Shown here one piece after another: positions 1-64,000 of a stretch of DNA of 64,000 nt. Under the pieces are notes generated by a model, which made no database searches, was not told the origin of the DNA, and saw only the letters and a list, made by a program, of their open reading frames with translations. Made by a program: the position numbers and the translations under genes. The stretch spans positions 2,451,581 through 2,515,580 of the forward strand of contig NZ_CP063169.1 of NCBI RefSeq assembly GCF_014960965.1, in the 5' to 3' direction. The stretch's first letter is position 1. Each line of letters begins with the position of its first letter. This DNA comes from Ruania alkalisoli. Lineage in GTDB: Bacteria; Actinomycetota; Actinomycetes; Actinomycetales; Beutenbergiaceae.

Positions 1-630
1 GGTGCGCTGCTCGCCGGAGGTGCGCATCAGGAGGTCCACGTCCGGCATATCGGGTTCATCGAGGTAACGCGCGACGGTCTTCTCGGTGATGCGCTCGGGA
101 TCGAGCCGTCCGGCGGCGACCTCCCGGCCGATGGCGCGGGCCGCGTCGGCAATCTCGGCACGGCCACCGTAGTTCACGCACATCGTCAGGGTGCAGGTGG
201 TGTTGCCTGCCGTCAGCCATTCGGCCTCCTCAAGCTCGTTGATCACCGAGCGCCACAGCTTCGGACGGCGGCCAGCCCACCGGACGCGCACTCCCCAGGC
301 GTTCATCTGGTCGCGCCGACGGCGCAGGACATCCCGGTTGAATCCCATCAGGAAGCGCACCTCGGCCGGGGAGCGCTTCCAGTTCTCGGTAGAGAAGGCG
401 TAGGCGCTGATGTGACCGATACCCAGCTCGATCGCACCAGCGACCACATCCAGCAGCACGGCTTCGCCGGCGGCGTGGCCCTCGTTCCGGGAGAGCCCGC
501 GGGCGTTGGCCCAGCGGCCGTTGCCGTCCATCACGATGGCGACATGCTGTGGCACGAGCTGAGCGGGCAGCTGCGGTGGGCGCGCACCCGAGGGATGCTC
601 CGGTGGGGGTATAGGAGGGCCGGACGCCAT
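1..630 (-). CDS. uppS: Isoprenyl (undecaprenyl) diphosphate synthase, 3' end outside the window
   Basis: Cis-prenyltransferase that extends farnesyl diphosphate with isopentenyl diphosphate units to make the C55 lipid carrier for peptidoglycan and wall polymers. About 210 residues are visible, starting [12 protein letters not shown]; the C-terminus lies beyond base 1. The diphosphate-binding motif MDGNGRWA is at residues 34-41, AFSTENW follows about 45 residues later, and the late family motif MRTSGEQR is at the window edge. The ATG at 628-630 overlaps the recO stop codon, so the two genes are translationally coupled, an arrangement common in actinobacteria. The N-terminus has a short Pro-rich extension before the conserved core. 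Identity is secure; only the end coordinate is unknown. Confidence 0.95.
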
Positions 631-1361
631 CAGGCGCGCTCCACGTGCCGCAACGAACGCAACTGCCGCTCCAAGTGCCACTGTGTATATACCGCCACCA
701 GGCCCGACGCCTCCCGTCTGTGCTTCTCCTCGCTCGCCTCGGCGCTCGCCCACTCCCCTGCCAGCAACGCGCCCAGCAGCGCGAAAGTCTCGGGCGCGGG
801 GGAAGCGGCTCCGGGTGGCCGGCACCCCATGCAGACCGCGCCACCCACGGGAGCCGAGAAGGCGCGGTGCGGCCCGGATTCGCCACACCGGGCACACTCA
901 GTGAACGAGGGCGCCCATCCCCCGACGGCGAGGGCACGCAACAGGTAGGAGTCCAGGACCAGCGTGGCCGGGTGCCGACGATCGGCCAGTGCGCGCAGCG
1001 CCCCCGCCAGGAGCAGGTACTGCTGCGTCGCCGGCTCACCGGGCACCTCGGTCAGCCGATCGGCGGTCTCCGCCATCGCGGTGGCCGTGGTGAACAGACT
1101 GTAGTCGGAGCCGAGGGCGCGCCCGTGCGGAGCGAGGGTGTCCACCTGGGTGATCACGTCGAGCGAGCGACCGGCGTACAGCTGCACGTCGATCACCGCG
1201 AAGGGTTCGAGCCGGGCACCGAACTTGGAGGACGTACGCCGCACCCCCTTGGCCACTGCCCGCACCTGCCCGTAGTTGCGCGTGAGCAGCGTGACGATCC
1301 GGTCGGCTTCACCCAGCTTGTGGGTGCGCAGCACGATCGCCTCGTCCCGGTAGAGCTTCAC
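630..1361 (-). CDS. recO: DNA repair protein RecO
   Basis: RecFOR-pathway mediator that helps load RecA on SSB-coated single-stranded DNA. The 243-residue product begins [21 protein letters not shown], the family's typical OB-fold N-terminus, which is why I choose the GTG at 1361; GGGAGAC precedes it. The reading frame stays open further upstream but adds no family-like sequence. A zinc-finger-like set of four Cys (CARC ... CMGC) is near residues 150-173. The stop overlaps the uppS ATG. The LexA-type box at 1491-1506 lies 130 bases upstream in the shared intergenic region, so SOS control of recO is possible, but the box is better placed for the divergent HNH gene. Confidence 0.94.
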
Positions 1362-1490
1362 CGAGCCATTGTCTCCCACGACGGCGCGGAGAAGGATCTC
1401 CCGCGCCGCGAGATGCCTTCCCGATGCACCTCTATCCACAACCCCCACCACGAAAAATCATTGCTATTCTGCCGAAGACTCTTGCTCTTA

Positions 1491-1510
1491 TCGAACTTTT
1501 GTTCTAGATT
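1491..1510 (+). promoter_or_regulatory. LexA (SOS) box overlapping a -10 element
   Basis: TCGAAC-TTTT-GTTCTA at 1491-1506 matches 10 of 12 defined positions of the actinobacterial SOS box TCGAAC-N4-GTTCGA. It overlaps a TANNNT -10 hexamer, TAGATT, at 1505-1510, upstream of the HNH gene start at 1570. LexA bound here would occlude the promoter, so DNA damage would induce the downstream gene. The match is seen directly; regulation is inferred. Confidence 0.75.
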
Positions 1511-1569
1511 CGAGTGAGGTCAAAGCGAACGGAAACCGAGCCTGAACGAGTCGTCGCAGGGGGGTGAGC

Positions 1570-2958
1570 ATGACAGTCATCGACGGTACGCAGCGGACCA
1601 CAGACCAGTCCGGTGTGGAGACGGTGCTCGCCCAGATCAGCACCGAGTTGGACCGGCTGCTGGAGGCAGACCTCCACCAGCTGGACTCCTCGAGGTTGCG
1701 GGGGGTCGTCGAGCACGTCGAACAGGTCCAGCGCCGGGTAGAGGCCGTCACCAACCGGGTGATGAGGACCGTCGAGGCCGACGGCGTCTGGTCGCTGCAT
1801 GGCCATCGCAGCCTGACGACGTGGTGGGCCGACGCGACCGGACGACGCAAGGCACCGACCGCCGCACGGCTGCGGACCGCGCAGCGACTCGCCGCCCACC
1901 TCCCCCTCACCGAGGCCGCAGCATCATCCGGGGAGATCAGCATCGACCACGCGACACTCCTGGCCCGGGAGGCGACGAAGAACCCCGTTCTCCTCGAGCA
2001 CCTCGCGGACTCCCACACGGGTGAGGCGTTCCTGGTGCAGCAGGCCAGACTTCTGCCACCGGACTCCTTCGCGCGGGTGCTGGCGGCGTGGACGATCCGG
2101 GCCGACCCAGAAGGGGCAGACCGCAACTGGCGTGAACAGAGCGCTACCGAGCACGTGCATCTGTCCTCCACCCTCGACGGATACCAGCTGGACGGATGGC
2201 TGACGACGCAGAGCGGCCAGACCCTCGCCCACGCGCTGGATGCGATCATCGGCACGCCAGCCGAGGACGATGACCGGACCCGCTCCCAGCACCAGGGCGC
2301 CGCGATAGTCGCGATGGCCCGCCACGCCCTCGACTCCGGTTCGTTCCAGCCGCACGCCCGCGTACGTCCCACACTGTTGGTGCATGTACCTGGCGAGACG
2401 CTTCACCTCCTGACCAAGACCCCGCCCGCGCGCCCGGGCGATCCTGACCAGATAGATCCTCGGCTTCCCTACGGTGTACTCCGTGGTGCTGAGCCCGCGA
2501 CACTCGGGGACGGCTCACCGATCGCCTTCGCCCAGCTCGCCACACACGCGTGCGGTGGTGAGTTCACCCGCGTGGTGCTCGACCCGGCGGGTCAGCCGCT
2601 CGATGTGGGCCGCAGCCGCCGCCTGCACACACCCGCACAAACCCGGGCGATCTGGGCACGAGACAGGCACTGTCAGTTCCCGGGATGCGACGCACCACCA
2701 GGATGGGGCGAGATCCACCACAGCACCTGGTGGTCACGCGGAGGCACCACCGATGTCAAGCACGGCATCTTGCTGTGCTGGCACCATCATGCCTACGTCC
2801 ATCAGCGCGACATCACGATCCGTCGACATGCCGATCACTGGCACTTCACGCGACCGGGAGGGCACCCCCTCGGGTATCAACACCTGCCCGCCTGCGAGCT
2901 CCCGGCACGCCTGCACGCCGGTCACGACGATGACACGATCGCCGGTCCCGACGGATAG
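1570..2958 (+). CDS. DUF222 / HNH endonuclease domain protein (13E12-like family)
   Basis: A 462-residue protein with an N-terminal DUF222-type helical region and a C-terminal HNH nuclease domain. The HNH core is visible near residues 355-400: a zinc-binding CQFPGCD pair, then EIHH and the later LLCWHHH segment. These are the actinobacterial 13E12-repeat-type proteins, often multicopy and of unsettled function; several mycobacterial members are known to be LexA-regulated. I choose the ATG at 1570 because AGGGGGG lies 6-11 bases upstream; the GTG at 1564 sits inside that Shine-Dalgarno. A LexA-like box overlaps its -10, and a 12-bp-stem terminator begins 6 bases after the stop, so it is a single-gene unit. 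Confidence 0.88.
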   Translation: MTVIDGTQRTTDQSGVETVLAQISTELDRLLEADLHQLDSSRLRGVVEHVEQVQRRVEAVTNRVMRTVEADGVWSLHGHRSLTTWWADATGRRKAPTAARLRTAQRLAAHLPLTEAAASSGEISIDHATLLAREATKNPVLLEHLADSHTGEAFLVQQARLLPPDSFARVLAAWTIRADPEGADRNWREQSATEHVHLSSTLDGYQLDGWLTTQSGQTLAHALDAIIGTPAEDDDRTRSQHQGAAIVAMARHALDSGSFQPHARVRPTLLVHVPGETLHLLTKTPPARPGDPDQIDPRLPYGVLRGAEPATLGDGSPIAFAQLATHACGGEFTRVVLDPAGQPLDVGRSRRLHTPAQTRAIWARDRHCQFPGCDAPPGWGEIHHSTWWSRGGTTDVKHGILLCWHHHAYVHQRDITIRRHADHWHFTRPGGHPLGYQHLPACELPARLHAGHDDDTIAGPDG

Positions 2959-2963
2959 CGCAC

Positions 2964-3004
2964 GAGGGCGCCACCAGAACCGGGTGGGTCCAGGTGGCGC
3001 CCTC
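2964..3004 (+). terminator. Hairpin terminator of the HNH gene
   Basis: Perfect 12-bp inverted repeat GAGGGCGCCACC / GGTGGCGCCCTC with a 17-base loop, starting 6 bases after the stop codon at 2958. There is no clear U-tract, as is common for GC-rich actinobacterial terminators. Confidence 0.7.
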
Positions 3005-3057
3005 GGCCGGGAGAGGTGACGCAGACCGGGTCACGGTCGGTCGGCACCTCTCTCAGG

Positions 3058-3091
3058 CCTGACCGCATCCGCTTGGTGACAGGCGGTCAGG
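3058..3091 (-). terminator. Hairpin terminator of leuA
   Basis: Inverted repeat CCTGACCGC / GCGGTCAGG, a 9-bp stem with a 16-base loop, 26 bases beyond the leuA stop in the leftward direction. Together with the hairpin at 2964-3004 it separates two convergent units. Confidence 0.55.
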
Positions 3092-3117
3092 AGCGTTGTT
3101 GCGCCAGTCTCGGGAAC

Positions 3118-4957
<1,840 letters not shown>

Positions 4958-4986
4958 AGGAGGCTGACGCTGATGCGCATGTCAGG

Positions 4987-4992
4987 ACAGTA
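4987..4992 (-). promoter_or_regulatory. -10 element of the leuA leader transcript
   Basis: TACTGT on the minus strand, 6 bases before the leader peptide ATG at 4980. No convincing -35 hexamer is visible 16-18 bases upstream. Confidence 0.5.
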
Positions 4993-5020
4993 CCACGCCA
5001 GGCAGAGCACCCCGTGCGCC

Positions 5021-6730
5021 TCAACTACTCGTCTCTGTGCGAGCACCTGGTGCGCGATCCTCAGCGACGTGCAGTTCGGTGGCGCCGATCCGCACCATCT
5101 CACCGGGAGCGACCGGCGCCTCCTCCCAGGCCGTCAGGCGGCGCTCCTGTCCGGTCGCAGTGACGAGCATGGTGCCGTTCGTCGACGCCCGGTCGGTCAC
5201 CCACGCGCGCGGACCGGAGATCCGGATCTGGAGGTGAGTCTTCGAGACCGCTCCATCGTCCAGTGTGACGAGGGCAGCCACCTGCTCCTGGTCCCGAGGC
5301 GCCGGTGCCCGGCCGACGAGGCTCACACCCTCACTGCCGATGACACGACCGTCGTTGGTGTGGAACCGCATCCGACCCGGCTGTTGCCGGGCCATCGCGA
5401 GACGGGTCTCCTCGTTGTCCGGTTCCCCGGCTTCTCCCGGCACGGTATGGCTAGGTTCTCCCGGCGCGGCATGGCCAGGCTGTGCCGTTGTCGACCACGG
5501 GTTGCCCGGCGCAGCCACAGCCGCAGCATGAGGCGGTCGCTCCGGATCGTGGTGGTTGGGCATTGAGTGCAGATGATCGGGCTCCGACCACGTCTGGGTG
5601 TGCGGGTCCGGCTGAAGGGTCATCTCAGGCAGAGCAGGCGTCGCAGGTGTCTCATGCGGCGCGGGCGGCGCGGGCGGCGCCCACGGTTCCAGGTTCGAGA
5701 CCGGCAACGATCCGGCGTCGGAGCCTCCACCCGGCGATCCGGGTTGCGGCGTGGCATCGCGCCGCGGCGCTCCCAGCACTGTCTCGTCGTGGGCAGAACC
5801 ACCAGCCGATGGGTCACCAGCCACCGGTGCTGCACTCGCGAGGCCCGAGGGTGCAGCATGGTCAGGGACAGCCGGAGCCGCACTTCCCGGTCGAGGTGGT
5901 ACGGGAGCATGCACCGTCGGCCGTGCATACGGGCTCTGACCACCGGGAGCAGCCGAGGCGCCAGCAGCGTGAGCCCCGGCAGCCTGAGCTCCACCACCGT
6001 GAGGACCAGCAGCGGGAACGACGCTGCCCGCCATCGGCGTCGCCACGCCATGCTCCACACCCGGTGGGCGCGGTGGAACCTCCGGCACCCCTCCCGGAGC
6101 GGCAGAAGTACCGCCCCTGCCTGCCGGCTCAGTACCCTGCGACCGAACCGCTGCGCTCGCGAGCAGGCCGCCGGCCAGCACGAACACGGCCGAGAGTGCG
6201 CACACCAACGTCACTGCCCCGCGCACGAGTGCCGCCTCAGCGGGGACGAGCGGAACGTCCTCGATGATGCCGATCAGCACGAGAACGGTGAACGCCGTGG
6301 CGGCGACCGCCAGCACCAGCCGGAGCAGGAACGGGAGAGCCCACACACGCCCGGACCCGGGTCCGCCGTCTTGGGGTCGCAGCGCGGACCATGCGCGGAT
6401 CGCCCCGACGAGAGCCCACCCTGTCACCGTCACATACGCGGACGTGATCAGACCCGCGAGTGCGGCCACGCCTCCCCCAGCCATCATGGCCAGGCTCGCT
6501 GCGCCGTCACCGGATATGCCCATTCCCACCAGAACGAGCGCACCGCACGCGAGGAGGACAGCGAGCAGACCCGCGATCGTCCTGCGCCAGCCGGCATAGG
6601 CACGCGTCAACTGCTCAAGTGCCTCTCCCCGGGTCCGGCGCAGCGTCCACGTATCCGGCCACCGCGGACGGTCGGCCGGGGGATCCATGAACCCCTTGGC
6701 GTCAGCGTTCAGAGAGAAGAGCCCAGGCAC
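5021..6730 (-). CDS. Membrane-anchored FHA-domain protein
   Basis: 569 residues. Four hydrophobic segments lie roughly at residues 47-72, 80-110, 128-155 and 165-188. A 230-residue linker rich in Pro, Ala and Gly follows, then a C-terminal FHA domain near residues 455-560. FHA domains bind phosphothreonine; the ligand-contact signature is present as GR, SKTH and STNG. It begins 15 bases after the LarA-like gene and is the last gene of the leftward cluster that encodes a Ser/Thr kinase and PP2C phosphatase. A role in recruiting phosphorylated partners to the membrane is inferred. The GTG at 6730 is preceded by GAGGAAG. I know no characterised homologue with this architecture. Confidence 0.82.
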   Translation of the reverse strand: MPGLFSLNADAKGFMDPPADRPRWPDTWTLRRTRGEALEQLTRAYAGWRRTIAGLLAVLLACGALVLVGMGISGDGAASLAMMAGGGVAALAGLITSAYVTVTGWALVGAIRAWSALRPQDGGPGSGRVWALPFLLRLVLAVAATAFTVLVLIGIIEDVPLVPAEAALVRGAVTLVCALSAVFVLAGGLLASAAVRSQGTEPAGRGGTSAAPGGVPEVPPRPPGVEHGVATPMAGSVVPAAGPHGGGAQAAGAHAAGASAAPGGQSPYARPTVHAPVPPRPGSAAPAVPDHAAPSGLASAAPVAGDPSAGGSAHDETVLGAPRRDATPQPGSPGGGSDAGSLPVSNLEPWAPPAPPAPHETPATPALPEMTLQPDPHTQTWSEPDHLHSMPNHHDPERPPHAAAVAAPGNPWSTTAQPGHAAPGEPSHTVPGEAGEPDNEETRLAMARQQPGRMRFHTNDGRVIGSEGVSLVGRAPAPRDQEQVAALVTLDDGAVSKTHLQIRISGPRAWVTDRASTNGTMLVTATGQERRLTAWEEAPVAPGEMVRIGATELHVAEDRAPGARTETSS

Positions 6731-6745
6731 GTACTTCCTCGCCTT

Positions 6746-8062
6746 CTAGGGATGCAGCTCGTGGGTGGCACGTGCGGCGAGGCGGTCAGCCGTGGACCAC
6801 AGGCCGGCCGAGGGCGTGGAGATGAAGAAGACCCGCTCCCCGTCGTCCATCGTGTTCCACCCGTCCCGCATCATCTCCGGATCGTACCGGCGCAACGCCT
6901 CCTCCATGTCGAGATAGCCGTAGCCGACCGATTCCACCTCCTCGCGGCTCAACCCGCCGGGGGCGTAGGTGATGCGAAAGCGCCCTTCGGCGCTGCCATG
7001 CACCAGGTGTGCCGTGGCGTGCGGGATCTCCTGCATGTCGGCCTCGGTGGCGTACTTCTCCAGGACCTCCGCCTTGCTGAGGTAGCCGTACTTGCGGATG
7101 AGGGCGTCCACCTCGGGCTGCTCTCCGAAGCGCTCCACACCGGGGGCGATGATGAGCAGCTCGCCGCCGTCGGCCATCGCCATCCTCGTGCGGTAGACCG
7201 CCTTGTTCGCCACCCAGGTGGCATGGAACTCGTCCGCCTGCATCACGGCCACGATCTTGTGCACCGGCTCATCGAAGGTGGTGATGTTCTGCGCCATGCT
7301 CGCGCGTGCGGCCGCGTAGTAGGTGTCGAGATCGTCGCCGACGAAGACGCCGGTGTGCACCAGGTGGCCGGCGTCGTCGTAGTTCATCACCACCTGCAGG
7401 TAGACATCGGGCAGATGACCGAGGAACTCTTCCTCGGCCCAGTTGAAGCAGGCGCGCACAGGCGTCAGCAAGTTGCCGAGGTTGTTCTCGATGCCGTAGA
7501 CGGCCGAGGCCATGTGAGCGGCGCCGAGAGTGCGCTTGCCACCTAGGCCGATGAAGTAGTTCTTGTTGTGGTTGGCGAAGCCGAGCACCTCGTGCGGGAC
7601 CACGTGCCCGATATGGACGATCAGGTCCCACTCCTCGCTGACCGTCATCGTGTTGAGGTCGATCGGCATCTCCCAGTCGACGGCACCCCCCGTCTTCTCG
7701 GCCACCACCTCGGCGGGGACGGTCCCGACGTGCGTCACCCCGCCCTTCCAGTCATGGGCGTGGATGCGCTCGTGCGGGATCGAGCCGAACATCCACCGGT
7801 TCACCTCCTCGGTGTGCGGCACGTGCTGCCCCAGAGTGGGGATCACGTGCACCTCCACGCCCCGGGCATCCAGATGGCGGTACAGGTGCTCGGTCATCCA
7901 CCCCACTCCGGCGTGGGCCCGGGTGATGTCCGGTGGCAGCAGTAGCACGCGCCGATAGGTCCCGATGCCGAGCCGCTGCGCTGCCTCCTCCACAAGCCGG
8001 TCGCACAACTGCTCGACAGTCTTCCGGTCGATCGCTTGATCCTCATGCTGGAACCACACCAT
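6746..8062 (-). CDS. LarA-like (DUF2088) lactate racemase family protein
   Basis: 438 residues with the LarA/DUF2088 fold. LarA enzymes racemise 2-hydroxyacids using a nickel-pincer nucleotide tethered to a lysine. Visible here are LLLPPDITRAH near residue 40, the His-rich HIGHVVPHEVLGFANHNKNYF and GLGGKRTLGAAH. The family has many members of unknown substrate, and no larB, larC or larE maturation gene is in the window, so cofactor and reaction are uncertain. The ATG at 8062 opens the conserved sequence; the frame runs further upstream through non-family sequence. TAGCCT lies 7 bases before this ATG, suggesting a separate leaderless transcript within the cluster. Its link to the neighbouring envelope genes is not understood. 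Confidence 0.8.
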   Translation of the reverse strand: MVWFQHEDQAIDRKTVEQLCDRLVEEAAQRLGIGTYRRVLLLPPDITRAHAGVGWMTEHLYRHLDARGVEVHVIPTLGQHVPHTEEVNRWMFGSIPHERIHAHDWKGGVTHVGTVPAEVVAEKTGGAVDWEMPIDLNTMTVSEEWDLIVHIGHVVPHEVLGFANHNKNYFIGLGGKRTLGAAHMASAVYGIENNLGNLLTPVRACFNWAEEEFLGHLPDVYLQVVMNYDDAGHLVHTGVFVGDDLDTYYAAARASMAQNITTFDEPVHKIVAVMQADEFHATWVANKAVYRTRMAMADGGELLIIAPGVERFGEQPEVDALIRKYGYLSKAEVLEKYATEADMQEIPHATAHLVHGSAEGRFRITYAPGGLSREEVESVGYGYLDMEEALRRYDPEMMRDGWNTMDDGERVFFISTPSAGLWSTADRLAARATHELHP

Positions 8063-8069
8063 GGCCGAC

Positions 8070-8075
8070 AGGCTA
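8070..8075 (-). promoter_or_regulatory. -10 element, leaderless LarA-like transcript
   Basis: TAGCCT on the minus strand, 7 bases before the ATG at 8062; no Shine-Dalgarno is visible. Confidence 0.45.
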
Positions 8076-8129
8076 GCCGGGCCAGGGAACCCCGATGGCA
8101 CTGATGCCGTCAGTTGCCGTGGAGGCGCG

Positions 8130-10451
8130 TCATCCCCGACGGCGCAGCGACCGCCACGAGAACGCTGCCCGTAGCCGCGCCTTCCAGCCGACGCTGTGGC
8201 GCACCTGCTGCACGGTGCGGCGCACGTTGCCCCAGTAGTGGTGCACGTGCTCCTCAGCGGGGTCCGACGGGGCGAACACGGCCTCATCTGCCCGGTCAGC
8301 GAGCAGCAGCACACCTGACTCCCCGAACTCCCCCGCCATCGCCTGAGCCGATTCGCGCCGGGTGCGCCCGGAGGGCACCACGACGCCCAGGTCGAGGACC
8401 TGATCCTGCAGCTCATCCCACCCTCCGGCAACACGCTGATGGGCTGTGCCGTTGCTGCGCCGTCGGGACCGCCGAACGGCCTTGATCACGGCGAGCAGCA
8501 GCAACGGCACCCCGAACACGAGGACCGGGATCGCCGAGGCTCCGGCCACCCAGACCCAGGGGTTGGGCACACTGCCCTTGTCCATTCCCTCCGAGTCGAC
8601 GTCGGCGTCGTCACGGTCCTGCGGCGGCACGTCGGGACGATCCTGCGGCGGCGGCGGGGGCTGCAGCACCTGCGGCTGCGGCTTGTCGACCGGGTCCGGC
8701 TCCTCCACCTGCGGAATCTGATCCTCGGGGGGTGTGGGGAAGAACGGAACCCAGCCCACGCCCTCGAAAGGCACCTCGACCCATGCGACCACATCGTCTC
8801 CGGTCAGGGTGACCGTGCCCGCGTCCTCGATGTCGAAGCCGACGACGACGCGCGCTGGATACCCGAGTGAGCGCACCATCAACGCCATCACGGCCGCGTA
8901 CTGCTCCTCGTCCCCCACGAGTTCCTCGGCCTCCAGCATCTGCGCCAGACGCGCCGCACCATGACCGGCGCGGGAGGGCACCTCACCCTCGAGACCGTGT
9001 GAGAAGAATCCGCCGTTGCGCAGTGCCGCGGCGACGGCCTCGATCTGAGCGTAGGGCGAGTCTGCGCCGTCGGAGTAGCCCCCAGCGAGACTTCCGACCA
9101 TATCGGGCACACCACGCGGTTCCGGAAGCTGCAGCGAGGTGACGCGCAGCTCGGTCACATCGGCCGGCTCCTGTTGGGCCGCCGGGTCGGCGACCACCTC
9201 GAAGACGGCCCCTTCGGTGAGGCCCGCCGTCACCAGGCCGGTGTCGGTGACGGTGTTGTAGTAGAAGCTCTCCGTCAGGTCCGGCGCACCGGGACCAGCG
9301 AACGTGACGTCAGCGGTCCCGCCCGCGTTCAGCACCCACACGTCCTGGTAGGCGCCGACGCTGACGTCGAGCGTGTACGCCTCGGACGGTATCTCCACCT
9401 CGATCCGATCCCCGATGCGGCGGAAGACCCCCGTTCCGGGAGTGGCGGCACCCGTCACGTTCCAGACGGTGCCGTCGTAGGTGTCGAGCGCCGCCAGGCG
9501 CAGCTGGGCACCGCCCTCGGGAAGGCCGGTGACGGTGAAGAGGTCATCCGAGCTGAGGTCGTCAGCATAGGTACGGAATCCGGCCAACGGGCTGGGAAGG
9601 TCCTGCGGGTCCGGAGGCGGTTCGACATAGTCCCGCAGGACCACGCGAGGGTTCTGCGGCGCGACGGCCATCGACGCGCCGGTTCCCCCGAGTGCTGCCA
9701 CGGCGAGCACGATGACGATCGCGAGCACACGGTGCAGCTCCAGGCGCCCGGACCGCCAGGACACCCAGGTCAGTGCCGCCACGACAGCGACCACGCCGAT
9801 CACACCCGCCAGCACCGGTACGTGGGTGCCGAACAGGATGGCCGCTACGAGCACCAGCGCGGGCACCAGCAGGGCGAGCCAGAACCAGCGCGCCCGCAGC
9901 GAGAGCGTCACGGCGAGGAGTGACCCGAGGAAGGCCAGCAGGTAGGGCAGCAGCAACACGGCCCCGTAGCTGCCCAGTGGTGGGGTGACCGTCAGGACTT
10001 GCTTCCACACGGTCACGATGCCCACGCCCATGAGCTGCCAGGTGGTAGGGGTCGGCAACACGCCAGCCACGGCCGTTCCCGGGGCAGCCGCGGCTCCGCA
10101 GACGAAGAACACCACGACCGCGACCGAGGTGACCGTCAGGACCCCGTGCCGGTAGACGGCACCGACCACCGCAACGGCAGACCCGAGCAGCAGGCCGGCC
10201 GTCACCGTGATGTAGAAACCGCCGGTGAGGTAGACCGAGTGCAGTGGGAGCAGCGCGAGCAACAGCAGCAGGACCGGTACGAAGGTGTTGACGATCCGGG
10301 CCGGACTCCACCACGAGACGAACCGGCGGGTCAGGGTGCCCGAACCACTCCCACCTCTCGCTCGGGATCCAGCATCGCGGACTGCACGACGTTCTCGTCG
10401 GGGAGAACGCATATGCGTGGATTCCTGGGCGGGGCCGCCGTTCGCCGTCAT
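8130..10451 (-). CDS. Transglutaminase-fold membrane protein, catalytic residues missing
   Basis: 773 residues. A hydrophobic N-terminal third carries about eight membrane segments. A large extracytoplasmic region, a transglutaminase-like core near residues 455-560, a Pro-rich stretch, one more membrane helix near 625 and a cytoplasmic tail follow. The overall plan is the TgpA-like family found with MoxR and DUF58 genes. In active members the core reads GxCEQY..., then H-A-W, then D-P. Here it reads GDEEQYAAVMA (Cys replaced by Glu), DDVVAWVEV (His replaced by Val) and FFPTP (Asp replaced by Phe), so the triad is lost and it is probably a pseudoenzyme or scaffold. The ATG at 10451 overlaps the DUF58 stop (ATGA). 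Confidence 0.85.
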   Translation of the reverse strand: MTANGGPAQESTHMRSPRRERRAVRDAGSRARGGSGSGTLTRRFVSWWSPARIVNTFVPVLLLLLALLPLHSVYLTGGFYITVTAGLLLGSAVAVVGAVYRHGVLTVTSVAVVVFFVCGAAAAPGTAVAGVLPTPTTWQLMGVGIVTVWKQVLTVTPPLGSYGAVLLLPYLLAFLGSLLAVTLSLRARWFWLALLVPALVLVAAILFGTHVPVLAGVIGVVAVVAALTWVSWRSGRLELHRVLAIVIVLAVAALGGTGASMAVAPQNPRVVLRDYVEPPPDPQDLPSPLAGFRTYADDLSSDDLFTVTGLPEGGAQLRLAALDTYDGTVWNVTGAATPGTGVFRRIGDRIEVEIPSEAYTLDVSVGAYQDVWVLNAGGTADVTFAGPGAPDLTESFYYNTVTDTGLVTAGLTEGAVFEVVADPAAQQEPADVTELRVTSLQLPEPRGVPDMVGSLAGGYSDGADSPYAQIEAVAAALRNGGFFSHGLEGEVPSRAGHGAARLAQMLEAEELVGDEEQYAAVMALMVRSLGYPARVVVGFDIEDAGTVTLTGDDVVAWVEVPFEGVGWVPFFPTPPEDQIPQVEEPDPVDKPQPQVLQPPPPPQDRPDVPPQDRDDADVDSEGMDKGSVPNPWVWVAGASAIPVLVFGVPLLLLAVIKAVRRSRRRSNGTAHQRVAGGWDELQDQVLDLGVVVPSGRTRRESAQAMAGEFGESGVLLLADRADEAVFAPSDPAEEHVHHYWGNVRRTVQQVRHSVGWKARLRAAFSWRSLRRRG

Positions 10452-11719
10452 CGTTGCAGCCTCCGGAAGCCCCGCGGCAGGTCCTCGAGCCTGCCGAGCT
10501 CGAGTGCTGTCACCGCGCCGAGCCGGTGCGCGGAGACCTCCGCACCGGTTCGGCACTGCACGGCCAGCGCCCGCACACCAACGGGGAGGACGGCTCCTGC
10601 GGCGCGGATCTGGTCCGGCCCCACGGCCGAACCGCAGACCAATACGGCGACCGTGGCACCGGCAACCTCACGCGTGACCAGCCGCGCGAGATCGGACAGG
10701 CGCCCGGGGCTGCGCACAGTGTCCAGGCGCGTGAGCGTGTCGAGCAGGTCACGCGCACTCGTGTGGCTGAGGGTTCCCAGCTGGGTCATCGACGTCAGTT
10801 CGGATTCGGAGCGGATGGTGTGCAGACCCAGCGATCCGACCACGCTGACAGCGAGCTCGAACTCGTCCGCGTCCGCGTAGTCGTGGCCGTGGACCGAGAG
10901 CGCCGTCACCAGGTGCGTGCGGCGGGACTCCTCGAACTGGCGCACCATGAGCGTGCCCACGCGGGCGGAGGACCGCCAGTGCACATACCGGCGGTCGTCA
11001 CCGGGTACGTACTCCCGCAAGGCGTGGAACTGCAGGTCTGAGCTGGTGATCTCGCGAGAGGCGTGCCCGTCGAGGTCGTGCAATGCACCGGCAGAGGCCG
11101 GACCCAGCGGCACGGTGCGCGGGTGCACGTACAGCTCCTCCGGCTGCGTCCACTGGACCGAACGTTTGATGAGTCCGAATGGATCGCCGCGCACCGATCG
11201 CACCGGCCCTACCACGAGCACGGCGCGCCGCTCAGTCGGGATCGCGAACAGTTCGTCGTGCTCGCCGCCCGCCCGCAACGCCGGCAGCGCGAACCGGGCG
11301 AGGTTAGGGCCGACGGGGAGTTCCAGCCGTGCCGGCATCACCGGACCAGAACTGGTGTTGCGCACCTCGATGCCACCCATCGCGCGTTCGCCGGCAACCA
11401 CGCGTCCGTCACGCAGGCGCAACGTGATGGCATACGGGTGCCGGCCGATGGCGAAGAAGCCGCAGACGACGAAGGTGGCCACCAGCGCCGCACCGAGCAC
11501 CACCAGCTCGAGCCATCCCAGCACGGCACCGGCAATCCAGGCACCGATGCCGAGTAGCACGCACATCCATGCAGGAAGCGTGACCCAGGTGAAGATCGAG
11601 CTGGTGCGGCGCATCGAGCCTCGCAGGCTCTCGACGGCGCGCGTGATCGAACGGGTGCTCCAGCCGCGCCGGGTGCCCGGTGCCGCGACGCGCCGGGAGT
11701 CCGTAGCGGGCGATGTCAT
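10448..11719 (-). CDS. DUF58 domain protein
   Basis: 423 residues. Two adjacent membrane helices lie near residues 43-90, and the DUF58 domain follows with its signature YVPGDDRRYVHWRSSARVGTLMVRQFE near residues 225-255; this region has a von Willebrand A-like fold. DUF58 proteins are encoded almost always beside MoxR ATPases and are thought to act as their partner in envelope or metalloenzyme assembly. Both ends overlap neighbours by 4 bases: its ATG with the MoxR stop and its stop with the transglutaminase-like ATG. Tight co-translation and a shared complex are therefore likely. Confidence 0.9.
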   Translation of the reverse strand: MTSPATDSRRVAAPGTRRGWSTRSITRAVESLRGSMRRTSSIFTWVTLPAWMCVLLGIGAWIAGAVLGWLELVVLGAALVATFVVCGFFAIGRHPYAITLRLRDGRVVAGERAMGGIEVRNTSSGPVMPARLELPVGPNLARFALPALRAGGEHDELFAIPTERRAVLVVGPVRSVRGDPFGLIKRSVQWTQPEELYVHPRTVPLGPASAGALHDLDGHASREITSSDLQFHALREYVPGDDRRYVHWRSSARVGTLMVRQFEESRRTHLVTALSVHGHDYADADEFELAVSVVGSLGLHTIRSESELTSMTQLGTLSHTSARDLLDTLTRLDTVRSPGRLSDLARLVTREVAGATVAVLVCGSAVGPDQIRAAGAVLPVGVRALAVQCRTGAEVSAHRLGAVTALELGRLEDLPRGFRRLQR

Positions 11720-12717
11720 GAGGCTCCGGCTGCCCCTCGCTGGGTGGGGGGCGCGACCTCGGAGACGATCCGGGCGATGACGGCCCCCGGGTCGGCACCC
11801 TCGAACTCGGCCTCGGCGTCCAGGATGATCCGGTGGGCGAGGACGGGCTCGGCCAGGGTTTTGATGTCGTCCGGGATCACGTAGTGGCGCCCGTGAGCGG
11901 CTGCCCAGACCTTGGAGCAGCGCACCAGCGCCAGGGCACCACGCACGGACGAACCGAGGGCAACCTCCGGGGCGTTGCGGGTCGCCTCCACAATGGTGGT
12001 GACGTAGGCGAGGATCGCCGGGTCCACGTGGACGGCGGAGGCCAGGTTCGCCATCTCTGTCACGGCTGCCGCGGCGATCACTGGGCTCAGCGTGCTCGCA
12101 CGGTCCTTGACGGCGGAGCCCGCCAGGATCCGGACCGTGGCGTCCGAGTCGGGGTACCCGAGCGAGGTCCGCATGAGGAACCGGTCGAGCTGAGCTTCCG
12201 GCAGCTTGTACGTGCCGGCCTGCTCCACGGGGTTCTGGGTAGCGATCACGACGAACGGCTGCGGGACGGAGTGAGGCTCACCGTCCACAGTCACGCGGCC
12301 CTCTTCCATGACCTCCAACAGAGCGGACTGCGTCTTCGGCGAGGCGCGGTTGATCTCGTCCGCGAGGACCACCGAGGCGAAGATCGGACCGGGGTGGAAG
12401 GCGAATTTCTGGGTGGCCTGGTCGTAGATCGTCACGCCGGTCACGTCCGAGGGCAGCAGGTCCGGGGTGAACTGGATCCGGCTGTGGCTGGCCTGCACCG
12501 TGGCCGCGAGGGCCCGCGCCAGTGACGTCTTGCCGGTCCCCGGGTAGTCCTCCAGCAGCATGTGCCCGCCGGAGAGCAGGCAGGTGAACGTCAATCGCAC
12601 CACGTGCGACTTGCCGAGCACAGCGGCCGAGACGTTGGCGACCAACCGCTCGAAGGTGTCCGAGAACCAGGCGGCCTGGTCGGCCGTCATGGGGGCGGCG
12701 GTTGCTGTGGCGGTCAT
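11716..12717 (-). CDS. MoxR-family AAA+ ATPase
   Basis: 333 residues. Walker A is DYPGTGKTSLARAL near residue 55, Walker B is VVLADEINRASPKTQ near residue 120, and a sensor segment VIATQNPVEQAGTY follows. MoxR ATPases act as chaperone-like remodelers for partner proteins encoded next to them, here DUF58 and the transglutaminase-fold protein. The ATG at 12717 is chosen because AAGGAAAGG lies 6-14 bases upstream; the open frame continues beyond it through antisense-like sequence of the next gene. It starts 25 bases after the giant surface protein, consistent with one transcript. Confidence 0.93.
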   Translation of the reverse strand: MTATATAAPMTADQAAWFSDTFERLVANVSAAVLGKSHVVRLTFTCLLSGGHMLLEDYPGTGKTSLARALAATVQASHSRIQFTPDLLPSDVTGVTIYDQATQKFAFHPGPIFASVVLADEINRASPKTQSALLEVMEEGRVTVDGEPHSVPQPFVVIATQNPVEQAGTYKLPEAQLDRFLMRTSLGYPDSDATVRILAGSAVKDRASTLSPVIAAAAVTEMANLASAVHVDPAILAYVTTIVEATRNAPEVALGSSVRGALALVRCSKVWAAAHGRHYVIPDDIKTLAEPVLAHRIILDAEAEFEGADPGAVIARIVSEVAPPTQRGAAGAS

Positions 12718-12742
12718 GTGTGCCTTTCCTTCACGAATGGCG

Positions 12743-15700
12743 TCACCAGGACGAATTCTGGGCGTAACTGCCATTGGGGCTGATGGTGAGCTGGACGGTG
12801 CCGCCGCAGTTGGCACCGTAGTGCGGTGGGGTGTACCCCGGGTAGCCGATCTCGGTGCTTCCGTTGGCCGAGCCGATGTGTTCGGTGTAGGGGCCGCGGG
12901 AGAAGTTCCCGCAGTTGCCGCCACCCACGGCGAACGACACGTTGTAGTTGCCACGGTCACTGCTGGTCATGTTCGCCCAGTTGAGCTGGAAGGTCCGGCA
13001 GCCCGAGCCTCCGCTGTCACAGTTGATCTGGCGACCCTGAGTGACCCAGACTCGTGGTGGATCCGGCGGCGGCGGCGGTGGTGTCGGGTCCGCCTCGGCC
13101 CGCTGGCTGTCGCGGGCGTACGGTCCGCCCCCCTGTGTCCCGCTCCACTGACCGTGCTCGTTCAGCACCTGGACGCGGATGTTGTGGTTCTCCTCCCACG
13201 CTCCGCCGACGGTGGTCGTGCCGGACCGGCCGTCGACGCGGGTCCAGCCACCGCCGTCGACCGAATAGCGAGTCGCAACGAGTGCTGCACCGTTCGTGCT
13301 CGCAGGAATGTCCCACGCGAAAGTCACTTGCCGCAGGTTTGCTGAGGACGTGATGGAGATGACCCCGTTCCCCGGCGCTCCGTAGGTAGAGAACTGCGCC
13401 GACGGGTCGCTCCACTGCCCGCAGTAGGTGTTGCAGGCGCGCACCTCGATCCGGTAGTTCGTCCCGTCCTGCGGAACGGTGATCTGGTTGCCGCTCGGCA
13501 GTGACTGCACCGAGCCCCCGTTCAGCCGGTACTGGTAGCCCGAGATCTGCTGGCCATTGTTGTTCGGTGCCGTGTAGCTCACGGTCGCCGTGTTGTCGTC
13601 ACCCGTCGGTGACGCACTCACTCCGCCGGTCTTGCCCGGCGCACCGAAGGAACGCACCTCCTGCGAGCCCGGGGAGACCTCCGACTCACCGGACCGGTTG
13701 ATCGCCACGAGCGTGAAGTAGTAGTAGTGCGCGTTCTCGACCTGCACCTCGCGCGAGGTCTCGTTCGCTCCCGGGGTGAAGGTCTGCGCCAGGGCATCGT
13801 CCTGGTACATCCGCAGCTCGTAGGACGAGATCGGATCGCCGTTCGCATCCGGGGCAGTCCACGAGACCTGCAGCCGGCCACCGGCGGAGTCGTCGATGCG
13901 CGACGCGTTCGGCGCCTGTGGCCGCAGCGGCGGGCCCGAGGGGTGCTCGGGAACCGACCACGCGCTCCACAACCCGGGCTCCGGGGCATCGTTGATCGCG
14001 CGCACCCGGAAGGTGTAGTTCTGCCCGTTCGTCAGGCCCGTCCAGGTCATCTCCGTGCCCGAGACCGACTGCTGACCGGCACCGTCAGAGGGAGAGATCT
14101 GCACGTCATAGGTCGAGATCGGCGTGCCCTCGTTCACCGGCTCGGACCAGTCCAGGGTCAGCTCGCCGTCGCCGAACTCCACCGAGGGCGCCGCCGGCGC
14201 CTCGGGTCGCACGTCCGGTGTGGCCTCGGCGGAGGCGGCACTCTCCGGGGAGTCGCCCACCTCGTTGGTGGCCAGCACCGTGAAGGTGTACGTGGTGCCG
14301 TTCGTCAGACCCGTGATCGTGCACGTGGTCGTCGGGCACGCCTGCGATCCGCCGCTGTGGCCCACTGTGTACCCGCTGATGGGCGCGCCGTTGTCCTGCG
14401 GTGCCGTCCAGCTCAGCGTCACCTGCCGGTTCGCGACCTCCTCCACCAGTGGAATCGTCGGAGCCTCCGGTACACCCAGCACGGCCGCCGTGATCTGCCC
14501 TTCGACGGCGCGGCTGGTCTCCCCGGTGGCGTCCACCACCGTGTATGTCACGCTCATCCGGCCCACGAAGTCCGCACCCGGGGTGATGGTCACCTGGTTG
14601 CCGCTGACCGAGGCCGACCCGTCACCGTCGGTCACAACCGTCCCGATGATCTCCCTGGCCTCCCCGGGGAACGGGTTGGAATCGTTCGCGAGTACATCCA
14701 CCGCGACCGACTCACCCTGATGCACTTCACCCAGGTCGTCCGGATTGGTGGAGATGAGCGGGCGGTTGCTGGCTGTCGAGCGCAGCTCGATCGTCGCCTG
14801 CACCGGCTCGGAGTCGCCATCGGTCACCTCGATCACGAGGTCCTGAGTCGATCCCGCGGGTGTGTCCTGGTCTGCGGAGACCGTCAGGATGTACCCGTCC
14901 AGCGACGACTGGAATCCCGGCGCTTCTTCAGCGATCCGGTACTGAAGGTCGGTGGAGCGCCCATCCGGGTCCTCAGCCAGGCGCGCGATATCGAGCGAGA
15001 CCTCCTCGCCGCCCTGCTCGGCGGCGAGGGACCCGTTACGCATCCGCGGCGGCTGGTTGTCGGTCGAGATCACCAGGATGTCGAGCGTGACCACTGAAGT
15101 GAGGATGTCGTCGTCATTGATGTCGAGGGCATCGGTCACCTCGAACGTGAGCGTGGCCGGACCGGCGTAGGTGTCGTCGGAGGTGTACTGGAGGGTGTCG
15201 CCGTCCACCACCGGGTTCGAACCGTCGGAATTGGTGGCCCGCACGGAACTGGTATCGGAGAGTTGGACCGGCTGACCGCTGAACGCCACCACGTACTCAT
15301 TGATCTCGATCGTCTCTGTGACGCCGGTCTCGACCTCGATCACCTCCGTGTCGGGTCGAAGCACCGGGCCGGTGTCCTCGGTACCGGGCACGTCGATGAA
15401 GGCGTAGGAAACCAGTCCGTCGGAGTCGGTGACCCGGTAGGTGACCACCTGCCGCGTCGGAGTGAGGGTGATCTGCACGCCCTTGCCATCCGGGGAGGTC
15501 GCCGTTTCCTGGTCATCCGGGATGTCGACCGTGAGTGCCTCGACGTTGCCGTCAGGGTCGGAGTCGTTCTCGAGAACGTCGACTGTCACCACCTCCCGGT
15601 CCAGGATGGCGGACGGAGGGACGACGTCGTCCACGGCCACGGGGGGCTGCAGTGGGCTGTCAGGATCGACTGTCACCGTCAGCAACCCGCTCGCCGTGCC

Positions 15701-18700
15701 GCCGTGCAGGTCGCTCACGTGGTAGGTGAGGAGGTAGTCCCCCGCAGCCTCCGGCGACGTGAGTGTGACCTCACCGTCGCGCACCTGCGGCTCCGTCCCC
15801 GCATGATCACTGAACGCCGGGTCATCGAACGTGAGCTGGTCGCCGTCGGGGTCGGTGTCGTTCGCCAGTACGTCCACCGAGATCGGCCGGCCCGGGGGCA
15901 CGGTGATCTCATCGTTGACCACGACTGGGTCGCGATTGACCCCGGGTGGCGGGATCACGCCGATGGTCACCTCAGCGGAAGCGATCGCACCCAGACGATC
16001 ACGAACCGAATAGGTGAACTCGTCGGTGCCGGCCGAGTCCGTGAACGCCTGGTAGTCGATGTAGGTGGCACCGACTTCCACCACCCGCCCCAGCGCCGGC
16101 GGAGTGTCGACGCCGAGTAGTTGAACGGAGTCACCGTCGGGGTCGATGCCGTAGGTCTCGATCGGGATGCGGATGCGTTCCCCGGAGAAGGCGCGCGTCT
16201 CCACGTCCCGTGGTTCCGGCGCTCCGTTGGCGTCGTCCGCGCGCGCCTGAACGTAGAGGCGGATCGTGGCCGAATCCTCCCGGCCGAACTCGTCGACGAT
16301 CCGGTAGACCGCCGTCAGCGTGCCAGCTTCGTCCGGGGCCTGGAAACGCACCACATCGCCCGCGGTGAACATCACCCCTGCCTCCGGTGCCTCCGCGATC
16401 TCGGGGTCCAGTGAGAACTCGAACCCGTTCGGATGGGAGTCGTTGCCGAGCACCGGGATGGTGACATGGTCACCGGCGCGCACGCGGACCTCGTCGGGCA
16501 CGGCGATCGGTGCCCGGGTGCCCGTCTCGGCATCCAGCGGCAGCACGAGCACCTCACCCTGCGCCGAACGAGTGCCGTTGGAGACGGTGTAGTCGATGGT
16601 CACTGGTGATTGGAGGGTGCGGTCGGAGGTGATTCGCAGCACCCGGTGCTCGAGGATCGAGACGCGCAACCCATAGCCCTCGGGCACGTCGATCTGCTGG
16701 ATCGCCAGTACTCCCCCTGCCGGGTCCTCGTCATTGGCGAGAGCGTCCACCAGCACCGTGCCTGCAGGAGGAAGGTACGCAGTGTCGGTCGCGGCCACCG
16801 GGTCGAGATTCTCGGGTGCGCGCACCGACACGCGCACCAGGCCCGTGGCGGACAGTCCGTCATCGTCGGCCACCACGTAGACGACGTAGTAGTCCCCCGG
16901 CGAAGCGGCCGTGAAACTGAAAGTGTTCGAGCTGGCGTTCTGCCGCACCTCGGCACCGTCCGCGGACTGGACATTCGCCAGCCGCAGCGGCCGGTTGTTG
17001 GGATCGAGGTCGTTCGCGATCGGGTCAATCTCGATGGTCTGATCCACGAAGGCCGTCTCGTAGTCGAAGACTGCCGTCGGCGGCTGGGCCGCCGCGGGAA
17101 GGATGTCGACATCGATCACCACCTCAGCGGTGGCGAATCCGTCGCTGACCTCCATTCGGACCTGCCGCTGCCCCGTCGAGACACCGGGGTCGACGATCGA
17201 GACGAGACCGTTCGGGTTGGACTGCACCTGCAGGCCGGCATCGTCGAGGGTGCGCGTGACGTAGACGGCGTCCCCGTCCGGGTCCAGCACATCGTTGAGC
17301 ACGTTCACCTCGACCGACTGACCTGAGGCGATCTCGGCCGTGATCTCAGTCAGTTGCTCCGGCGGGTTGTTCTCCGATGCCGGTATCACCTCCAGGTCGA
17401 CCGTCGCGGTGTCCGTCCCGCCGCGACCGTCACTCGCGGTGTACTGGAAACTGGTGATCCCACTGGCCCCAGGAGCGACCCGCACCTGCAGGGCGCGGCC
17501 GCCGAGCACGGTCTCCACCTGACCGAACGCCTCCGGGATCTGGTCCTCCGGAGATGCGGTGAGCAGATCACCGTCGGCATCAGAGTCGTTGTGCAGCACC
17601 GGGAGCACGGCGATCCGGCCGGCGCGCACGCCGAAGGAGTCCGGAATCGCCACCGGTGGCCGGTTCTCGGCCTCCCGGTCGAGCTCCACCTCGCGCTGCT
17701 CGAGATCCTGAGACTCCTCTTCTTCCGTCTCGTCCTGCTCCGTCGGAGGGATCGAGGTCTCCCAGTTGTCGACCAGGATCAGGGCGTCCTCGACCATCCA
17801 GGAGTTGCCCGAGGCCAGCTCGTTGAGCACCACGTAGGACCGGTTCACGCGGAACACGAGTTCCCCGCCGGTGGCAGAGGGAACCTCGAGGGACTCCGGT
17901 GGTTGATCGCCACACTGTCGTAGGTACCCGGCCGGGAGCGCGGCCCAGGCGCTGTGGACGCAGCCGGCCACCTGTACCGGTTGCGCCGGCTGGCCGGCCG
18001 AGGGCGAGCGGGTCACCTGGGGCTCGCTCCCGTCCAGCGGCACGGTGACGAGAGCATCGCTGGTCGCGATCGCCACGACGTCCCCGTCGCGGCTGGGAGC
18101 CTGCAGCCGCGCCGAGGCGCCGTCGACCTCCAACCCGGTCAGATCCACTGGATCCTCGCCCGGCCGCACCATCGTCAGGGCCTGAGTCTGCGTATCGAAT
18201 GCCAAGGCAACCGGTTCGGAACCGACGACGGTCAGCTGCGTGGTCGCATCGTCGAAGAGCGCAGCGTCGACCTCGGTGATCTCAGGCTCGAGACGGTCCT
18301 GCGGGCTGAACGTCAGCAATTCCCCATCGGCGGTGTCGAGGCCGTAGGCGGTGCCGTCGTCGGCAATCGCGTGCGCGGCGCCCTCCCCGAGGACTGCTTG
18401 CGGCTCTTCGGTCGACTCCGTGAGCACGTCGAGCTGGTCGAGCCCGAGCACGCGCCACTCGCCGGTCTCCTCCACGAGCACGCCGACGGCGCCAGCCCCC
18501 AGTTGCACGTCCGAGCCGGTCGGCAGCGGTACCGCACTGCCCCGCACGGCTACCGACACCGGATCCACCCGTTGCAACGTCTGGCCCGCCCGGTCGCGGA
18601 TCAGCACGACATCCTCGCGCTGCAGCAGGTCCACGTCCTGACTCAGCGCAGCCAGAGAGGCATCGATCTCCCCCACGGGGTAGTTCAGCCGGCCCACCAG

Positions 18701-18871
18701 GATCGACTCGTTGTTCGAGACCCACACACCGCCGTCGTTGAGATCGACGTCGGCCGTGGCGACCCCCTCGTAGTTCAGGCTCAGCGCCACCACGGTACCC
18801 AGGACCAGCGACAGGACAGTCGCACTGGCGACACTGCGCCTACTCGGGCGCGTCCGAGTCCTCAGCTTCAC
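12743..18871 (-). CDS. Giant cell-surface protein with cadherin-like and fibronectin III repeats
   Basis: 2042 residues, the largest gene here. A basic start and one hydrophobic helix near residues 14-36 form a signal anchor, placing the rest outside. Residues of about 40-395 form a beta-rich, possibly propeller-like domain, followed by an acidic linker. Eleven cadherin/Ig-like repeats follow, most carrying a calcium-type NDxDPDGD motif. Then come about five FN3 repeats (SWTAP...NGxPISxY) and a C-terminal domain of about 100 residues with four Cys. There is no LPXTG or C-terminal helix. I prefer the GTG at 18871 because a TAGACT -10 at 18914-18919 would start transcription downstream of the other candidate GTG at 18913. 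Homologues next to MoxR-DUF58 are typical in actinobacteria; the ligand is unknown. Confidence 0.85.
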   Translation of the reverse strand: MKLRTRTRPSRRSVASATVLSLVLGTVVALSLNYEGVATADVDLNDGGVWVSNNESILVGRLNYPVGEIDASLAALSQDVDLLQREDVVLIRDRAGQTLQRVDPVSVAVRGSAVPLPTGSDVQLGAGAVGVLVEETGEWRVLGLDQLDVLTESTEEPQAVLGEGAAHAIADDGTAYGLDTADGELLTFSPQDRLEPEITEVDAALFDDATTQLTVVGSEPVALAFDTQTQALTMVRPGEDPVDLTGLEVDGASARLQAPSRDGDVVAIATSDALVTVPLDGSEPQVTRSPSAGQPAQPVQVAGCVHSAWAALPAGYLRQCGDQPPESLEVPSATGGELVFRVNRSYVVLNELASGNSWMVEDALILVDNWETSIPPTEQDETEEEESQDLEQREVELDREAENRPPVAIPDSFGVRAGRIAVLPVLHNDSDADGDLLTASPEDQIPEAFGQVETVLGGRALQVRVAPGASGITSFQYTASDGRGGTDTATVDLEVIPASENNPPEQLTEITAEIASGQSVEVNVLNDVLDPDGDAVYVTRTLDDAGLQVQSNPNGLVSIVDPGVSTGQRQVRMEVSDGFATAEVVIDVDILPAAAQPPTAVFDYETAFVDQTIEIDPIANDLDPNNRPLRLANVQSADGAEVRQNASSNTFSFTAASPGDYYVVYVVADDDGLSATGLVRVSVRAPENLDPVAATDTAYLPPAGTVLVDALANDEDPAGGVLAIQQIDVPEGYGLRVSILEHRVLRITSDRTLQSPVTIDYTVSNGTRSAQGEVLVLPLDAETGTRAPIAVPDEVRVRAGDHVTIPVLGNDSHPNGFEFSLDPEIAEAPEAGVMFTAGDVVRFQAPDEAGTLTAVYRIVDEFGREDSATIRLYVQARADDANGAPEPRDVETRAFSGERIRIPIETYGIDPDGDSVQLLGVDTPPALGRVVEVGATYIDYQAFTDSAGTDEFTYSVRDRLGAIASAEVTIGVIPPPGVNRDPVVVNDEITVPPGRPISVDVLANDTDPDGDQLTFDDPAFSDHAGTEPQVRDGEVTLTSPEAAGDYLLTYHVSDLHGGTASGLLTVTVDPDSPLQPPVAVDDVVPPSAILDREVVTVDVLENDSDPDGNVEALTVDIPDDQETATSPDGKGVQITLTPTRQVVTYRVTDSDGLVSYAFIDVPGTEDTGPVLRPDTEVIEVETGVTETIEINEYVVAFSGQPVQLSDTSSVRATNSDGSNPVVDGDTLQYTSDDTYAGPATLTFEVTDALDINDDDILTSVVTLDILVISTDNQPPRMRNGSLAAEQGGEEVSLDIARLAEDPDGRSTDLQYRIAEEAPGFQSSLDGYILTVSADQDTPAGSTQDLVIEVTDGDSEPVQATIELRSTASNRPLISTNPDDLGEVHQGESVAVDVLANDSNPFPGEAREIIGTVVTDGDGSASVSGNQVTITPGADFVGRMSVTYTVVDATGETSRAVEGQITAAVLGVPEAPTIPLVEEVANRQVTLSWTAPQDNGAPISGYTVGHSGGSQACPTTTCTITGLTNGTTYTFTVLATNEVGDSPESAASAEATPDVRPEAPAAPSVEFGDGELTLDWSEPVNEGTPISTYDVQISPSDGAGQQSVSGTEMTWTGLTNGQNYTFRVRAINDAPEPGLWSAWSVPEHPSGPPLRPQAPNASRIDDSAGGRLQVSWTAPDANGDPISSYELRMYQDDALAQTFTPGANETSREVQVENAHYYYFTLVAINRSGESEVSPGSQEVRSFGAPGKTGGVSASPTGDDNTATVSYTAPNNNGQQISGYQYRLNGGSVQSLPSGNQITVPQDGTNYRIEVRACNTYCGQWSDPSAQFSTYGAPGNGVISITSSANLRQVTFAWDIPASTNGAALVATRYSVDGGGWTRVDGRSGTTTVGGAWEENHNIRVQVLNEHGQWSGTQGGGPYARDSQRAEADPTPPPPPPDPPRVWVTQGRQINCDSGGSGCRTFQLNWANMTSSDRGNYNVSFAVGGGNCGNFSRGPYTEHIGSANGSTEIGYPGYTPPHYGANCGGTVQLTISPNGSYAQNSSW

Positions 18872-18913
18872 GCGATTGCCTGCCCCTCGATTACCTGTCC
18901 TGTGCCACCGCAC

Positions 18914-18919
18914 AGTCTA
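18914..18919 (-). promoter_or_regulatory. Candidate -10 element for the giant surface protein
   Basis: TAGACT on the minus strand in the 109-base gap after the FHA-HTH gene. Transcription would begin near 18907, leaving a short 5' UTR to the GTG at 18871. Confidence 0.4.
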
Positions 18920-18980
18920 GGTCGACGATCGCGGTCCGGTGAGGGGTACAAGTCCCCATGCACACTCTGCCCTACGCTGG

Positions 18981-19703
18981 TCAGTTCTCAGCCTCTCCAC
19001 CGGCCCCGGCGGCGGCCTTCTCGGCGTTCGCCTCGAGCAGCTCCAGATCTGCCGCGACCACGAGGCGCGAGGCGACAGCGTGTTCGACCAGCCGTGCCCG
19101 CCTGTTCACGGCGAGTTGTCCCGGTGCCCCCCGCAAACCCCGCACGCCGAACCTGGCCAGCTTCTCGCACACATTGTCGAGCTTGCGGTTGAAGCGGGTG
19201 ATCGCCCATCCGAGGCGCGCGGCCGCTTGGGCGGACGTCGGAATCGATGCAGTCGAGCCACGCCCGCGGAGCACAGGCTCGGCCAGCGAGATGATGAGCA
19301 ACTTCTGCGAGTCTGTCATGCTCACCGGTCCGATCGTGGTCTCACCGACCTGGGTGGACCCGGGCGAGGCGGCCTCGAAGCTCGGCGAGTCGCCCACGAT
19401 GCCCAGCTCGTAGGTCGTCGGGCCGGCGGTGAACAGCACCGAGGTGTGCGCGAACACCAGCGGCAATCGTGCCCCGGGGGCGAGCCATGCCTGCATGTTC
19501 CCGTCCGAGTCAGCCACCGTGGCCGAGATGCGGCTACCGACGTTCTCCAGCCACCACAGGTCTTCATGCTGGGAGATGGTCAGGAACCGGCGGTGCAGGT
19601 ACGGGTTGTCGTCGATCTCCAGATCGCCCTCACGCCCGATCTGGAAGGTCTGCCCGTCCGATACGTCGAACCACTCCCCGCAGAACTCCACCTGGATGTT
19701 CAT
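18981..19703 (-). CDS. FHA-like protein with C-terminal winged-helix region
   Basis: 240 residues. The N-terminal 100 residues resemble an FHA fold (FQIGREGDLEIDD at residues 21-33, then HRRFLTI), but the usual Ser-x-x-His and Asn-Gly phosphothreonine contacts are not intact. From about residue 125 a helical segment (MTDSQKLLIISLAEPVLRG, then TSAQAAARLGWAITRFNRKLD) looks like a winged helix-turn-helix. AAGGA lies 8 bases before the ATG at 19703. It sits 18 bases after the kinase gene and before the giant surface protein, so it could be the output regulator of the kinase or a scaffold. Neither DNA binding nor phosphopeptide binding is shown. Confidence 0.75.
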   Translation of the reverse strand: MNIQVEFCGEWFDVSDGQTFQIGREGDLEIDDNPYLHRRFLTISQHEDLWWLENVGSRISATVADSDGNMQAWLAPGARLPLVFAHTSVLFTAGPTTYELGIVGDSPSFEAASPGSTQVGETTIGPVSMTDSQKLLIISLAEPVLRGRGSTASIPTSAQAAARLGWAITRFNRKLDNVCEKLARFGVRGLRGAPGQLAVNRRARLVEHAVASRLVVAADLELLEANAEKAAAGAGGEAEN

Positions 19704-19721
19704 CCCCTGGTTCCTTCCGAC

Positions 19722-21224
19722 TCACACACACTCTTCCGGATTGTCCGCCTCCGGCGATACCGCCCGGGACTCCGAATCGATGCTGATCACCATCACGCAC
19801 ACCCGGTCCCCGTCGTCACTGAAGGTCACCTCAGTCGCGTTCCCGACCGTACGGTACTCCCCTTCGGTGACGCCCTCGGTCACCTGGTAGGCGAAGTCCA
19901 AGCCGCCCTCGTACACCGGAGCCGTCCACGAGACCCGGATCTCCTCACCGTCGCGCTCCAGCACCAGCTCCTCGGGAGCGGGCGGTTCCTGGGCCACAGT
20001 GACGGTCGGCGGCACATAGGTCGGTCCCGACGGGTCGTCCGGCCCGGGGTCGTCTGCGCGCAGCGCGCTGTAGGTGACCACTGTCACAGTGCCGGCAACT
20101 ACGATCGCCGCCGCACCCGCCACCAGGGCCGTCCGCCAGCCTCGGCGCGCCGGCTCGTCCTCCTGGTGTGGTGAGGGGGGTGAGCCCCAGGCATCCGGCG
20201 ACGGCGGAGCGTCCGTCGGGACTGCAGGCTGCACCCCACGTAGCCGTGTGGCCGCGTCGTCCTGCGCTCGCGCGGGCACCGTACTGATCGACCGCACGCG
20301 GGTGCGGTCGCCGTCGTCAAGTTCGGACGGCGTCTCCATCCAGGATGTGTCCGGCACGTCGAGGGCCGTCGGCGTCAGGTGCAGTTCCTGCTCGACCTGG
20401 TGGATCGCTCGTGCCAGCTCGGCGGCGGACCCGAACCTCCGGGCGGGATCCTTCGCCATTCCCCGGGCGAGCACTGCCTCGAGCGAGGGTGGAACGTCAT
20501 CACGCCCGATCGGCGGCACTTGGTCACGCTCGATCCGGGTGATCAGGTCCAGCGCCGTGTTGGGGCGACCCGGAAGCTCGAACGGCGAGCGCCCGGCGAG
20601 CAGGGTGTAGACAGTGGCAGCTAGGGCGTAGACATCCGCCGGAACCCCGCGGGGGGCGTTCTCGGCGAAGAACTCCGGCGCCGCCCACGGGATCGACATA
20701 CCAGCCTGGTCGCCGTCGGCCGCTGCCGGAGTACCAGTCGCGACGGAGATGCCGAAGTCGGTCAGCGCGGGCCACCCGTAAGCCGTCGTCAGGACGTTGG
20801 CTGGCTTGATGTCACGGTGCAAGATGCCCGCCCGGTGAGCGGTCTCCACCGCACCGGCGAGCCGGACCGCGATCCGCAGGCACTCGGCCACACCCAGACG
20901 CTCGTTGCGATAGCGCACGGAGAGGTTGGGGCGTGGGCAATACTCCATCACCAGGTAAGGACGACCGTCGGCTGTGGTGTCGGCGTGGAAGATCGTCACG
21001 ATGGACGGATGGGTGGATAGCTGGGCCATCAGGTTGGCCTCGGCGGTGAACTGCTCCCGCCCCTCCGCCGTCACGGCACTGGCGAGCAGAGCCTTGACCG
21101 CCACTTCGCGCGCCGGCATGAGCTGGCGGTAGAGGAATACGTCGGCGAATCCACCGCTGCCCAGGAGCCGTTCATAGGTGTAGCCGGGGATCTGCGGGGG
21201 TGCGGAGGGTGGCCGGCGGGTCAC
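19722..21224 (-). CDS. Transmembrane Ser/Thr protein kinase (PknB-like)
   Basis: 500 residues. The N-terminal kinase domain (residues 13-270) has all key elements: glycine loop LGSGGFADV, VAVKAL lysine, catalytic HRDIKPANVL, DFGIS and the APE segment. A Pro-rich juxtamembrane stretch leads to one membrane helix near residues 365-387. The extracellular end of about 80 residues is FN3-like (VRVSWTAPVYEGG) with two Cys near the C-terminus. It would phosphorylate Thr on cytoplasmic partners, most simply the FHA-binding proteins encoded around it. The GTG at 21224 overlaps the stop of the FHA gene (GTGA). Its FN3-like sensor echoes the FN3 repeats of the nearby giant protein. Confidence 0.93.
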   Translation of the reverse strand: MTRRPPSAPPQIPGYTYERLLGSGGFADVFLYRQLMPAREVAVKALLASAVTAEGREQFTAEANLMAQLSTHPSIVTIFHADTTADGRPYLVMEYCPRPNLSVRYRNERLGVAECLRIAVRLAGAVETAHRAGILHRDIKPANVLTTAYGWPALTDFGISVATGTPAAADGDQAGMSIPWAAPEFFAENAPRGVPADVYALAATVYTLLAGRSPFELPGRPNTALDLITRIERDQVPPIGRDDVPPSLEAVLARGMAKDPARRFGSAAELARAIHQVEQELHLTPTALDVPDTSWMETPSELDDGDRTRVRSISTVPARAQDDAATRLRGVQPAVPTDAPPSPDAWGSPPSPHQEDEPARRGWRTALVAGAAAIVVAGTVTVVTYSALRADDPGPDDPSGPTYVPPTVTVAQEPPAPEELVLERDGEEIRVSWTAPVYEGGLDFAYQVTEGVTEGEYRTVGNATEVTFSDDGDRVCVMVISIDSESRAVSPEADNPEECV

Positions 21225-22636
21225 GGTGCCGGCGTCTCGATGGTGCCTGTCACGCCGTCACCCAGGTCGACGGTGGTCCCCGCCCGCACCGGTACGGCCT
21301 CGCCGGCGTGCAACCTCCGCGGGGCGCTGCCGGGGAGCACGACGATCGTGCCGTTGGTGGAGTTCAGGTCGGTCACCAGCAGGTGGTCGCCCTCGCGGCG
21401 CAGCTCCACATGGGTGCGGGAGATGTCCTGCTGCGGACTGGGGACCGTCACCAGTCGCGGCTCCACCCCGGCTGCGAACCGGCTCGACTCCGGCGCCCTT
21501 CCGATCAGCACCGGACGATCGAGCGGGACACGGATCCCCGTCGAGAGCAGCAGCACCGTCTCAGGCTCCAGCGACGTTGCCGGCTCACCCGAGCGCACGT
21601 CCGATTCGCCAGGCACTCCGGTCAACGTCGCGTCCCGCATGGCCGCGACGTCGGAGACCAGGATGGTCGACCCGTCATGATCGCCCTCCCAGGCTCCATC
21701 GGCCTCGAGCGTCGAGGCATGGGCCGGTGGGGCGGCGGGGCCGGTCTCCGCCCGACGGCGCGGGACCCTGATCGTGTGCTCGTCGACATCGTCGCCGGCG
21801 CTGTCGGTGGCGCTGGATTCACCGGGTGCGGCGAAGGGCGCCGGTGGCGGGCTCGGCTGGGATGAGCGCACCGACCACGGCAAGGAATCGATGATGCCCG
21901 ACTCGGCCGGAAGGTCCGGCGGGGGCTCGATCCCAGGGTGCATGGTCGCCTCGGACACCGGTCCGGGCTCGGGCGGGTTGGCATCGGCCGCACTGGAATC
22001 AGCGACCGCGTGCTCTGCGCCCTGCGGCTCAGCCAGTTCTTCGGGATCCGGCCCTGCCTGCGAAGCCGACACCGATTCGGAGGCAGTCGCGGGTTCGGCC
22101 GGCGGATCGGTGGGCGGCTCGGGCTCGCCAAGGACCGGTGGGACCGCTTCCGATGATGCGGACTGCGATTGCGGGGTGGACAGCTCTCCGGCGGACTCGC
22201 CAGGCGCTCCCCACGTGAGAGCGTCCGCCCGCACGACTCCCGCGACCAACGGCAGGGCGTGCGCATCGGCCGCTGCGTCGTCGCCGGCCAAGATGGTCAC
22301 CGAGGACGACGCGGCCGGAACCACGGCCTCTCGCCACGTACTCATCCCCTCGGCGCGCAGGGCCTGGTCCCCGACGATGACGACCGTGCCGCCACGCACC
22401 AGCACGCGCAGCTCGGGCCCGGCGCGCTGCACCAGCGCGAAGTCCGCCAGCCCGGTGATTCCCCCACCGGCCAAGGTCTCCAGCCACTCACCGATCCCCG
22501 TGCCGTCGGCCATGGACTGCCACAGCGCGATGACGTCCTCCTCGGCATAGGACGGATGCAGCAACGCACTGCCGGAGACCGTCACGACCGCCGTCCAGGT
22601 ACCGGGGCGATAGCGCGCCGCCCGCTCATCGGTCAT
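21221..22636 (-). CDS. FHA-domain protein
   Basis: 471 residues from the ATG at 22636, which overlaps the phosphatase stop as ATGA; an alternative ATG at 22642 adds two residues. Residues 1-150 form a domain I do not recognise. The middle, about residues 150-300, is low-complexity and rich in Pro, Ser, Glu and Ala. The C-terminal FHA domain (about 370-471) has GR, SRTH and NSTNG, the standard phosphothreonine contacts. It lies between the PP2C and kinase genes, so it is probably a kinase substrate or adaptor. There is no membrane segment. Confidence 0.85.
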   Translation of the reverse strand: MTDERAARYRPGTWTAVVTVSGSALLHPSYAEEDVIALWQSMADGTGIGEWLETLAGGGITGLADFALVQRAGPELRVLVRGGTVVIVGDQALRAEGMSTWREAVVPAASSSVTILAGDDAAADAHALPLVAGVVRADALTWGAPGESAGELSTPQSQSASSEAVPPVLGEPEPPTDPPAEPATASESVSASQAGPDPEELAEPQGAEHAVADSSAADANPPEPGPVSEATMHPGIEPPPDLPAESGIIDSLPWSVRSSQPSPPPAPFAAPGESSATDSAGDDVDEHTIRVPRRRAETGPAAPPAHASTLEADGAWEGDHDGSTILVSDVAAMRDATLTGVPGESDVRSGEPATSLEPETVLLLSTGIRVPLDRPVLIGRAPESSRFAAGVEPRLVTVPSPQQDISRTHVELRREGDHLLVTDLNSTNGTIVVLPGSAPRRLHAGEAVPVRAGTTVDLGDGVTGTIETPAP

Positions 22637-23487
22637 TGCCATCGTGATTCGTCCCTCCCACCGGTGCGTCGTTCTCCTCTGGGCACCGTATCGGCGACGT
22701 CACCCTCGTCGCCCACAGAGGTGGGCCGGGGCGCAGTCGCCCTTACGTCCGATCCTGCCGTGTCGACCACGATCACCGAGACATTGTCGCGCGCACCGCC
22801 GGTGGTCGCCTCCGCGATCAGGCGGTCGACAGCCTCCTGGGCCGAATCCACCTCCCGCAGGACGGCTCCGATCTCGACTTCGCTGAGCTCGTCCGTCAGG
22901 CCATCACTGCACAGCAGGAGCCGGTCGCGCGAGCCGGCGCGCAGCCGCCAGAAGTCGGCATCGACATCCGGTCCGGTGTCGACGGCACGCGTGATGACAT
23001 TCCGCTGCGGATGGCGTCGGGCGTCCTCCGGCCCCAGAGCACCGGCGTCCACCATCTCCTGGACGACGGAGTGGTCGACGCTCACCTGAGCCAGCGTGCC
23101 CTCACTGAGCCGGTAGATGCGCGAGTCCCCGACGTTGAACACAAGCCAGAACGGCTGCGACTCGTGCACGGTCAGCACCGCCCCTGCCGCCGTGCTTCCT
23201 GCCGTGACGGGACGTCCCTGCGGATCGTGCTCACCGACCCCCCGGATCGTGCGCTGGGCCGTGCGAATCGCTTCCTGGATCTCTTCGGGCAGCACCTCGC
23301 GGTCGGGTTCGCATCGGCCCGCCAGCTCCTCGAACGCCGTCACCACGGCTCGCGACGCGAGCTCACCATGGACGTGCCCGCCCATGCCATCAGCAACGAC
23401 GAACACCGGCGGCTTGGCCAGCACGGCGTCCTCGTTCACCGCACGCCGACCACCCGTGTCCGTCCCGACACCCCACGCGACCTGCAC
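22633..23487 (-). CDS. PP2C-family protein Ser/Thr phosphatase
   Basis: 284 residues, first gene of the signalling cluster. The metal-binding PP2C motifs are present: residues 16-20 RRAVNED, ADGMGGHVHGE near 33, SDGLTDELS near 185 and DNVSVIVV near 230. It would reverse the phosphorylation made by the kinase two genes downstream, as PstP does for PknB in mycobacteria. There is no membrane helix, unlike PstP, so it is cytosolic. The GTG at 23487 has GAGG 7 bases upstream. A TAGGAT -10 and a small hairpin lie in the 117-base gap before it. Confidence 0.92.
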   Translation of the reverse strand: MQVAWGVGTDTGGRRAVNEDAVLAKPPVFVVADGMGGHVHGELASRAVVTAFEELAGRCEPDREVLPEEIQEAIRTAQRTIRGVGEHDPQGRPVTAGSTAAGAVLTVHESQPFWLVFNVGDSRIYRLSEGTLAQVSVDHSVVQEMVDAGALGPEDARRHPQRNVITRAVDTGPDVDADFWRLRAGSRDRLLLCSDGLTDELSEVEIGAVLREVDSAQEAVDRLIAEATTGGARDNVSVIVVDTAGSDVRATAPRPTSVGDEGDVADTVPRGERRTGGRDESRWQ

Positions 23488-23511
23488 CCGAACGCCTCAT
23501 CCCTTCCGCCA

Positions 23512-23547
23512 CCTGGACGCCGGGTCCAGGTCGTGGAGACGATCCTA
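23512..23547 (-). promoter_or_regulatory. Candidate promoter and 5' UTR hairpin of the signalling cluster
   Basis: TAGGAT (minus strand, 23542-23547) is a good TANNNT -10. The 7-bp stem CCTGGAC/GTCCAGG at 23512-23530 would lie in the 5' UTR. A second short palindrome, GCCGGT-C-ACCGGC, at 23559-23571 could be an operator or the end of the upstream unit. Confidence 0.4.
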
Positions 23548-23604
23548 AAGGCTCCACAGCCGGTCACCGGCACGCCGAGACCCGCCCCGGACCCCGAGGC
23601 AGCC

Positions 23605-25104
23605 TCAGAACAGGGTGGGAAACACGCCCCAGTAGGCACAGATCAGCAGCAGCGACATCGCGCCCACGTGCGTGGTCCACCAGACCGTCGCGTGCCCCAG
23701 CGCCAGCTTGCGCCCGCCGAGCGTGCGCCAGGCGTTGACCGCGGCATCGACGGAGCGGACCCCGACGGCGACCGCGAGGATGCCGAGGGCGTGCAATGCC
23801 ACCCAGCCACCGTTGACGACGAGGTCGTCCGTCCGGTAGTTCAGGGCGAGGTCGGCAACGTAGGCGACGTAGGCGACGAAGACGACGAGCACGGCGACCG
23901 CACTCATCCCGGTGGCCGCGGTGTATCTCGCCAGCGGAGGTGGTAACCGCCGCGGTTCGCGACGGCGCAGGAGGGTCACGACCCGGCCACCGAACCAGAC
24001 CAGCGGACCGGCAGCCAGCAGCACCACACTCGCGAACAACGTCCACACGAGCATGTCCCCGTTCGCGTACCAGCGCGGATGATCCACCGGGGCCGCCCGG
24101 AACTGCTGCTCCGGCTGGGCTCCGGCCACGTGCGGGGCAGCCTCGGCAGTCTCCGGCAGGCCGAGAACCCACCGCGCCAGCACGTCGAGGAATCCGTCCG
24201 CGAGCTCACCGTCCACACGCAGACCGTGGTTGGCGCCCTCGAAATAGCGCACCGTGAGCGCGTCGTTGCCGACCTCGGCGATCGCGTCCTGGAGCACCAG
24301 CGGTCCCTGCACGATCGGCATCGAGACGTCGGCGGTGCCATAGACCATCAGGACCGGCTGATGGAGCTGACGCAGCCACGGGACCGCGTCGAAGTCGGCG
24401 TACTCGAACCCGCCACCGGGCGGCTGCGCCCCGATCCCGCGAGGAATCGCGCGCAGCAACGCATCCGGAACCCCGACGTTGCGCAGGTACTGGTCGGCGG
24501 CGAAGGCGATTTGCTCACGCGGTGGGACGACCGGAGCAGAGACGAGGGCGACGAACGCCACGCGAGGCTCGATGACGGCCGCCACGGGAGCGATCCAGGC
24601 ACCCTCACTCTCCCCGTACACCCCGACGCGGCTGGGGTCGACCCCGTCACGGTCCCGCAGGAACCGCCACGAGACGAGGTAGTCCTGCGCCATGGCGGGA
24701 TAGTTCCGGCTGGCGGTGGTGTAGGTATCGAGCCGCTTGGCTGGAACAAGCACATAGACGCCGGCACTGGCCATAGCGACGGCCTGCTCGGTGAAGTTCG
24801 TGTGTGATCCCGTCCCCGCACCGTGCATGAACACCACTCCGGGTCGCAGCTCGGGTGCGCCGACCGGAGACGTGAGGGTCGCGAGTACCTCGGCACCATC
24901 GAGCGTGATCTCGACGACCTCGCTGGAGACCTCGTAGGTCCCGACCGGATCGGTGACGACGTCGGAGCCGATCTCCACCTCGTCCGCCTCGGGCACGATC
25001 ATCTGGTCGAGGGGTTGCGGTGTCCACCGTGGCCCGGTGAGGGAACCGATGAGCCCGAAGCCGATGACGATGACGAGCACCACCACCAGCTTTCGGTACT
25101 TCAC
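23605..25104 (-). CDS. Membrane-anchored alpha/beta hydrolase
   Basis: 499 residues. An N-terminal hydrophobic helix (residues 5-24) is followed by an extracytoplasmic alpha/beta-hydrolase domain: MHGAG oxyanion region near 93, nucleophile elbow GESEGAW near 164, and late Asp and His candidates (GTADVSMP near 257, ANHGLRV near 294). The last 160 residues contain about four membrane helices. Substrate is unknown. The only possible start is the GTG at 25104, since an in-frame TAG lies 9 bases upstream; GGGAGG directly abuts it, an unusually short spacing. It lies 23 bases after era and probably ends that operon. Confidence 0.82.
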   Translation of the reverse strand: MKYRKLVVVLVIVIGFGLIGSLTGPRWTPQPLDQMIVPEADEVEIGSDVVTDPVGTYEVSSEVVEITLDGAEVLATLTSPVGAPELRPGVVFMHGAGTGSHTNFTEQAVAMASAGVYVLVPAKRLDTYTTASRNYPAMAQDYLVSWRFLRDRDGVDPSRVGVYGESEGAWIAPVAAVIEPRVAFVALVSAPVVPPREQIAFAADQYLRNVGVPDALLRAIPRGIGAQPPGGGFEYADFDAVPWLRQLHQPVLMVYGTADVSMPIVQGPLVLQDAIAEVGNDALTVRYFEGANHGLRVDGELADGFLDVLARWVLGLPETAEAAPHVAGAQPEQQFRAAPVDHPRWYANGDMLVWTLFASVVLLAAGPLVWFGGRVVTLLRRREPRRLPPPLARYTAATGMSAVAVLVVFVAYVAYVADLALNYRTDDLVVNGGWVALHALGILAVAVGVRSVDAAVNAWRTLGGRKLALGHATVWWTTHVGAMSLLLICAYWGVFPTLF

Positions 25105-25127
25105 CCTCCCACTCTAGACAGCACGGC

Positions 25128-26072
25128 TCAGAACCCCAGACGCTGCAGCTTCTTCGGGTCGCGCTGCCAGTCCTTGGCGACCTTGACATGCAGATCAAGG
25201 TAGACGGCGGCACCGAGCAGCGCTTCGATACCACTGCGGGCCCGGGTTCCCACGTCCCGCAACCGTGCGCCCTTGGTGCCGATCACGATGCCCTTCTGCG
25301 ACTCTCGCTCGACGAACAGATTCACCCGCACATCCAGGAACGGGCGTCCGTCCTTGGACCGGTGCTCACGTTCGACGATCTCCTCGACCACGACCGCCAG
25401 CGAGTGTGGCAACTCGTCCCGCACACCTTCAAGGGCGGCCTCGCGGACCAGTTCGGCCACCATCACCTGCTCGGGCTCGTCGGTCAGCTCCCCGCCCGGG
25501 TACAGCGGGGGCGAGACGGGCATATGGGCACCGAGCACGTCGATCAACTCAGTCACCTGGTAGCCAGTCATCGCTGCGACCGGGATCACGTCCGCCCACT
25601 GACCGAGCTCGGAGACCGCGAGCAGGTGCTCGGCCAACCTCCCCTTCGACACCAGGTCGGCTTTCGTGACGACCGCCACGATCGGCGTGCGGGTCTCGGC
25701 AAGCTTCGCTGCGATGAACCGGTCCCCTGGGCCCACCTTCTGGTCAGCGGGCAGGCAGAACGCGATCGCGTCCACCTCCGCGAGCGTTCCGGTCACGAGT
25801 TCGTTGAGGCGCTCCCCGAGAAGCGTGCGAGGACGATGAAGCCCGGGGGTGTCGACGAGGATCAGCTGAAGGTCCTCCCGGTGCACGATGCCGCGGATCG
25901 CGTGCCGGGTGGTCTGCGGCCGCCCCGAGGTGATCGCCACCTTGTGACCCACGAGCGCGTTCGTCAGGGTCGACTTTCCAGCGTTCGGGCGGCCCACCAC
26001 ACAGACGAATCCGGCACGGTGATCGGGTGGGACGCCGTCGGGCATCGCTATCACCGGAGTGTTCTCAGACAT
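25128..26072 (-). CDS. era: GTPase Era
   Basis: 314 residues. Ribosome-assembly GTPase that binds the 3' end of 16S rRNA. The G motifs are [17 protein letters not shown] and TKADL; a KH RNA-binding domain forms the C-terminal third. The ATG at 26072 lies inside the 3' end of ybeY (8-base overlap in a different frame), and the reading frame upstream of it is not family sequence. In many actinobacteria a CorC/HlyC-type membrane protein gene sits between ybeY and era; here it is absent and the two genes overlap. Confidence 0.96.
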
Positions 26073-26535
26073 CGCTGCCACCTGATTCCCGTGTGGCCAG
26101 GAAGGTGAGCAGAAGCTGACGCTGCAGACCGAACATCTCCTTCTCCTCCTCCGGCTCGGCATGGTCGAAGCCGAGCAGGTGCAGGATGCCGTGCGTGGTC
26201 AGCAGGAGCATCTCCTCCTCGGCCGAGTGCCCCGCTGTGACGGCCTGCGCGCGCGCGACCTCCGGGCAGACGACGATCGAGCCGAGGATGCCCTCGCTGA
26301 GGTCCCCCTCGGCTCCGGGCCGCAACTCGTCCATCGGGAACGAGAGCACATCCGTGGGGCCCTCCTCGTCCATCCATTGCACGTGCAGCTCACTCATCAC
26401 CTGGGCATCCACGAAACGGATCTCCAGCTCGGCCTGAGGGTGCACGTGCATCGCATCGAGCACGTGCCGCGCGAGGGCCGCGAACTCCCGCTCATCCAGG
26501 CGGTCACCGGATTCGTTGGTGATCTCGACACTCAT
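26065..26535 (-). CDS. ybeY: Endoribonuclease YbeY (rRNA maturation factor)
   Basis: 156 residues, single domain. The zinc-binding triad [11 protein letters not shown] is present near residues 118-128, and [10 protein letters not shown] earlier in the sequence is the family's other hallmark. Acts in 16S rRNA 3'-end maturation and ribosome quality control. The ATG at 26535 overlaps the stop of the PhoH-like gene (ATGA) and has AAGGAG upstream. Confidence 0.95.
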
Positions 26536-27587
26536 CGGTGCTCCTTGTCTGAGCGCTGCTGTCCTCGCAGATGCTCGGGTCGGGCCGACCGCGCGCTCGG
26601 GCGGGTCTCGAACCGTGAGTACGCGTCGATGATGTCGGCGACGAGCCGGTGGCGCACCACATCCGCACTGGTCAGACGGCAGAACGTGACGTCGTCGATC
26701 TCGGTCAGGATGTCCTGCACCACCCGCAGTCCCGACTCCGCACCGCCGGGCAGGTCCACCTGCGTGACGTCACCGGTGACCACGATCCTCGACCCGAAAC
26801 CCAGCCGGGTCAGGAACATCTTCATCTGCTCGGCCGAGGTGTTCTGAGCCTCGTCCAGGATGATGAAGGCATCGTTGAGCGTCCTGCCGCGCATGTACGC
26901 CAGCGGCGCCACCTCGATCGTTCCCGCGGCCATCAGGCGCGGGATGGACTCCGGATCCACCATGTCGTGCAAGGCGTCGTACAGCGGCCGCAGGTAGGGG
27001 TCGATCTTGTCGTTCAGGGACCCCGGCAGGAACCCCAACCGCTCCCCGGCCTCAACGGCCGGACGGGTGAGGACGATGCGGTTGACCTGCTTGGCCTGCA
27101 GTGCCTGCACCGCCTTCGCCATGGCCAGGTAGGTCTTGCCCGTCCCGGCTGGTCCGATACCGAAGACGAGGGTGTTCCGGTCGATCGCCTCGACGTACTC
27201 CTTCTGCCCCATCGTCTTGGGCCGGATCGTGCGCCCCCGGCTGGAGAGGATGTTCATGGTGAGCACCTGCGCAGGGCGCTCGGCCGCGGGATTGGTCAGG
27301 ATGGTGATCGCTCGTTCGACGGCATCGGCGGTCAGCGGCTGCGACGAGGAGGCGATCTCGCTCAACTCGTCGACGAGACGTTCGGCCAGCGCGACGTCGC
27401 CGGGCCGGCCGGTCAGCGTGACCACATTGCCGCGCACATGCACGTCGACCGTCGGGAAGCCTGATTCGATGGCTTTGAGCACCTCATCGCGCTGACCCAG
27501 CAGCGCCACCATCGGCACGTGGTCAGGAATAGTCACCTGGTGCTGGACGCTGCCGTCGGCAGCGGCGGAAGAACTGGTCTCGGTCAT
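26532..27587 (-). CDS. PhoH-like ATPase (YbeZ type)
   Basis: 351 residues. An N-terminal KH-like segment (residues 20-80) precedes a PhoH ATPase domain with Walker [12 protein letters not shown] near residue 150 and Walker [10 protein letters not shown] near 253. The genetic pairing with ybeY is widespread and points to a role in rRNA processing rather than phosphate uptake. The ATG at 27587 is the only candidate near the family start; no close Shine-Dalgarno is seen, GAGGGG being 27 bases upstream. 91 bases separate it from rsmE, with a TACCAT candidate -10 near 27644-27649. Confidence 0.92.
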
Positions 27588-27678
27588 GGGCGGGGCGCAG
27601 TGCCCGGACTTCCCCTCGTGGATCGGATGGAGCAGAACACGATGGTACCCAGTGCCGTCATCGGCGGCGCAGCGGATA

Positions 27679-28449
27679 TTACGCCCACCGGCCCAACCGC
27701 TCGGCCAGCAGGGCGAGCGCGACCGGCCCGGCCGTCGAGGTGCGGAGCACATGCGGGCCCAGCCGCACACTCTGCGCACCCGCGGCGACGAGAGAATCGA
27801 CCTCGGACTCGGTCAGGCCACCCTCAGGTCCGACGATGACGAGCACCTCAGGTGCCTCGGTACCGACCTCCGCACTGGTGATCGGCACGCCGGCTTCCTC
27901 GTGCAGCACCAGCACAGCGCTTCCCGAGGCCACCTTCTCGGCGACCTCATCGATCAGCTGCGCCCCGACGATCAATCCCCGGACCTGCGGAACCCAGGAT
28001 CGGCGCGCCTGCTTCGCCGCTGCCAGCGCCACCTGCTGCCAGCGCGCCTCACCCTTGGCCGCCTTCGGTCCTCGCCATTGCGAGACGGACCGCTCCGCCT
28101 GCCACGGCTGGACCGCGTCGACGCCCACCTCCGTACCGGCCTCTACCGCCAGCTCGTCGCGGCCGCCCTTGGCGAGCGCCTGCACCAGCACCAGCACCGG
28201 GCGGGACGCCGCCTCCACCGTGACCTCGTCGGCGACGACATCCACCCCGGCCCCGTGACCCGTGGTGACGTCCGTCACCGTGGCGCGCACTCGGCGCCCA
28301 GCCCCATCGACGACGTCGATCACCTCACCGGCGCGGACGCGCCGGACGGTGGCGGCGTGCCGGCCCTCCGCACCGGTGACGGCGACGGCCTCACCCGGTG
28401 AGACGCCGTCGAGATCTCCCTCCGGGACGACGAAGACGGGACGGCTCAC
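27679..28449 (-). CDS. rsmE: 16S rRNA (uracil(1498)-N(3))-methyltransferase
   Basis: 256 residues of the SPOUT fold. The C-terminal knot shows VLVIVGPEGGLTESEVD and VRLGPHVLRTSTAG, the SAM-binding motifs of RsmE. The N-terminal PUA-like part (residues 1-70) includes GRHAATVRRVRAGEVI. The GTG at 28449 overlaps the dnaJ stop (GTGA), the usual dnaJ-rsmE arrangement of actinobacteria. Confidence 0.95.
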   Translation of the reverse strand: MSRPVFVVPEGDLDGVSPGEAVAVTGAEGRHAATVRRVRAGEVIDVVDGAGRRVRATVTDVTTGHGAGVDVVADEVTVEAASRPVLVLVQALAKGGRDELAVEAGTEVGVDAVQPWQAERSVSQWRGPKAAKGEARWQQVALAAAKQARRSWVPQVRGLIVGAQLIDEVAEKVASGSAVLVLHEEAGVPITSAEVGTEAPEVLVIVGPEGGLTESEVDSLVAAGAQSVRLGPHVLRTSTAGPVALALLAERLGRWA

Positions 28450-29570
28450 CGGCCGTGCAGCTTCTCTCGCAGCCGGGAGAAGACCCCGTTGCCCGCCGGC
28501 GACAGACGCGCCTCGGGACGTTCCTCACCGCGTAAGCCTGCCAGCTCGCGCAGCAGCGTTTCCTGGGAGTCGTCCAGCTTGGTCGGTACGGTCACCTGGA
28601 CGTGTACGTGCAGGTCCCCGCGGCCGCCTCCGTTGAGGTGACCGATGCCCAGGCCCTTGAGCGTGACGATCTCGTCCGGCTGTGTGCCGGGTCGGATATC
28701 CAGCTCGCGGACGCCGTCGAGCGTCTCCAGCTCCAGGACGGTCCCCAGTGCGGCCGCGGTCATCGGCAGCTCGGTGGTGCAGTGCAGATCATCGCCACGG
28801 CGGGTGAAGAGCGGGTGCCGCTTCTCCCGGACCTCGACGTACAGATCCCCGGGAGGGCCACCGGCCGGGCCGACCTCGCCCTGGCCGGTCAGCTTGATCC
28901 GGGTGCCGTCGTCGACACCGGCGGGCACGTTCACACGCACGGTGCGGCGCGTGCGCACCCGCCCTTCCCCGGCGCACTCGGTACACGGGTCGGTGATGAT
29001 GGTGCCGAAACCTGAGCAATTGGCACACGCTGAGGTGGTCATGACCTGACCGAGGAACGAGCGAGCCATGCGCTGCACCGATCCGCGTCCGTGACAGACC
29101 TCACAGGTGGTCGGACTCGTCCCGGGGCGGCAGCACGAACCCTGACAGGTGGTGCAGATGACCGCGGTCTCGACCTCGATGTCCTTGCTGACGCCGAAGG
29201 CCGCCTCGGACAGCTCCAGCGAGATGCGCAGCAGCGCATCCTGACCCCGTCGCGTCCGCGAGGCGGGGCCACGACCGCCACCGCCACCCGAAGCGGCCTG
29301 GAAGAAGGTCTCGAAGATGTCCGAGAATCCGAACCCGGCTCCTGCGCCGCCACCACCGCCGGCACCCGGGTACTGGCCCATGTCGTACATCTGCCGCTTC
29401 TCGGCGTTCGAGAGCACCTCGTGCGCGGCAGCGATCTCCTTGAACTTATCCGCATTGTCCGCACCGGCGACGTCCGGGTGGTGCTGCCGGGCCAGCTTGC
29501 GGTAGGCGCGCTTGATCTCCTCGGTGGTGGCGTCGCGGGAGACTCCGAGGGTCGCGTAGTAGTCGGTCAC
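28446..29570 (-). CDS. dnaJ: Chaperone DnaJ
   Basis: 374 residues. The J domain (1-70) has HHPDVAG, followed by a Gly/Phe-rich linker, a zinc-finger region and two substrate-binding beta domains. Of the four CxxCxGxG repeats, the first reads CTTCQGSC with Cys in place of the final Gly; the others are canonical (CEVCHGRG, CANCSGFG, CTECAGEG). This is the dnaJ2 type found next to hrcA in actinobacteria. The GTG at 29570 opens VTDYYATLGVSRDA and AAGG precedes it. It starts 31 bases after hrcA, so it shares CIRCE control. Confidence 0.95.
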   Translation of the reverse strand: MTDYYATLGVSRDATTEEIKRAYRKLARQHHPDVAGADNADKFKEIAAAHEVLSNAEKRQMYDMGQYPGAGGGGGAGAGFGFSDIFETFFQAASGGGGGRGPASRTRRGQDALLRISLELSEAAFGVSKDIEVETAVICTTCQGSCCRPGTSPTTCEVCHGRGSVQRMARSFLGQVMTTSACANCSGFGTIITDPCTECAGEGRVRTRRTVRVNVPAGVDDGTRIKLTGQGEVGPAGGPPGDLYVEVREKRHPLFTRRGDDLHCTTELPMTAAALGTVLELETLDGVRELDIRPGTQPDEIVTLKGLGIGHLNGGGRGDLHVHVQVTVPTKLDDSQETLLRELAGLRGEERPEARLSPAGNGVFSRLREKLHGR

Positions 29571-29601
29571 GTGTTGCCTTCTTGGGTCGCGGGTGTGGGC
29601 G

Positions 29602-30651
29602 TCAGCCGCCGAGGAAACGGGAGAGGTAGCGTGCGACCGCCCGGACGGCGGCCATGGTGGTCGGGTAGTCCATACGCGTCGGACCGAGGATTCCGAGCTG
29701 ACCGACCGACGCAGCGCCCTCGCCACCGTAACCGCTGGCGACGATGGATGCTTCCTGCAGGTTCTCATAGTGGGTCTCGCGGCCGATCCGCACCGCGAGC
29801 GGGTGATCACTGCCCTGAGACTGCTCGGCGTCCTCGGCGGCCATCTCGCTGAGCAGACGCAGCAGCACCACGTGCTCTTCGAGAGCCTCCAGGACCGGTC
29901 CGATTGTGCGGGTGAAGTCCAGATCGGAGCGCGCGAGGTTGGCCGTACCGGCCATCACGATCCGCTCCTCGGCATCTTCGGAGAGCGTGTCGGTAATCGT
30001 GGCGAGCACCGCGGTCACCAACGCACGGTCCGCGGGTGGGAACGCCTCTTCGACGTCGGTCAGCACCGAACGGAGCCTGGCGGCGTTACGCCCTGCCACC
30101 TCGGCGTTCAGCCGGGCACGCAGCTCGGCGACCATCGTCTCGTCAAGGTCCTGCGCGGCCTCCACCGTGCGCTGCTCGACACGTCCGTTCGCGGTGATGA
30201 TCACCACGAGCAGATGCCGTGCGTCGGTGGGGATCAGCTCGACGTGCCGCAGCGCCGAACGCCGCAGCGACGGGTACTGCACGACTGCGACCTGCTGGGT
30301 GAGGTGCGCGAGCAGCCGCACGGTGCGCTCCAGCACGTCGTCCAGGTCGACCGCACCCTCGAGCAGCTCGGCGATGGCGCGCCGCTCCACCCCCGACAAC
30401 GGTTTGATGACCGAGATCTGGTCGACGAACAGCCGGTACCCCTTGTCGGTGGGGATACGGCCGGCCGAGGTGTGCGGCTGGGCGATGTACCCGTGCTCCT
30501 CCAGGGCGGCCATGTCGTTGCGGATCGTGGCCGGGGAGACGTCGAGGTTGTGGCGGTCCACGAGGTTGCGCGACCCGACGGGTTCCCGGCTGCGCACGTA
30601 GTCCTGCACGATCGCCCGCAGCACCTGCAGCTGTCGCTCCGAGCTCGACAT
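29602..30651 (-). CDS. hrcA: Heat-inducible transcriptional repressor HrcA
   Basis: 349 residues. Winged-helix N-terminus ([14 protein letters not shown], then [30 protein letters not shown]) and a GAF-like C-terminal domain. HrcA represses heat-shock genes through the CIRCE element and is folded by GroEL. A CIRCE site sits 15 bases upstream, so hrcA-dnaJ is autoregulated. GGAGG lies 4 bases before the ATG at 30651. The gene diverges from the DUF3097 gene. Confidence 0.96.
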
Positions 30652-30665
30652 TCCACCTCCCTGGA

Positions 30666-30692
30666 TCAGCACTCGACGTCGATGAGTGCCAA
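30666..30692. promoter_or_regulatory. CIRCE element (HrcA operator)
   Basis: TCAGCACTC-N9-GAGTGCCAA, against the consensus TTAGCACTC-N9-GAGTGCTAA: 16 of 18 arm positions match, with exactly nine spacer bases. It lies just before hrcA. Confidence 0.92.
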
Positions 30693-30752
30693 TTCTACGT
30701 GCTGCGGCTCCCGGCCCGCGTGCCGCTCGGTCTGCCACGCCAGCGCACGCCG

Positions 30753-30758
30753 TAGGCT
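30753..30758 (+). promoter_or_regulatory. -10 element, leaderless DUF3097 transcript
   Basis: TAGGCT ends 6 bases before the GTG at 30765 and 9 before the ATG at 30768; there is no Shine-Dalgarno. Confidence 0.5.
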
Positions 30759-30764
30759 CGCCGG

Positions 30765-31616
30765 GTGATGAACGACCGTTACGGCACCGACGTCCTCAGC
30801 AGCGACCCGCACCAGCGGACCCGTCCGACCGCCATCGAGACTCCGGCCACACCCGGGCTTGTCGTCGAGGACGTCGAGACCGGCTGGGTCGGCGCCGTGA
30901 CGGGAGTGGAGAAGAGTGGTGGGCAACATGTGGTCGTGCTGGAGGACCGGCGCGGCCGCACCCGGACCTTCCCTCTCGGCGCGGGCTTCTGGGTTGACGG
31001 CTCACCCGTGCGCCTCGTGCCCGACCGTCCGGCACCGGCGAAGGCCGCTCCGGCCAGGACAGCCTCCGGCTCCCTGGCCGTGGCCGGGGCGAGGGCGCGT
31101 GTGGCACGCGGCTCACGCATCTGGGTGGAAGGTCGTCACGACGCCGAGCTCGTGGAGAAGGTCTGGGGGGACGACCTGCGGATCGAGGGTGTCGTGGTCG
31201 AGCTCCTGGACGGCGTGGACAACCTGGACGAACGTCTCACCGAGTTCGGGCCCGAGCCCGGCCGGCGGGTGGGGGTGCTGGTCGACCACCTCGTGGCGGG
31301 AAGCAAGGAGTCCCGGGTGGCCACCGAGGTGACGCGACGATTCGGTGCACAGAATGTCCTGATCGTCGGTCACCCCTATGTGGACGTCTGGCAGGCTGTC
31401 AAACCGGCACTGCTCGGGTTGGACGCGTGGCCGCATGTTCCCCGGGGCACCGATATCAAAGTCGGCACGCTGACGGCGCTGGGCTGGCCCGCCGCGAACC
31501 AGGCCGATATCGCCCGCGGGTGGAAACGGATCCTCGGGACTGTCCGCGACTACCGTGATCTCGAGCCGAGCCTGCTCGGACGGGTCGAGGAACTTGTCGA
31601 CTTCGTGACGGCATAG
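30765..31616 (+). CDS. DUF3097 family protein
   Basis: 283 residues, conserved in actinobacteria and often placed divergently beside hrcA. Residues 30-80 form a small beta-rich domain. The remainder has a Toprim-like look ([21 protein letters not shown], then [17 protein letters not shown]), with acidic residues after hydrophobic strands. Function is not established. The start is either the GTG at 30765 or the ATG at 30768; I take 30765 because it is the first base of the RNA if the TAGGCT box sets the start site. Confident of family, not of role. Confidence 0.85.
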
Positions 31617-31641
31617 CCGCCTGCCGCCGCATCTGGACCGC

Positions 31642-31647
31642 TAGGGT
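31642..31647 (+). promoter_or_regulatory. -10 element of the first DUF4190 gene
   Basis: CCGC-TAGGGT; the paralogous gene has CCGC-TAGAGT at 32306-32315, suggesting similar promoters. The 5' UTR would be near 90 bases. Confidence 0.4.
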
Positions 31648-31740
31648 GCTGTTCCAGGACGCACGACCGGCGGCACCGGGACAGTCCCGCTCCGATCGAC
31701 ATCGTCGTGCGCCTGTGCGAGATGCTGGAGGGGGACGTGC

Positions 31741-32250
31741 ATGAGTTACTACGACAACCCACCCGGTGGCAGCCCACCCGGCGGCACGGGCGGATACGGT
31801 CCGCCACCGGGCGGTGGCTACGGCGATGACTACGGCGGCGGTTACGGGAGCGGCCAGGGATACCCACCGGGCAGTGGTTCTGGGTACGCTCCCGGCTCCC
31901 CGTACGGTCCTGGCATTCCCGGCCCATCTGGCCCAGGCCCCGGCGGGCCGGGAATGCCGCCCGGTGCGGGCGGACCCGCGTGGAACTACCAACCACCGGC
32001 CGAGCATCCGCAGGGCGTGATGATCCTGGTCTTCGGGCTCATCGGGCTGCTGGCCTGCTTCCCACTCGGGATCGCAGCCTGGGTGATGGGCCAGCGCGCC
32101 ATCAATGAGATCGACGCCTCCGGCGTCTACTACTCCAACCGCGGCACCATCCAGGCCGGGCGGGTGTGCGGGATCATCGGCTCGGTTCTCGGGGTCCTCT
32201 ACATCGCGTACATCGTGTTCATCGTGGTGATGATCCCGATGGGCCTGTGA
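31741..32250 (+). CDS. Pro/Gly-rich DUF4190-type small membrane protein
   Basis: 169 residues. Residues 1-85 are dominated by Gly, Pro and Tyr (YGPPPGGGYGDDYGGG), a disordered cytoplasmic tail. Residues 95-169 carry two membrane helices around the motif AAWVMGQRAINEIDASGVYYSNRGTI, typical of DUF4190. Function is unknown; similar proteins are often annotated as membrane adaptors. A paralogue follows 142 bases downstream. The ATG at 31741 is preceded by GGAGGGGGACG. Confidence 0.8.
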   Translation: MSYYDNPPGGSPPGGTGGYGPPPGGGYGDDYGGGYGSGQGYPPGSGSGYAPGSPYGPGIPGPSGPGPGGPGMPPGAGGPAWNYQPPAEHPQGVMILVFGLIGLLACFPLGIAAWVMGQRAINEIDASGVYYSNRGTIQAGRVCGIIGSVLGVLYIAYIVFIVVMIPMGL

Positions 32251-32262
32251 GACCGCGCGCGA

Positions 32263-32284
32263 CCCCGGTGCTGCCGAACCGGGG
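32263..32284 (+). terminator. Hairpin after the first DUF4190 gene
   Basis: CCCCGGT / ACCGGGG, a 7-bp stem with an 8-base loop, 13 bases after the stop codon; no U-tract. Confidence 0.45.
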
Positions 32285-32309
32285 GCTACACGGGAGTGCA
32301 CACCACCGC

Positions 32310-32315
32310 TAGAGT
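32310..32315 (+). promoter_or_regulatory. -10 element of the second DUF4190 gene
   Basis: TAGAGT in the same CCGC context as the upstream paralogue; the 5' UTR would be about 70 bases. Confidence 0.4.
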
Positions 32316-32391
32316 CCGGCGTGAACCGGGCCAGACGCCTGGCCACGGGCACCGGATCGATCCGGTGCCGTCCAACAACCGAGGGAGACCT

Positions 32392-32715
32392 ATGAGTTAC
32401 ACCCCACCCACCCCCGGAGCTCCCGGCGGGTACGGAGGCTACGGCGGCGTGCAGGAGCACCCCCAGGGCACCATGATCCTGGTCTTCGGGATCGTCGGAA
32501 TCTTCTTCACCCCGCTGGCGATCGCCGCGTGGGTCATGGGCAGCAAGGCCCTCAAGGAAATCGACGCCTCCGGCGTCCAATACAGCAACCGCTCGAACGT
32601 CTCGACCGGCAAGATCATCGGCATGATCGTGACGATCCTGGCGATCATCGGTCTGGTGATCGGAATCATCGCGTTCATCGCGAGCATGGCCGCGCTGGGT
32701 TCCGCCAGCTACTGA
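32392..32715 (+). CDS. DUF4190-type small membrane protein, paralogue
   Basis: 107 residues. It has a short Pro/Gly/Tyr tail (1-25), then two helices with EHPQGTMILVFGIVG and AAWVMGSKALKEIDASGVQYSNRSNV, nearly identical to the upstream protein but without the long disordered tail. The ATG at 32392 has GAGGGAG 5 bases upstream and is preferred over upstream in-frame codons that lack family sequence. Probably a tandem duplicate of the preceding gene that lost, or never gained, the extended tail. Confidence 0.8.
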   Translation: MSYTPPTPGAPGGYGGYGGVQEHPQGTMILVFGIVGIFFTPLAIAAWVMGSKALKEIDASGVQYSNRSNVSTGKIIGMIVTILAIIGLVIGIIAFIASMAALGSASY

Positions 32716-32775
32716 TCACCGGCGACAGCGGTCGGTCAGAGCGGGGCACAGCAGGACAGATCACAGCAGAAAGAG

Positions 32776-32810
32776 CGACGGCGGTTGGTGCTGAGCACCA
32801 ACCGCCGTCG
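32776..32810. terminator. Bidirectional terminator between convergent membrane-protein genes
   Basis: Near-perfect palindrome with 17-base arms (CGACGGCGGTTGGTGCT and its complement) around one base; the central bases would form the loop. It lies between the DUF4190 gene and the convergent gene at 32828. Confidence 0.75.
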
Positions 32811-32827
32811 TTCATCTGCATGGCAGA

Positions 32828-33784
32828 TCAGCTGGTCTGCACCCTGCCGACGTTCTGGTGGTACAGCCACGAGACAGCCAGCACCACCACGGGAGCGGAG
32901 ACCAGCGTACCGACACCGCACAGTGCCGAGCCGATCGCGTTCGCGACCATGCCCAGCAGCAGCACGAGGATCGTCTGCGCCGGCGTGGCCAGGGCCATCT
33001 TGACCGAAGAGGTGATCGCGTCGACCACGCCCTGCTTCTTGTCCAGGGCGAAGTACACGGCGTACACACCGAAGAACAGCACGGCGAGCGGCAGGACGAA
33101 GGTCCAGGACAGCAGCGACGACGCCAGACCCAGCGCGACGGCGACCAGGCCCACCTGCACCGGGTTCGGGATCTTGAAGAAGTCCGCCACGCTCACGCTC
33201 TCACCGCGGACGGTCCGCAGGGACGCATTCGCCACACCGGCCGCCGCGAAGATCCCGACGATGAACGCGACCAGGACCATCAGGATCGTGCCGAAGACGC
33301 CAGCCGAAGCAAACGCCATCGCCTGCGCCTCGCCGCCGACCCCACTGCCGAAGACACCGATGGCCGAGAGCAGCGCAACCCAGATGACCGTAACCACGAC
33401 AACGATCGCCGCCCAGGCGAGCTGACCGAGGACGAACGTGCTCCAGTTGGCCTTGAACGCCTCCCAACCCCACTTGAAACCGTCAGTGGCCTGCGGCTCG
33501 GTCGGCACCGGGGCATACTGCCCCTGCGGTGCGCCACCAGGATGGGCCTGACCGGCCGGCTGAGCGTAGCCGGGCTGTTGCGGCGGCGGGGGCGTCGCAC
33601 CTCCCGGCTGCTGACCGTACCCGGGCTGCTGCGGCGGCGGAGGCGTCCCAGTTCCGGGTGGGGGCGGGGGCGGTGCCTGAGGCGGTTGCCCCGGTGCGCC
33701 GCCGAACTGATCCGGCTGGCCGTACGTCGGCTGCTCCGGCTGATGGGGCTCGCCGGGAGTCCCCGGCTGTTGTTGGTCACTCAT
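32828..33784 (-). CDS. Pro/Gln-rich polytopic membrane protein
   Basis: 318 residues. Residues 1-105 are low-complexity Pro, Gln and Gly with repeated QQPGYGQQPGG-like units. From residue 110 come about six membrane helices, beginning after GFKWGWEAFKANW and resembling glycerophosphoryl-diester-phosphodiesterase-type membrane domains or DUF975-type proteins. Function is unknown. The next gene upstream (33884-34858) has the same plan. The ATG at 33784 follows AGCGAGAGTGAACG. Confidence 0.75.
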   Translation of the reverse strand: MSDQQQPGTPGEPHQPEQPTYGQPDQFGGAPGQPPQAPPPPPPGTGTPPPPQQPGYGQQPGGATPPPPQQPGYAQPAGQAHPGGAPQGQYAPVPTEPQATDGFKWGWEAFKANWSTFVLGQLAWAAIVVVVTVIWVALLSAIGVFGSGVGGEAQAMAFASAGVFGTILMVLVAFIVGIFAAAGVANASLRTVRGESVSVADFFKIPNPVQVGLVAVALGLASSLLSWTFVLPLAVLFFGVYAVYFALDKKQGVVDAITSSVKMALATPAQTILVLLLGMVANAIGSALCGVGTLVSAPVVVLAVSWLYHQNVGRVQTS

Positions 33785-33883
33785 CGTTCACTCTCGCTTC
33801 TGATTCGCGATCGGATCTGACACGGTCACAGAGTCACCGAGTCGGTGGTTTCGTACATGGACAAGGCAGGTACGCAGTCGCGG

Positions 33884-34858
33884 TCAGGACCTCGGCGCGA
33901 TCGGCTGGCCGCTGAAGGAGCGGTAGGCGAAGGCAGTCGCCACCACGATCATCGGCAGCGCGATCAGCAGACCCAGCAGACACGCCAGGGCGCCCAAGAT
34001 CGAAATACCGATGAACGCCAGGACCAGCAGGATCGTCGATCCGGCGTTCTGCTGCACCAGCTGCACCGAGGTCTTCACACCCTCAATCCACGGCAGGCCG
34101 CGGTCGATGATCGCGGGCATCGTGAAGATCACGAGGACCGATGCCACCAGCACGAGCAAGGGGCCGATGCCCGGGATCAGGTTGATGATCGTGGAACCCA
34201 CGCCCCAGATCACCGCCCAGATGAGCGCGTTCTGCATGTTCGGCACCTGGAAGATGTCGCCGAAGGTCGGCTTGTTGCCGGCGGTCTCCCGCAGCGCCGC
34301 GTTCTGCGCCACGGCCTGGACGAATCCGACCACCAGCATGGTCAGCAGGCTGGCGATGATGCCCATAGCCGTGAACGACTGACTGGTCGCGACGTTGAAG
34401 CTGCCGTTGGCAGCGTCAAACGCCGCCAAGGTGCTCGGGTTCAGCAGACTCACCAGCGCATACACGATGGCCACCAGCAGCGCCCCGACAATCCACACCA
34501 CAGGGTTACCGAAGACGGTCTTCCAGGCATAGCCCAGCGCCGCACCGACGCCGAACGGTTGCGATCCACCCGGGTACCCGCCCTGCCCGTACTGGCCGGC
34601 GTTCACCCCTGGTGCCTGCGGCGGGCCGCCATAGCCAGGGCCAGGTGCACCGTACTGACCGGCCGGGCCGGGGCCGGGCGGTGGCGGCGTCTGGAAGCCG
34701 CCCTGCTCCGGTGAGGGGTAGCCGCTCGGCGGCGGGGCGGCGGCGCCGTAAGACGGCTGACCTGGCGGAGGCGGCGGGGTCCCTGGCTGCTGTGGCTGAC
34801 CGCTATTCGGCTCCTGCGCGGGATCCTGCGGCCCCTGCTCCGGTGGTTGCTGGCTCAT
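33884..34858 (-). CDS. Pro/Gln-rich polytopic membrane protein, paralogue
   Basis: 324 residues with the same architecture as the protein at 32828: a Pro/Gln/Gly tail (1-115), then about six membrane helices opened by GVGAALGYAWKTVFGNP. The helical part includes LRETAGNKPTFGDIFQVPN, matching LRTVRGESVSVADFFKIPN in its neighbour, so the two are duplicates. No enzymatic motif is seen. GGGGAGAG abuts the ATG at 34858. The 193-base gap upstream of it contains a TAGCGT hexamer as a possible -10 but nothing else I recognise. Confidence 0.75.
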   Translation of the reverse strand: MSQQPPEQGPQDPAQEPNSGQPQQPGTPPPPPGQPSYGAAAPPPSGYPSPEQGGFQTPPPPGPGPAGQYGAPGPGYGGPPQAPGVNAGQYGQGGYPGGSQPFGVGAALGYAWKTVFGNPVVWIVGALLVAIVYALVSLLNPSTLAAFDAANGSFNVATSQSFTAMGIIASLLTMLVVGFVQAVAQNAALRETAGNKPTFGDIFQVPNMQNALIWAVIWGVGSTIINLIPGIGPLLVLVASVLVIFTMPAIIDRGLPWIEGVKTSVQLVQQNAGSTILLVLAFIGISILGALACLLGLLIALPMIVVATAFAYRSFSGQPIAPRS

Positions 34859-35051
34859 CTCTCCCCAAGTCCTTCAGGTACAGCCGCCACGGTGACGGCG
34901 ACCACACGCTATCGGTTCCCGCCCGGTCGTGACCATCATCAGTCCATGGTCGTGTCGTATCGCCGAGCGGCGGCACCACCACCCAGAGCGCAACGACGCG
35001 GCGCACCAGGGCATCTCTGGCCGCCCCAGCGATCCACTGACCACAGCAACC

Positions 35052-36338
35052 TCAGGTCAGGCGCCGCACCACCGTGTCTGCCAGCAGACGCCCCCGCAGT
35101 GTCAGCACGGCTCGGCCCTGTTGTGCCGGCTCAGCCTCCAGCAGCCCCTCGTCGACCAGCTGCGGCAACCGGTCTGCGAGCGTTGCTCCGACGTCGAGTC
35201 CCTCCGCGAGCCGGATGCCCAGCAGGATCCGCTCGGTCTCCCGGTCCTCTCCGCTGAGCACCTCGGACCCGTCGACGGGTAGGTTCCCGGCGGCGACGGC
35301 CGCGGCGTAGGGGCGCGGATGCTTGACGTTCCACCAGCGCTGGCCGGCCACATGCGAATGCGCCCCGGGTCCGATGCCCCACCAATCATCTGAGCGCCAG
35401 TACGCGATGTTGTGCCGGCAACGGTCGGCCGCCGTCCGGGCGAAGTTGGAGATCTCGTACCAGTCGTAGCCGGCCTCGGCGAGCATCGTCGCAGCGAGCT
35501 CGTACTTGTCGGCCTCATCGTCCGGATCCGGCATCGGCAGCTCACCCCGGCGCACCTGGGCCGCCATCTTCGTCCCCTGCTCGACCACCAGCGCATACGC
35601 CGAGACGTGGTCGGGTGCGAGTGCGAGCACCGCCTCCAGGGACCGCTGCCACTGCGCCAACGTCTCCCCCGGCGCGCCATAGATGAGGTCGAGACTGACC
35701 GACAACCCCGCATCCCGCGCCCAGCCCACCACGGCAGGAATGCGCTCTGGATCGTGCGTGCGCTCCAGCGTGGCCAGCACCTCCGGTACAGCGGACTGCA
35801 TCCCGAAGGACACCCGGGTGAAGCCGGCCGCCGCCAGCGCCGCCAGGTCCGCGGCATCCACCGAGTCCGGATTCGCCTCCGTCGTCACCTCGGCATCGGC
35901 GGCCAGGCCCCAGGCGTCATCGACAGCGTCCAGCATGGCCGCCAGGTCACCCGGGGGCAGCAGCGTCGGCGTGCCGCCACCGACGAACACCGTGCGCACC
36001 TCACGCCGCGCGATCCCGGCAGACCGGAGCGCCTCCTGCGCCAGGGCGATCTCCCCGACGGCGGTCGCGGCATAGTCCGACCGGTTCGCACCGGTGCCGA
36101 GCTCGGCCGCGGTGTAGGTGTTGAAGTCGCAGTAGCCGCACCGCACCGTGCAGAACGGCACGTGCAGATACACCCCGAAGTCCGGACCGCACTCAGTACC
36201 GGCGCCCGCCTCCTCCCGCGCCAAGCGTTGCGGGAGGAATCCGTTCACGGCCACGCCGGGGGCCGCCGTCGGCGGCTCGCCCAGGGTGAGCGGCACGCCA
36301 CCCGGAGCCGGAACGCTCGGGCGAGAGGACGCCGTCAT
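35052..36338 (-). CDS. hemW: Radical SAM heme chaperone HemW
   Basis: 428 residues. The radical-SAM cluster motif C-T-V-R-C-G-Y-C is near residue 62, followed by DFNTYTA. VFVGGGTPTLLPPG, EANPDS and the C-terminal HemN_C-type wing are present. The single CxxxCxxC and lack of CPDH features point to HemW, which delivers heme, rather than HemN, the oxidase. It starts 5 bases after lepA, the usual actinobacterial pair; the ATG at 36338 uses GAAGAAG inside the lepA end. Confidence 0.92.
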   Translation of the reverse strand: MTASSRPSVPAPGGVPLTLGEPPTAAPGVAVNGFLPQRLAREEAGAGTECGPDFGVYLHVPFCTVRCGYCDFNTYTAAELGTGANRSDYAATAVGEIALAQEALRSAGIARREVRTVFVGGGTPTLLPPGDLAAMLDAVDDAWGLAADAEVTTEANPDSVDAADLAALAAAGFTRVSFGMQSAVPEVLATLERTHDPERIPAVVGWARDAGLSVSLDLIYGAPGETLAQWQRSLEAVLALAPDHVSAYALVVEQGTKMAAQVRRGELPMPDPDDEADKYELAATMLAEAGYDWYEISNFARTAADRCRHNIAYWRSDDWWGIGPGAHSHVAGQRWWNVKHPRPYAAAVAAGNLPVDGSEVLSGEDRETERILLGIRLAEGLDVGATLADRLPQLVDEGLLEAEPAQQGRAVLTLRGRLLADTVVRRLT

Positions 36339-36342
36339 CGGC

Positions 36343-38208
<1,866 letters not shown>

Positions 38209-38290
38209 GGGTGGTTCTACCTCGATCGGGTCGGGGATGGGAGACTCTGCCGTTCATCGTCCCACATGCCGCATGCGCGATGATGGTGGG

Positions 38291-38947
38291 GTGAGCGCAG
38301 TCCCGGAGTCCATCGATGCCCTTGCACGCGGTGTGGGGCGGGTGATGCGGCTGCCCACGCTGGTGCTGGTCACGCTCGCCTCACTCGCATCCACAGTCGC
38401 CCTGGTGCTGGCCGTGGTGAATGTCCTGACCTCACCCTCCCTCGGTGCTGGAGAGTTCGTTGTCCTGGCCCTGGCTGTGCTGCTCGCGGCGCCCGTGGTC
38501 GCGTTCGCGATCCGCCGACGGCGGTGGTTGCGCCTGAGCGCATCGTCCACCGGCCCTGTGGTCACCACGGAGCTCCTCAGCCCGGACGATCTGGCCGACC
38601 GGGTGGAAGAAGAGATGCGCGGGCAGCCCGGAGCCGAGGACGTGCGCGTGGTGCTCGACGCGTTCACCGAGAGTCAGCTTCCCGCCGGATACGGCCAGCG
38701 GCGTGGGGCGGGCCGGTTCGTCGGCCGTGTCCTGGGCTCGGGCCGGCTGGGTGTGGCCGGATACGCGCTCACGCGTGTGGAGAAGGCCCAACGTGCGCTC
38801 CTGGTCGCAGCCGGCGGTCCGGTCCGCGCGCCCTACCTGAAGGATGACCTACGGCTGAGTGCACTGGCGCTCGTGGGGACGGTGCTGGCCGTGCCGCTGG
38901 CCTCCCTGCTGGCGATCATCCTGGCGCTGGTGCTGCTGACCGCCTGA
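38291..38947 (+). CDS. Membrane protein of unknown function
   Basis: 218 residues. Two helices lie near residues 18-42 and 50-70, then a cytoplasmic domain of about 110 residues (STGPVVTTELLSPDDLADRVEEEM) and a final hydrophobic helix (residues 190-216). I do not recognise a family. The GTG at 38291 is chosen because upstream in-frame sequence is the antisense of lepA. It is divergent from lepA and convergent with the transglutaminase gene; 34 bases separate it from that gene's end. Confidence 0.7.
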   Translation: MSAVPESIDALARGVGRVMRLPTLVLVTLASLASTVALVLAVVNVLTSPSLGAGEFVVLALAVLLAAPVVAFAIRRRRWLRLSASSTGPVVTTELLSPDDLADRVEEEMRGQPGAEDVRVVLDAFTESQLPAGYGQRRGAGRFVGRVLGSGRLGVAGYALTRVEKAQRALLVAAGGPVRAPYLKDDLRLSALALVGTVLAVPLASLLAIILALVLLTA

Positions 38948-38981
38948 GGCGGAACCTGCGACCTGAGAGGTGACACCGGCT

Positions 38982-39824
38982 TCAGGCCTCCTGGATGATC
39001 GTCACCTGCACCTCCTGGGTGGACCTGCCACCGCCCGCATACACGCCACGGATCGGGGTCACGTCCGGGTACTCCCGGCCGCGCCCGACCATCACGTGGT
39101 GCTCGGCCACACCGATGAGGTTCGTCGGGTCGAAGCCCACCCACTCCCCGCACCAGTATTCCACCCAGGCGTGTGACTCACCCGTGACCGGCTCCCCGAT
39201 CTGGGCGGTCGAGGTCTGCGGGTGCAGATATCCGGAGACGTACCGGGTCGGGATACCCAGGCGACGCAACGCCCCCGCCACCAGGTGCGCCAGATCCTGA
39301 CAGACGCCCTTGCGCGCCGCCCACGCCTCGGCCGCCCGGGTGTGCACACCGGTGACGCCGGGGACGTACTCCACCGCCTCCCGCACCGCCGTGGCGACGG
39401 CGATGGCGGCGTCGGCGGGCTCGTGGTCACCGGCAGCAGAGCGTGCCAGCTGCACGAGATCGCGGGCCGGTTCGGTCGTGGGGGTGACGGCGAGATACTC
39501 GCTCATCCGGTCCTGCACCTCCGGCGAGCGCAGAGTGCTCCATCCAGCAGGGCTGGACGAACGTACCGGGGCCGAAAGCTCCACACGGGACTCGGCCACC
39601 ACCTCCAGCCGGTCGTGCGCGCCGAGCATCTCGAACGCCGTCACCGACGAGCCCCAGTAGTCGCGATACTCGGAGGAGTAGGTCGACGGGGAGGCATGCA
39701 CACTCGCTTCGAGCACGACCTGACCGGGTAAGGTCGCCGGGCGCATCCGCACCTCGTTGTAGGAGGCGGTGACGGTCCGCACGTACTCGAAGGTGGTCCG
39801 GTGGACGATGTGCAGACGGCTCAC
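38982..39824 (-). CDS. Transglutaminase-like protease family protein
   Basis: 280 residues with an intact Cys-His-Asp triad: GVCQDLAH near residue 173, ESHAWVEY near 217 and GFDPTN near 232. The N-terminus (HIVHRTTFEYVRTVTASYNEVRMRP) is the bacterial transglutaminase-like N domain. It is the third gene of a cassette with an ATP-grasp protein and an alpha-E protein, predicted in the literature to make or modify small peptides. The GTG at 39824 overlaps the alpha-E stop (GTGA). Product unknown. Confidence 0.9.
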   Translation of the reverse strand: MSRLHIVHRTTFEYVRTVTASYNEVRMRPATLPGQVVLEASVHASPSTYSSEYRDYWGSSVTAFEMLGAHDRLEVVAESRVELSAPVRSSSPAGWSTLRSPEVQDRMSEYLAVTPTTEPARDLVQLARSAAGDHEPADAAIAVATAVREAVEYVPGVTGVHTRAAEAWAARKGVCQDLAHLVAGALRRLGIPTRYVSGYLHPQTSTAQIGEPVTGESHAWVEYWCGEWVGFDPTNLIGVAEHHVMVGRGREYPDVTPIRGVYAGGGRSTQEVQVTIIQEA

Positions 39825-40753
39825 AGTCGATCTCCGATCCAGTCATCGGCCACACCGGAGGGGAAGTAGCGCAACCGAATCGCATCGCTGGCATCCGAGC
39901 ACCCCTCCTGCACGGCCGCCATCTCCTCGGTGAGCGAACTCAGCAGGCTCAGCAACGGCTGGTACTCCAGGCGGGAACGCACCCGGCCGAGCACCTTGCG
40001 CGCATCCTCCTCGCGCAAGCCGCGCCCGTCGATGGGCGCGAGGCGGGTCAGGCATCGTTCGGCCTGTTCGAGGGAGAACAGCACCGAACGCGGGAACAGC
40101 CGGTCGAGCAGCAGGAACTCGGCGGCGAGCGTCTCCGAGTCGCGGCCCCGGTAGGTACGCAGGAAAGCCTCGTGAGCACCGCATGAACGCAGCAGTGTCA
40201 TCCAGCCGGGACCGGCGCCGCCGGCGAGGGTACGGCTGGTGACGAGCCGGGCGGTCATGTCGGCGCGCTCGATGCTGCGCCCCAGCAGGAAGAACTGCAG
40301 CGTCTCGTCCCGGCGGGTGGCGGCGTCGGTGATGCCGCCAACGATCGCAGCGCGCTCACGTACCCAGGCGAAGTACTCGTGCGGGCCGGAGGCCCCGATC
40401 CGGGAGGGCAGCGCGTTCCAGGTGGTGTTGAGGCACTCCCACAGCTCCGAGGAGAGCACCTCCCGTGCACGACGGGCGTTCTCCCGGGAGGCTGCGAGCG
40501 CTCCCGCGATCGAGCCAGGGGCGTTGCGGTCGTAGGCGAGGACGTCCAGCACCGTGGCGCGCGTCGCCTCGGTCTCCTCCGACGGTGGCGTGGCCCCCAT
40601 GACCGCGAGCAGTGCCCGGCACGCCGCCTCCTCCTCCAGGTAGGGATCTTCAAGGAGGTACTGCAGGTGGGCGTCGAGGATGCGCGCAGTGTCATCGGCC
40701 CGCTCGACGTAGCGCCCGATCCAGAACAGCGACTCAGCGATCCGGCTCAGCAT
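39821..40753 (-). CDS. Alpha-E domain protein (DUF403)
   Basis: 310 residues, all alpha-helical, opening MLSRIAESLFWIGRYVERADDTARILD, the family signature. Alpha-E proteins are found almost only beside the permuted ATP-grasp and transglutaminase genes, as here. It overlaps the upstream ATP-grasp gene by 7 bases and the downstream gene by 4. Biochemical role unknown. Confidence 0.92.
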   Translation of the reverse strand: MLSRIAESLFWIGRYVERADDTARILDAHLQYLLEDPYLEEEAACRALLAVMGATPPSEETEATRATVLDVLAYDRNAPGSIAGALAASRENARRAREVLSSELWECLNTTWNALPSRIGASGPHEYFAWVRERAAIVGGITDAATRRDETLQFFLLGRSIERADMTARLVTSRTLAGGAGPGWMTLLRSCGAHEAFLRTYRGRDSETLAAEFLLLDRLFPRSVLFSLEQAERCLTRLAPIDGRGLREEDARKVLGRVRSRLEYQPLLSLLSSLTEEMAAVQEGCSDASDAIRLRYFPSGVADDWIGDRL

Positions 40754-42390
40754 GACGACCTCCAGGCGGCAAAACGCCGGGTGGGTGGTTCGGGCGGCTC
40801 ACCCGAGCTCGGAGTCTGCTGCTGTTGCTGGTTCTGCTCGCGCATCTCGGTGTCCGTGGGGTTGGCATCCTGCTGCACCCCAGTCGGCGTGGCACCCTCA
40901 GCCGACGAGGGCGCGGTCACGCCACCCTCGGTGGTGATGGGCGGCCTGGCACCGCGGCGCATCTCACCGAGCACCCAGGTGTCCTTGGACCCGCCGCCCT
41001 GCGAGGAGTTGACCACCAGCTGTCCCTCGGCGAGCGCCACCCGGGTGAGTCCGCCGGGCAGCACCCAGACGTCGTCACCGTCGTTGACGGCGAACGGACG
41101 CAGGTCCACATGGCGGGGCCGGAGCGCATTCCCGGCGAGGGTCGGCACCGTGGAGAGCTGGACGACGGGCTGGGCGATCCACCCACGCGGATCGGCCCGC
41201 AGGTGCGCACGAGCGAGGTCGAGTTCCTCGCGGGAAGCGGCCGGGCCGATGATGATTCCCTTGCCGCCGGAGCCGTCCACCGGTTTGACCACGAGCTCGT
41301 CGAGCCGGTCCAGCACCTCGTTCAGCGACTCCGGCTCCTCGAGGCGCCACGTGTCCACGTTGTTCAGCAGCGGCTCCTCCCCCAGGTAATAGCGGATGAG
41401 GTCGGGCAGGTAGGTATAGGTGAGTTTGTCGTCAGCCACCCCGTTGCCCACGGCGTTGGCGATGGTCACCGAGCCGGCTCGCGCGACGCCGAGCAGCCCG
41501 GGACAGCCGAGCAGGGAGTCCGGCCGGAAAACCACGGGGTCGATGAAGTCATCGTCGACGCGGCGGTAGATCACGTCCACCCGGCGGCGACCCTCGGTGG
41601 TGCGCATGTAGACCTTGCCACCAGCACAGAACAGGTCACGCCCCTCAACCAGTTCCACACCCATCAGCCGCGCGAGCAGGGAGTGCTCGAAGTAGGCGGA
41701 GTTGTACACCCCGGGGGTGAGCACCACCACGACCGGCTCGTCCACGCCGCTGGGCGCGGCCGCGTGCAGCGCCTGGAGCAGCCGCCGCGGGTAGTCGGCC
41801 ACGGGACGGATACGCATCCTGGCGAAGAGCTCAGGAAATGACTGGGCCATGGCACGGCGGTTGGACAGCACATAGCTCACGCCGCTGGGGACGCGCACAT
41901 TGTCCTCGAGCACCCGCCATCCTCCGGCACTGTCACGGATGACGTCGATCCCACCGACGTGCACCCGGACGCCGTTCGGGGGTTCGATCCCGCGGGCGGC
42001 CCGGGCGAAATGGGCAGAGGAGACGATCAAGGAGCGGGGAAGCACGCCGTCGGCGATCGCCTGCTGCGGACCGTAGGCGTCGGCGAGCAGCGCCTCGAGC
42101 GCACGCACCCGCTGGGCGATTCCCGGTGCCAGGACGTCCCACTCGCCGGCGTCGATAACGCGGGGGACGGAGTCGAGCGGAAACGGGCGTTCCTCTCCCC
42201 CCACGTCGAAGGTCACCCCTTGGGCCAGGTAGGAGCGCGCGAGGGCATCTGCTCTCACCCGCAGCTCGTCGGCGTTGAGGTGACCCATGGTCCGGTGCAC
42301 ATGCTGGTAGGGCGCCCGCACGGTGTGTCCGGGCTCGATCATCTCGTCCCAGGCCACGCCCTCGGGGTAGCCGTCGAAGAGGTCCGCCAT
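40747..42390 (-). CDS. Circularly permuted ATP-grasp protein
   Basis: 547 residues. The DUF404/DUF407 pair covers residues 1-465 with conserved LEDNVRVPSGVSYVLSNRR, VVKPVDGSGGKG (ATP-binding loop) and VNSSQGGGSKDTWVL at the end of the core. This family is predicted to form amide bonds on unknown substrates. The last 75 residues are extra: Thr/Pro-rich with a Gln run (QNQQQQQ), a disordered tail. TAGCGT lies 7 bases before the ATG at 42390, so the cassette is probably read from a leaderless message. First of three overlapping genes. Confidence 0.92.
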   Translation of the reverse strand: MADLFDGYPEGVAWDEMIEPGHTVRAPYQHVHRTMGHLNADELRVRADALARSYLAQGVTFDVGGEERPFPLDSVPRVIDAGEWDVLAPGIAQRVRALEALLADAYGPQQAIADGVLPRSLIVSSAHFARAARGIEPPNGVRVHVGGIDVIRDSAGGWRVLEDNVRVPSGVSYVLSNRRAMAQSFPELFARMRIRPVADYPRRLLQALHAAAPSGVDEPVVVVLTPGVYNSAYFEHSLLARLMGVELVEGRDLFCAGGKVYMRTTEGRRRVDVIYRRVDDDFIDPVVFRPDSLLGCPGLLGVARAGSVTIANAVGNGVADDKLTYTYLPDLIRYYLGEEPLLNNVDTWRLEEPESLNEVLDRLDELVVKPVDGSGGKGIIIGPAASREELDLARAHLRADPRGWIAQPVVQLSTVPTLAGNALRPRHVDLRPFAVNDGDDVWVLPGGLTRVALAEGQLVVNSSQGGGSKDTWVLGEMRRGARPPITTEGGVTAPSSAEGATPTGVQQDANPTDTEMREQNQQQQQTPSSGEPPEPPTRRFAAWRSSC

Positions 42391-42397
42391 GGCCTCG

Positions 42398-42403
42398 ACG
42401 CTA
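42398..42403 (-). promoter_or_regulatory. -10 element of the ATP-grasp cassette
   Basis: TAGCGT on the minus strand, 7 bases before the ATG at 42390. Confidence 0.5.
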
Positions 42404-42466
42404 CTGCCACGATGTGTCGGGCGCGTGTCGAAGCCGTACCCGGGCGTGCCGCGAGCGAGTAGCGGC

Positions 42467-42472
42467 TACGGT
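42467..42472 (+). promoter_or_regulatory. -10 element of the PemK-like gene
   Basis: TACGGT, 8 bases before the ATG at 42481; nearly leaderless. Confidence 0.4.
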
Positions 42473-42480
42473 GGTCGGTC

Positions 42481-43050
42481 ATGAGTGTGCTGAGCCGGTT
42501 TGTCCGCGCCGCGGCCGGGGTTGCCGTCGACGTCCTGCGTACCCAGTCCCGCAAGGGGCGGTCCTCGTCGTCTCGGCGTGGCCGGCCCGTGCCGCCGGCG
42601 CCCGCAGACGTCACACCCGAGCAGGTCGCCCGCCAGGACGGCGTGCGGGAGTATTCCGGTCGCCTACCCGAGCTGATCTACGAGCCTCGCGCCGACGGTG
42701 AAGCGGATCCGGGTGAGGTGGTCTGGGCGTGGGTGCCCTACGAGGACGACCCGAACCAGGGAAAGGACCGCCCGGTGTTGATCCTCGCCGAGCACGACGG
42801 CGGTCTGATCGGCCTGCAGCTGACGTCGAAGGACCACGACCGCGATGCCGAGCAGGAAGCTCGGTGGGGCCGGTACTGGGTCGACGTGGGAAGCGGCGGC
42901 TGGGACTCCCAGCGTCGCCCGTCCGAGGCCCGGCTCGATCGTGTGCTGTGGCTGGCCGAGGACGCGGTGCGGCGCGAGGGCGCCGCCCTCGATCGCTCCC
43001 GCTTCACCGACGTGCTCGCGGCGTTACGGGCGTACCGGCGCGGCGCTTGA
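42481..43050 (+). CDS. PemK/MazF-fold protein without an antitoxin gene
   Basis: 189 residues. After a basic N-terminus of about 75 residues, the core shows GEVVWAWVPYEDDPNQGKDRPVLIL and RWGRYWVDVGSGGWD, matching the PemK/MazF fold whose classic members are mRNA interferases. No antitoxin-like ORF adjoins it: upstream is the divergent ATP-grasp gene and downstream is rpsT. Actinobacteria commonly carry this stand-alone form near rpsT, so it may be a housekeeping RNA-binding protein rather than a toxin. Confidence 0.8.
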   Translation: MSVLSRFVRAAAGVAVDVLRTQSRKGRSSSSRRGRPVPPAPADVTPEQVARQDGVREYSGRLPELIYEPRADGEADPGEVVWAWVPYEDDPNQGKDRPVLILAEHDGGLIGLQLTSKDHDRDAEQEARWGRYWVDVGSGGWDSQRRPSEARLDRVLWLAEDAVRREGAALDRSRFTDVLAALRAYRRGA

Positions 43051-43066
43051 TGGGTCCACGGGCTGC

Positions 43067-43173
43067 TAGACTGGGCGGCTGGCGCCACCGCTAGGCCAAC
43101 CTGGTCTGCGTGCGGCAGCCGCCCATCGACCACGCACAGGGCATCCCCACGCCCCGGTCCCAGGTCATGGGAC
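43067..43173 (+). promoter_or_regulatory. rpsT promoter and structured 5' leader
   Basis: A TAGACT -10 at 43067-43072 is followed by a long 5' UTR of about 150 bases. It holds the hairpin GGGCGGCTG/CAGCCGCCC (43073-43081 with 43116-43124) and the smaller GTCCCA/TGGGAC (43157-43173). Ribosomal protein S20 is autoregulated in other bacteria, so this could be its binding site, but that is inference. Confidence 0.5.
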
Positions 43174-43230
43174 GCCCTCTACGACGTCAATGAGAGTTTC
43201 GCGCCAGCGAACACACGAGAGAGTCAAAAC

Positions 43231-43491
43231 GTGGCAAACATCAAGTCCCAGATCAAGCGGATCCGCACCAACGAGAAGGCCCGCTTGCGCAACAAGGCCT
43301 ACAAGTCCGAGCTGAAGACGCAGGTGCGCAAGGTGCGCGAGGCGATCGCCTCCGGTGACAAGGAGTCGGCCGAGACCGCTCTGCGCGCCGCCACCCGCAA
43401 GCTCGACAAGGCCGTCAGCAAGGGCGTCATCCACAAGAACCAGGCCTCGAACCGCAAGTCGGCCCTGGCTCAGCAGGTGGCATCCCTCTGA
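43231..43491 (+). CDS. rpsT: 30S ribosomal protein S20
   Basis: 86 residues, very basic, [27 protein letters not shown] with the conserved [16 protein letters not shown] end. Binds 16S rRNA in the body of the small subunit. GTG start at 43231, with GAGAG about 8-12 bases upstream. Transcribed alone, from its own promoter to a strong terminator. Confidence 0.98.
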
Positions 43492-43571
43492 GGTACAGCC
43501 TCTGAACGACGGGTTCAGAACGACCGCCTGGGCACGAGTGCCTGAGCGAGATCGTTCACCCACAGCCCAGC

Positions 43572-43612
43572 ACGACGGCGCCGCTCCCCTACCCGGGGTG
43601 CGGCGCCGTCGT
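43572..43612 (+). terminator. rpsT terminator
   Basis: A 13-bp stem ACGACGGCGCCGC / GCGGCGCCGTCGT with an inner CCCC/GGGG extension, 80 bases after the rpsT stop. Symmetry allows it to serve the convergent glycosyltransferase gene too. Confidence 0.75.
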
Positions 43613-43661
43613 CGTGAGAGCAGGTCGTGAGAGGTCCGGCCGGCCGGCTGGCCTTGACCGG

Positions 43662-44780
43662 TCAGCGAATCGTGACCGGCTCGGCCACGTGCTCATAGTG
43701 CTCGACCAGCTGAGCACACAGTGCGCGCCAGCTGCGGGGCAGGATCGCCCGACGGCCAGCCTCACCCATGCGGGCCCGCATCCCTGGATCGCGGACCAAC
43801 GCACCCACGGCACCGACGAGTGCTGCCCGATCGTGCGGCGGCACCAGGAAGCCGGACTCGCCCGCGGCAACCAGATCGATGGGGCCGCCGGCGGCCGGTG
43901 CCACCACTGGTAGCCCGGAAGCCATCGCCTCTTGCAGGGTCTGCCCGAAGGTCTCCGAGGTGCCGGTGTGCGTGAAGACGTCGAGAGCGGCATACGCGGT
44001 CGCCAGCTCCTCGCCCTCCAGGCGTCCGAGCATCACGGCATCAGTACCGGAGAGCTCTCGTTCGAGCGCCCCGCGATCGGGTCCGTCACCGACCACGACG
44101 AGTCGCGCACCGCGCATGCGTGCCAGCGGTGCCAGCTCGGTGACGTTCTTCTCCGGGGCGAGCCGGCCGACGTAGCCGACCAGAGCCTGCCCCTGTGGCG
44201 CCAACCGCTCGCGCAGCGCCCGCCCTGCCGTGCTCGTGCGGCGGTTCGGGTGGTAGAGCACCGAGTCCACGCCGCGGCCCCACCAGGCCGTGCGCTCGAC
44301 TCCCACGGCCGCGAGATCATCCAGGGAGGCCCGGGACGGCGCGAGGGTGAGGTCGGCGGAGGAGTGCACGCGGCGAATCCACCGCCACGCGGCATGGTGG
44401 GTCAGGGACAGGCCGTAGGAGCGGGTGTAGCGGGCTACATCGGTCTGAAAGATCGCGACCGAGGCGATGCCGTGCCGCCGGGCCAGCGCCAGCGCCTGAG
44501 CGCCGATACCGAACGGTGCCGCGGCGTGCAGCACGTCCGGGCCGAACTCGAGGACGGCGCGGGTCAGGCGCCTGCTGGGCACCCCGGCGCGGAACCCGCG
44601 ATAGTCGAGGGCCGGCACCGGGAACACCGGGAAGCCGGCGTACTCCCGCGGTGCAGGTCCCGGACAGACCACGATGGCCTCGTGCCCCTGCTCGGCCAGA
44701 TGGTCGAGTACCCGGAGCACTGAGGTGGTCACGCCATTGAGACTGGGAAGGAAGGACTCGGTCACTACAGCGACTCGCAC
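43662..44780 (-). CDS. GT4-family glycosyltransferase
   Basis: 372 residues with the GT-B fold. The N-terminal half opens MRVAVVTESFLPSLNGVTTSVLRVLDHL; the C-terminal half has GYVGRLAPEKN, VVVGDGPDRGALE and the EX7E-type signature SETFGQTLQEAMASGLPVVAP. It most resembles mannosyltransferases of the MgtA/PimB group, which use GDP-mannose for phosphatidylinositol mannoside or lipomannan synthesis. The exact acceptor cannot be read from sequence. GTG start at 44780 with GAAGG close upstream. It interrupts the common rpsT-holA neighbourhood. Confidence 0.88.
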   Translation of the reverse strand: MRVAVVTESFLPSLNGVTTSVLRVLDHLAEQGHEAIVVCPGPAPREYAGFPVFPVPALDYRGFRAGVPSRRLTRAVLEFGPDVLHAAAPFGIGAQALALARRHGIASVAIFQTDVARYTRSYGLSLTHHAAWRWIRRVHSSADLTLAPSRASLDDLAAVGVERTAWWGRGVDSVLYHPNRRTSTAGRALRERLAPQGQALVGYVGRLAPEKNVTELAPLARMRGARLVVVGDGPDRGALERELSGTDAVMLGRLEGEELATAYAALDVFTHTGTSETFGQTLQEAMASGLPVVAPAAGGPIDLVAAGESGFLVPPHDRAALVGAVGALVRDPGMRARMGEAGRRAILPRSWRALCAQLVEHYEHVAEPVTIR

Positions 44781-45002
44781 GGCCTTCAGCCTGTCGTGAG
44801 CGTGTGAACACAGCGCAGCGGGGATCCGACGCCCGGGTGAACCTTGATGGTTGTCGCGGGCAGGTGGCGTGAAGGCATGCCATCCAGTTCAGCGGGCTGG
44901 CCGGCCGTGAGGTATCGGGGATGCCCCTTGGCTGACCCGGAACATGCGATCGGGGAGTTCCCGGGTTCGCGGCTGCGCCGTTGGCGGCCCTCTCGTGCGC
45001 AG

Positions 45003-45024
45003 CCTCAGCCCTCCCGGGCTGAGG
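45003..45024 (-). terminator. Hairpin overlapping the holA stop codon
   Basis: CCTCAGCCC / GGGCTGAGG, a 9-bp stem with a 4-base loop. It covers the last codons of holA. No U-tract; a terminator role is likely but unproven. The 224-base gap after it (44781-45004) holds no ORF I believe and must contain the glycosyltransferase promoter. Confidence 0.45.
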
Positions 45025-46009
45025 AGACGACGAGCACGGCACGCTCGACGGCGTAGCGAGCGTCCCGCGACTCCCCCTTCACCTGCGCGTCCGCGTCCGC
45101 GACGGCGGTGATCGCACGGGCCAGCCCTTCTGGAGTCCACCCGCGCAGCTCCCGGCGAGCACGGTCAACCTGCCATGGCGGCAAGCCGAGATCGGCGGCC
45201 GACCCGCGGCCGCGCGTGGCGGCCACCTTCGCGAGGGTCCGCAGCTTCATCGCGAGCACGGCCACCAGCGGGACAGGGTCCACCCCGGTTTCGAGGGCAT
45301 GACGAAGGAGCGTGATCGCCTGCGTCTGCTCGCCGGCCACCGCGGCGTCGGCCACCCGGAATCCGGTCGCCTCCACGCGTCCGCCGTAGTAGCGCTCGAC
45401 CACATCCGGGGTGATCGTGCCCGTGGTGTCGGAGATCAGCTGGGAGCACCCGGCGGCCAGCTCTCGCAGATCGGAACCGAGGGCCTCCACCAGGGACTGG
45501 ACTGCGGCGGAGGTAGCCCGGCGGCCTGCGGCACTGAACTCGGCGGCGGCGAAGTCGGCCTTCTCCCCGTCTCGCTTGATCTGGTCACAGGTCACGACGG
45601 GATATCCCGCCTTGCCGATCGTGTCCAGGAGCTTCTTTCCGCGGGTGCCCTTCTCGTGCCGGATCACCACGGTGACGTCCTCGATCGTGGAGCCGGCCGC
45701 TCCGACGTGGGCCAGTGCGTCCTCGATGAAGGCGTCCGAGGCAGACTCGGCGCCTTGGACGATCAGGTGCCGGTGCTCGCCGAACAGCGACGGGCTGGTC
45801 AGCACCTCGAGCTGGCCACGTTCGTAGGCGCCGGCTTCCAGCACCGTCACCTCGGCCTCCGGGTCGTGTTCTCGCACCAGAGCAGTCAGGCGGGCGACGG
45901 TGCGGTCGACGAGGAGCCCCTCGCCGCCCCGGACGAGTACCACCGGGGCGAGCGGGACGTCCCGCCAGGAGGGTCCGGCGGCAGGGCGGGAGCGACGGGC
46001 TGGAGGCAC
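45005..46009 (-). CDS. holA: DNA polymerase III subunit delta
   Basis: 334 residues. Clamp-loader subunit with the family N-terminus (PVVLVRGGEGLLVDRTVARL), then ILTSPSLFGEHRHLIVQ-like strands and the helical collar. AAA+ fold without a functional Walker A, as normal for delta. The GTG at 46009 is the first start; comEC ends 69 bases upstream, the usual comEA-comEC-holA order. Confidence 0.92.
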   Translation of the reverse strand: MPPARRSRPAAGPSWRDVPLAPVVLVRGGEGLLVDRTVARLTALVREHDPEAEVTVLEAGAYERGQLEVLTSPSLFGEHRHLIVQGAESASDAFIEDALAHVGAAGSTIEDVTVVIRHEKGTRGKKLLDTIGKAGYPVVTCDQIKRDGEKADFAAAEFSAAGRRATSAAVQSLVEALGSDLRELAAGCSQLISDTTGTITPDVVERYYGGRVEATGFRVADAAVAGEQTQAITLLRHALETGVDPVPLVAVLAMKLRTLAKVAATRGRGSAADLGLPPWQVDRARRELRGWTPEGLARAITAVADADAQVKGESRDARYAVERAVLVVSSAREG

Positions 46010-46078
46010 AGGTACAGCCTGCCACCACGCGGTGACAACGCCGAATCGAGCTGGGCGCCTGGGTGCGACGGTCGCGGC

Positions 46079-47506
46079 CTACGGGGGCAGCACGGGCACC
46101 GACGCACCCGGCAGACCTGCCCAGCCGAGAGCGACCGCAGCGATCCAGGCGGTGCACCACGAGGCGGCGTGAACGAGCAGGTCAGCAGCTCCGGGTGCGA
46201 CTGGCCCGAGCAGCGCCGCCGCCAGACCGAGGATCGTCGCCGGGGCCACCACCGGTGCCGCCATGAGGTTCGCGGGGACCGCATAGAGCGGGATGGCCGG
46301 TTCCAGCAGCAGCAGCACCGGGGTGCAGGCGATCTGCGCGGCGACAGGAACTGCCAGACCCATCGCGAGCGGGGCCGGCAGCCAGCGGCCCAGCCACGCA
46401 GCCAGCGGCCGGCTACCGACGAGCAGCCCGCCGGTCGCGAGGACGGACAGGGCGAAACCGTACGAACGTGCCATCCACGGGTCGACACCGAGGAGCAGGA
46501 CCACAGCGCTCGCCAACGCCGGTAGTGCGGCGCGCGGCCGCCGAAGCCACAGACCCAGCAACAGCACTCCACCCATCACCGCCGACCGCAGCACGCTGCC
46601 GTCCGGGTGCACGAGCGCGACGAACGCGACCAGGACCAAACCGCCGACCACCGCCTGGAGATTCCTCGGTGACCACCACAGGAGTGTGAGCACGAGTCCC
46701 AGAACGAGTGCGACATGAGCCCCCGACACTGCGGTCAGATGGGTCAGGCTCGTGCGGCGCATCGCCTCCTCCAGGGCCGGCGGCATGGCCCGGTCGTCTC
46801 CGACCGCGATCCCCGGGACGAGCCCACGGGAGGCCGGCGGCAGTGGAGCGCTGGCGCTGACCAGCCCGGCACGAAGGTCAGCCACGACCGCACGCCACCC
46901 CCGGGGCGGGTCCCGGGAGCCAGACCCCTCGGGCATGACCAGCATCGCCCGGCTGTCTCCCGGGTCGGTCGCGGACAGCCGAGCGTTCACCCGCACCATG
47001 GCACCGGTGGCCGCCTCGCTCCAACGGTCGTCGGCGAGAACCAGCACAGGCAGCGCAGTCCCGGGATGCGCCCCGACCCGGAGCAACGTCGCCTCGATCC
47101 GCACGCCCGGCCCCTCAGTCAGCTCCACCGGGTCACCGGTCAGTCGTAACCGGATGGTCTCGGTCACACCGTCCAGCGCCCGGACCTGCTCCGCCCGCTG
47201 CTCGACCCGTGGGGCCACCGTCGCCAGGACGGCGGCGGCGAGCAACACACTCAGCACGGCTGTCGCCTGCACCGAGCGCACCGGCACGAGGCGGTGGCGC
47301 CCCCGGAAATGCCGACGATCATGGTGCCGGTGGAGATCCCGGCTCAGGCGCCGCAACAAGCCCAGCGCCGCGACCAGGAGCGAGAGCACGACCAGCCACA
47401 CCACGGTGCCGGGTAGACCCACGCCGACACCGCATCCTGCCCACACCAGGCACGCACCGGGAACGAGTCGCCAATCTCGGCGCGTCCCCACCGGTTGCGG
47501 CGTCAT
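46079..47506 (-). CDS. ComEC/Rec2-family protein lacking the metallo-beta-lactamase domain
   Basis: 475 residues, with N-terminal helices, a beta-rich region (residues 110-205) and the Competence domain: GIAVGDDRAMPPALEEAMRRTSLTHLTAVSGAHVALV near 230, then seven or eight helices. Full ComEC, the inner-membrane channel for DNA uptake, is usually 700-800 residues and ends in a metallo-beta-lactamase-like domain; that part is absent and holA follows after 69 bases. The ATG at 47506 overlaps the comEA stop. DNA uptake by this strain is uncertain. Confidence 0.9.
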   Translation of the reverse strand: MTPQPVGTRRDWRLVPGACLVWAGCGVGVGLPGTVVWLVVLSLLVAALGLLRRLSRDLHRHHDRRHFRGRHRLVPVRSVQATAVLSVLLAAAVLATVAPRVEQRAEQVRALDGVTETIRLRLTGDPVELTEGPGVRIEATLLRVGAHPGTALPVLVLADDRWSEAATGAMVRVNARLSATDPGDSRAMLVMPEGSGSRDPPRGWRAVVADLRAGLVSASAPLPPASRGLVPGIAVGDDRAMPPALEEAMRRTSLTHLTAVSGAHVALVLGLVLTLLWWSPRNLQAVVGGLVLVAFVALVHPDGSVLRSAVMGGVLLLGLWLRRPRAALPALASAVVLLLGVDPWMARSYGFALSVLATGGLLVGSRPLAAWLGRWLPAPLAMGLAVPVAAQIACTPVLLLLEPAIPLYAVPANLMAAPVVAPATILGLAAALLGPVAPGAADLLVHAASWCTAWIAAVALGWAGLPGASVPVLPP

Positions 47507-48330
47507 AGGACCGCCTCGTCCCGTAGCCGCTCCAGCGTGGCCGGGCCGATCCCGGACACCTGGAGCAGGTCCTCGACGCTCTCAAAGGGGCCGTGCTCGG
47601 TACGCCACGCGACGATCTCAGCTGCGAGCGCTGGGCCGATACCCGTCAACCGCTCCAGCGTCGGCGCATCGGCGCTGTTCAGGTTGACCAGCGGCTCCGA
47701 ATTCTCCGCTGCACCGGCTCCGGGGAACGGCCGGGCGGCCTCGCCTTCGTGGGGCAGAAACACCTGCTGCCCGTCCTCGACCGGGGCGGCGAGGTTGATG
47801 GCATCCAGATCCGCGTCCGGGACCGCCCCTCCGGCGGCGTCGATCACGTCGGCCACTCGTGTGCCCTCCGATACTGTCACGACACCCGGCTCCACCACGG
47901 CGCCAGCGACATGCACGACCACCACCGCTGCAGGGCTCCTGGCGCTGTCATCTCCGGTGTCGGCAGTGGGCTCAACCGTTGCGGGCTCTGGGGCGGGAAG
48001 CGGCACGGCAACAGGTTCTGGGCCCATCGCACGTGCCATCAGCACCACCACCACGACCAGCGCCACGACGAGGACGATGATCGCCACGCGTACCGCCATG
48101 GTGACGGGCATCTCCGTGGCGGCACCTGCGGCCCATCTTTGTCGCCGGTCGCTGCGCCCGTCACGTCGCCGGTCACTTCGCCGGTCACTGCGCCGGTCAC
48201 TGCGCCGCCCCTCGACGGCGTCGCCGGGAACGTCCTCGAACTCGATTCCACCCTGCAGCTCCGCCGGCGCCGCGCCGTAGGCAGCCACCACCGCACGCCG
48301 CAGGCGCTCACGGGGCTCACGTGCTTCCAC
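47503..48330 (-). CDS. comEA: ComEA family helix-hairpin-helix DNA-binding protein
   Basis: 275 residues. A cytoplasmic stretch with four RSDR and one RRDG unit lies near residues 38-60, encoded by a 12-base tandem repeat. One membrane helix (about 73-93), a SLBB domain (VVVHVAGAVVEPGVVTV) and a C-terminal helix-hairpin-helix pair (VNLNSADAPTLERLTGIGPALA ... VSGIGPATLERL) follow. ComEA binds incoming double-stranded DNA outside the membrane. The GTG at 48330 is chosen because TAGCGT lies 7 bases upstream and the frame beyond is antisense of the HerA-like gene. Confidence 0.88.
   Translation of the reverse strand: MEAREPRERLRRAVVAAYGAAPAELQGGIEFEDVPGDAVEGRRSDRRSDRRSDRRRDGRSDRRQRWAAGAATEMPVTMAVRVAIIVLVVALVVVVVLMARAMGPEPVAVPLPAPEPATVEPTADTGDDSARSPAAVVVVHVAGAVVEPGVVTVSEGTRVADVIDAAGGAVPDADLDAINLAAPVEDGQQVFLPHEGEAARPFPGAGAAENSEPLVNLNSADAPTLERLTGIGPALAAEIVAWRTEHGPFESVEDLLQVSGIGPATLERLRDEAVL
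48143..48208. repeat. 12-base tandem repeat inside comEA
   Basis: About five copies of a unit close to CGCCGGTCACTG, in frame, producing RSDR repeats just inside the membrane. Copies differ at one or two bases. Confidence 0.7.
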
Positions 48331-48337
48331 GGCGGCG

Positions 48338-48343
48338 ACGCTA
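48338..48343 (-). promoter_or_regulatory. -10 element of comEA
   Basis: TAGCGT on the minus strand, 7 bases before the GTG at 48330. Confidence 0.4.
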
Positions 48344-48464
48344 GACCGAGGAGACCCACGCAGGCTGGCCGCCACGAGGGGGTTGTGGAAGCCACCTCCG
48401 AGCTGCAGGGCCTGTGGATACGTGAGCTCCGCCGTCGCGGGCACGCAGGGTGACCGGCTTCTTC

Positions 48465-48470
48465 TAGGCT
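48465..48470 (+). promoter_or_regulatory. -10 element, leaderless HerA-like transcript
   Basis: TAGGCT, 7 bases before the ATG at 48478; no Shine-Dalgarno in between. Confidence 0.5.
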
Positions 48471-48477
48471 GACCGTC

Positions 48478-50256
48478 ATGAGCGAGAACACCACGGACCT
48501 GGCAGCCTTGCGAGCCGCCGCAGCGCAGGCCGAGGCGGAGGCGGCCCAGGCACGGGCCGAGGCCGCCCGGGCGGCACTCGAAGCAGCCGAGGCGGCCGCT
48601 CGGGATCAGGCGAGGACTCCCGCCGATCGCACGGCGGCACCGCCAGAGCCTTCCGAACCAGCGGAGCTGTCCGAGCACGCGGCGAGCATCGCCGCCGGCT
48701 ACCGCCCGGAGGGCCCGTGGCTGCCGCTGGGAGCACTCGTCGAGAACGACGAAGCCCTGGGCGGGGTTCCGATCGGGATCCCTCTGCGTTCGCTCAACAG
48801 GCACGGCCTGGTCGCCGGCGCCACCGGTACGGGCAAGACCCGCACCCTGCAGCTGATGGCCGAGGGTCTCAGCGAGGCCGGTGTCCCGGTCTTCGTCACC
48901 GACATCAAGGGTGACCTGACCGGGCTGGCCGTCCCCGGCGAAGCCAGCGACCGGCTCCTCGAACGCACCACCAGCATCGGACAGGACTGGGCGCCCACCG
49001 GCTACCCGGTGGAGTTCTACAACCTCGGCGGCATCGGCCACGGGGTCCCGATCCGGACCACCATCACCGACTTCGGTCCGCTGCTGCTGGCGAAAGTGCT
49101 GGACCTGAACGAGACGCAGGAATCCGCCCTGACCCTGATCGTGCACTGGGCAGACAGCCAAGGCCTGGCACTGCTCGACCTCAAGGACCTGCGTTCGGTG
49201 GTCTCCTACCTCACCAGCGACGAAGGCAAGGACGAACTCAAGGACATCGGCGGGATCGCCACCTCCACGGCCGGGGTGATCCTGCGAGAGCTCTCCGCCC
49301 TGGAAGCCCAGGGCGGAGACGTGTTCTTCGGTGAGCCCGCCTTCGACACCGCCGATCTGCTGCGCTCGGCTACGGACGGTCGCGGCACCATCTCCGCCTT
49401 GGAGCTGCCCGACCTCCAGGATCGCCCGGCGATCTTCTCCACCTTCCTGATGTGGTTGCTCGCCGATCTGTTCGGCGGGCTACCCGAAGTCGGCGACCCT
49501 GAGAAGCCGAAGCTCGTGTTCTTCTTCGACGAGGCGCATCTGCTGTTCAAGGGCGCCTCGGACGCGTTCACCGACCAAGTGATCCAGACGGTGCGGCTGA
49601 TCCGATCCAAGGGGGTCGGCATCTTCTTCGTCACCCAGACCCCCACCGATGTGCCCGACGAGGTGCTCGCCGAGCTCGGCAGCCGGGTCCAGCATGCATT
49701 GCGGGCGCACACCCCGAATGACGCCAAGGACCTACGAGCCTCCGTGCGCACCTATCCCACGAGCGACTACGACCTGGAGGCGCTGCTCACGAGCCTGGGC
49801 ACGGGCGAGGCGGTGGTCACCGCGCTCGGTGAGGACGGCGCACCGACCCCAGTGGCGTGGACGCGCCTGCGGGCGCCGCGGGCTGCGATGGATCCGGCCC
49901 CCGAGACGCACATCGAGCAGATCGTCACCGCCTCCGCGGGTTCGGCGCGCTATGGCACCCCGCTCGACCGGGAGTCGGCCTTCGAGATGCTGGCCGCCCG
50001 GATTGTGGCTGAGGAAGTGGCCGCCCAGGAGGCAGCGGAGAAGGCGGCCGACGCCGCCGCACAGGCTGAGGAACTCGAGGAGATGGAGGCCCGGCTCCGC
50101 AAGGAGGCCGAGGCTGCCCGCAAGGCCGAGGAACGTCGGGCCCAGGAGACGGCCCGGGCAGGACGGTCGGTGCTGACCTCCGTGCTGCGCACCGCGGGCA
50201 CCACGTTGGCGCGCGAGGTCACCCGGTCGCTGTTCGGCACGCGGCGGCGCCGCTGA
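48478..50256 (+). CDS. HerA-like ATPase (DUF853)
   Basis: 592 residues. An Ala/Glu-rich coiled coil (residues 5-45) is followed by a HerA/FtsK-type ATPase: Walker A AGATGTGKT near 115, TDIKGDL, Walker B KLVFFFDEAHLLF near 345, then a sensor GIFFVTQTPTDVP. A second long coiled coil (about 515-565) and a basic tail end the protein. DUF853 proteins are widespread and uncharacterised; a DNA-translocating motor is inferred from the fold. It stands alone, divergent from comEA and convergent with leuS, with a long terminator hairpin after it. Confidence 0.88.
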   Translation: MSENTTDLAALRAAAAQAEAEAAQARAEAARAALEAAEAAARDQARTPADRTAAPPEPSEPAELSEHAASIAAGYRPEGPWLPLGALVENDEALGGVPIGIPLRSLNRHGLVAGATGTGKTRTLQLMAEGLSEAGVPVFVTDIKGDLTGLAVPGEASDRLLERTTSIGQDWAPTGYPVEFYNLGGIGHGVPIRTTITDFGPLLLAKVLDLNETQESALTLIVHWADSQGLALLDLKDLRSVVSYLTSDEGKDELKDIGGIATSTAGVILRELSALEAQGGDVFFGEPAFDTADLLRSATDGRGTISALELPDLQDRPAIFSTFLMWLLADLFGGLPEVGDPEKPKLVFFFDEAHLLFKGASDAFTDQVIQTVRLIRSKGVGIFFVTQTPTDVPDEVLAELGSRVQHALRAHTPNDAKDLRASVRTYPTSDYDLEALLTSLGTGEAVVTALGEDGAPTPVAWTRLRAPRAAMDPAPETHIEQIVTASAGSARYGTPLDRESAFEMLAARIVAEEVAAQEAAEKAADAAAQAEELEEMEARLRKEAEAARKAEERRAQETARAGRSVLTSVLRTAGTTLAREVTRSLFGTRRRR

Positions 50257-50286
50257 GAGACACTGCTCGCTGCCCCAGCAGGGACG

Positions 50287-50337
50287 AGCGCTGAGTTGTT
50301 CGGCGTGCGGTCGCCAGATGCCGAACAGCTCAGCGTT
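50287..50337. terminator. Bidirectional terminator between the HerA-like gene and leuS
   Basis: An 18-bp stem (core CGCTGAGTTGTTCGGC / GCCGAACAGCTCAGCG, with G-U wobbles) and a 15-base loop, in the 110-base gap between convergent genes. Confidence 0.8.
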
Positions 50338-50366
50338 CGCGGCGCCCTCGGGGCACGGGCCTCAGA

Positions 50367-52859
50367 TCAGGCCGGGACGATGTTGACGAGCTTGGGTGCG
50401 CGCACGATCACCTTGCGCACCTCGGCGCCGTCCAAGGCGCGCTGCACGCCAGGGTCGGCAAGCGCGGCGGCCTCCAGGTCTGCCTCGGAGATGTCCGGGG
50501 AGACCTCCAACCGCCCGCGCACTTTGCCCTTGACCTGGACCACGCACGTGACGACATCCTCCACGAGCAGCGACTCGTCCACCTCGGGCCACCCGGCGCG
50601 CGCCACGGTCGGGGTGTGGCCCAGCCGCTCCCACATGTCCTCGGCGGTGTACGGAGCCACCAGCGAGAGCAGGATGGCCACGGCCTCCACGGCTTCCCGC
50701 ACGGCCGGATCGGCCCCGCCGCAACCGGAGTCGATGGCCTTACGGGTGGCGTTGACCAGTTCCATCGTGCGAGCCACGACCACGTTGAACCGGTGCGCCT
50801 CGATCAGGGAGGCCGCCTCATGCAGGGTCCTGTGCGTCACCTTCCGCAGAGCGGAATCCCCCTGATCTGCCGAGATCCCGACGGCGGAGGTCACGTCTCC
50901 CGCCAGGCGCCACGCCCGCTGCAGGAACCGTAGCGACCCGGCCGGGGACATGTCCGCCCAATCGATGTCGTCCTCCGGCGGGCCGGCGAACACCAGCGTC
51001 AGGCGTACCGCGTCGACGCCGAATTCCGCCAGCTGCTCCCCCAGGCTCACGCCGTTGCCCAGGGATTTGCTCATCTTCTTGCCCTCGTTGATCACCACGC
51101 CCTGGTTCAGCTGCGCGGCGAAGGGCTCGCGCACCTCCAGCAGGCCCATATCGGCCAGCACCTTGGTGAAGAACCGGGCATACAGCAGGTGCAGCACCGC
51201 GTGCTCGACCCCACCCACGTAGATGTCTGCAGGCATCCAGGCATTGGTCAGTTCGGGATCGAACGCCTGGGTGTCCTCATTCGGTGAGCAGTACCGCAGG
51301 AAGTACCAGGACGAGTCGACGAAGGTGTCCATGGTGTCGGTGTCCCGCTTCGCGGCAGCGCCGCAGCGCGGGCAGTCGACGTTCACCCAGTCGGTGGCCG
51401 TCGCCAGCGGGGAGACGCCCTTCGGCTTGAGGTCGGCACCACGCATGTCCGGCAGCGTCACTGGGAGCTGGTCCTCCGGCACCGGAACGGCACCGCACGA
51501 CTCACAGTGGATGATCGGGATCGGGCAGCCCCAGTAGCGTTGCCGGCTGAGCAGCCAGTCGCGCAGCCGGAAGTTCACGGCGCGCGTGCCAGTGCCCTCG
51601 GCCTCCAGCCCATCGACGATCGTGGCGATCCCGGCCTTCTTGTCGGTCAGCCCGTCCAGCACTCCGGAGCTGACGTAGGTGCCGTCACCGGTGGTGGCCA
51701 CGCCGGAGGACTCCGGGTTCTCCTCACCGGTGTCGATCACCCGGCGCACCGGCAGTCCCATGGCGCGGGCGAAGTCGAGGTCACGCTGGTCGTGAGCAGG
51801 CACCGCCATGATTGCCCCGGTGCCATAGTCGGCCAGCACGTAGTCGGAAGCCCACACCGGCACCCGCTCCCCGCTGACTGGGTTCGTCGCGGTCACGCCC
51901 AGGTCCACACCGGTCTTGGGCCGCTCGGTGGACATGCGGTCGATGTCGGAGGCTTTGCGGGTCTGCGCCAGGTACGCCTCGAAGGCCTCACGGCGCTCGG
52001 GAGCGACGATATCGGCGGCCAGCGCAGCGTCGGCGGCGACAACCATGAAGGTGGCGCCGTAGAGAGTGTCAGGGCGGGTCGTGTAGACCGTCACCACCCG
52101 GTCCGAGCCGTCGGCCAGGTGCAGCGTGAAGTCGACGTGGGCGCCCTCGGAGCGGCCGATCCAGTTCCGCTGTGCGGTGACCACGCGATCCGGCCAGGTC
52201 GATGCCAGACCATCGAGGTCGTCGAGCAGCTCCTGGGCGTAGTCGGTGATCTTGAAGTACCACTGGTTCAGCTCACGCTTGGTCACCTCGGCACCGCACC
52301 GCTCGCACCGCCCGTCCACGACCTGTTCGTTGGCCAGGACGGTCTGGTCGTTCGGGCACCAGTTCACCGGAGAGTACTTCTGATACGCCAGCCCACGCTC
52401 GGCGAACTTCAGAAACAGCCACTGCGTCCACCGGTAGTACTCCGGGTCGGAGGTGTGCAGCCGTCGGGACCAGTCGAAACTGATGCCGAACTTCTTGAAC
52501 GAGGCCGCCTGGGTGTCGATATTGCCGTAGGTGTAGGTGGCTGGGTGCTCGTCATTGCGGATCGCGGCATTCTCGGCCGGCAGACCGAAGGAGTCCCATC
52601 CCATCGGGTTCATCACCTCGAACCCGCGCAGCCACCAGTACCGGGCGATGACGTCGTGCAGGGCCGTCACCTCGGCGTGCCCCATGTGCAGGTCCCCGCT
52701 CGGGTACGGGAACATCGTGAGGGCGTACCGCTTCTCCTTCCCGCCGGTGCGCACCGCCTCGTCGTCGGCGCGGAAGGGCTGGAGCTCTTCCCACACCGGC
52801 AACCACTTCGCCTCCATGGCGTGTGCGTCGTAGGTGGTCTCGATCTGCTCGGTACTCAT
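50367..52859 (-). CDS. leuS: Leucine-tRNA ligase
   Basis: 830 residues, class I synthetase. [14 protein letters not shown] carries the HIGH-type motif near residue 50, [11 protein letters not shown] the KMSKS motif near 600, and an editing (CP1) domain lies between. GAGGCGA and GGGAGAC precede the ATG at 52859. A 12-residue leader ORF with three Leu codons and an intrinsic terminator lie in its 5' region, indicating attenuation by the level of charged tRNA-Leu. Confidence 0.98.
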
Positions 52860-52900
52860 TCGCCTCGTCTCCCGGGTGAGTCCTGCCCACTGCATCGGCA

Positions 52901-52926
52901 CAAAAAAGCCCCTCTCACGGAGGGGC
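52901..52926 (-). terminator. Attenuator terminator in the leuS leader
   Basis: Minus strand: GCCCCTC-CGTGA-GAGGGGC followed by six T and a G, a textbook intrinsic terminator. It lies between the leader ORF stop (52944) and the leuS ATG (52859) and faces leuS; the T-run is on this strand only. It has no other upstream gene to terminate. Confidence 0.88.
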
Positions 52927-52927
52927 G

Positions 52928-52956
52928 GCCGCGACGGTGTGATCTACCGACGCGGC
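52928..52956 (-). promoter_or_regulatory. Leader hairpin of the leuS attenuator
   Basis: GCCGCGTCGG (52947-52956) pairs with CCGTCGCGGC (52928-52937) around a 9-base loop, one T-T mismatch. The 5' arm lies in the last leader codons, so a moving ribosome would open it; it ends one base before the terminator stem. The alternative antiterminator pairing is not obvious to me. Confidence 0.6.
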
Positions 52957-52982
52957 TCGATAAGGAGCAGGACCTGCTGCAT
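52944..52982 (-). CDS. leuS leader peptide with three consecutive Leu codons
   Basis: A 12-residue ORF, MQQVLLLIEPRR, with CTG-CTC-CTT as codons 5-7. A TACGAT -10 box ends 6 bases before its ATG and there is no Shine-Dalgarno, so the RNA should begin at the ATG. The stop codon lies 18 bases before the terminator hairpin. The same layout precedes leuA at 4930-4980. Predicted attenuators of this kind before leuS have been reported for some Streptomyces. Confidence 0.78.
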   Translation of the reverse strand: MQQVLLLIEPRR

Positions 52983-52988
52983 ATGCCC

Positions 52989-52994
52989 ATCGTA
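52989..52994 (-). promoter_or_regulatory. -10 element of the leuS leader transcript
   Basis: TACGAT on the minus strand, a perfect TANNNT, 6 bases before the leader ATG; no clear -35. Confidence 0.55.
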
Positions 52995-53113
52995 GCGCCC
53001 CTGCGCCGGTGGACGGCTGAGGGTCCCACGGGCCAGGTGTCAGTACAGCCAACGCTCGCGGAGTCATCACTGCCAGTCGCGCGGCTCCCCGCGCGGTCTC
53101 CCGCCAGCCGACC

Positions 53114-53119
53114 TAGCAT
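53114..53119 (+). promoter_or_regulatory. -10 element of dps
   Basis: TAGCAT about 67 bases before the dps start. Confidence 0.4.
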
Positions 53120-53186
53120 GAAGACGAGGGGGACCTCTCGTCGCGGCGAGACCGCGATGAGTTCCGAGAGAAGGGAAGGACACCAC

Positions 53187-53648
53187 GTGAGCACGCATGC
53201 CACCCGCCCGAAGGCACCGGACGTCGTCATCGATCGGCTGCAGGCCACGCTCGTTGACCTGATCGACCTTGCCCTGCAGGGCAAGCAGGCGCACTGGAAT
53301 CTGCATGGCCCTCATTTCCGGTCCATCCACCTCCAACTCGACGAGGTGATCGCGGACCTGCGGGGATGGTCCGACGAGGTCGCCGAGCGCCTGGCCACCC
53401 TCGGCACTGCACCGGACGGCCGTGCCGCGACCGTCGCTGAGTCCTCGCACGTACCTGCCGTGGATGCAGGGCAGATCGGCACCGACAAGGTGATCAGGAT
53501 CTTCGATGACCGGCTCCAGCGCGCCAGTGAGCGGATCACGTCCGGGCTGGCGGACCTGGAGGTGGACCTCCTCAGTCAGGACCTGCTGATCGGAGTGGCC
53601 ACAGGCCTGGAGAAGCACGCCTGGATGTTCCGTTCGGCTGAGGGCTGA
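53187..53648 (+). CDS. dps: Dps family DNA-protecting ferritin-like protein
   Basis: 153 residues. The ferroxidase ligands at the subunit interface are visible: KQAHWNLHGPHF near residue 33, then HLQLDEVIADLRGWSDEVAER. Dps forms a 12-mer that stores iron using peroxide and shields DNA under stress. AAGGGAAGGA lies 6 bases before the GTG at 53187, which is therefore preferred over an in-frame ATG at 53158. Single-gene unit ending at a hairpin. Confidence 0.93.
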   Translation: MSTHATRPKAPDVVIDRLQATLVDLIDLALQGKQAHWNLHGPHFRSIHLQLDEVIADLRGWSDEVAERLATLGTAPDGRAATVAESSHVPAVDAGQIGTDKVIRIFDDRLQRASERITSGLADLEVDLLSQDLLIGVATGLEKHAWMFRSAEG

Positions 53649-53678
53649 GGCCGCACGGGTCAGCCTTCGCAGTACCGG

Positions 53679-53701
53679 CCGGGCCGCAGTATGCGGTCCG
53701 G
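53679..53701. terminator. Hairpin between dps and the FMN reductase gene
   Basis: CCGGGCCGCA-GTA-TGCGGTCCGG, a 10-bp stem with one wobble, between convergent genes. Confidence 0.65.
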
Positions 53702-53725
53702 GCGGTCTGCCTCAGCCGCCGGGGA

Positions 53726-54289
53726 CTACGCCCGCTGGCCGACCGCGACTGCCTGGGCAAGTCGTGCGGCCTCACGCCCCGCCCGCTCGATTCGCTGCGC
53801 CAACTCGGCACCGGGCGCGCCCGCAACGCCGAAATCCTCGGCCGCGGCGTACACGGCGGTCGGGGTGATCAGCGATCCGAAGTACGCGAACAGCGGCCGC
53901 ATCGCCTGGTCGATCATCAGCTGATGGCGGGTGCTGCCCCCGGTCGCGGCGAGCACCACCGGCTTACCACGCATCGACGTCGGCTCCACCAGATCCCAGA
54001 ACCCCTTGAACAGGCCGGCGTAGGTGCCGCGGAACACCGGAGTGCCGGCGATCACCAGGTCCGCCTGCTCCACGGCGCGCAACGCCTCATCGAGTGCGGT
54101 TGAAGGTAGACCGAAAACGGTGGCGTCCGCGATATCGGTGGCCACATCCCGCACGTCGACGGTCCGTGTGGTCACGCTTGCAGTGGCGGCAACCTCCCGC
54201 ACCAGCGCGTCCGTCAGCGCACGGGTGCTGGAGGGGAACCCCACCCCGCCGTTGACCGCGACCACAGCGAGGGTCTCGGTCTCACTCAT
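53726..54289 (-). CDS. NAD(P)H-dependent FMN reductase
   Basis: 187 residues, flavodoxin-like. VVAVNGGVGFPSSTRAL is the phosphate-binding loop region and AGTPVFRGTYAGLFKGFWDL with AATGGSTRHQ the FMN-contacting segments, as in the CE1759-type reductases that partner LLM-class monooxygenases. It would supply reduced FMN to the LLM enzyme at 54869. The ATG at 54289 overlaps the marR stop (ATGA). Confidence 0.9.
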   Translation of the reverse strand: MSETETLAVVAVNGGVGFPSSTRALTDALVREVAATASVTTRTVDVRDVATDIADATVFGLPSTALDEALRAVEQADLVIAGTPVFRGTYAGLFKGFWDLVEPTSMRGKPVVLAATGGSTRHQLMIDQAMRPLFAYFGSLITPTAVYAAAEDFGVAGAPGAELAQRIERAGREAARLAQAVAVGQRA

Positions 54290-54786
54290 CGTTCCTCCTC
54301 GGTCTCAGAATCTTCGTGTGGCCTCTGGTCATGCTTCTCGGGCAGGCCACCCCCACCCGGCACGCTGCCCTGCAGCCTGTGGCACAGTCGCTGCAGGTCT
54401 GCCTGTTCGGTCTCGGTGAGAGCCGCATCAAGGCGCGCACTGATCGAGCGTACGTGCCGCCGTCCGACGCGGCGCTGCAGCGCGGATCCGCGATCTGTGA
54501 GCGCGACGATCACGCCCCGGCCGTCGCCATCGGCTGCACGCCGTTCCAGCAAACCGTCCGCAGCCAGCCGGTCCACCATGCGCGACAGACTCGGCTGGCT
54601 GAGCAGCAGGTTCGGGACCATATCGCGCATCCGGGCCGCTCCCCCGCAGCGGGCGAGCGTGAACAGCACGTCGTACTCGCGGGAGGTGAGCGGCTCGAAG
54701 TCCTTGGCCTCCTCGAAGTGGCGCATCAGGCGCACCTGAGCACGGAACAGCGCCTCCCAGGCCGGTGCCGCTGTCGTGGCGCTCAT
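54286..54786 (-). CDS. MarR-family transcriptional regulator
   Basis: 166 residues. Winged helix with LTSREYDVLFTLARCGGAARMRDMVPNLLLSQPSLSRMVDRLAADGLLERR, typical of MarR. GGAGG precedes the ATG at 54786. It lies between the LLM enzyme and FMN reductase genes, so the three are co-transcribed and it probably represses them through the palindrome at 56047-56066. The acidic C-terminal tail (HEDSETEEER) is unusual but unremarkable. The inducer is unknown. Confidence 0.9.
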   Translation of the reverse strand: MSATTAAPAWEALFRAQVRLMRHFEEAKDFEPLTSREYDVLFTLARCGGAARMRDMVPNLLLSQPSLSRMVDRLAADGLLERRAADGDGRGVIVALTDRGSALQRRVGRRHVRSISARLDAALTETEQADLQRLCHRLQGSVPGGGGLPEKHDQRPHEDSETEEER

Positions 54787-54868
54787 CGTGCCCTCCTCGC
54801 TGACCGCTCCGGTGCCTCGCTCCGGTGCACCTCGTCCCTCGGCCCGCCTACGCGGGGGCTCCTCGCAC

Positions 54869-56005
54869 TCATCGCGGGACCGCACTCCCGGACATGGGGT
54901 CCACGGCAAACTGCGGTGTGAGGTCGACCGGTCCTCCGTTGGCCTCCACGCGGGCCGCATGGGTGGGCCCGTCCGGCACATGTGCGGGGCGGTTCTTCGC
55001 GAGCTCCTTGCGCAGCACCGGTACCACTTCGCCGCCGAGCAGGTCGAGCTGCTCCAACACTGTCTTCAGCGGCAGGCCCGCGTGGTCCATCAGGAACAGT
55101 TGACGCTGGTAGTGGCCGAAGCTCTCGGTGAAGGTGAGCGTGTTGTCGATCACTTCCTGCGGGCTGCCCACGGTCAGCGGCGTCGCCTCGGTGAACTCCT
55201 CCAGACTCGGCCCGTGCCCGTACACCGGCGCGTTGTCGAAGTACGGCCGGAACTCGTTGACGGCGTCCTGAGAGTTCTTGCGCATGAACACCTGGCCGCC
55301 GAGTCCCACGATCGCCTGGTCGGCACTGCCGTGGCCGTGGTGCTCGAAGCGCTGCCGGTACAGCCCGATCAACTGCTGGAAGTGCTCCTTCGGCCAGAAG
55401 ATGTGGTTGGCGAAGAAGCCGTCGCCGTAGAAGGCAGCCAGTTCGGCCACCTGCGGCGTACGGATCGATCCGTGCCAGACGAAGGGGGCGACGCCGTCCA
55501 GCGGGCGCGGGGTCGCTGTGAATCCCTGCAGCGGCGTGCGGAAGCGGCCCTCCCAGTCCACGACCTCCTCGTCCCACAGCTTGCGCAGCAGCTGGTAGTT
55601 CTCGATCGTCAGCGGCAGGCCCTGACGCGGGTCCTGTCCGAACCAGGGGTAGACGGGACCGTGGTTGCCACGCCCGAGCATGAGGTCCACCCGGCCCTGC
55701 GCCACGTGCTGGAGGAATGCGTAGTCCTCGGCGATCTTGACCGGGTCGTTCGTGGTGATGAGTGTGGTCGAGGTGGACAGGATGATGCGCTCGGTCTGCG
55801 CGGCCACGTAACCGAGCAGCGTGGTCGGGGAGCTGGGGATGAACGGCGGGTTGTGGTGCTCACCGGTGGCGAAGACGTCGAGGCCGACGTCCTCGGCATG
55901 CTTGGCAATCGTCAGGATCGCCTTGATGCGCTCGTGCTCGGTGGGTGTGCGACCTGTCGTGGGGTCCGTGGTGACGTCCCCGACGGTGAAGATGCCGAAC
56001 TGCAT
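54869..56005 (-). CDS. LLM class flavin-dependent oxidoreductase (CE1758 type)
   Basis: 378 residues, TIM-barrel luciferase-like monooxygenase. Opens MQFGIFTVGDVTTDPTTG; ATGEHHNPPF, LSTSTTLITTNDPVKIAEDYAFLQHVAQGRVDLMLGRG and the later FVWHGSIRTPQVAELAAFYGDG are family hallmarks. It uses FMNH2, presumably from the reductase two genes on, to oxidise an unknown substrate. I choose the ATG at 56005 (GAGAGG 6 bases upstream) over one further upstream that lies beside the operator. It is the first gene of the unit. Confidence 0.92.
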   Translation of the reverse strand: MQFGIFTVGDVTTDPTTGRTPTEHERIKAILTIAKHAEDVGLDVFATGEHHNPPFIPSSPTTLLGYVAAQTERIILSTSTTLITTNDPVKIAEDYAFLQHVAQGRVDLMLGRGNHGPVYPWFGQDPRQGLPLTIENYQLLRKLWDEEVVDWEGRFRTPLQGFTATPRPLDGVAPFVWHGSIRTPQVAELAAFYGDGFFANHIFWPKEHFQQLIGLYRQRFEHHGHGSADQAIVGLGGQVFMRKNSQDAVNEFRPYFDNAPVYGHGPSLEEFTEATPLTVGSPQEVIDNTLTFTESFGHYQRQLFLMDHAGLPLKTVLEQLDLLGGEVVPVLRKELAKNRPAHVPDGPTHAARVEANGGPVDLTPQFAVDPMSGSAVPR

Positions 56006-56046
56006 GGTCTGCCTCTCGTCTGCTCCCGTGGTTCTCACGGCCTGTG

Positions 56047-56066
56047 TTTCATGCATTTGCATGAAA
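56047..56066. promoter_or_regulatory. Perfect 20-base palindrome, candidate MarR operator
   Basis: TTTCATGCA-TT-TGCATGAAA, A/T-rich in GC-rich surroundings, 42 bases before the LLM gene. A TTGACC -35 lies at 56076-56081 on the minus strand, placing the palindrome over the spacer and -10, where a repressor would block RNA polymerase. Confidence 0.75.
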
Positions 56067-56075
56067 TTCTGAGAG

Positions 56076-56081
56076 GGTCAA
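56076..56081 (-). promoter_or_regulatory. -35 element of the LLM-marR-FMN reductase unit
   Basis: TTGACC on the minus strand; the -10 would fall inside the palindrome. Confidence 0.45.
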
Positions 56082-56116
56082 CACCGTGGGTGCGCAGGTA
56101 TTCCCAGACGACGAGA

Positions 56117-56175
56117 ACGAGGGTGACCGCGATGTCATCGATCTCGTGGATCGCGACCGGCACGGTCACCCTCGT
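56117..56175 (-). terminator. Long hairpin downstream of uxuB
   Basis: 13-bp perfect arms ACGAGGGTGACCG / CGGTCACCCTCGT, with GCGAT/ATCGC inside, 16 bases after the uxuB stop. It also shields the LLM promoter from read-through. Confidence 0.6.
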
Positions 56176-56190
56176 CAGGTGCGCACCGGG

Positions 56191-57582
56191 TCAGGCAGTG
56201 ATCGCCTCGGCCTGCTCGACGACGGCGCTCACGAGCTCAGCGTCCTGCCCCAGTCCGGGCTGCAGAGTTTCCAGCACCGCAGGCACGACCTCGCCGACCG
56301 GCCCAGCACTCGCGGCTTCCTGAGCCGGTCCGGCACCTGGATCGTGCACGGGAGCCCCGATACCGCGCAGGTGTAGCACCCAGCCCGCGAGCGTCGTAGC
56401 GCAGCCGACGGGGACCCGGCCGGCGGCACGTTCGGCGTTCAGCGTCGGCAGGGTGCGCACCGGCAGTTTCTGGGAGCCGTCGTGGGCGATCTGGGCGGTG
56501 AGGTGGCGCACGCGTGGGTTCTCGTAGCGTGCGATGAGCGCGTCGCGGTAGGCCTGCACCTCCTCGCCCGGCAGGCCCAGGTTGCGTTCTGCCTCGTCCC
56601 AGTACTGCTCCACCCAGGCCCGGCATTGCTGGTCCGCGATGGCGGCGTCGATGGTCTCGTGGCCCCGGGCACTGCCCACATAGGCGAGCTGGGAGTGGGA
56701 ACCGTTCAGCAACCACAGCTTGCGGCGCTCGTGCGGGGCGACGTCGTCGACGATCTGCGCGCCGGCGTCCTCCCATCGCGGGCGCCCGGCAACGAACGTG
56801 CCGGAGATGACCCACTCGGAGAACGGCTCGGTCGGAACCGGGGAGGCGTCGGTGTAGCCGAGCCGGTCACCCGCCAGGTCCCGGTCGTCGTCGGTGGTGG
56901 CCGGGGTGATCCGGTCCACCATCGAGGTGGCGAAGTCCACGTGCTGCTCGATCCACGGCACGAGCGACTCGTCGATCGCTGCCGCGCCGTCGATCACGAG
57001 CGTGCGGGCGACATCCCCATTGTCGGGCAGGTTGTCGCACGGGAGGATCGTGATCGCCTCCGCGCCGGCGGCGCGGCGAGCCTGCAGCCCGGCCACCAAC
57101 CGCATCGGCGCCGAGGTCACCGGTGCCTTCAGGTCCTCCCGCAGGGCAGCCACATCGGCCGCCACGTCCTCGGCAGCCAGGTCCAGGTTCCCGACGGCGT
57201 CCCTGCGGTACCCGTGTTCGGTCACCGTGAGCGTCACGATCGCCACGGCCGGGTCGCGCAGGTAGCCGAGGTAGGCCTCGTGGTCGGTGGCCGGGTGCAC
57301 GGCCACGATCGAGGAGATGACCTCGACCTCATCGCCGTCGGGACCCTTGGTGATGAGTGTGTAGAGCCCGTCCTGCGGGGCCAGTGCCTCGGCCTGGTCG
57401 GGCCGGCGCCCGGTGAAGGCGGCAATCCCCCACTGGCCGGCGTCAGGCGCGTGGTGGGTGTACCAGGCCTGGTGGGCCCGGTGGAAGTTGCCGACGCCGA
57501 GGTGCACGATCCGCACGGGAGCACTGGCGGCGGGCAGGCCGTCGAGGCCTCGGGCGAGACGACGTGTCGTCGGAACTGTCAT
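56191..57582 (-). CDS. uxuB: Mannitol dehydrogenase family protein, probable fructuronate reductase
   Basis: 463 residues, long-chain polyol dehydrogenase. NAD-binding IVHLGVGNFHRAHQAWY at residues 25-41, CDNLPDNG near 188 and the catalytic lysine segment KLWLLNGSHSQLAY near 288. Coupling with uxaC (ATGA overlap) points to reduction of D-fructuronate to D-mannonate, though family members on mannitol, tagaturonate or arabinitol look similar. No uxuA (mannonate dehydratase) is in the window. Confidence 0.85.
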   Translation of the reverse strand: MTVPTTRRLARGLDGLPAASAPVRIVHLGVGNFHRAHQAWYTHHAPDAGQWGIAAFTGRRPDQAEALAPQDGLYTLITKGPDGDEVEVISSIVAVHPATDHEAYLGYLRDPAVAIVTLTVTEHGYRRDAVGNLDLAAEDVAADVAALREDLKAPVTSAPMRLVAGLQARRAAGAEAITILPCDNLPDNGDVARTLVIDGAAAIDESLVPWIEQHVDFATSMVDRITPATTDDDRDLAGDRLGYTDASPVPTEPFSEWVISGTFVAGRPRWEDAGAQIVDDVAPHERRKLWLLNGSHSQLAYVGSARGHETIDAAIADQQCRAWVEQYWDEAERNLGLPGEEVQAYRDALIARYENPRVRHLTAQIAHDGSQKLPVRTLPTLNAERAAGRVPVGCATTLAGWVLHLRGIGAPVHDPGAGPAQEAASAGPVGEVVPAVLETLQPGLGQDAELVSAVVEQAEAITA

Positions 57583-59024
57583 CGGGACTCCCCTCCGAGC
57601 TTGAACACCGTGCGCGGGTTGGCGACCACGAGATCGTGGATAGCTTCGAGGGCCTCGTCCTCGGGCAGCCGGTGCTCGACCACCAATTCAGAGAGGTACC
57701 CGGCGTCCAGTCGGCGACTCATGTCGTGCCGGGCCGGGATGGAGCAGAACGCCCGGGTGTCGTCGATGAAGCCGGACGTGCGGGAGAACCCGGCGGTCTC
57801 GGTCACGGTGGAGCGGAACCGGCGGATCGCCTCCGGGGCGTCGATGAACCACCACGGCACACCCACGTAGACCGAGGGGTAGAAGCCCGCCAGTGGAGCG
57901 AGTTCTCGGGAGTAGACGGTCTCATCGATGGTGAAGAGCACCAGCGTGAAGTTCGGGTGCGTGCCGTAGGCGTTCAGCAGAGGACGCAGCGCGTCGGTGT
58001 ACTCCACCGCGATCGGGATGTCGCAGCCGACGTCGGGCCCGTACTCCTCCCAGGTGGGGGTGTGGTGGTTGCGGCGCACCCCCGGGTGAATGGTCATCAC
58101 CAGACCGTCCGCGCAGGACATCCTGGCCATCTCGGTGAGCATGTGGCGCCGCAAGGCGGTCGTCTCGTCCTCGGTGGCGGTGCCGGCGCGAGCGGCATCG
58201 AAGATCCGGCTCGCTTCGGCGGTCTCCAGGATCACGGTCACTGCATCGATCACGCCGTGGTCGGCCGAGACAGCCCCACGAGAGACGAAGTAGCGTCGAC
58301 GGTTCTCCAGCGCCGCGATGTAGCCGGCGTAGGTGCCCGTGTCGATCCCCGAGACCTCACCGAGGCGGTCCACGTCGGCCGACCATGTCGGAAGAGCCGG
58401 GTCAAGGTACTTGTCCGGGCGGAAGGTCGGGACGACGCGAGACGCGAAGGTCGTATCGGCGGCGAGCGTGGCGTGCTCGTCGAGGGTGTCGCACGGGTCG
58501 TCCGTGGTGGCGAGAACCTCGATCCCGAAAGCGTCCATGAGGGCGCGCGGCCGGAAGTCCGGTTCGGACAGCTTCGCGCTGATCTGGTCGTAGATGGCGT
58601 CCGCGGTCTCAGCGCTGGGCCGCACAGTCACTCCGAAGATCCCGGCCAGCTCCTCCTCGAGCCAGTACCGCACCGGGGTACCGCGGTAGGCGGACCAGTG
58701 CGTGCACAGTGCACCGAAGGCCGAGCGAGCGGCAGCGTCATCGAAGCCGTCGCCCGGCTCACGGCCCACACCCAGGTCGCTGAGAGGGACCCCGTGGGCG
58801 TGCAGCATCCGGGTGATGTAGTGGTCCGGGCTGATCAGCAGTGAGGTGGGGTCCCGGAACGGCGTGTCCTCGCTGATCCAGCTCGGCGGCACATGCCCGT
58901 GCGGGGAGATGATCGGCAGCTCCCGCACCGACTCGTACAAGCGCCGGGATATCTCCCGGCGGCTGGGGTCGGCGGGTAGCAGGCGGTCTGGGTGCAGCTC
59001 AAGTGGTGGCGTTGTGGTGGACAC
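57579..59024 (-). CDS. uxaC: Glucuronate isomerase
   Basis: 481 residues. LHPDRLLPADPSRREISRRLYESVRELPIISPHGHVPP is the conserved metal-binding start; HPGVRRNHH, the VLFTIDETVYSRELAPLAGFYPSVYVGVPWWFID run and RTSGFIDDTRAF follow. Converts D-glucuronate to D-fructuronate (or galacturonate to tagaturonate). The GTG at 59024 is the best start; earlier in-frame codons encode nothing family-like. LacI-type palindromes lie just upstream at 59035-59068. Confidence 0.93.
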   Translation of the reverse strand: MSTTTPPLELHPDRLLPADPSRREISRRLYESVRELPIISPHGHVPPSWISEDTPFRDPTSLLISPDHYITRMLHAHGVPLSDLGVGREPGDGFDDAAARSAFGALCTHWSAYRGTPVRYWLEEELAGIFGVTVRPSAETADAIYDQISAKLSEPDFRPRALMDAFGIEVLATTDDPCDTLDEHATLAADTTFASRVVPTFRPDKYLDPALPTWSADVDRLGEVSGIDTGTYAGYIAALENRRRYFVSRGAVSADHGVIDAVTVILETAEASRIFDAARAGTATEDETTALRRHMLTEMARMSCADGLVMTIHPGVRRNHHTPTWEEYGPDVGCDIPIAVEYTDALRPLLNAYGTHPNFTLVLFTIDETVYSRELAPLAGFYPSVYVGVPWWFIDAPEAIRRFRSTVTETAGFSRTSGFIDDTRAFCSIPARHDMSRRLDAGYLSELVVEHRLPEDEALEAIHDLVVANPRTVFKLGGESR

Positions 59025-59056
59025 GCCGCTACGAAACCGGTTCCCGGCGGTGTACA

Positions 59057-59068
59057 GCAACCCGTTGC
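59057..59068. promoter_or_regulatory. Candidate LacI-family operator before uxaC
   Basis: GCAAC-CC-GTTGC, a perfect 12-base inverted repeat. It differs at two central positions from GCAACCGCTTGC at 61561-61572 beside the lacI-type gene. A second palindrome, AACCGGTT, lies at 59035-59042, even nearer the uxaC start. Confidence 0.5.
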
Positions 59069-59092
59069 CACGAGTTGCCCGGCGGCGACGAC

Positions 59093-59098
59093 TATCGT
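59093..59098 (+). promoter_or_regulatory. -10 element of the AraC-family gene
   Basis: TATCGT, 6 bases before the ATG at 59105; a leaderless start is likely, although CGGAG in the spacer could act as a Shine-Dalgarno. Confidence 0.4.
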
Positions 59099-59104
59099 CG
59101 GAGC

Positions 59105-59932
59105 ATGGGTGAGCGGGACTCAGCGGCCGGCGCGGCGCACTCGCTCGGCGTCGCGCGAACCGCGTGGTTCGACCTGGATCTTCCCCCTGATGCAGTGCAT
59201 TTCGGCGTACCCAGCCTCACTGCCACGATTGTCCTCGCCTTCGATCGACCGACGGATGTCGGGTGGGCTGACGAGGCCAGTCACGCCGGATACCGCGTTC
59301 TGGTGGCTGGGCTGCACACACGCCCATCGCTCGTGCGGACCCACGGCCGCCAGCACGGGATGCAACTGGCTCTCTCGCCGTGGGGGGTCAGAACGCTGCT
59401 CGGTGTGCCTCTGTCCGCGATCACCCGGCACATCCTCGAGCTCGGCGATCTTCCCACCGCCCCTTTGCACCGCCTCCTCACTCCCGTGCTGGACGCGCCC
59501 GAGCAGGCGCGTCCCGCCATGCTGCGCCGTGAACTGGTGGGGCTCGCGGGCAGCCTCGACCACACCCGAGCACACCGCCCTCGCCCGGAGGTGGTCGAGG
59601 CGTGGCGGCTGATCCGGACGAGTCGCGGCAACGAGTCCATCGACGCGATCGCCCGGGCCGTCGGCTGGTCACGGCGCCACCTGACCACGCAGTTCGCCGG
59701 CGAGTTCGGCCTGCGCCCGAAGGAAGCAGCCCGGATCGCCCGGTTCGAGACCGCCCGTGCACTCGCTCGCGAGGGCCTGGACCTCGCCACCGTCGCTGCC
59801 ACCGCCGGATACGCCGACCAATCTCACCTCACACGCGACTGGACGGCCATCACCGGCCGGCCCCCGGCGCGCTCGCTGCGCACCGAGTTCCCGAATGTTC
59901 AAGACCTCACCGGCGCCGGGGGCGCAGAGTGA
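59105..59932 (+). CDS. AraC-family transcriptional regulator
   Basis: 275 residues. The N-terminal 150 residues form a sensing domain I do not recognise. The C-terminal double helix-turn-helix is clear: SIDAIARAVGWSRRHLTTQFAGEFGLRPKEAARIARFETARALA, then DLATVAATAGYADQSHLTRDWTAITGRPPARSLR. It is divergent from uxaC and overlaps the VOC gene downstream. Whether it controls uxaC or the VOC protein is open. Confidence 0.9.
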   Translation: MGERDSAAGAAHSLGVARTAWFDLDLPPDAVHFGVPSLTATIVLAFDRPTDVGWADEASHAGYRVLVAGLHTRPSLVRTHGRQHGMQLALSPWGVRTLLGVPLSAITRHILELGDLPTAPLHRLLTPVLDAPEQARPAMLRRELVGLAGSLDHTRAHRPRPEVVEAWRLIRTSRGNESIDAIARAVGWSRRHLTTQFAGEFGLRPKEAARIARFETARALAREGLDLATVAATAGYADQSHLTRDWTAITGRPPARSLRTEFPNVQDLTGAGGAE

Positions 59933-60333
59933 CAGCCATGTACACGCTTCACGCTTGCTTTCGTGCCCGAGATGCCCACGCCCTGATCGCCTTCCTCGAG
60001 GCGATCGGATTCGAACGCGCCCTCGTCGTCGACGGGCCGGACCAGACGGTCGAACATGCTGAGCTCACCTGGCGGGGAGCCGGCGGCGTCATGCTCGGCA
60101 GCATCCGCGGGGATGGCAGCGTCCTCGACGAGACTGCCGGACACGCGGCCGCCTACCTGGTTACTGAACACGACCATGACGTCGATGGCTGGTTCACACG
60201 TGCCGTGGCCGCCGGCGGACGGCCCGAGCAGGAGCCGGCCGACCAGGACTTCGGCGGCCGCAGCGCCTCTGTGCTCGACCCCGAAGGGAACTTCTGGAGC
60301 TGCGGGTCCTACGCAGGCGAAAGACCTCACTGA
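59929..60333 (+). CDS. VOC (glyoxalase-fold) family protein
   Basis: 134 residues, small beta-alpha-beta protein: MYTLHACFRARDAHALIAFLEAIGFERALVV and, at the end, SVLDPEGNFWSCG, typical of glyoxalase/bleomycin-resistance-like domains. The GTG at 59929 overlaps the AraC stop (GTGA) and has GGGGG 6 bases upstream; the ATG at 59938 is the alternative. Substrate unknown. Pairing with an AraC regulator is common for such genes. Confidence 0.85.
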   Translation: MTAMYTLHACFRARDAHALIAFLEAIGFERALVVDGPDQTVEHAELTWRGAGGVMLGSIRGDGSVLDETAGHAAAYLVTEHDHDVDGWFTRAVAAGGRPEQEPADQDFGGRSASVLDPEGNFWSCGSYAGERPH

Positions 60334-60471
60334 AGCAAGAGCGCCACGTAGACCGCCGGCCCGCGCACCACTCGCGGTGAGCCGTGCTCGTCGACGGCAG
60401 CCGGCTCCCCCGCCGGTGGTGAGCCGGTGGTGGGGATGCGACGGCGAGCCCGGATGGAGCAGGCAGCGCGC

Positions 60472-60510
60472 GCGGCGCGGTGAGGTGCGGCGCGGTGAGG
60501 TGCGGCGCGG
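60472..60510. repeat. 15-base tandem repeat
   Basis: Two and a half copies of GCGGCGCGGTGAGGT in the gap after the VOC gene and just past the end of the LacI-type gene. The rest of the 187-base gap contains no feature I can name. Confidence 0.6.
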
Positions 60511-60520
60511 GGACCGGGAG

Positions 60521-61528
60521 TCAGCCGCGCACCGGACCCGTCGATGCGCGCGCGATCAGCCGCGTGGGCAGCCGGATGGGATCGGTCGCCCGGGACCGGG
60601 CACCCGCGGCGAGTGCGATCGCGTTCGACGCCCCGGTCTCCCCCAGTGCCCGCAGCGGCGCCGCCACGGTCGTCAGCGCCGGAGTCACCAGCTCCCCGAC
60701 CGGAGTGTTGTCGAACCCGACGACGCTGACATCCTCCGGTACCCGCACCCCGGACGCAGCGAGCCGCCGGACGATACCGATCGCGACCATGTCGTTGTAG
60801 GCGACCACAGCGCTGGTGCGATGGTCGTCCCAGTCCACGACCGCCGTCTGACCACCTGCGACCGTCGGTGCGACGGGCCCGACCCGGCGTAACCGGATTC
60901 CCAGGTGCTCGGTCGCCAACCGCAGCCCGCGCCAGCGCATCCCGTCCGCCCACGATGCCTCCGGGCCGGCCACATAGGTGATCTGCCGGTGACCGAGCTC
61001 GGCGAGGTGCTCGGTGATCCGCCGCATCGCCGGTTCGAAGTCCACGAGCACCGACGGGACCCCCGGCACCTCCCGGTTGAGTACCACGAGCGGTTCAACC
61101 TTGGCGATCTGCCGGATGGCGGCATCGGACATCCTCGAGCTCGTCAGCACGATCGCGTCGACCGATCCCTGCGCGCGATCGACCATCGCACGTTCCTTCT
61201 CGGCCGACTCCTCCGTCTCAGCCAGCAGCATGGTGTAGCCGTCACGTTCGCACGCCCGGCCCGCGCCCCGCACCACCTCCGCGAACACCGGGTTGGTCAC
61301 ATCGGCCAGTACCAGCGCGAGCATGCCCGTACGGGTCGTGGTGAGCGCCCGAGCCTGGGGATTGGCGCGGTACCCCAGCTCCGCCGCGACCGCCCGGATG
61401 CGTTCTGCGGTCTCGGCCCGCACCCGCCCCGGACGGGAGAACGCTCGGGAGACCGTCGAGGGCGCCACCCCGGCTGCGGCAGCGACGTCGTAGATGGTCG
61501 TCTGCCGTCGCTCGCCCTCGCTCACCAC
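60521..61528 (-). CDS. LacI-family transcriptional regulator
   Basis: 335 residues. Helix-turn-helix and hinge: TIYDVAAAAGVAPSTVSRAFSRPGRVRAETAERIRAVAAELGYRANPQARALTT. The periplasmic-binding-like sensor domain shows VLADVTNPVFAEVVRGAG and VVGFDNTPVGELVTPALTTV. TACGGT lies 6 bases before the GTG at 61528, so it is probably translated from a leaderless message. It is divergent from the TIM-barrel isomerase gene, and a LacI-type palindrome lies between them. Probable repressor of the sugar-acid genes around it. Confidence 0.92.
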   Translation of the reverse strand: MVSEGERRQTTIYDVAAAAGVAPSTVSRAFSRPGRVRAETAERIRAVAAELGYRANPQARALTTTRTGMLALVLADVTNPVFAEVVRGAGRACERDGYTMLLAETEESAEKERAMVDRAQGSVDAIVLTSSRMSDAAIRQIAKVEPLVVLNREVPGVPSVLVDFEPAMRRITEHLAELGHRQITYVAGPEASWADGMRWRGLRLATEHLGIRLRRVGPVAPTVAGGQTAVVDWDDHRTSAVVAYNDMVAIGIVRRLAASGVRVPEDVSVVGFDNTPVGELVTPALTTVAAPLRALGETGASNAIALAAGARSRATDPIRLPTRLIARASTGPVRG

Positions 61529-61534
61529 CGGCCC

Positions 61535-61540
61535 ACCGTA
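61535..61540 (-). promoter_or_regulatory. -10 element of the LacI-type gene
   Basis: TACGGT on the minus strand, 6 bases before the GTG at 61528. Confidence 0.45.
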
Positions 61541-61559
61541 GGCGGCGGCAACAACAAGT

Positions 61560-61581
61560 GGCAACCGCTTGCCGCTACCGT
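61560..61581 (+). promoter_or_regulatory. LacI-type operator and promoter of the isomerase operon
   Basis: GGCAA-CCGC-TTGCC (61560-61573) has 5-base perfect arms around a central CG, the usual LacI-family form. TACCGT at 61576-61581 is a -10 for the rightward gene, so bound repressor would cover the promoter spacer. Confidence 0.6.
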
Positions 61582-61605
61582 CTCACCCCCAGTTGCCTGG
61601 ATGGC

Positions 61606-62430
61606 ATGTGGACACTCTCCGGATTCGTCGACGAGATCGATCCCGACTTCGACACCCAGGTGGAGGTCGCCACCGCGCTCGGGCTTACGCACATCGAGTT
61701 CCGCAGCGCCTGGGGCACCAACGTCCTGGCCCTGAGCGACACCCAGCTGGCGCGGGTGGCCGACACGTTGGCCGACGCCGGCCTGAAGGTCTCCGCCATC
61801 GGCTCCCCGATCGGCAAGATCGGCATCGGCGACGACTTCGGCCCGCACCTGGACGCCATGAAGCACGCCGCCGACGTCGCCCACCGCCTCAAGGCGCCCT
61901 ACATCCGTCTGTTCTCCTTCTTCCTCAACGGTGCCGAGCCGGCAAAGGTTCGTACTGAGGTGCTGCGCCGCATGGATGCGCTCGCCGCCGTCGGTGCCGC
62001 CGAGGGTCTGGTGCTGTTGCACGAGAACGAGAAGGAGATCTACGGCGACATCCCCTCCCGCTGTCACGACATCGTCACGACCGTCGACAACGACCACCTG
62101 CGTCTGGCCTGGGATGCGGCGAACTTCGTCCAGTGCGGCGTGCGCCCGTTCACCGACGGCTATGCGTTGCTGCGCCCGCACACCGCCTACGTCCAGATCA
62201 AGGACGCGCTGCTCGCCGACGGCACGGTCGTCCCCGCCGGTCAGGGAGACGGTGAGGTGGCCGAGACCATGCGCGCCCTGGCGGCCGATGGCTTCGACGG
62301 CTTCTTCTCCCTCGAACCGCACCTGAGCGCAGTGGGAACGTTCGGCGGTTTCTCCGGGCCGGAGCTGTTCACCGAGGCGCACCGCGCGTTCAGGTCCTTG
62401 TTGGACGCCGAGGGCATCGCCTACGCGTGA
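61606..62430 (+). CDS. Sugar phosphate isomerase/epimerase (xylose isomerase-like TIM barrel)
   Basis: 274 residues. TLSGFVDEIDPDFDTQVEVATALGLTHIEFR opens the barrel; metal-ligand candidates are HENE near residue 138, DAANF near 170 and HLSAVGTFGG near the end. Such enzymes interconvert ketoses, inososes or sugar acids; the substrate cannot be read. The ATG at 61606 begins at the conserved sequence. It overlaps the Gfo/Idh gene by four bases (GTGA), a common pair in sugar and inositol catabolism. Confidence 0.88.
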   Translation: MWTLSGFVDEIDPDFDTQVEVATALGLTHIEFRSAWGTNVLALSDTQLARVADTLADAGLKVSAIGSPIGKIGIGDDFGPHLDAMKHAADVAHRLKAPYIRLFSFFLNGAEPAKVRTEVLRRMDALAAVGAAEGLVLLHENEKEIYGDIPSRCHDIVTTVDNDHLRLAWDAANFVQCGVRPFTDGYALLRPHTAYVQIKDALLADGTVVPAGQGDGEVAETMRALAADGFDGFFSLEPHLSAVGTFGGFSGPELFTEAHRAFRSLLDAEGIAYA

Positions 62431-63497
62431 GCACACGAGCACACCCGACAATGGGCACCGTGACGCCTTCCGGTACTCCTCAGCCCACGGCCGCCATCGT
62501 CGGCTGCGGCGACATCTCCTCCCTGCACGCCGAGGCCCTGACCGCCCTGCAGATCCCCGTGGTCGGGGTGTGTGACGTCTCCCCCGACCGGGCGCAGGCG
62601 CTCGCGCAACGTCTGGGCACCCGGGCATACACCTCAGCGCAGGACCTGCTCGCACAAGCCTGCCCGAGTGTGGTGCACGTCTGCACCCCGCACGCCGAGC
62701 ATGTGCCTGTGGCCCTGGAGGCCCTCGACGGCGGAGCGCACCTGTTGCTGGAGAAGCCCGTTGCCGAGTCGGTCCCCCAGGCGCAACGCCTGGTCGAGGC
62801 CGCCGATGCGGCCCAGCGCCGTGGCGTGCGCTCGGGCGTGGTGTACCAGAACCGGTACAACCCGCCGAACCGGCGCCTGTACGAACTGATCTCCTCCGGA
62901 GCGCTCGGCGCAGTGCACGGGGCGAGAGCCGCCGTCAGCTGGCATCGCACACCCGAGTACTACGCAGCCAGGCCATGGCGGGGAATCTGGTCCCAGGCCG
63001 GCGGCGGGGTGCTGATGAACCAGGCGATCCACACTCTGGACCTGTTGCTGTGGCTGCTCGGCCCAGCCACGTCTGTCACCGGCCACGCAGCCACGCACCT
63101 GCTGGGTGAGGCGATCGAGGTGGAGGACACCGCCGAGATGCTGCTCACCCACGCCGGTGGCGTGCGGTCGGTCCTTCACGCCACGAATGCCTACCCGCTG
63201 AACGCCCCGGTCACGCTGGAGGTACATGCCGAGTTGGGCTCCGCCGTCATGGCCGGAGATCTGACCGTGCAGTGGAACGACGGACGCAGCGAGAGCGTCT
63301 CGGCCCAGGGCGCCGGTACTGGACGCAGCTACTGGGGAGACTCCCACCGGCTGCTCATCGAGGACTTCTACGCCCGGCTGGGCGATCCTGACCCGTTCTG
63401 GATCGGGATCGAGGACGGCGCCGCGACCGTGGCCGCCATCGCGCAGGTGTACGACGCGTCCCCTGATCTGCGGGGCCGGGGAACGATCTCAGGGTGA
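62427..63497 (+). CDS. Gfo/Idh/MocA family oxidoreductase
   Basis: 356 residues. N-terminal Rossmann fold AAIVGCGDISSLHAEAL, with the signature LLLEKPVAESVPQAQRLV near residue 110 and the C-terminal dimer domain containing WHRTPEYYAARPWRGIWSQAGGGVLMNQAIHTLDLLLWLLG. NAD(P)-dependent dehydrogenase of a sugar or cyclitol, unknown which. The GTG at 62427 is favoured by overlap with the upstream stop; an ATG at 62451 would remove eight residues. Confidence 0.9.
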   Translation: MSTRAHPTMGTVTPSGTPQPTAAIVGCGDISSLHAEALTALQIPVVGVCDVSPDRAQALAQRLGTRAYTSAQDLLAQACPSVVHVCTPHAEHVPVALEALDGGAHLLLEKPVAESVPQAQRLVEAADAAQRRGVRSGVVYQNRYNPPNRRLYELISSGALGAVHGARAAVSWHRTPEYYAARPWRGIWSQAGGGVLMNQAIHTLDLLLWLLGPATSVTGHAATHLLGEAIEVEDTAEMLLTHAGGVRSVLHATNAYPLNAPVTLEVHAELGSAVMAGDLTVQWNDGRSESVSAQGAGTGRSYWGDSHRLLIEDFYARLGDPDPFWIGIEDGAATVAAIAQVYDASPDLRGRGTISG

Positions 63498-63573
63498 GAC
63501 GGGCCAGCACCCTCGCCGGCGACCTGGCACGATCGGCACCGAGCCCGCAACCATCGACAAAGGATCGCAACAG

Positions 63574-64000
63574 ATGACCTCTTCCGCTCACGTCGGCGTC
63601 GTCGGCCTGGCCGTCATGGGACGCAACCTCGCCCGGAACTTCGCCAACAACGGCTACACGGTGGCGGTGTACAACCGCACCCAGGCACGTACTGACGACA
63701 TGATCGCCGCGCATGGCAGCGAGGGCGCCTTCGTGCCTGCGACCTCCGTGGAGGAGTTCGTCGCCAGCCTGGAGCGGCCTCGCCGGATCGTCATCATGGT
63801 GCAGGCCGGTGCCGGCACCGACGCCACCATCGAGTCACTGCTCCCCCACTTGGAGGAGGGCGACATCGTGGTTGACGGCGGCAACGCGCACTACGAGGAC
63901 ACCCGCCGCCGGGAGGAGGCGCTGCGCGAGAAGGGGCTGCACTTCTTCGGCGTCGGGATCTCCGGTGGTGAGGAGGGTGCCCTGAACGGGCCCTCGATCA
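63574..64000 (+). CDS. gnd: 6-phosphogluconate dehydrogenase, decarboxylating (3' end outside the window)
   Basis: 142 residues visible. HVGVVGLAVMGRNLARNFANNGYTVAVYNRT is the NADP-binding Rossmann start; IVIMVQAGAGTDATI, DGGNAHYEDT and GVGISGGEEGALNGPS are the family's conserved substrate-site motifs. Oxidises 6-phosphogluconate to ribulose 5-phosphate with release of CO2. AAAGGA lies 9 bases before the ATG at 63574. The location after sugar-acid genes fits central use of gluconate-type products, but it is separated from them by 76 bases and may be independent. Confidence 0.95.
   Translation, partial: MTSSAHVGVVGLAVMGRNLARNFANNGYTVAVYNRTQARTDDMIAAHGSEGAFVPATSVEEFVASLERPRRIVIMVQAGAGTDATIESLLPHLEEGDIVVDGGNAHYEDTRRREEALREKGLHFFGVGISGGEEGALNGPSI

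Follow-up and report, generated by a model that had tools for sequence, protein, structure and literature searches.

Does leucine control the gene for its own tRNA ligase at this locus? The question arises in a window of 64,000 nt of Ruania alkalisoli DNA (the whole stretch analysed), where a leader open reading frame begins 123 nt 5' of the leuS start on the minus strand; all features of the window described below lie on that strand. On sequence evidence, we put the probability that this leader is a leucine-responsive transcription attenuator of leuS at about 0.8, and it very probably raises leuS expression when leucine is short. The leader itself is real, well conserved and of an already known kind; the point of interest is its missing antiterminator.

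Anatomy of the leuS leader

The leuS gene (50367..52859, ATG at 52859) encodes a leucine--tRNA ligase of 830 aa, which scores 935 bits against TIGR00396 (leuS_bact; cut-off 548.4). The leader frame (52944..52982) consists of 12 codons and a TAG stop (ATG CAG CAG GTC CTG CTC CTT ATC GAG CCG CGT CGG TAG; peptide MQQVLLLIEPRR*) and contains the putative regulatory leucine codons CTG-CTC-CTT (52962..52970), the last of which is rare (in 45 GC3-selected ORFs from the window, CTT accounts for 2.9% of the codons for Leu). A -10-like hexamer, TACGAT (52989..52994), lies 6 nt (GGGCAT) 5' of the leader ATG, and transcription is predicted to start at 52982, giving a leaderless transcript. It is the hexamer alone that points to this start site, because the promoter scan gave no sigma-70-like promoter in the leader region by its criteria and no -35-like match is present.

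The last codons of the leader frame form the 5' arm of a hairpin, hairpin A (GCCGCG-T-CGGT, a 7-nt loop and ACCG-T-CGCGGC; 52928..52956), which holds the stop codon in its loop, covaries across the family and is the proposed antiterminator. After a spacing of 1 nt follows an intrinsic terminator (52902..52926), found by the terminator scan and backed by covariation, which sits between the leader frame and leuS and has a 7-bp stem with a 5-nt loop (GCCCCTC-CGTGA-GAGGGGC, 52926-52908) and a T6 run (TTTTTT, 52907-52902). The terminator scan of 901 bases gave one site, compared with a shuffled mean of 0.2. An earlier note on this DNA had read TACGAT, six bases, a 12-codon frame with CTG-CTC-CTT, a hairpin made from the last codons and a 7-bp stem with T6 before leuS, and we found this reading exact to the base.

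Throughout the window, the arrangement of TAnnnT, 6-7 nt, ATG or GTG and a short ORF with at least three consecutive Leu codons occurs twice, both times on the minus strand, before leuS and before leuA. This class of Leu-run ORF behind a -10-like hexamer was absent from 100 dinucleotide-preserving shuffles of the window, and the same class with a terminator added occurs once in the window vs 0 in 100 shuffles.

T-boxes are frequent before synthetase genes in other phyla, which speaks for one here. However, Rfam gave no match at the gathering score in the window, nor at E ≤1 in six loci including the window leader (L002), so that no Rfam family covers the leuS leader, and a T-box or other known riboswitch upstream of leuS is barely conceivable.

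Conservation and range of the leader

A scan of the DNA preceding 110 leuS-type loci (80 named records and 30 that the family search had given) found leaders with at least two adjacent Leu codons at 57, or 54 after three matches (L079, L080 and L087) were set aside as unrelated to the leuS leader. These leaders occur in Nocardioides, Marmoricola, Propionibacteriaceae, Arthrobacter, Streptosporangiaceae, Actinomadura and others. The scan found none at the other 53 loci, which include Microbacteriaceae rows, Nocardia, Nocardiopsis, Thermobifida, Kocuria and several freshwater actinobacteria; the covariance model R1, described below, matched two of these 53 (L018 and L047).

Forty-four of the 54 leaders were aligned with MAFFT (alignment A1), and RNAalifold predicted both helices from these 44 rows without prior structure. 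Since the terminator of the ELLxxPR-type rows was misplaced by one column in A1, only 29 of these rows went into R1, and the model later recovered the 15 left out. In the alignment of the 29 rows (A2), 93.7% of helix cells are paired, compared with 40.9-52.7% in slid controls, and both sides have changed in 46 cells vs 14.1 in shuffled ones. With 96 distinct rows (A3), 96.2% of cells are paired (37.8-47.5% when slid), and both sides have changed in 13 of 17 pairs, in 166 cells vs a shuffled mean of 41.1, in an alignment that is fitted to the model and leans its way. At E 0.01, R1 had no match in 3 of 100 loci (L012, L013 and L050).

Among 108 distinct leaders, the spacer between hexamer and start codon is 6-7 nt in 107 (in a search limited to 4-9 nt with a bonus for 6-7), the last Leu codon is CTT in 93, and the distance from that codon to hairpin A is 6-8 nt in 96. 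The stop codon lies before hairpin A in 19 leaders, in its 5' arm in 72 and after it in 17; the hairpin is retained although the stop moves, as with a TAG 5' of the hairpin or a TGA in its 5' arm. The leader frame, both helices and their position before leuS are thus kept and the stems covary, which is what the earlier note had proposed to look for upstream of leuS.

R1 has one strong match in the window's own genome (E 8.6e-19; the next has E = 0.66). Across the class, 91 of 148 genomes have matches at E ≤0.01 and 61 have strong ones at E ≤4e-8, a cut-off picked after viewing the list, at the point where other genes begin. Downstream of these 61 strong places, tblastn against leuS, cimA and ilvB found leuS in 60 and the contig end in one (L133). 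At some of them leuS is of a longer type; leuS_bact was the best NCBIfam family in each of the three checked, with L016 above the cut-off and two fragments below it. In the sample of the phylum, 12 of 149 genomes match R1 at E ≤1e-5, eight inside the class and four outside, the latter before leuS (two) and before leuA-type genes (two).

The weaker matches of R1 lead to other genes of branched-chain amino acid (BCAA) metabolism. By our own count in the class sample there are 78 such matches at E ≤0.01, and downstream of the 29 examined we found cimA (16), ilvB (9), leuS (1), a leuA-like gene (1) and none of these (2; L159 and L165). At least two Ile codons are present in 13 of the 16 cimA leaders by script, and Ile codons are present in the remaining three by eye; all nine ilvB leaders have Leu/Val codons, with or without Ile. 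The leuA-like gene (L216) is leuA by TIGR00973, above the cut-off, and its leader is MSQNLLLT. The window's own genome has a cimA leader with Ile codons (MTPTSALIIA, L208) and an ilvB leader with Val/Leu codons (MFTDSLVVVLTGRARAAV, L210), each followed by a hairpin and a terminator. Among the papers listed by a literature search, none was recognised as describing a cimA leader.

This agreement between codons and gene (Ile for cimA; Ile, Leu and Val for ilvB; Leu for leuS and leuA) is what argues most strongly that amino acids are sensed by this layout, as the sequences suggest. Hence, with one layout tying leuS, cimA, ilvB and leuA together, leader codons become usable as evidence of how a gene is tuned. 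A constitutive promoter-proximal terminator that sets a basal level, the Leu codons being incidental, would fit those members of the family that lack a good T-run (L014 and L017). Against it stand codons that track the gene's amino acid across all four genes, the bias toward CTT at the last Leu codon and the keeping of the leader in distant orders, and we consider it very improbable.

At L159, a 112-aa ORF that matches neither leuS, cimA, ilvB nor leuA follows a leader MFTPRIII*, which has a hairpin and a terminator.

How the leader may act

With transcription inferred to start at the leader ATG, ample charged leucyl-tRNA would let the ribosome reach the stop codon, cover and melt hairpin A and so allow the terminator to close, turning leuS off. 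With too little charged leucyl-tRNA, the ribosome would stall at the first or second Leu codon with its front edge just 5' of hairpin A, and the hairpin would stand. Placed 1 nt from the base of the terminator, the standing hairpin would hinder closing of the stem in the RNA exit channel by position, not by base competition, and this would permit readthrough into leuS. Terminator stems close at their base deep inside the exit channel, and the gap of 0-1 nt suggests that a hairpin without slack cannot pass through it. Of these steps, we hold the action of the flush hairpin only tentatively, at somewhat less than even odds.

Folding bears on these steps. In the window leader, the terminator has P ≥0.998 without a ribosome and with one at any Leu codon, the Ile codon or the stop, and hairpin A forms only without a ribosome or with one on the first two Leu codons. 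A script whose terminator search was confined to gaps of -2 to +7 located both hairpin A and the terminator in 103 of the 108 leaders (left out: L002, L017, L054, L066 and L099). For these 103, the median terminator P is 1.000 in each of five ribosome states, and P falls below 0.5 in 4 leaders without a ribosome, in 2, 1 and 3 with one at the first, penultimate and last Leu codon, respectively, and in 6 with one at the stop. Hairpin A has P >0.5 in 95, 95, 73, 1 and 0 leaders in the same states. These patterns follow in part from modelling the ribosome by masking bases, with 12 nt assumed ahead of the A site. Hence, equilibrium folding alone gives no switch, because the terminator forms in every ribosome state, and hairpin A is the sole element that varies with ribosome position. 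The lack of a switch at equilibrium counts against the proposed mechanism, as do the melting of hairpin A by a ribosome already at the last Leu codon (the hairpin is kept in 1 of 103) and the presence of the leader, by the scan, at only 54 of 110 leuS-type loci.

The earlier note had seen in this leader the full anatomy of classical attenuation. On one point this did not hold: the hairpin of the last codons has no base in common with the terminator, and we found no other pairing by which the terminator could be opened. Folding, permutation and covariation gave no sign, in the window leader or the family, of an antiterminator with bases that also belong to the terminator. Hence, the classical mutually exclusive pair is absent, and the last mechanistic step would differ from the classical one. 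Provided that leucine acts on this leader in the way its sister leaders respond to their amino acids, the terminator must be opposed by hairpin A, because no comparable pairing was found. Taken together, the earlier interpretation is partly supported, with conservation, precedent and the new order upheld and the classical anatomy not.

A base-sharing antiterminator may instead have been missed, of the kind that models of Corynebacterium ilvB propose (at a GCC boundary, or between the loop of the first stem and the 3' shoulder of the terminator). An overlap of 1-2 nt between hairpin A and terminator, present in 7 of 103 leaders, would allow for this; the gap is 0-1 nt in 87 and larger in nine, so that overlap is absent in 96, and it is 1 nt in the window leader. 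In 13 segment-pairing tests of 100 permutations each, both known helices were matched by 0 of 100 permutations, and a weak native excess appeared for pairing of the leader with the 3' arm of the terminator (4 of 100 as strong), which favours such an antiterminator, and with the 3' arm of hairpin A (5 of 100). However, the segment from the ATG to the hairpin A loop pairs with the 5' arm of the terminator at -5.3 kcal/mol natively vs -5.6 when permuted, compared with -13.9 for the arm's own 3' partner, and 63 of 100 permutations were as strong as pairing of the hairpin A loop with the 3' arm. In six leaders that loop has 4-6 nt, too small for loop pairing. Among the top 45 column pairs by covariation, 11 belong to the two helices, and just three isolated ones link the terminator to upstream columns. 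We therefore judge a missed classical antiterminator to be improbable.

Two further pairings were discarded. The GGCT that ends the terminator could pair with AGCC 5' of hairpin A, but by eye this breaks down where the terminator ends GGGGT, and a 9-bp helix past the T-run in the window sequence (GCGTCGGTA/TGCCGATGC) is possible only after readthrough and is absent, by eye, in L005.

A different possibility is that the stalled ribosome itself blocks the terminator sterically, brought near RNA polymerase by a spacer that hairpin A loops out, with hairpin A acting as spacer or pause signal. The fixed distances from the last Leu codon to hairpin A (6-8 nt in 96 of 108) and from hairpin A to the terminator (0-1 nt in 87 of 103) would suit such a block, but a hairpin acting by its flush position accommodates the same spacings, and we regard direct blocking by the ribosome as unlikely, if less so than a missed classical pairing.

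Returning to hindrance by the flush hairpin, it is conceivable, with the odds against it, that actinobacterial BCAA genes (leuS, leuA, cimA and ilvB) share two-hairpin attenuators in which a flush, non-overlapping hairpin blocks termination by position alone, with the stalled ribosome controlling nothing but the presence of that hairpin. If true, this would be antitermination without competing base pairs and, to our knowledge, the smallest attenuator layout. The missing antiterminator thus poses a testable question: is a hairpin that lies flush with a terminator, but has no base in common with it, able to prevent termination?

Relation to known attenuators and origin of leuS

Enteric trp, leu and his attenuators are not leaderless and sense codons by a stalled ribosome, with exclusive 1:2, 2:3 and 3:4 pairs. 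The logic of the stalled ribosome is alike in the leuS leader, but such exclusive pairs were not found there.

The earlier note named Streptomyces as the precedent, and leuS attenuators have indeed been predicted in S. avermitilis and S. coelicolor, with one hairpin called the antiterminator (Seliverstov et al. 2005, PMC1262725). In S. lividans, leuL2 (peptide MRAVRLLLSEPR) is reported to be leaderless before leuS (PMC8079986). The window leader resembles these in its gene, its Leu-run peptide (MRAVRLLLSEPR vs MQQVLLLIEPRR), its predicted leaderless layout and its hairpin and terminator, and differs in coming from another order and in a shorter spacer between the parts. R1, built without Streptomyces rows, finds exactly MRAVRLLLSEPR*, the LeuL2 peptide of S. 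lividans, in eight loci of one genus. Hence, judged by sequence, the window leader belongs to the Streptomyces leuS attenuator type, now in another order, which widens the range of that attenuator considerably and supplies it with a covariation-backed structure and, in R1, a calibrated model. Apart from the Streptomyces ones, no leuS attenuators were recognised in the literature search, whose scope was literature outside subscription papers.

The ilvBNC attenuator of C. glutamicum has been tested by mutation, and loss of the leader start codon is reported to cut expression by 80%. A two-hairpin switch predicts a rise instead, and this counts against our model. Corynebacterium ilvBNC and ilvB-II (PMC11857589 and PMC10272879) share with the window leader BCAA codons, two stem-loops and adjoining bases of the antiterminator (proposed here) and terminator, and their transcripts start 1 nt from the start codon of the leader, which is close to the start predicted for the window leader. 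The models there include an additional, third hairpin and an overlap of 3 nt (GCC), in contrast to two hairpins and a 1-nt gap here. Neither that type of 3-nt boundary overlap nor pairing of the first loop with the 3' arm of the terminator was found in the window leader or its family. The ilvB1 attenuator of Mycobacterium tuberculosis has been tested with reporters, and it (PMC13236596) likewise has a short ORF with regulatory codons, early termination and a terminator, but gene and codons differ and mutually exclusive structures are proposed by its authors.

The second Leu-run leader of the window, MRISVSLLLRCRGEAH* (4980-4930), follows TACTGT by 6 nt, is of the leaderless type and precedes leuA (4845-3118). 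Its peptide is similar to LeuL1 of S. lividans (MRFGLLLLSCRGEGL), which belongs to the LEU element; the scan gave no terminator and Rfam no match for it.

The window's genome belongs to the same order as genome G025, which is 82% identical over 2.9 kb to Arthrobacter bambusae, and this bears out the earlier note's suggestion of a leader outside Streptomyces in a different actinobacterial order. In a midpoint-rooted leuS tree of 50 rows (38 of the 80 named loci used), leuS of this genome and of four congeners is nested within a clade of Nocardioidaceae (a fork of 14 rows with support 100/100). Since leuS groups with Nocardioidaceae though the genome belongs to the order of Arthrobacter, leuS was probably transferred horizontally together with its leader, which is the simplest reading of the tree.

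Some family members carry more than one leuS. In three congeners (L010, L012 and L013), a leader ending CTG-CTA (ELLTG[PS]R), without a normal terminator, precedes a diverged leuS that is kept alongside a second leuS without such a leader (L027, L029 and L030). Tandem leuS genes of two types stand behind a single leader in G012 (L009 and L026), and the two types lie at separate places in other family members.
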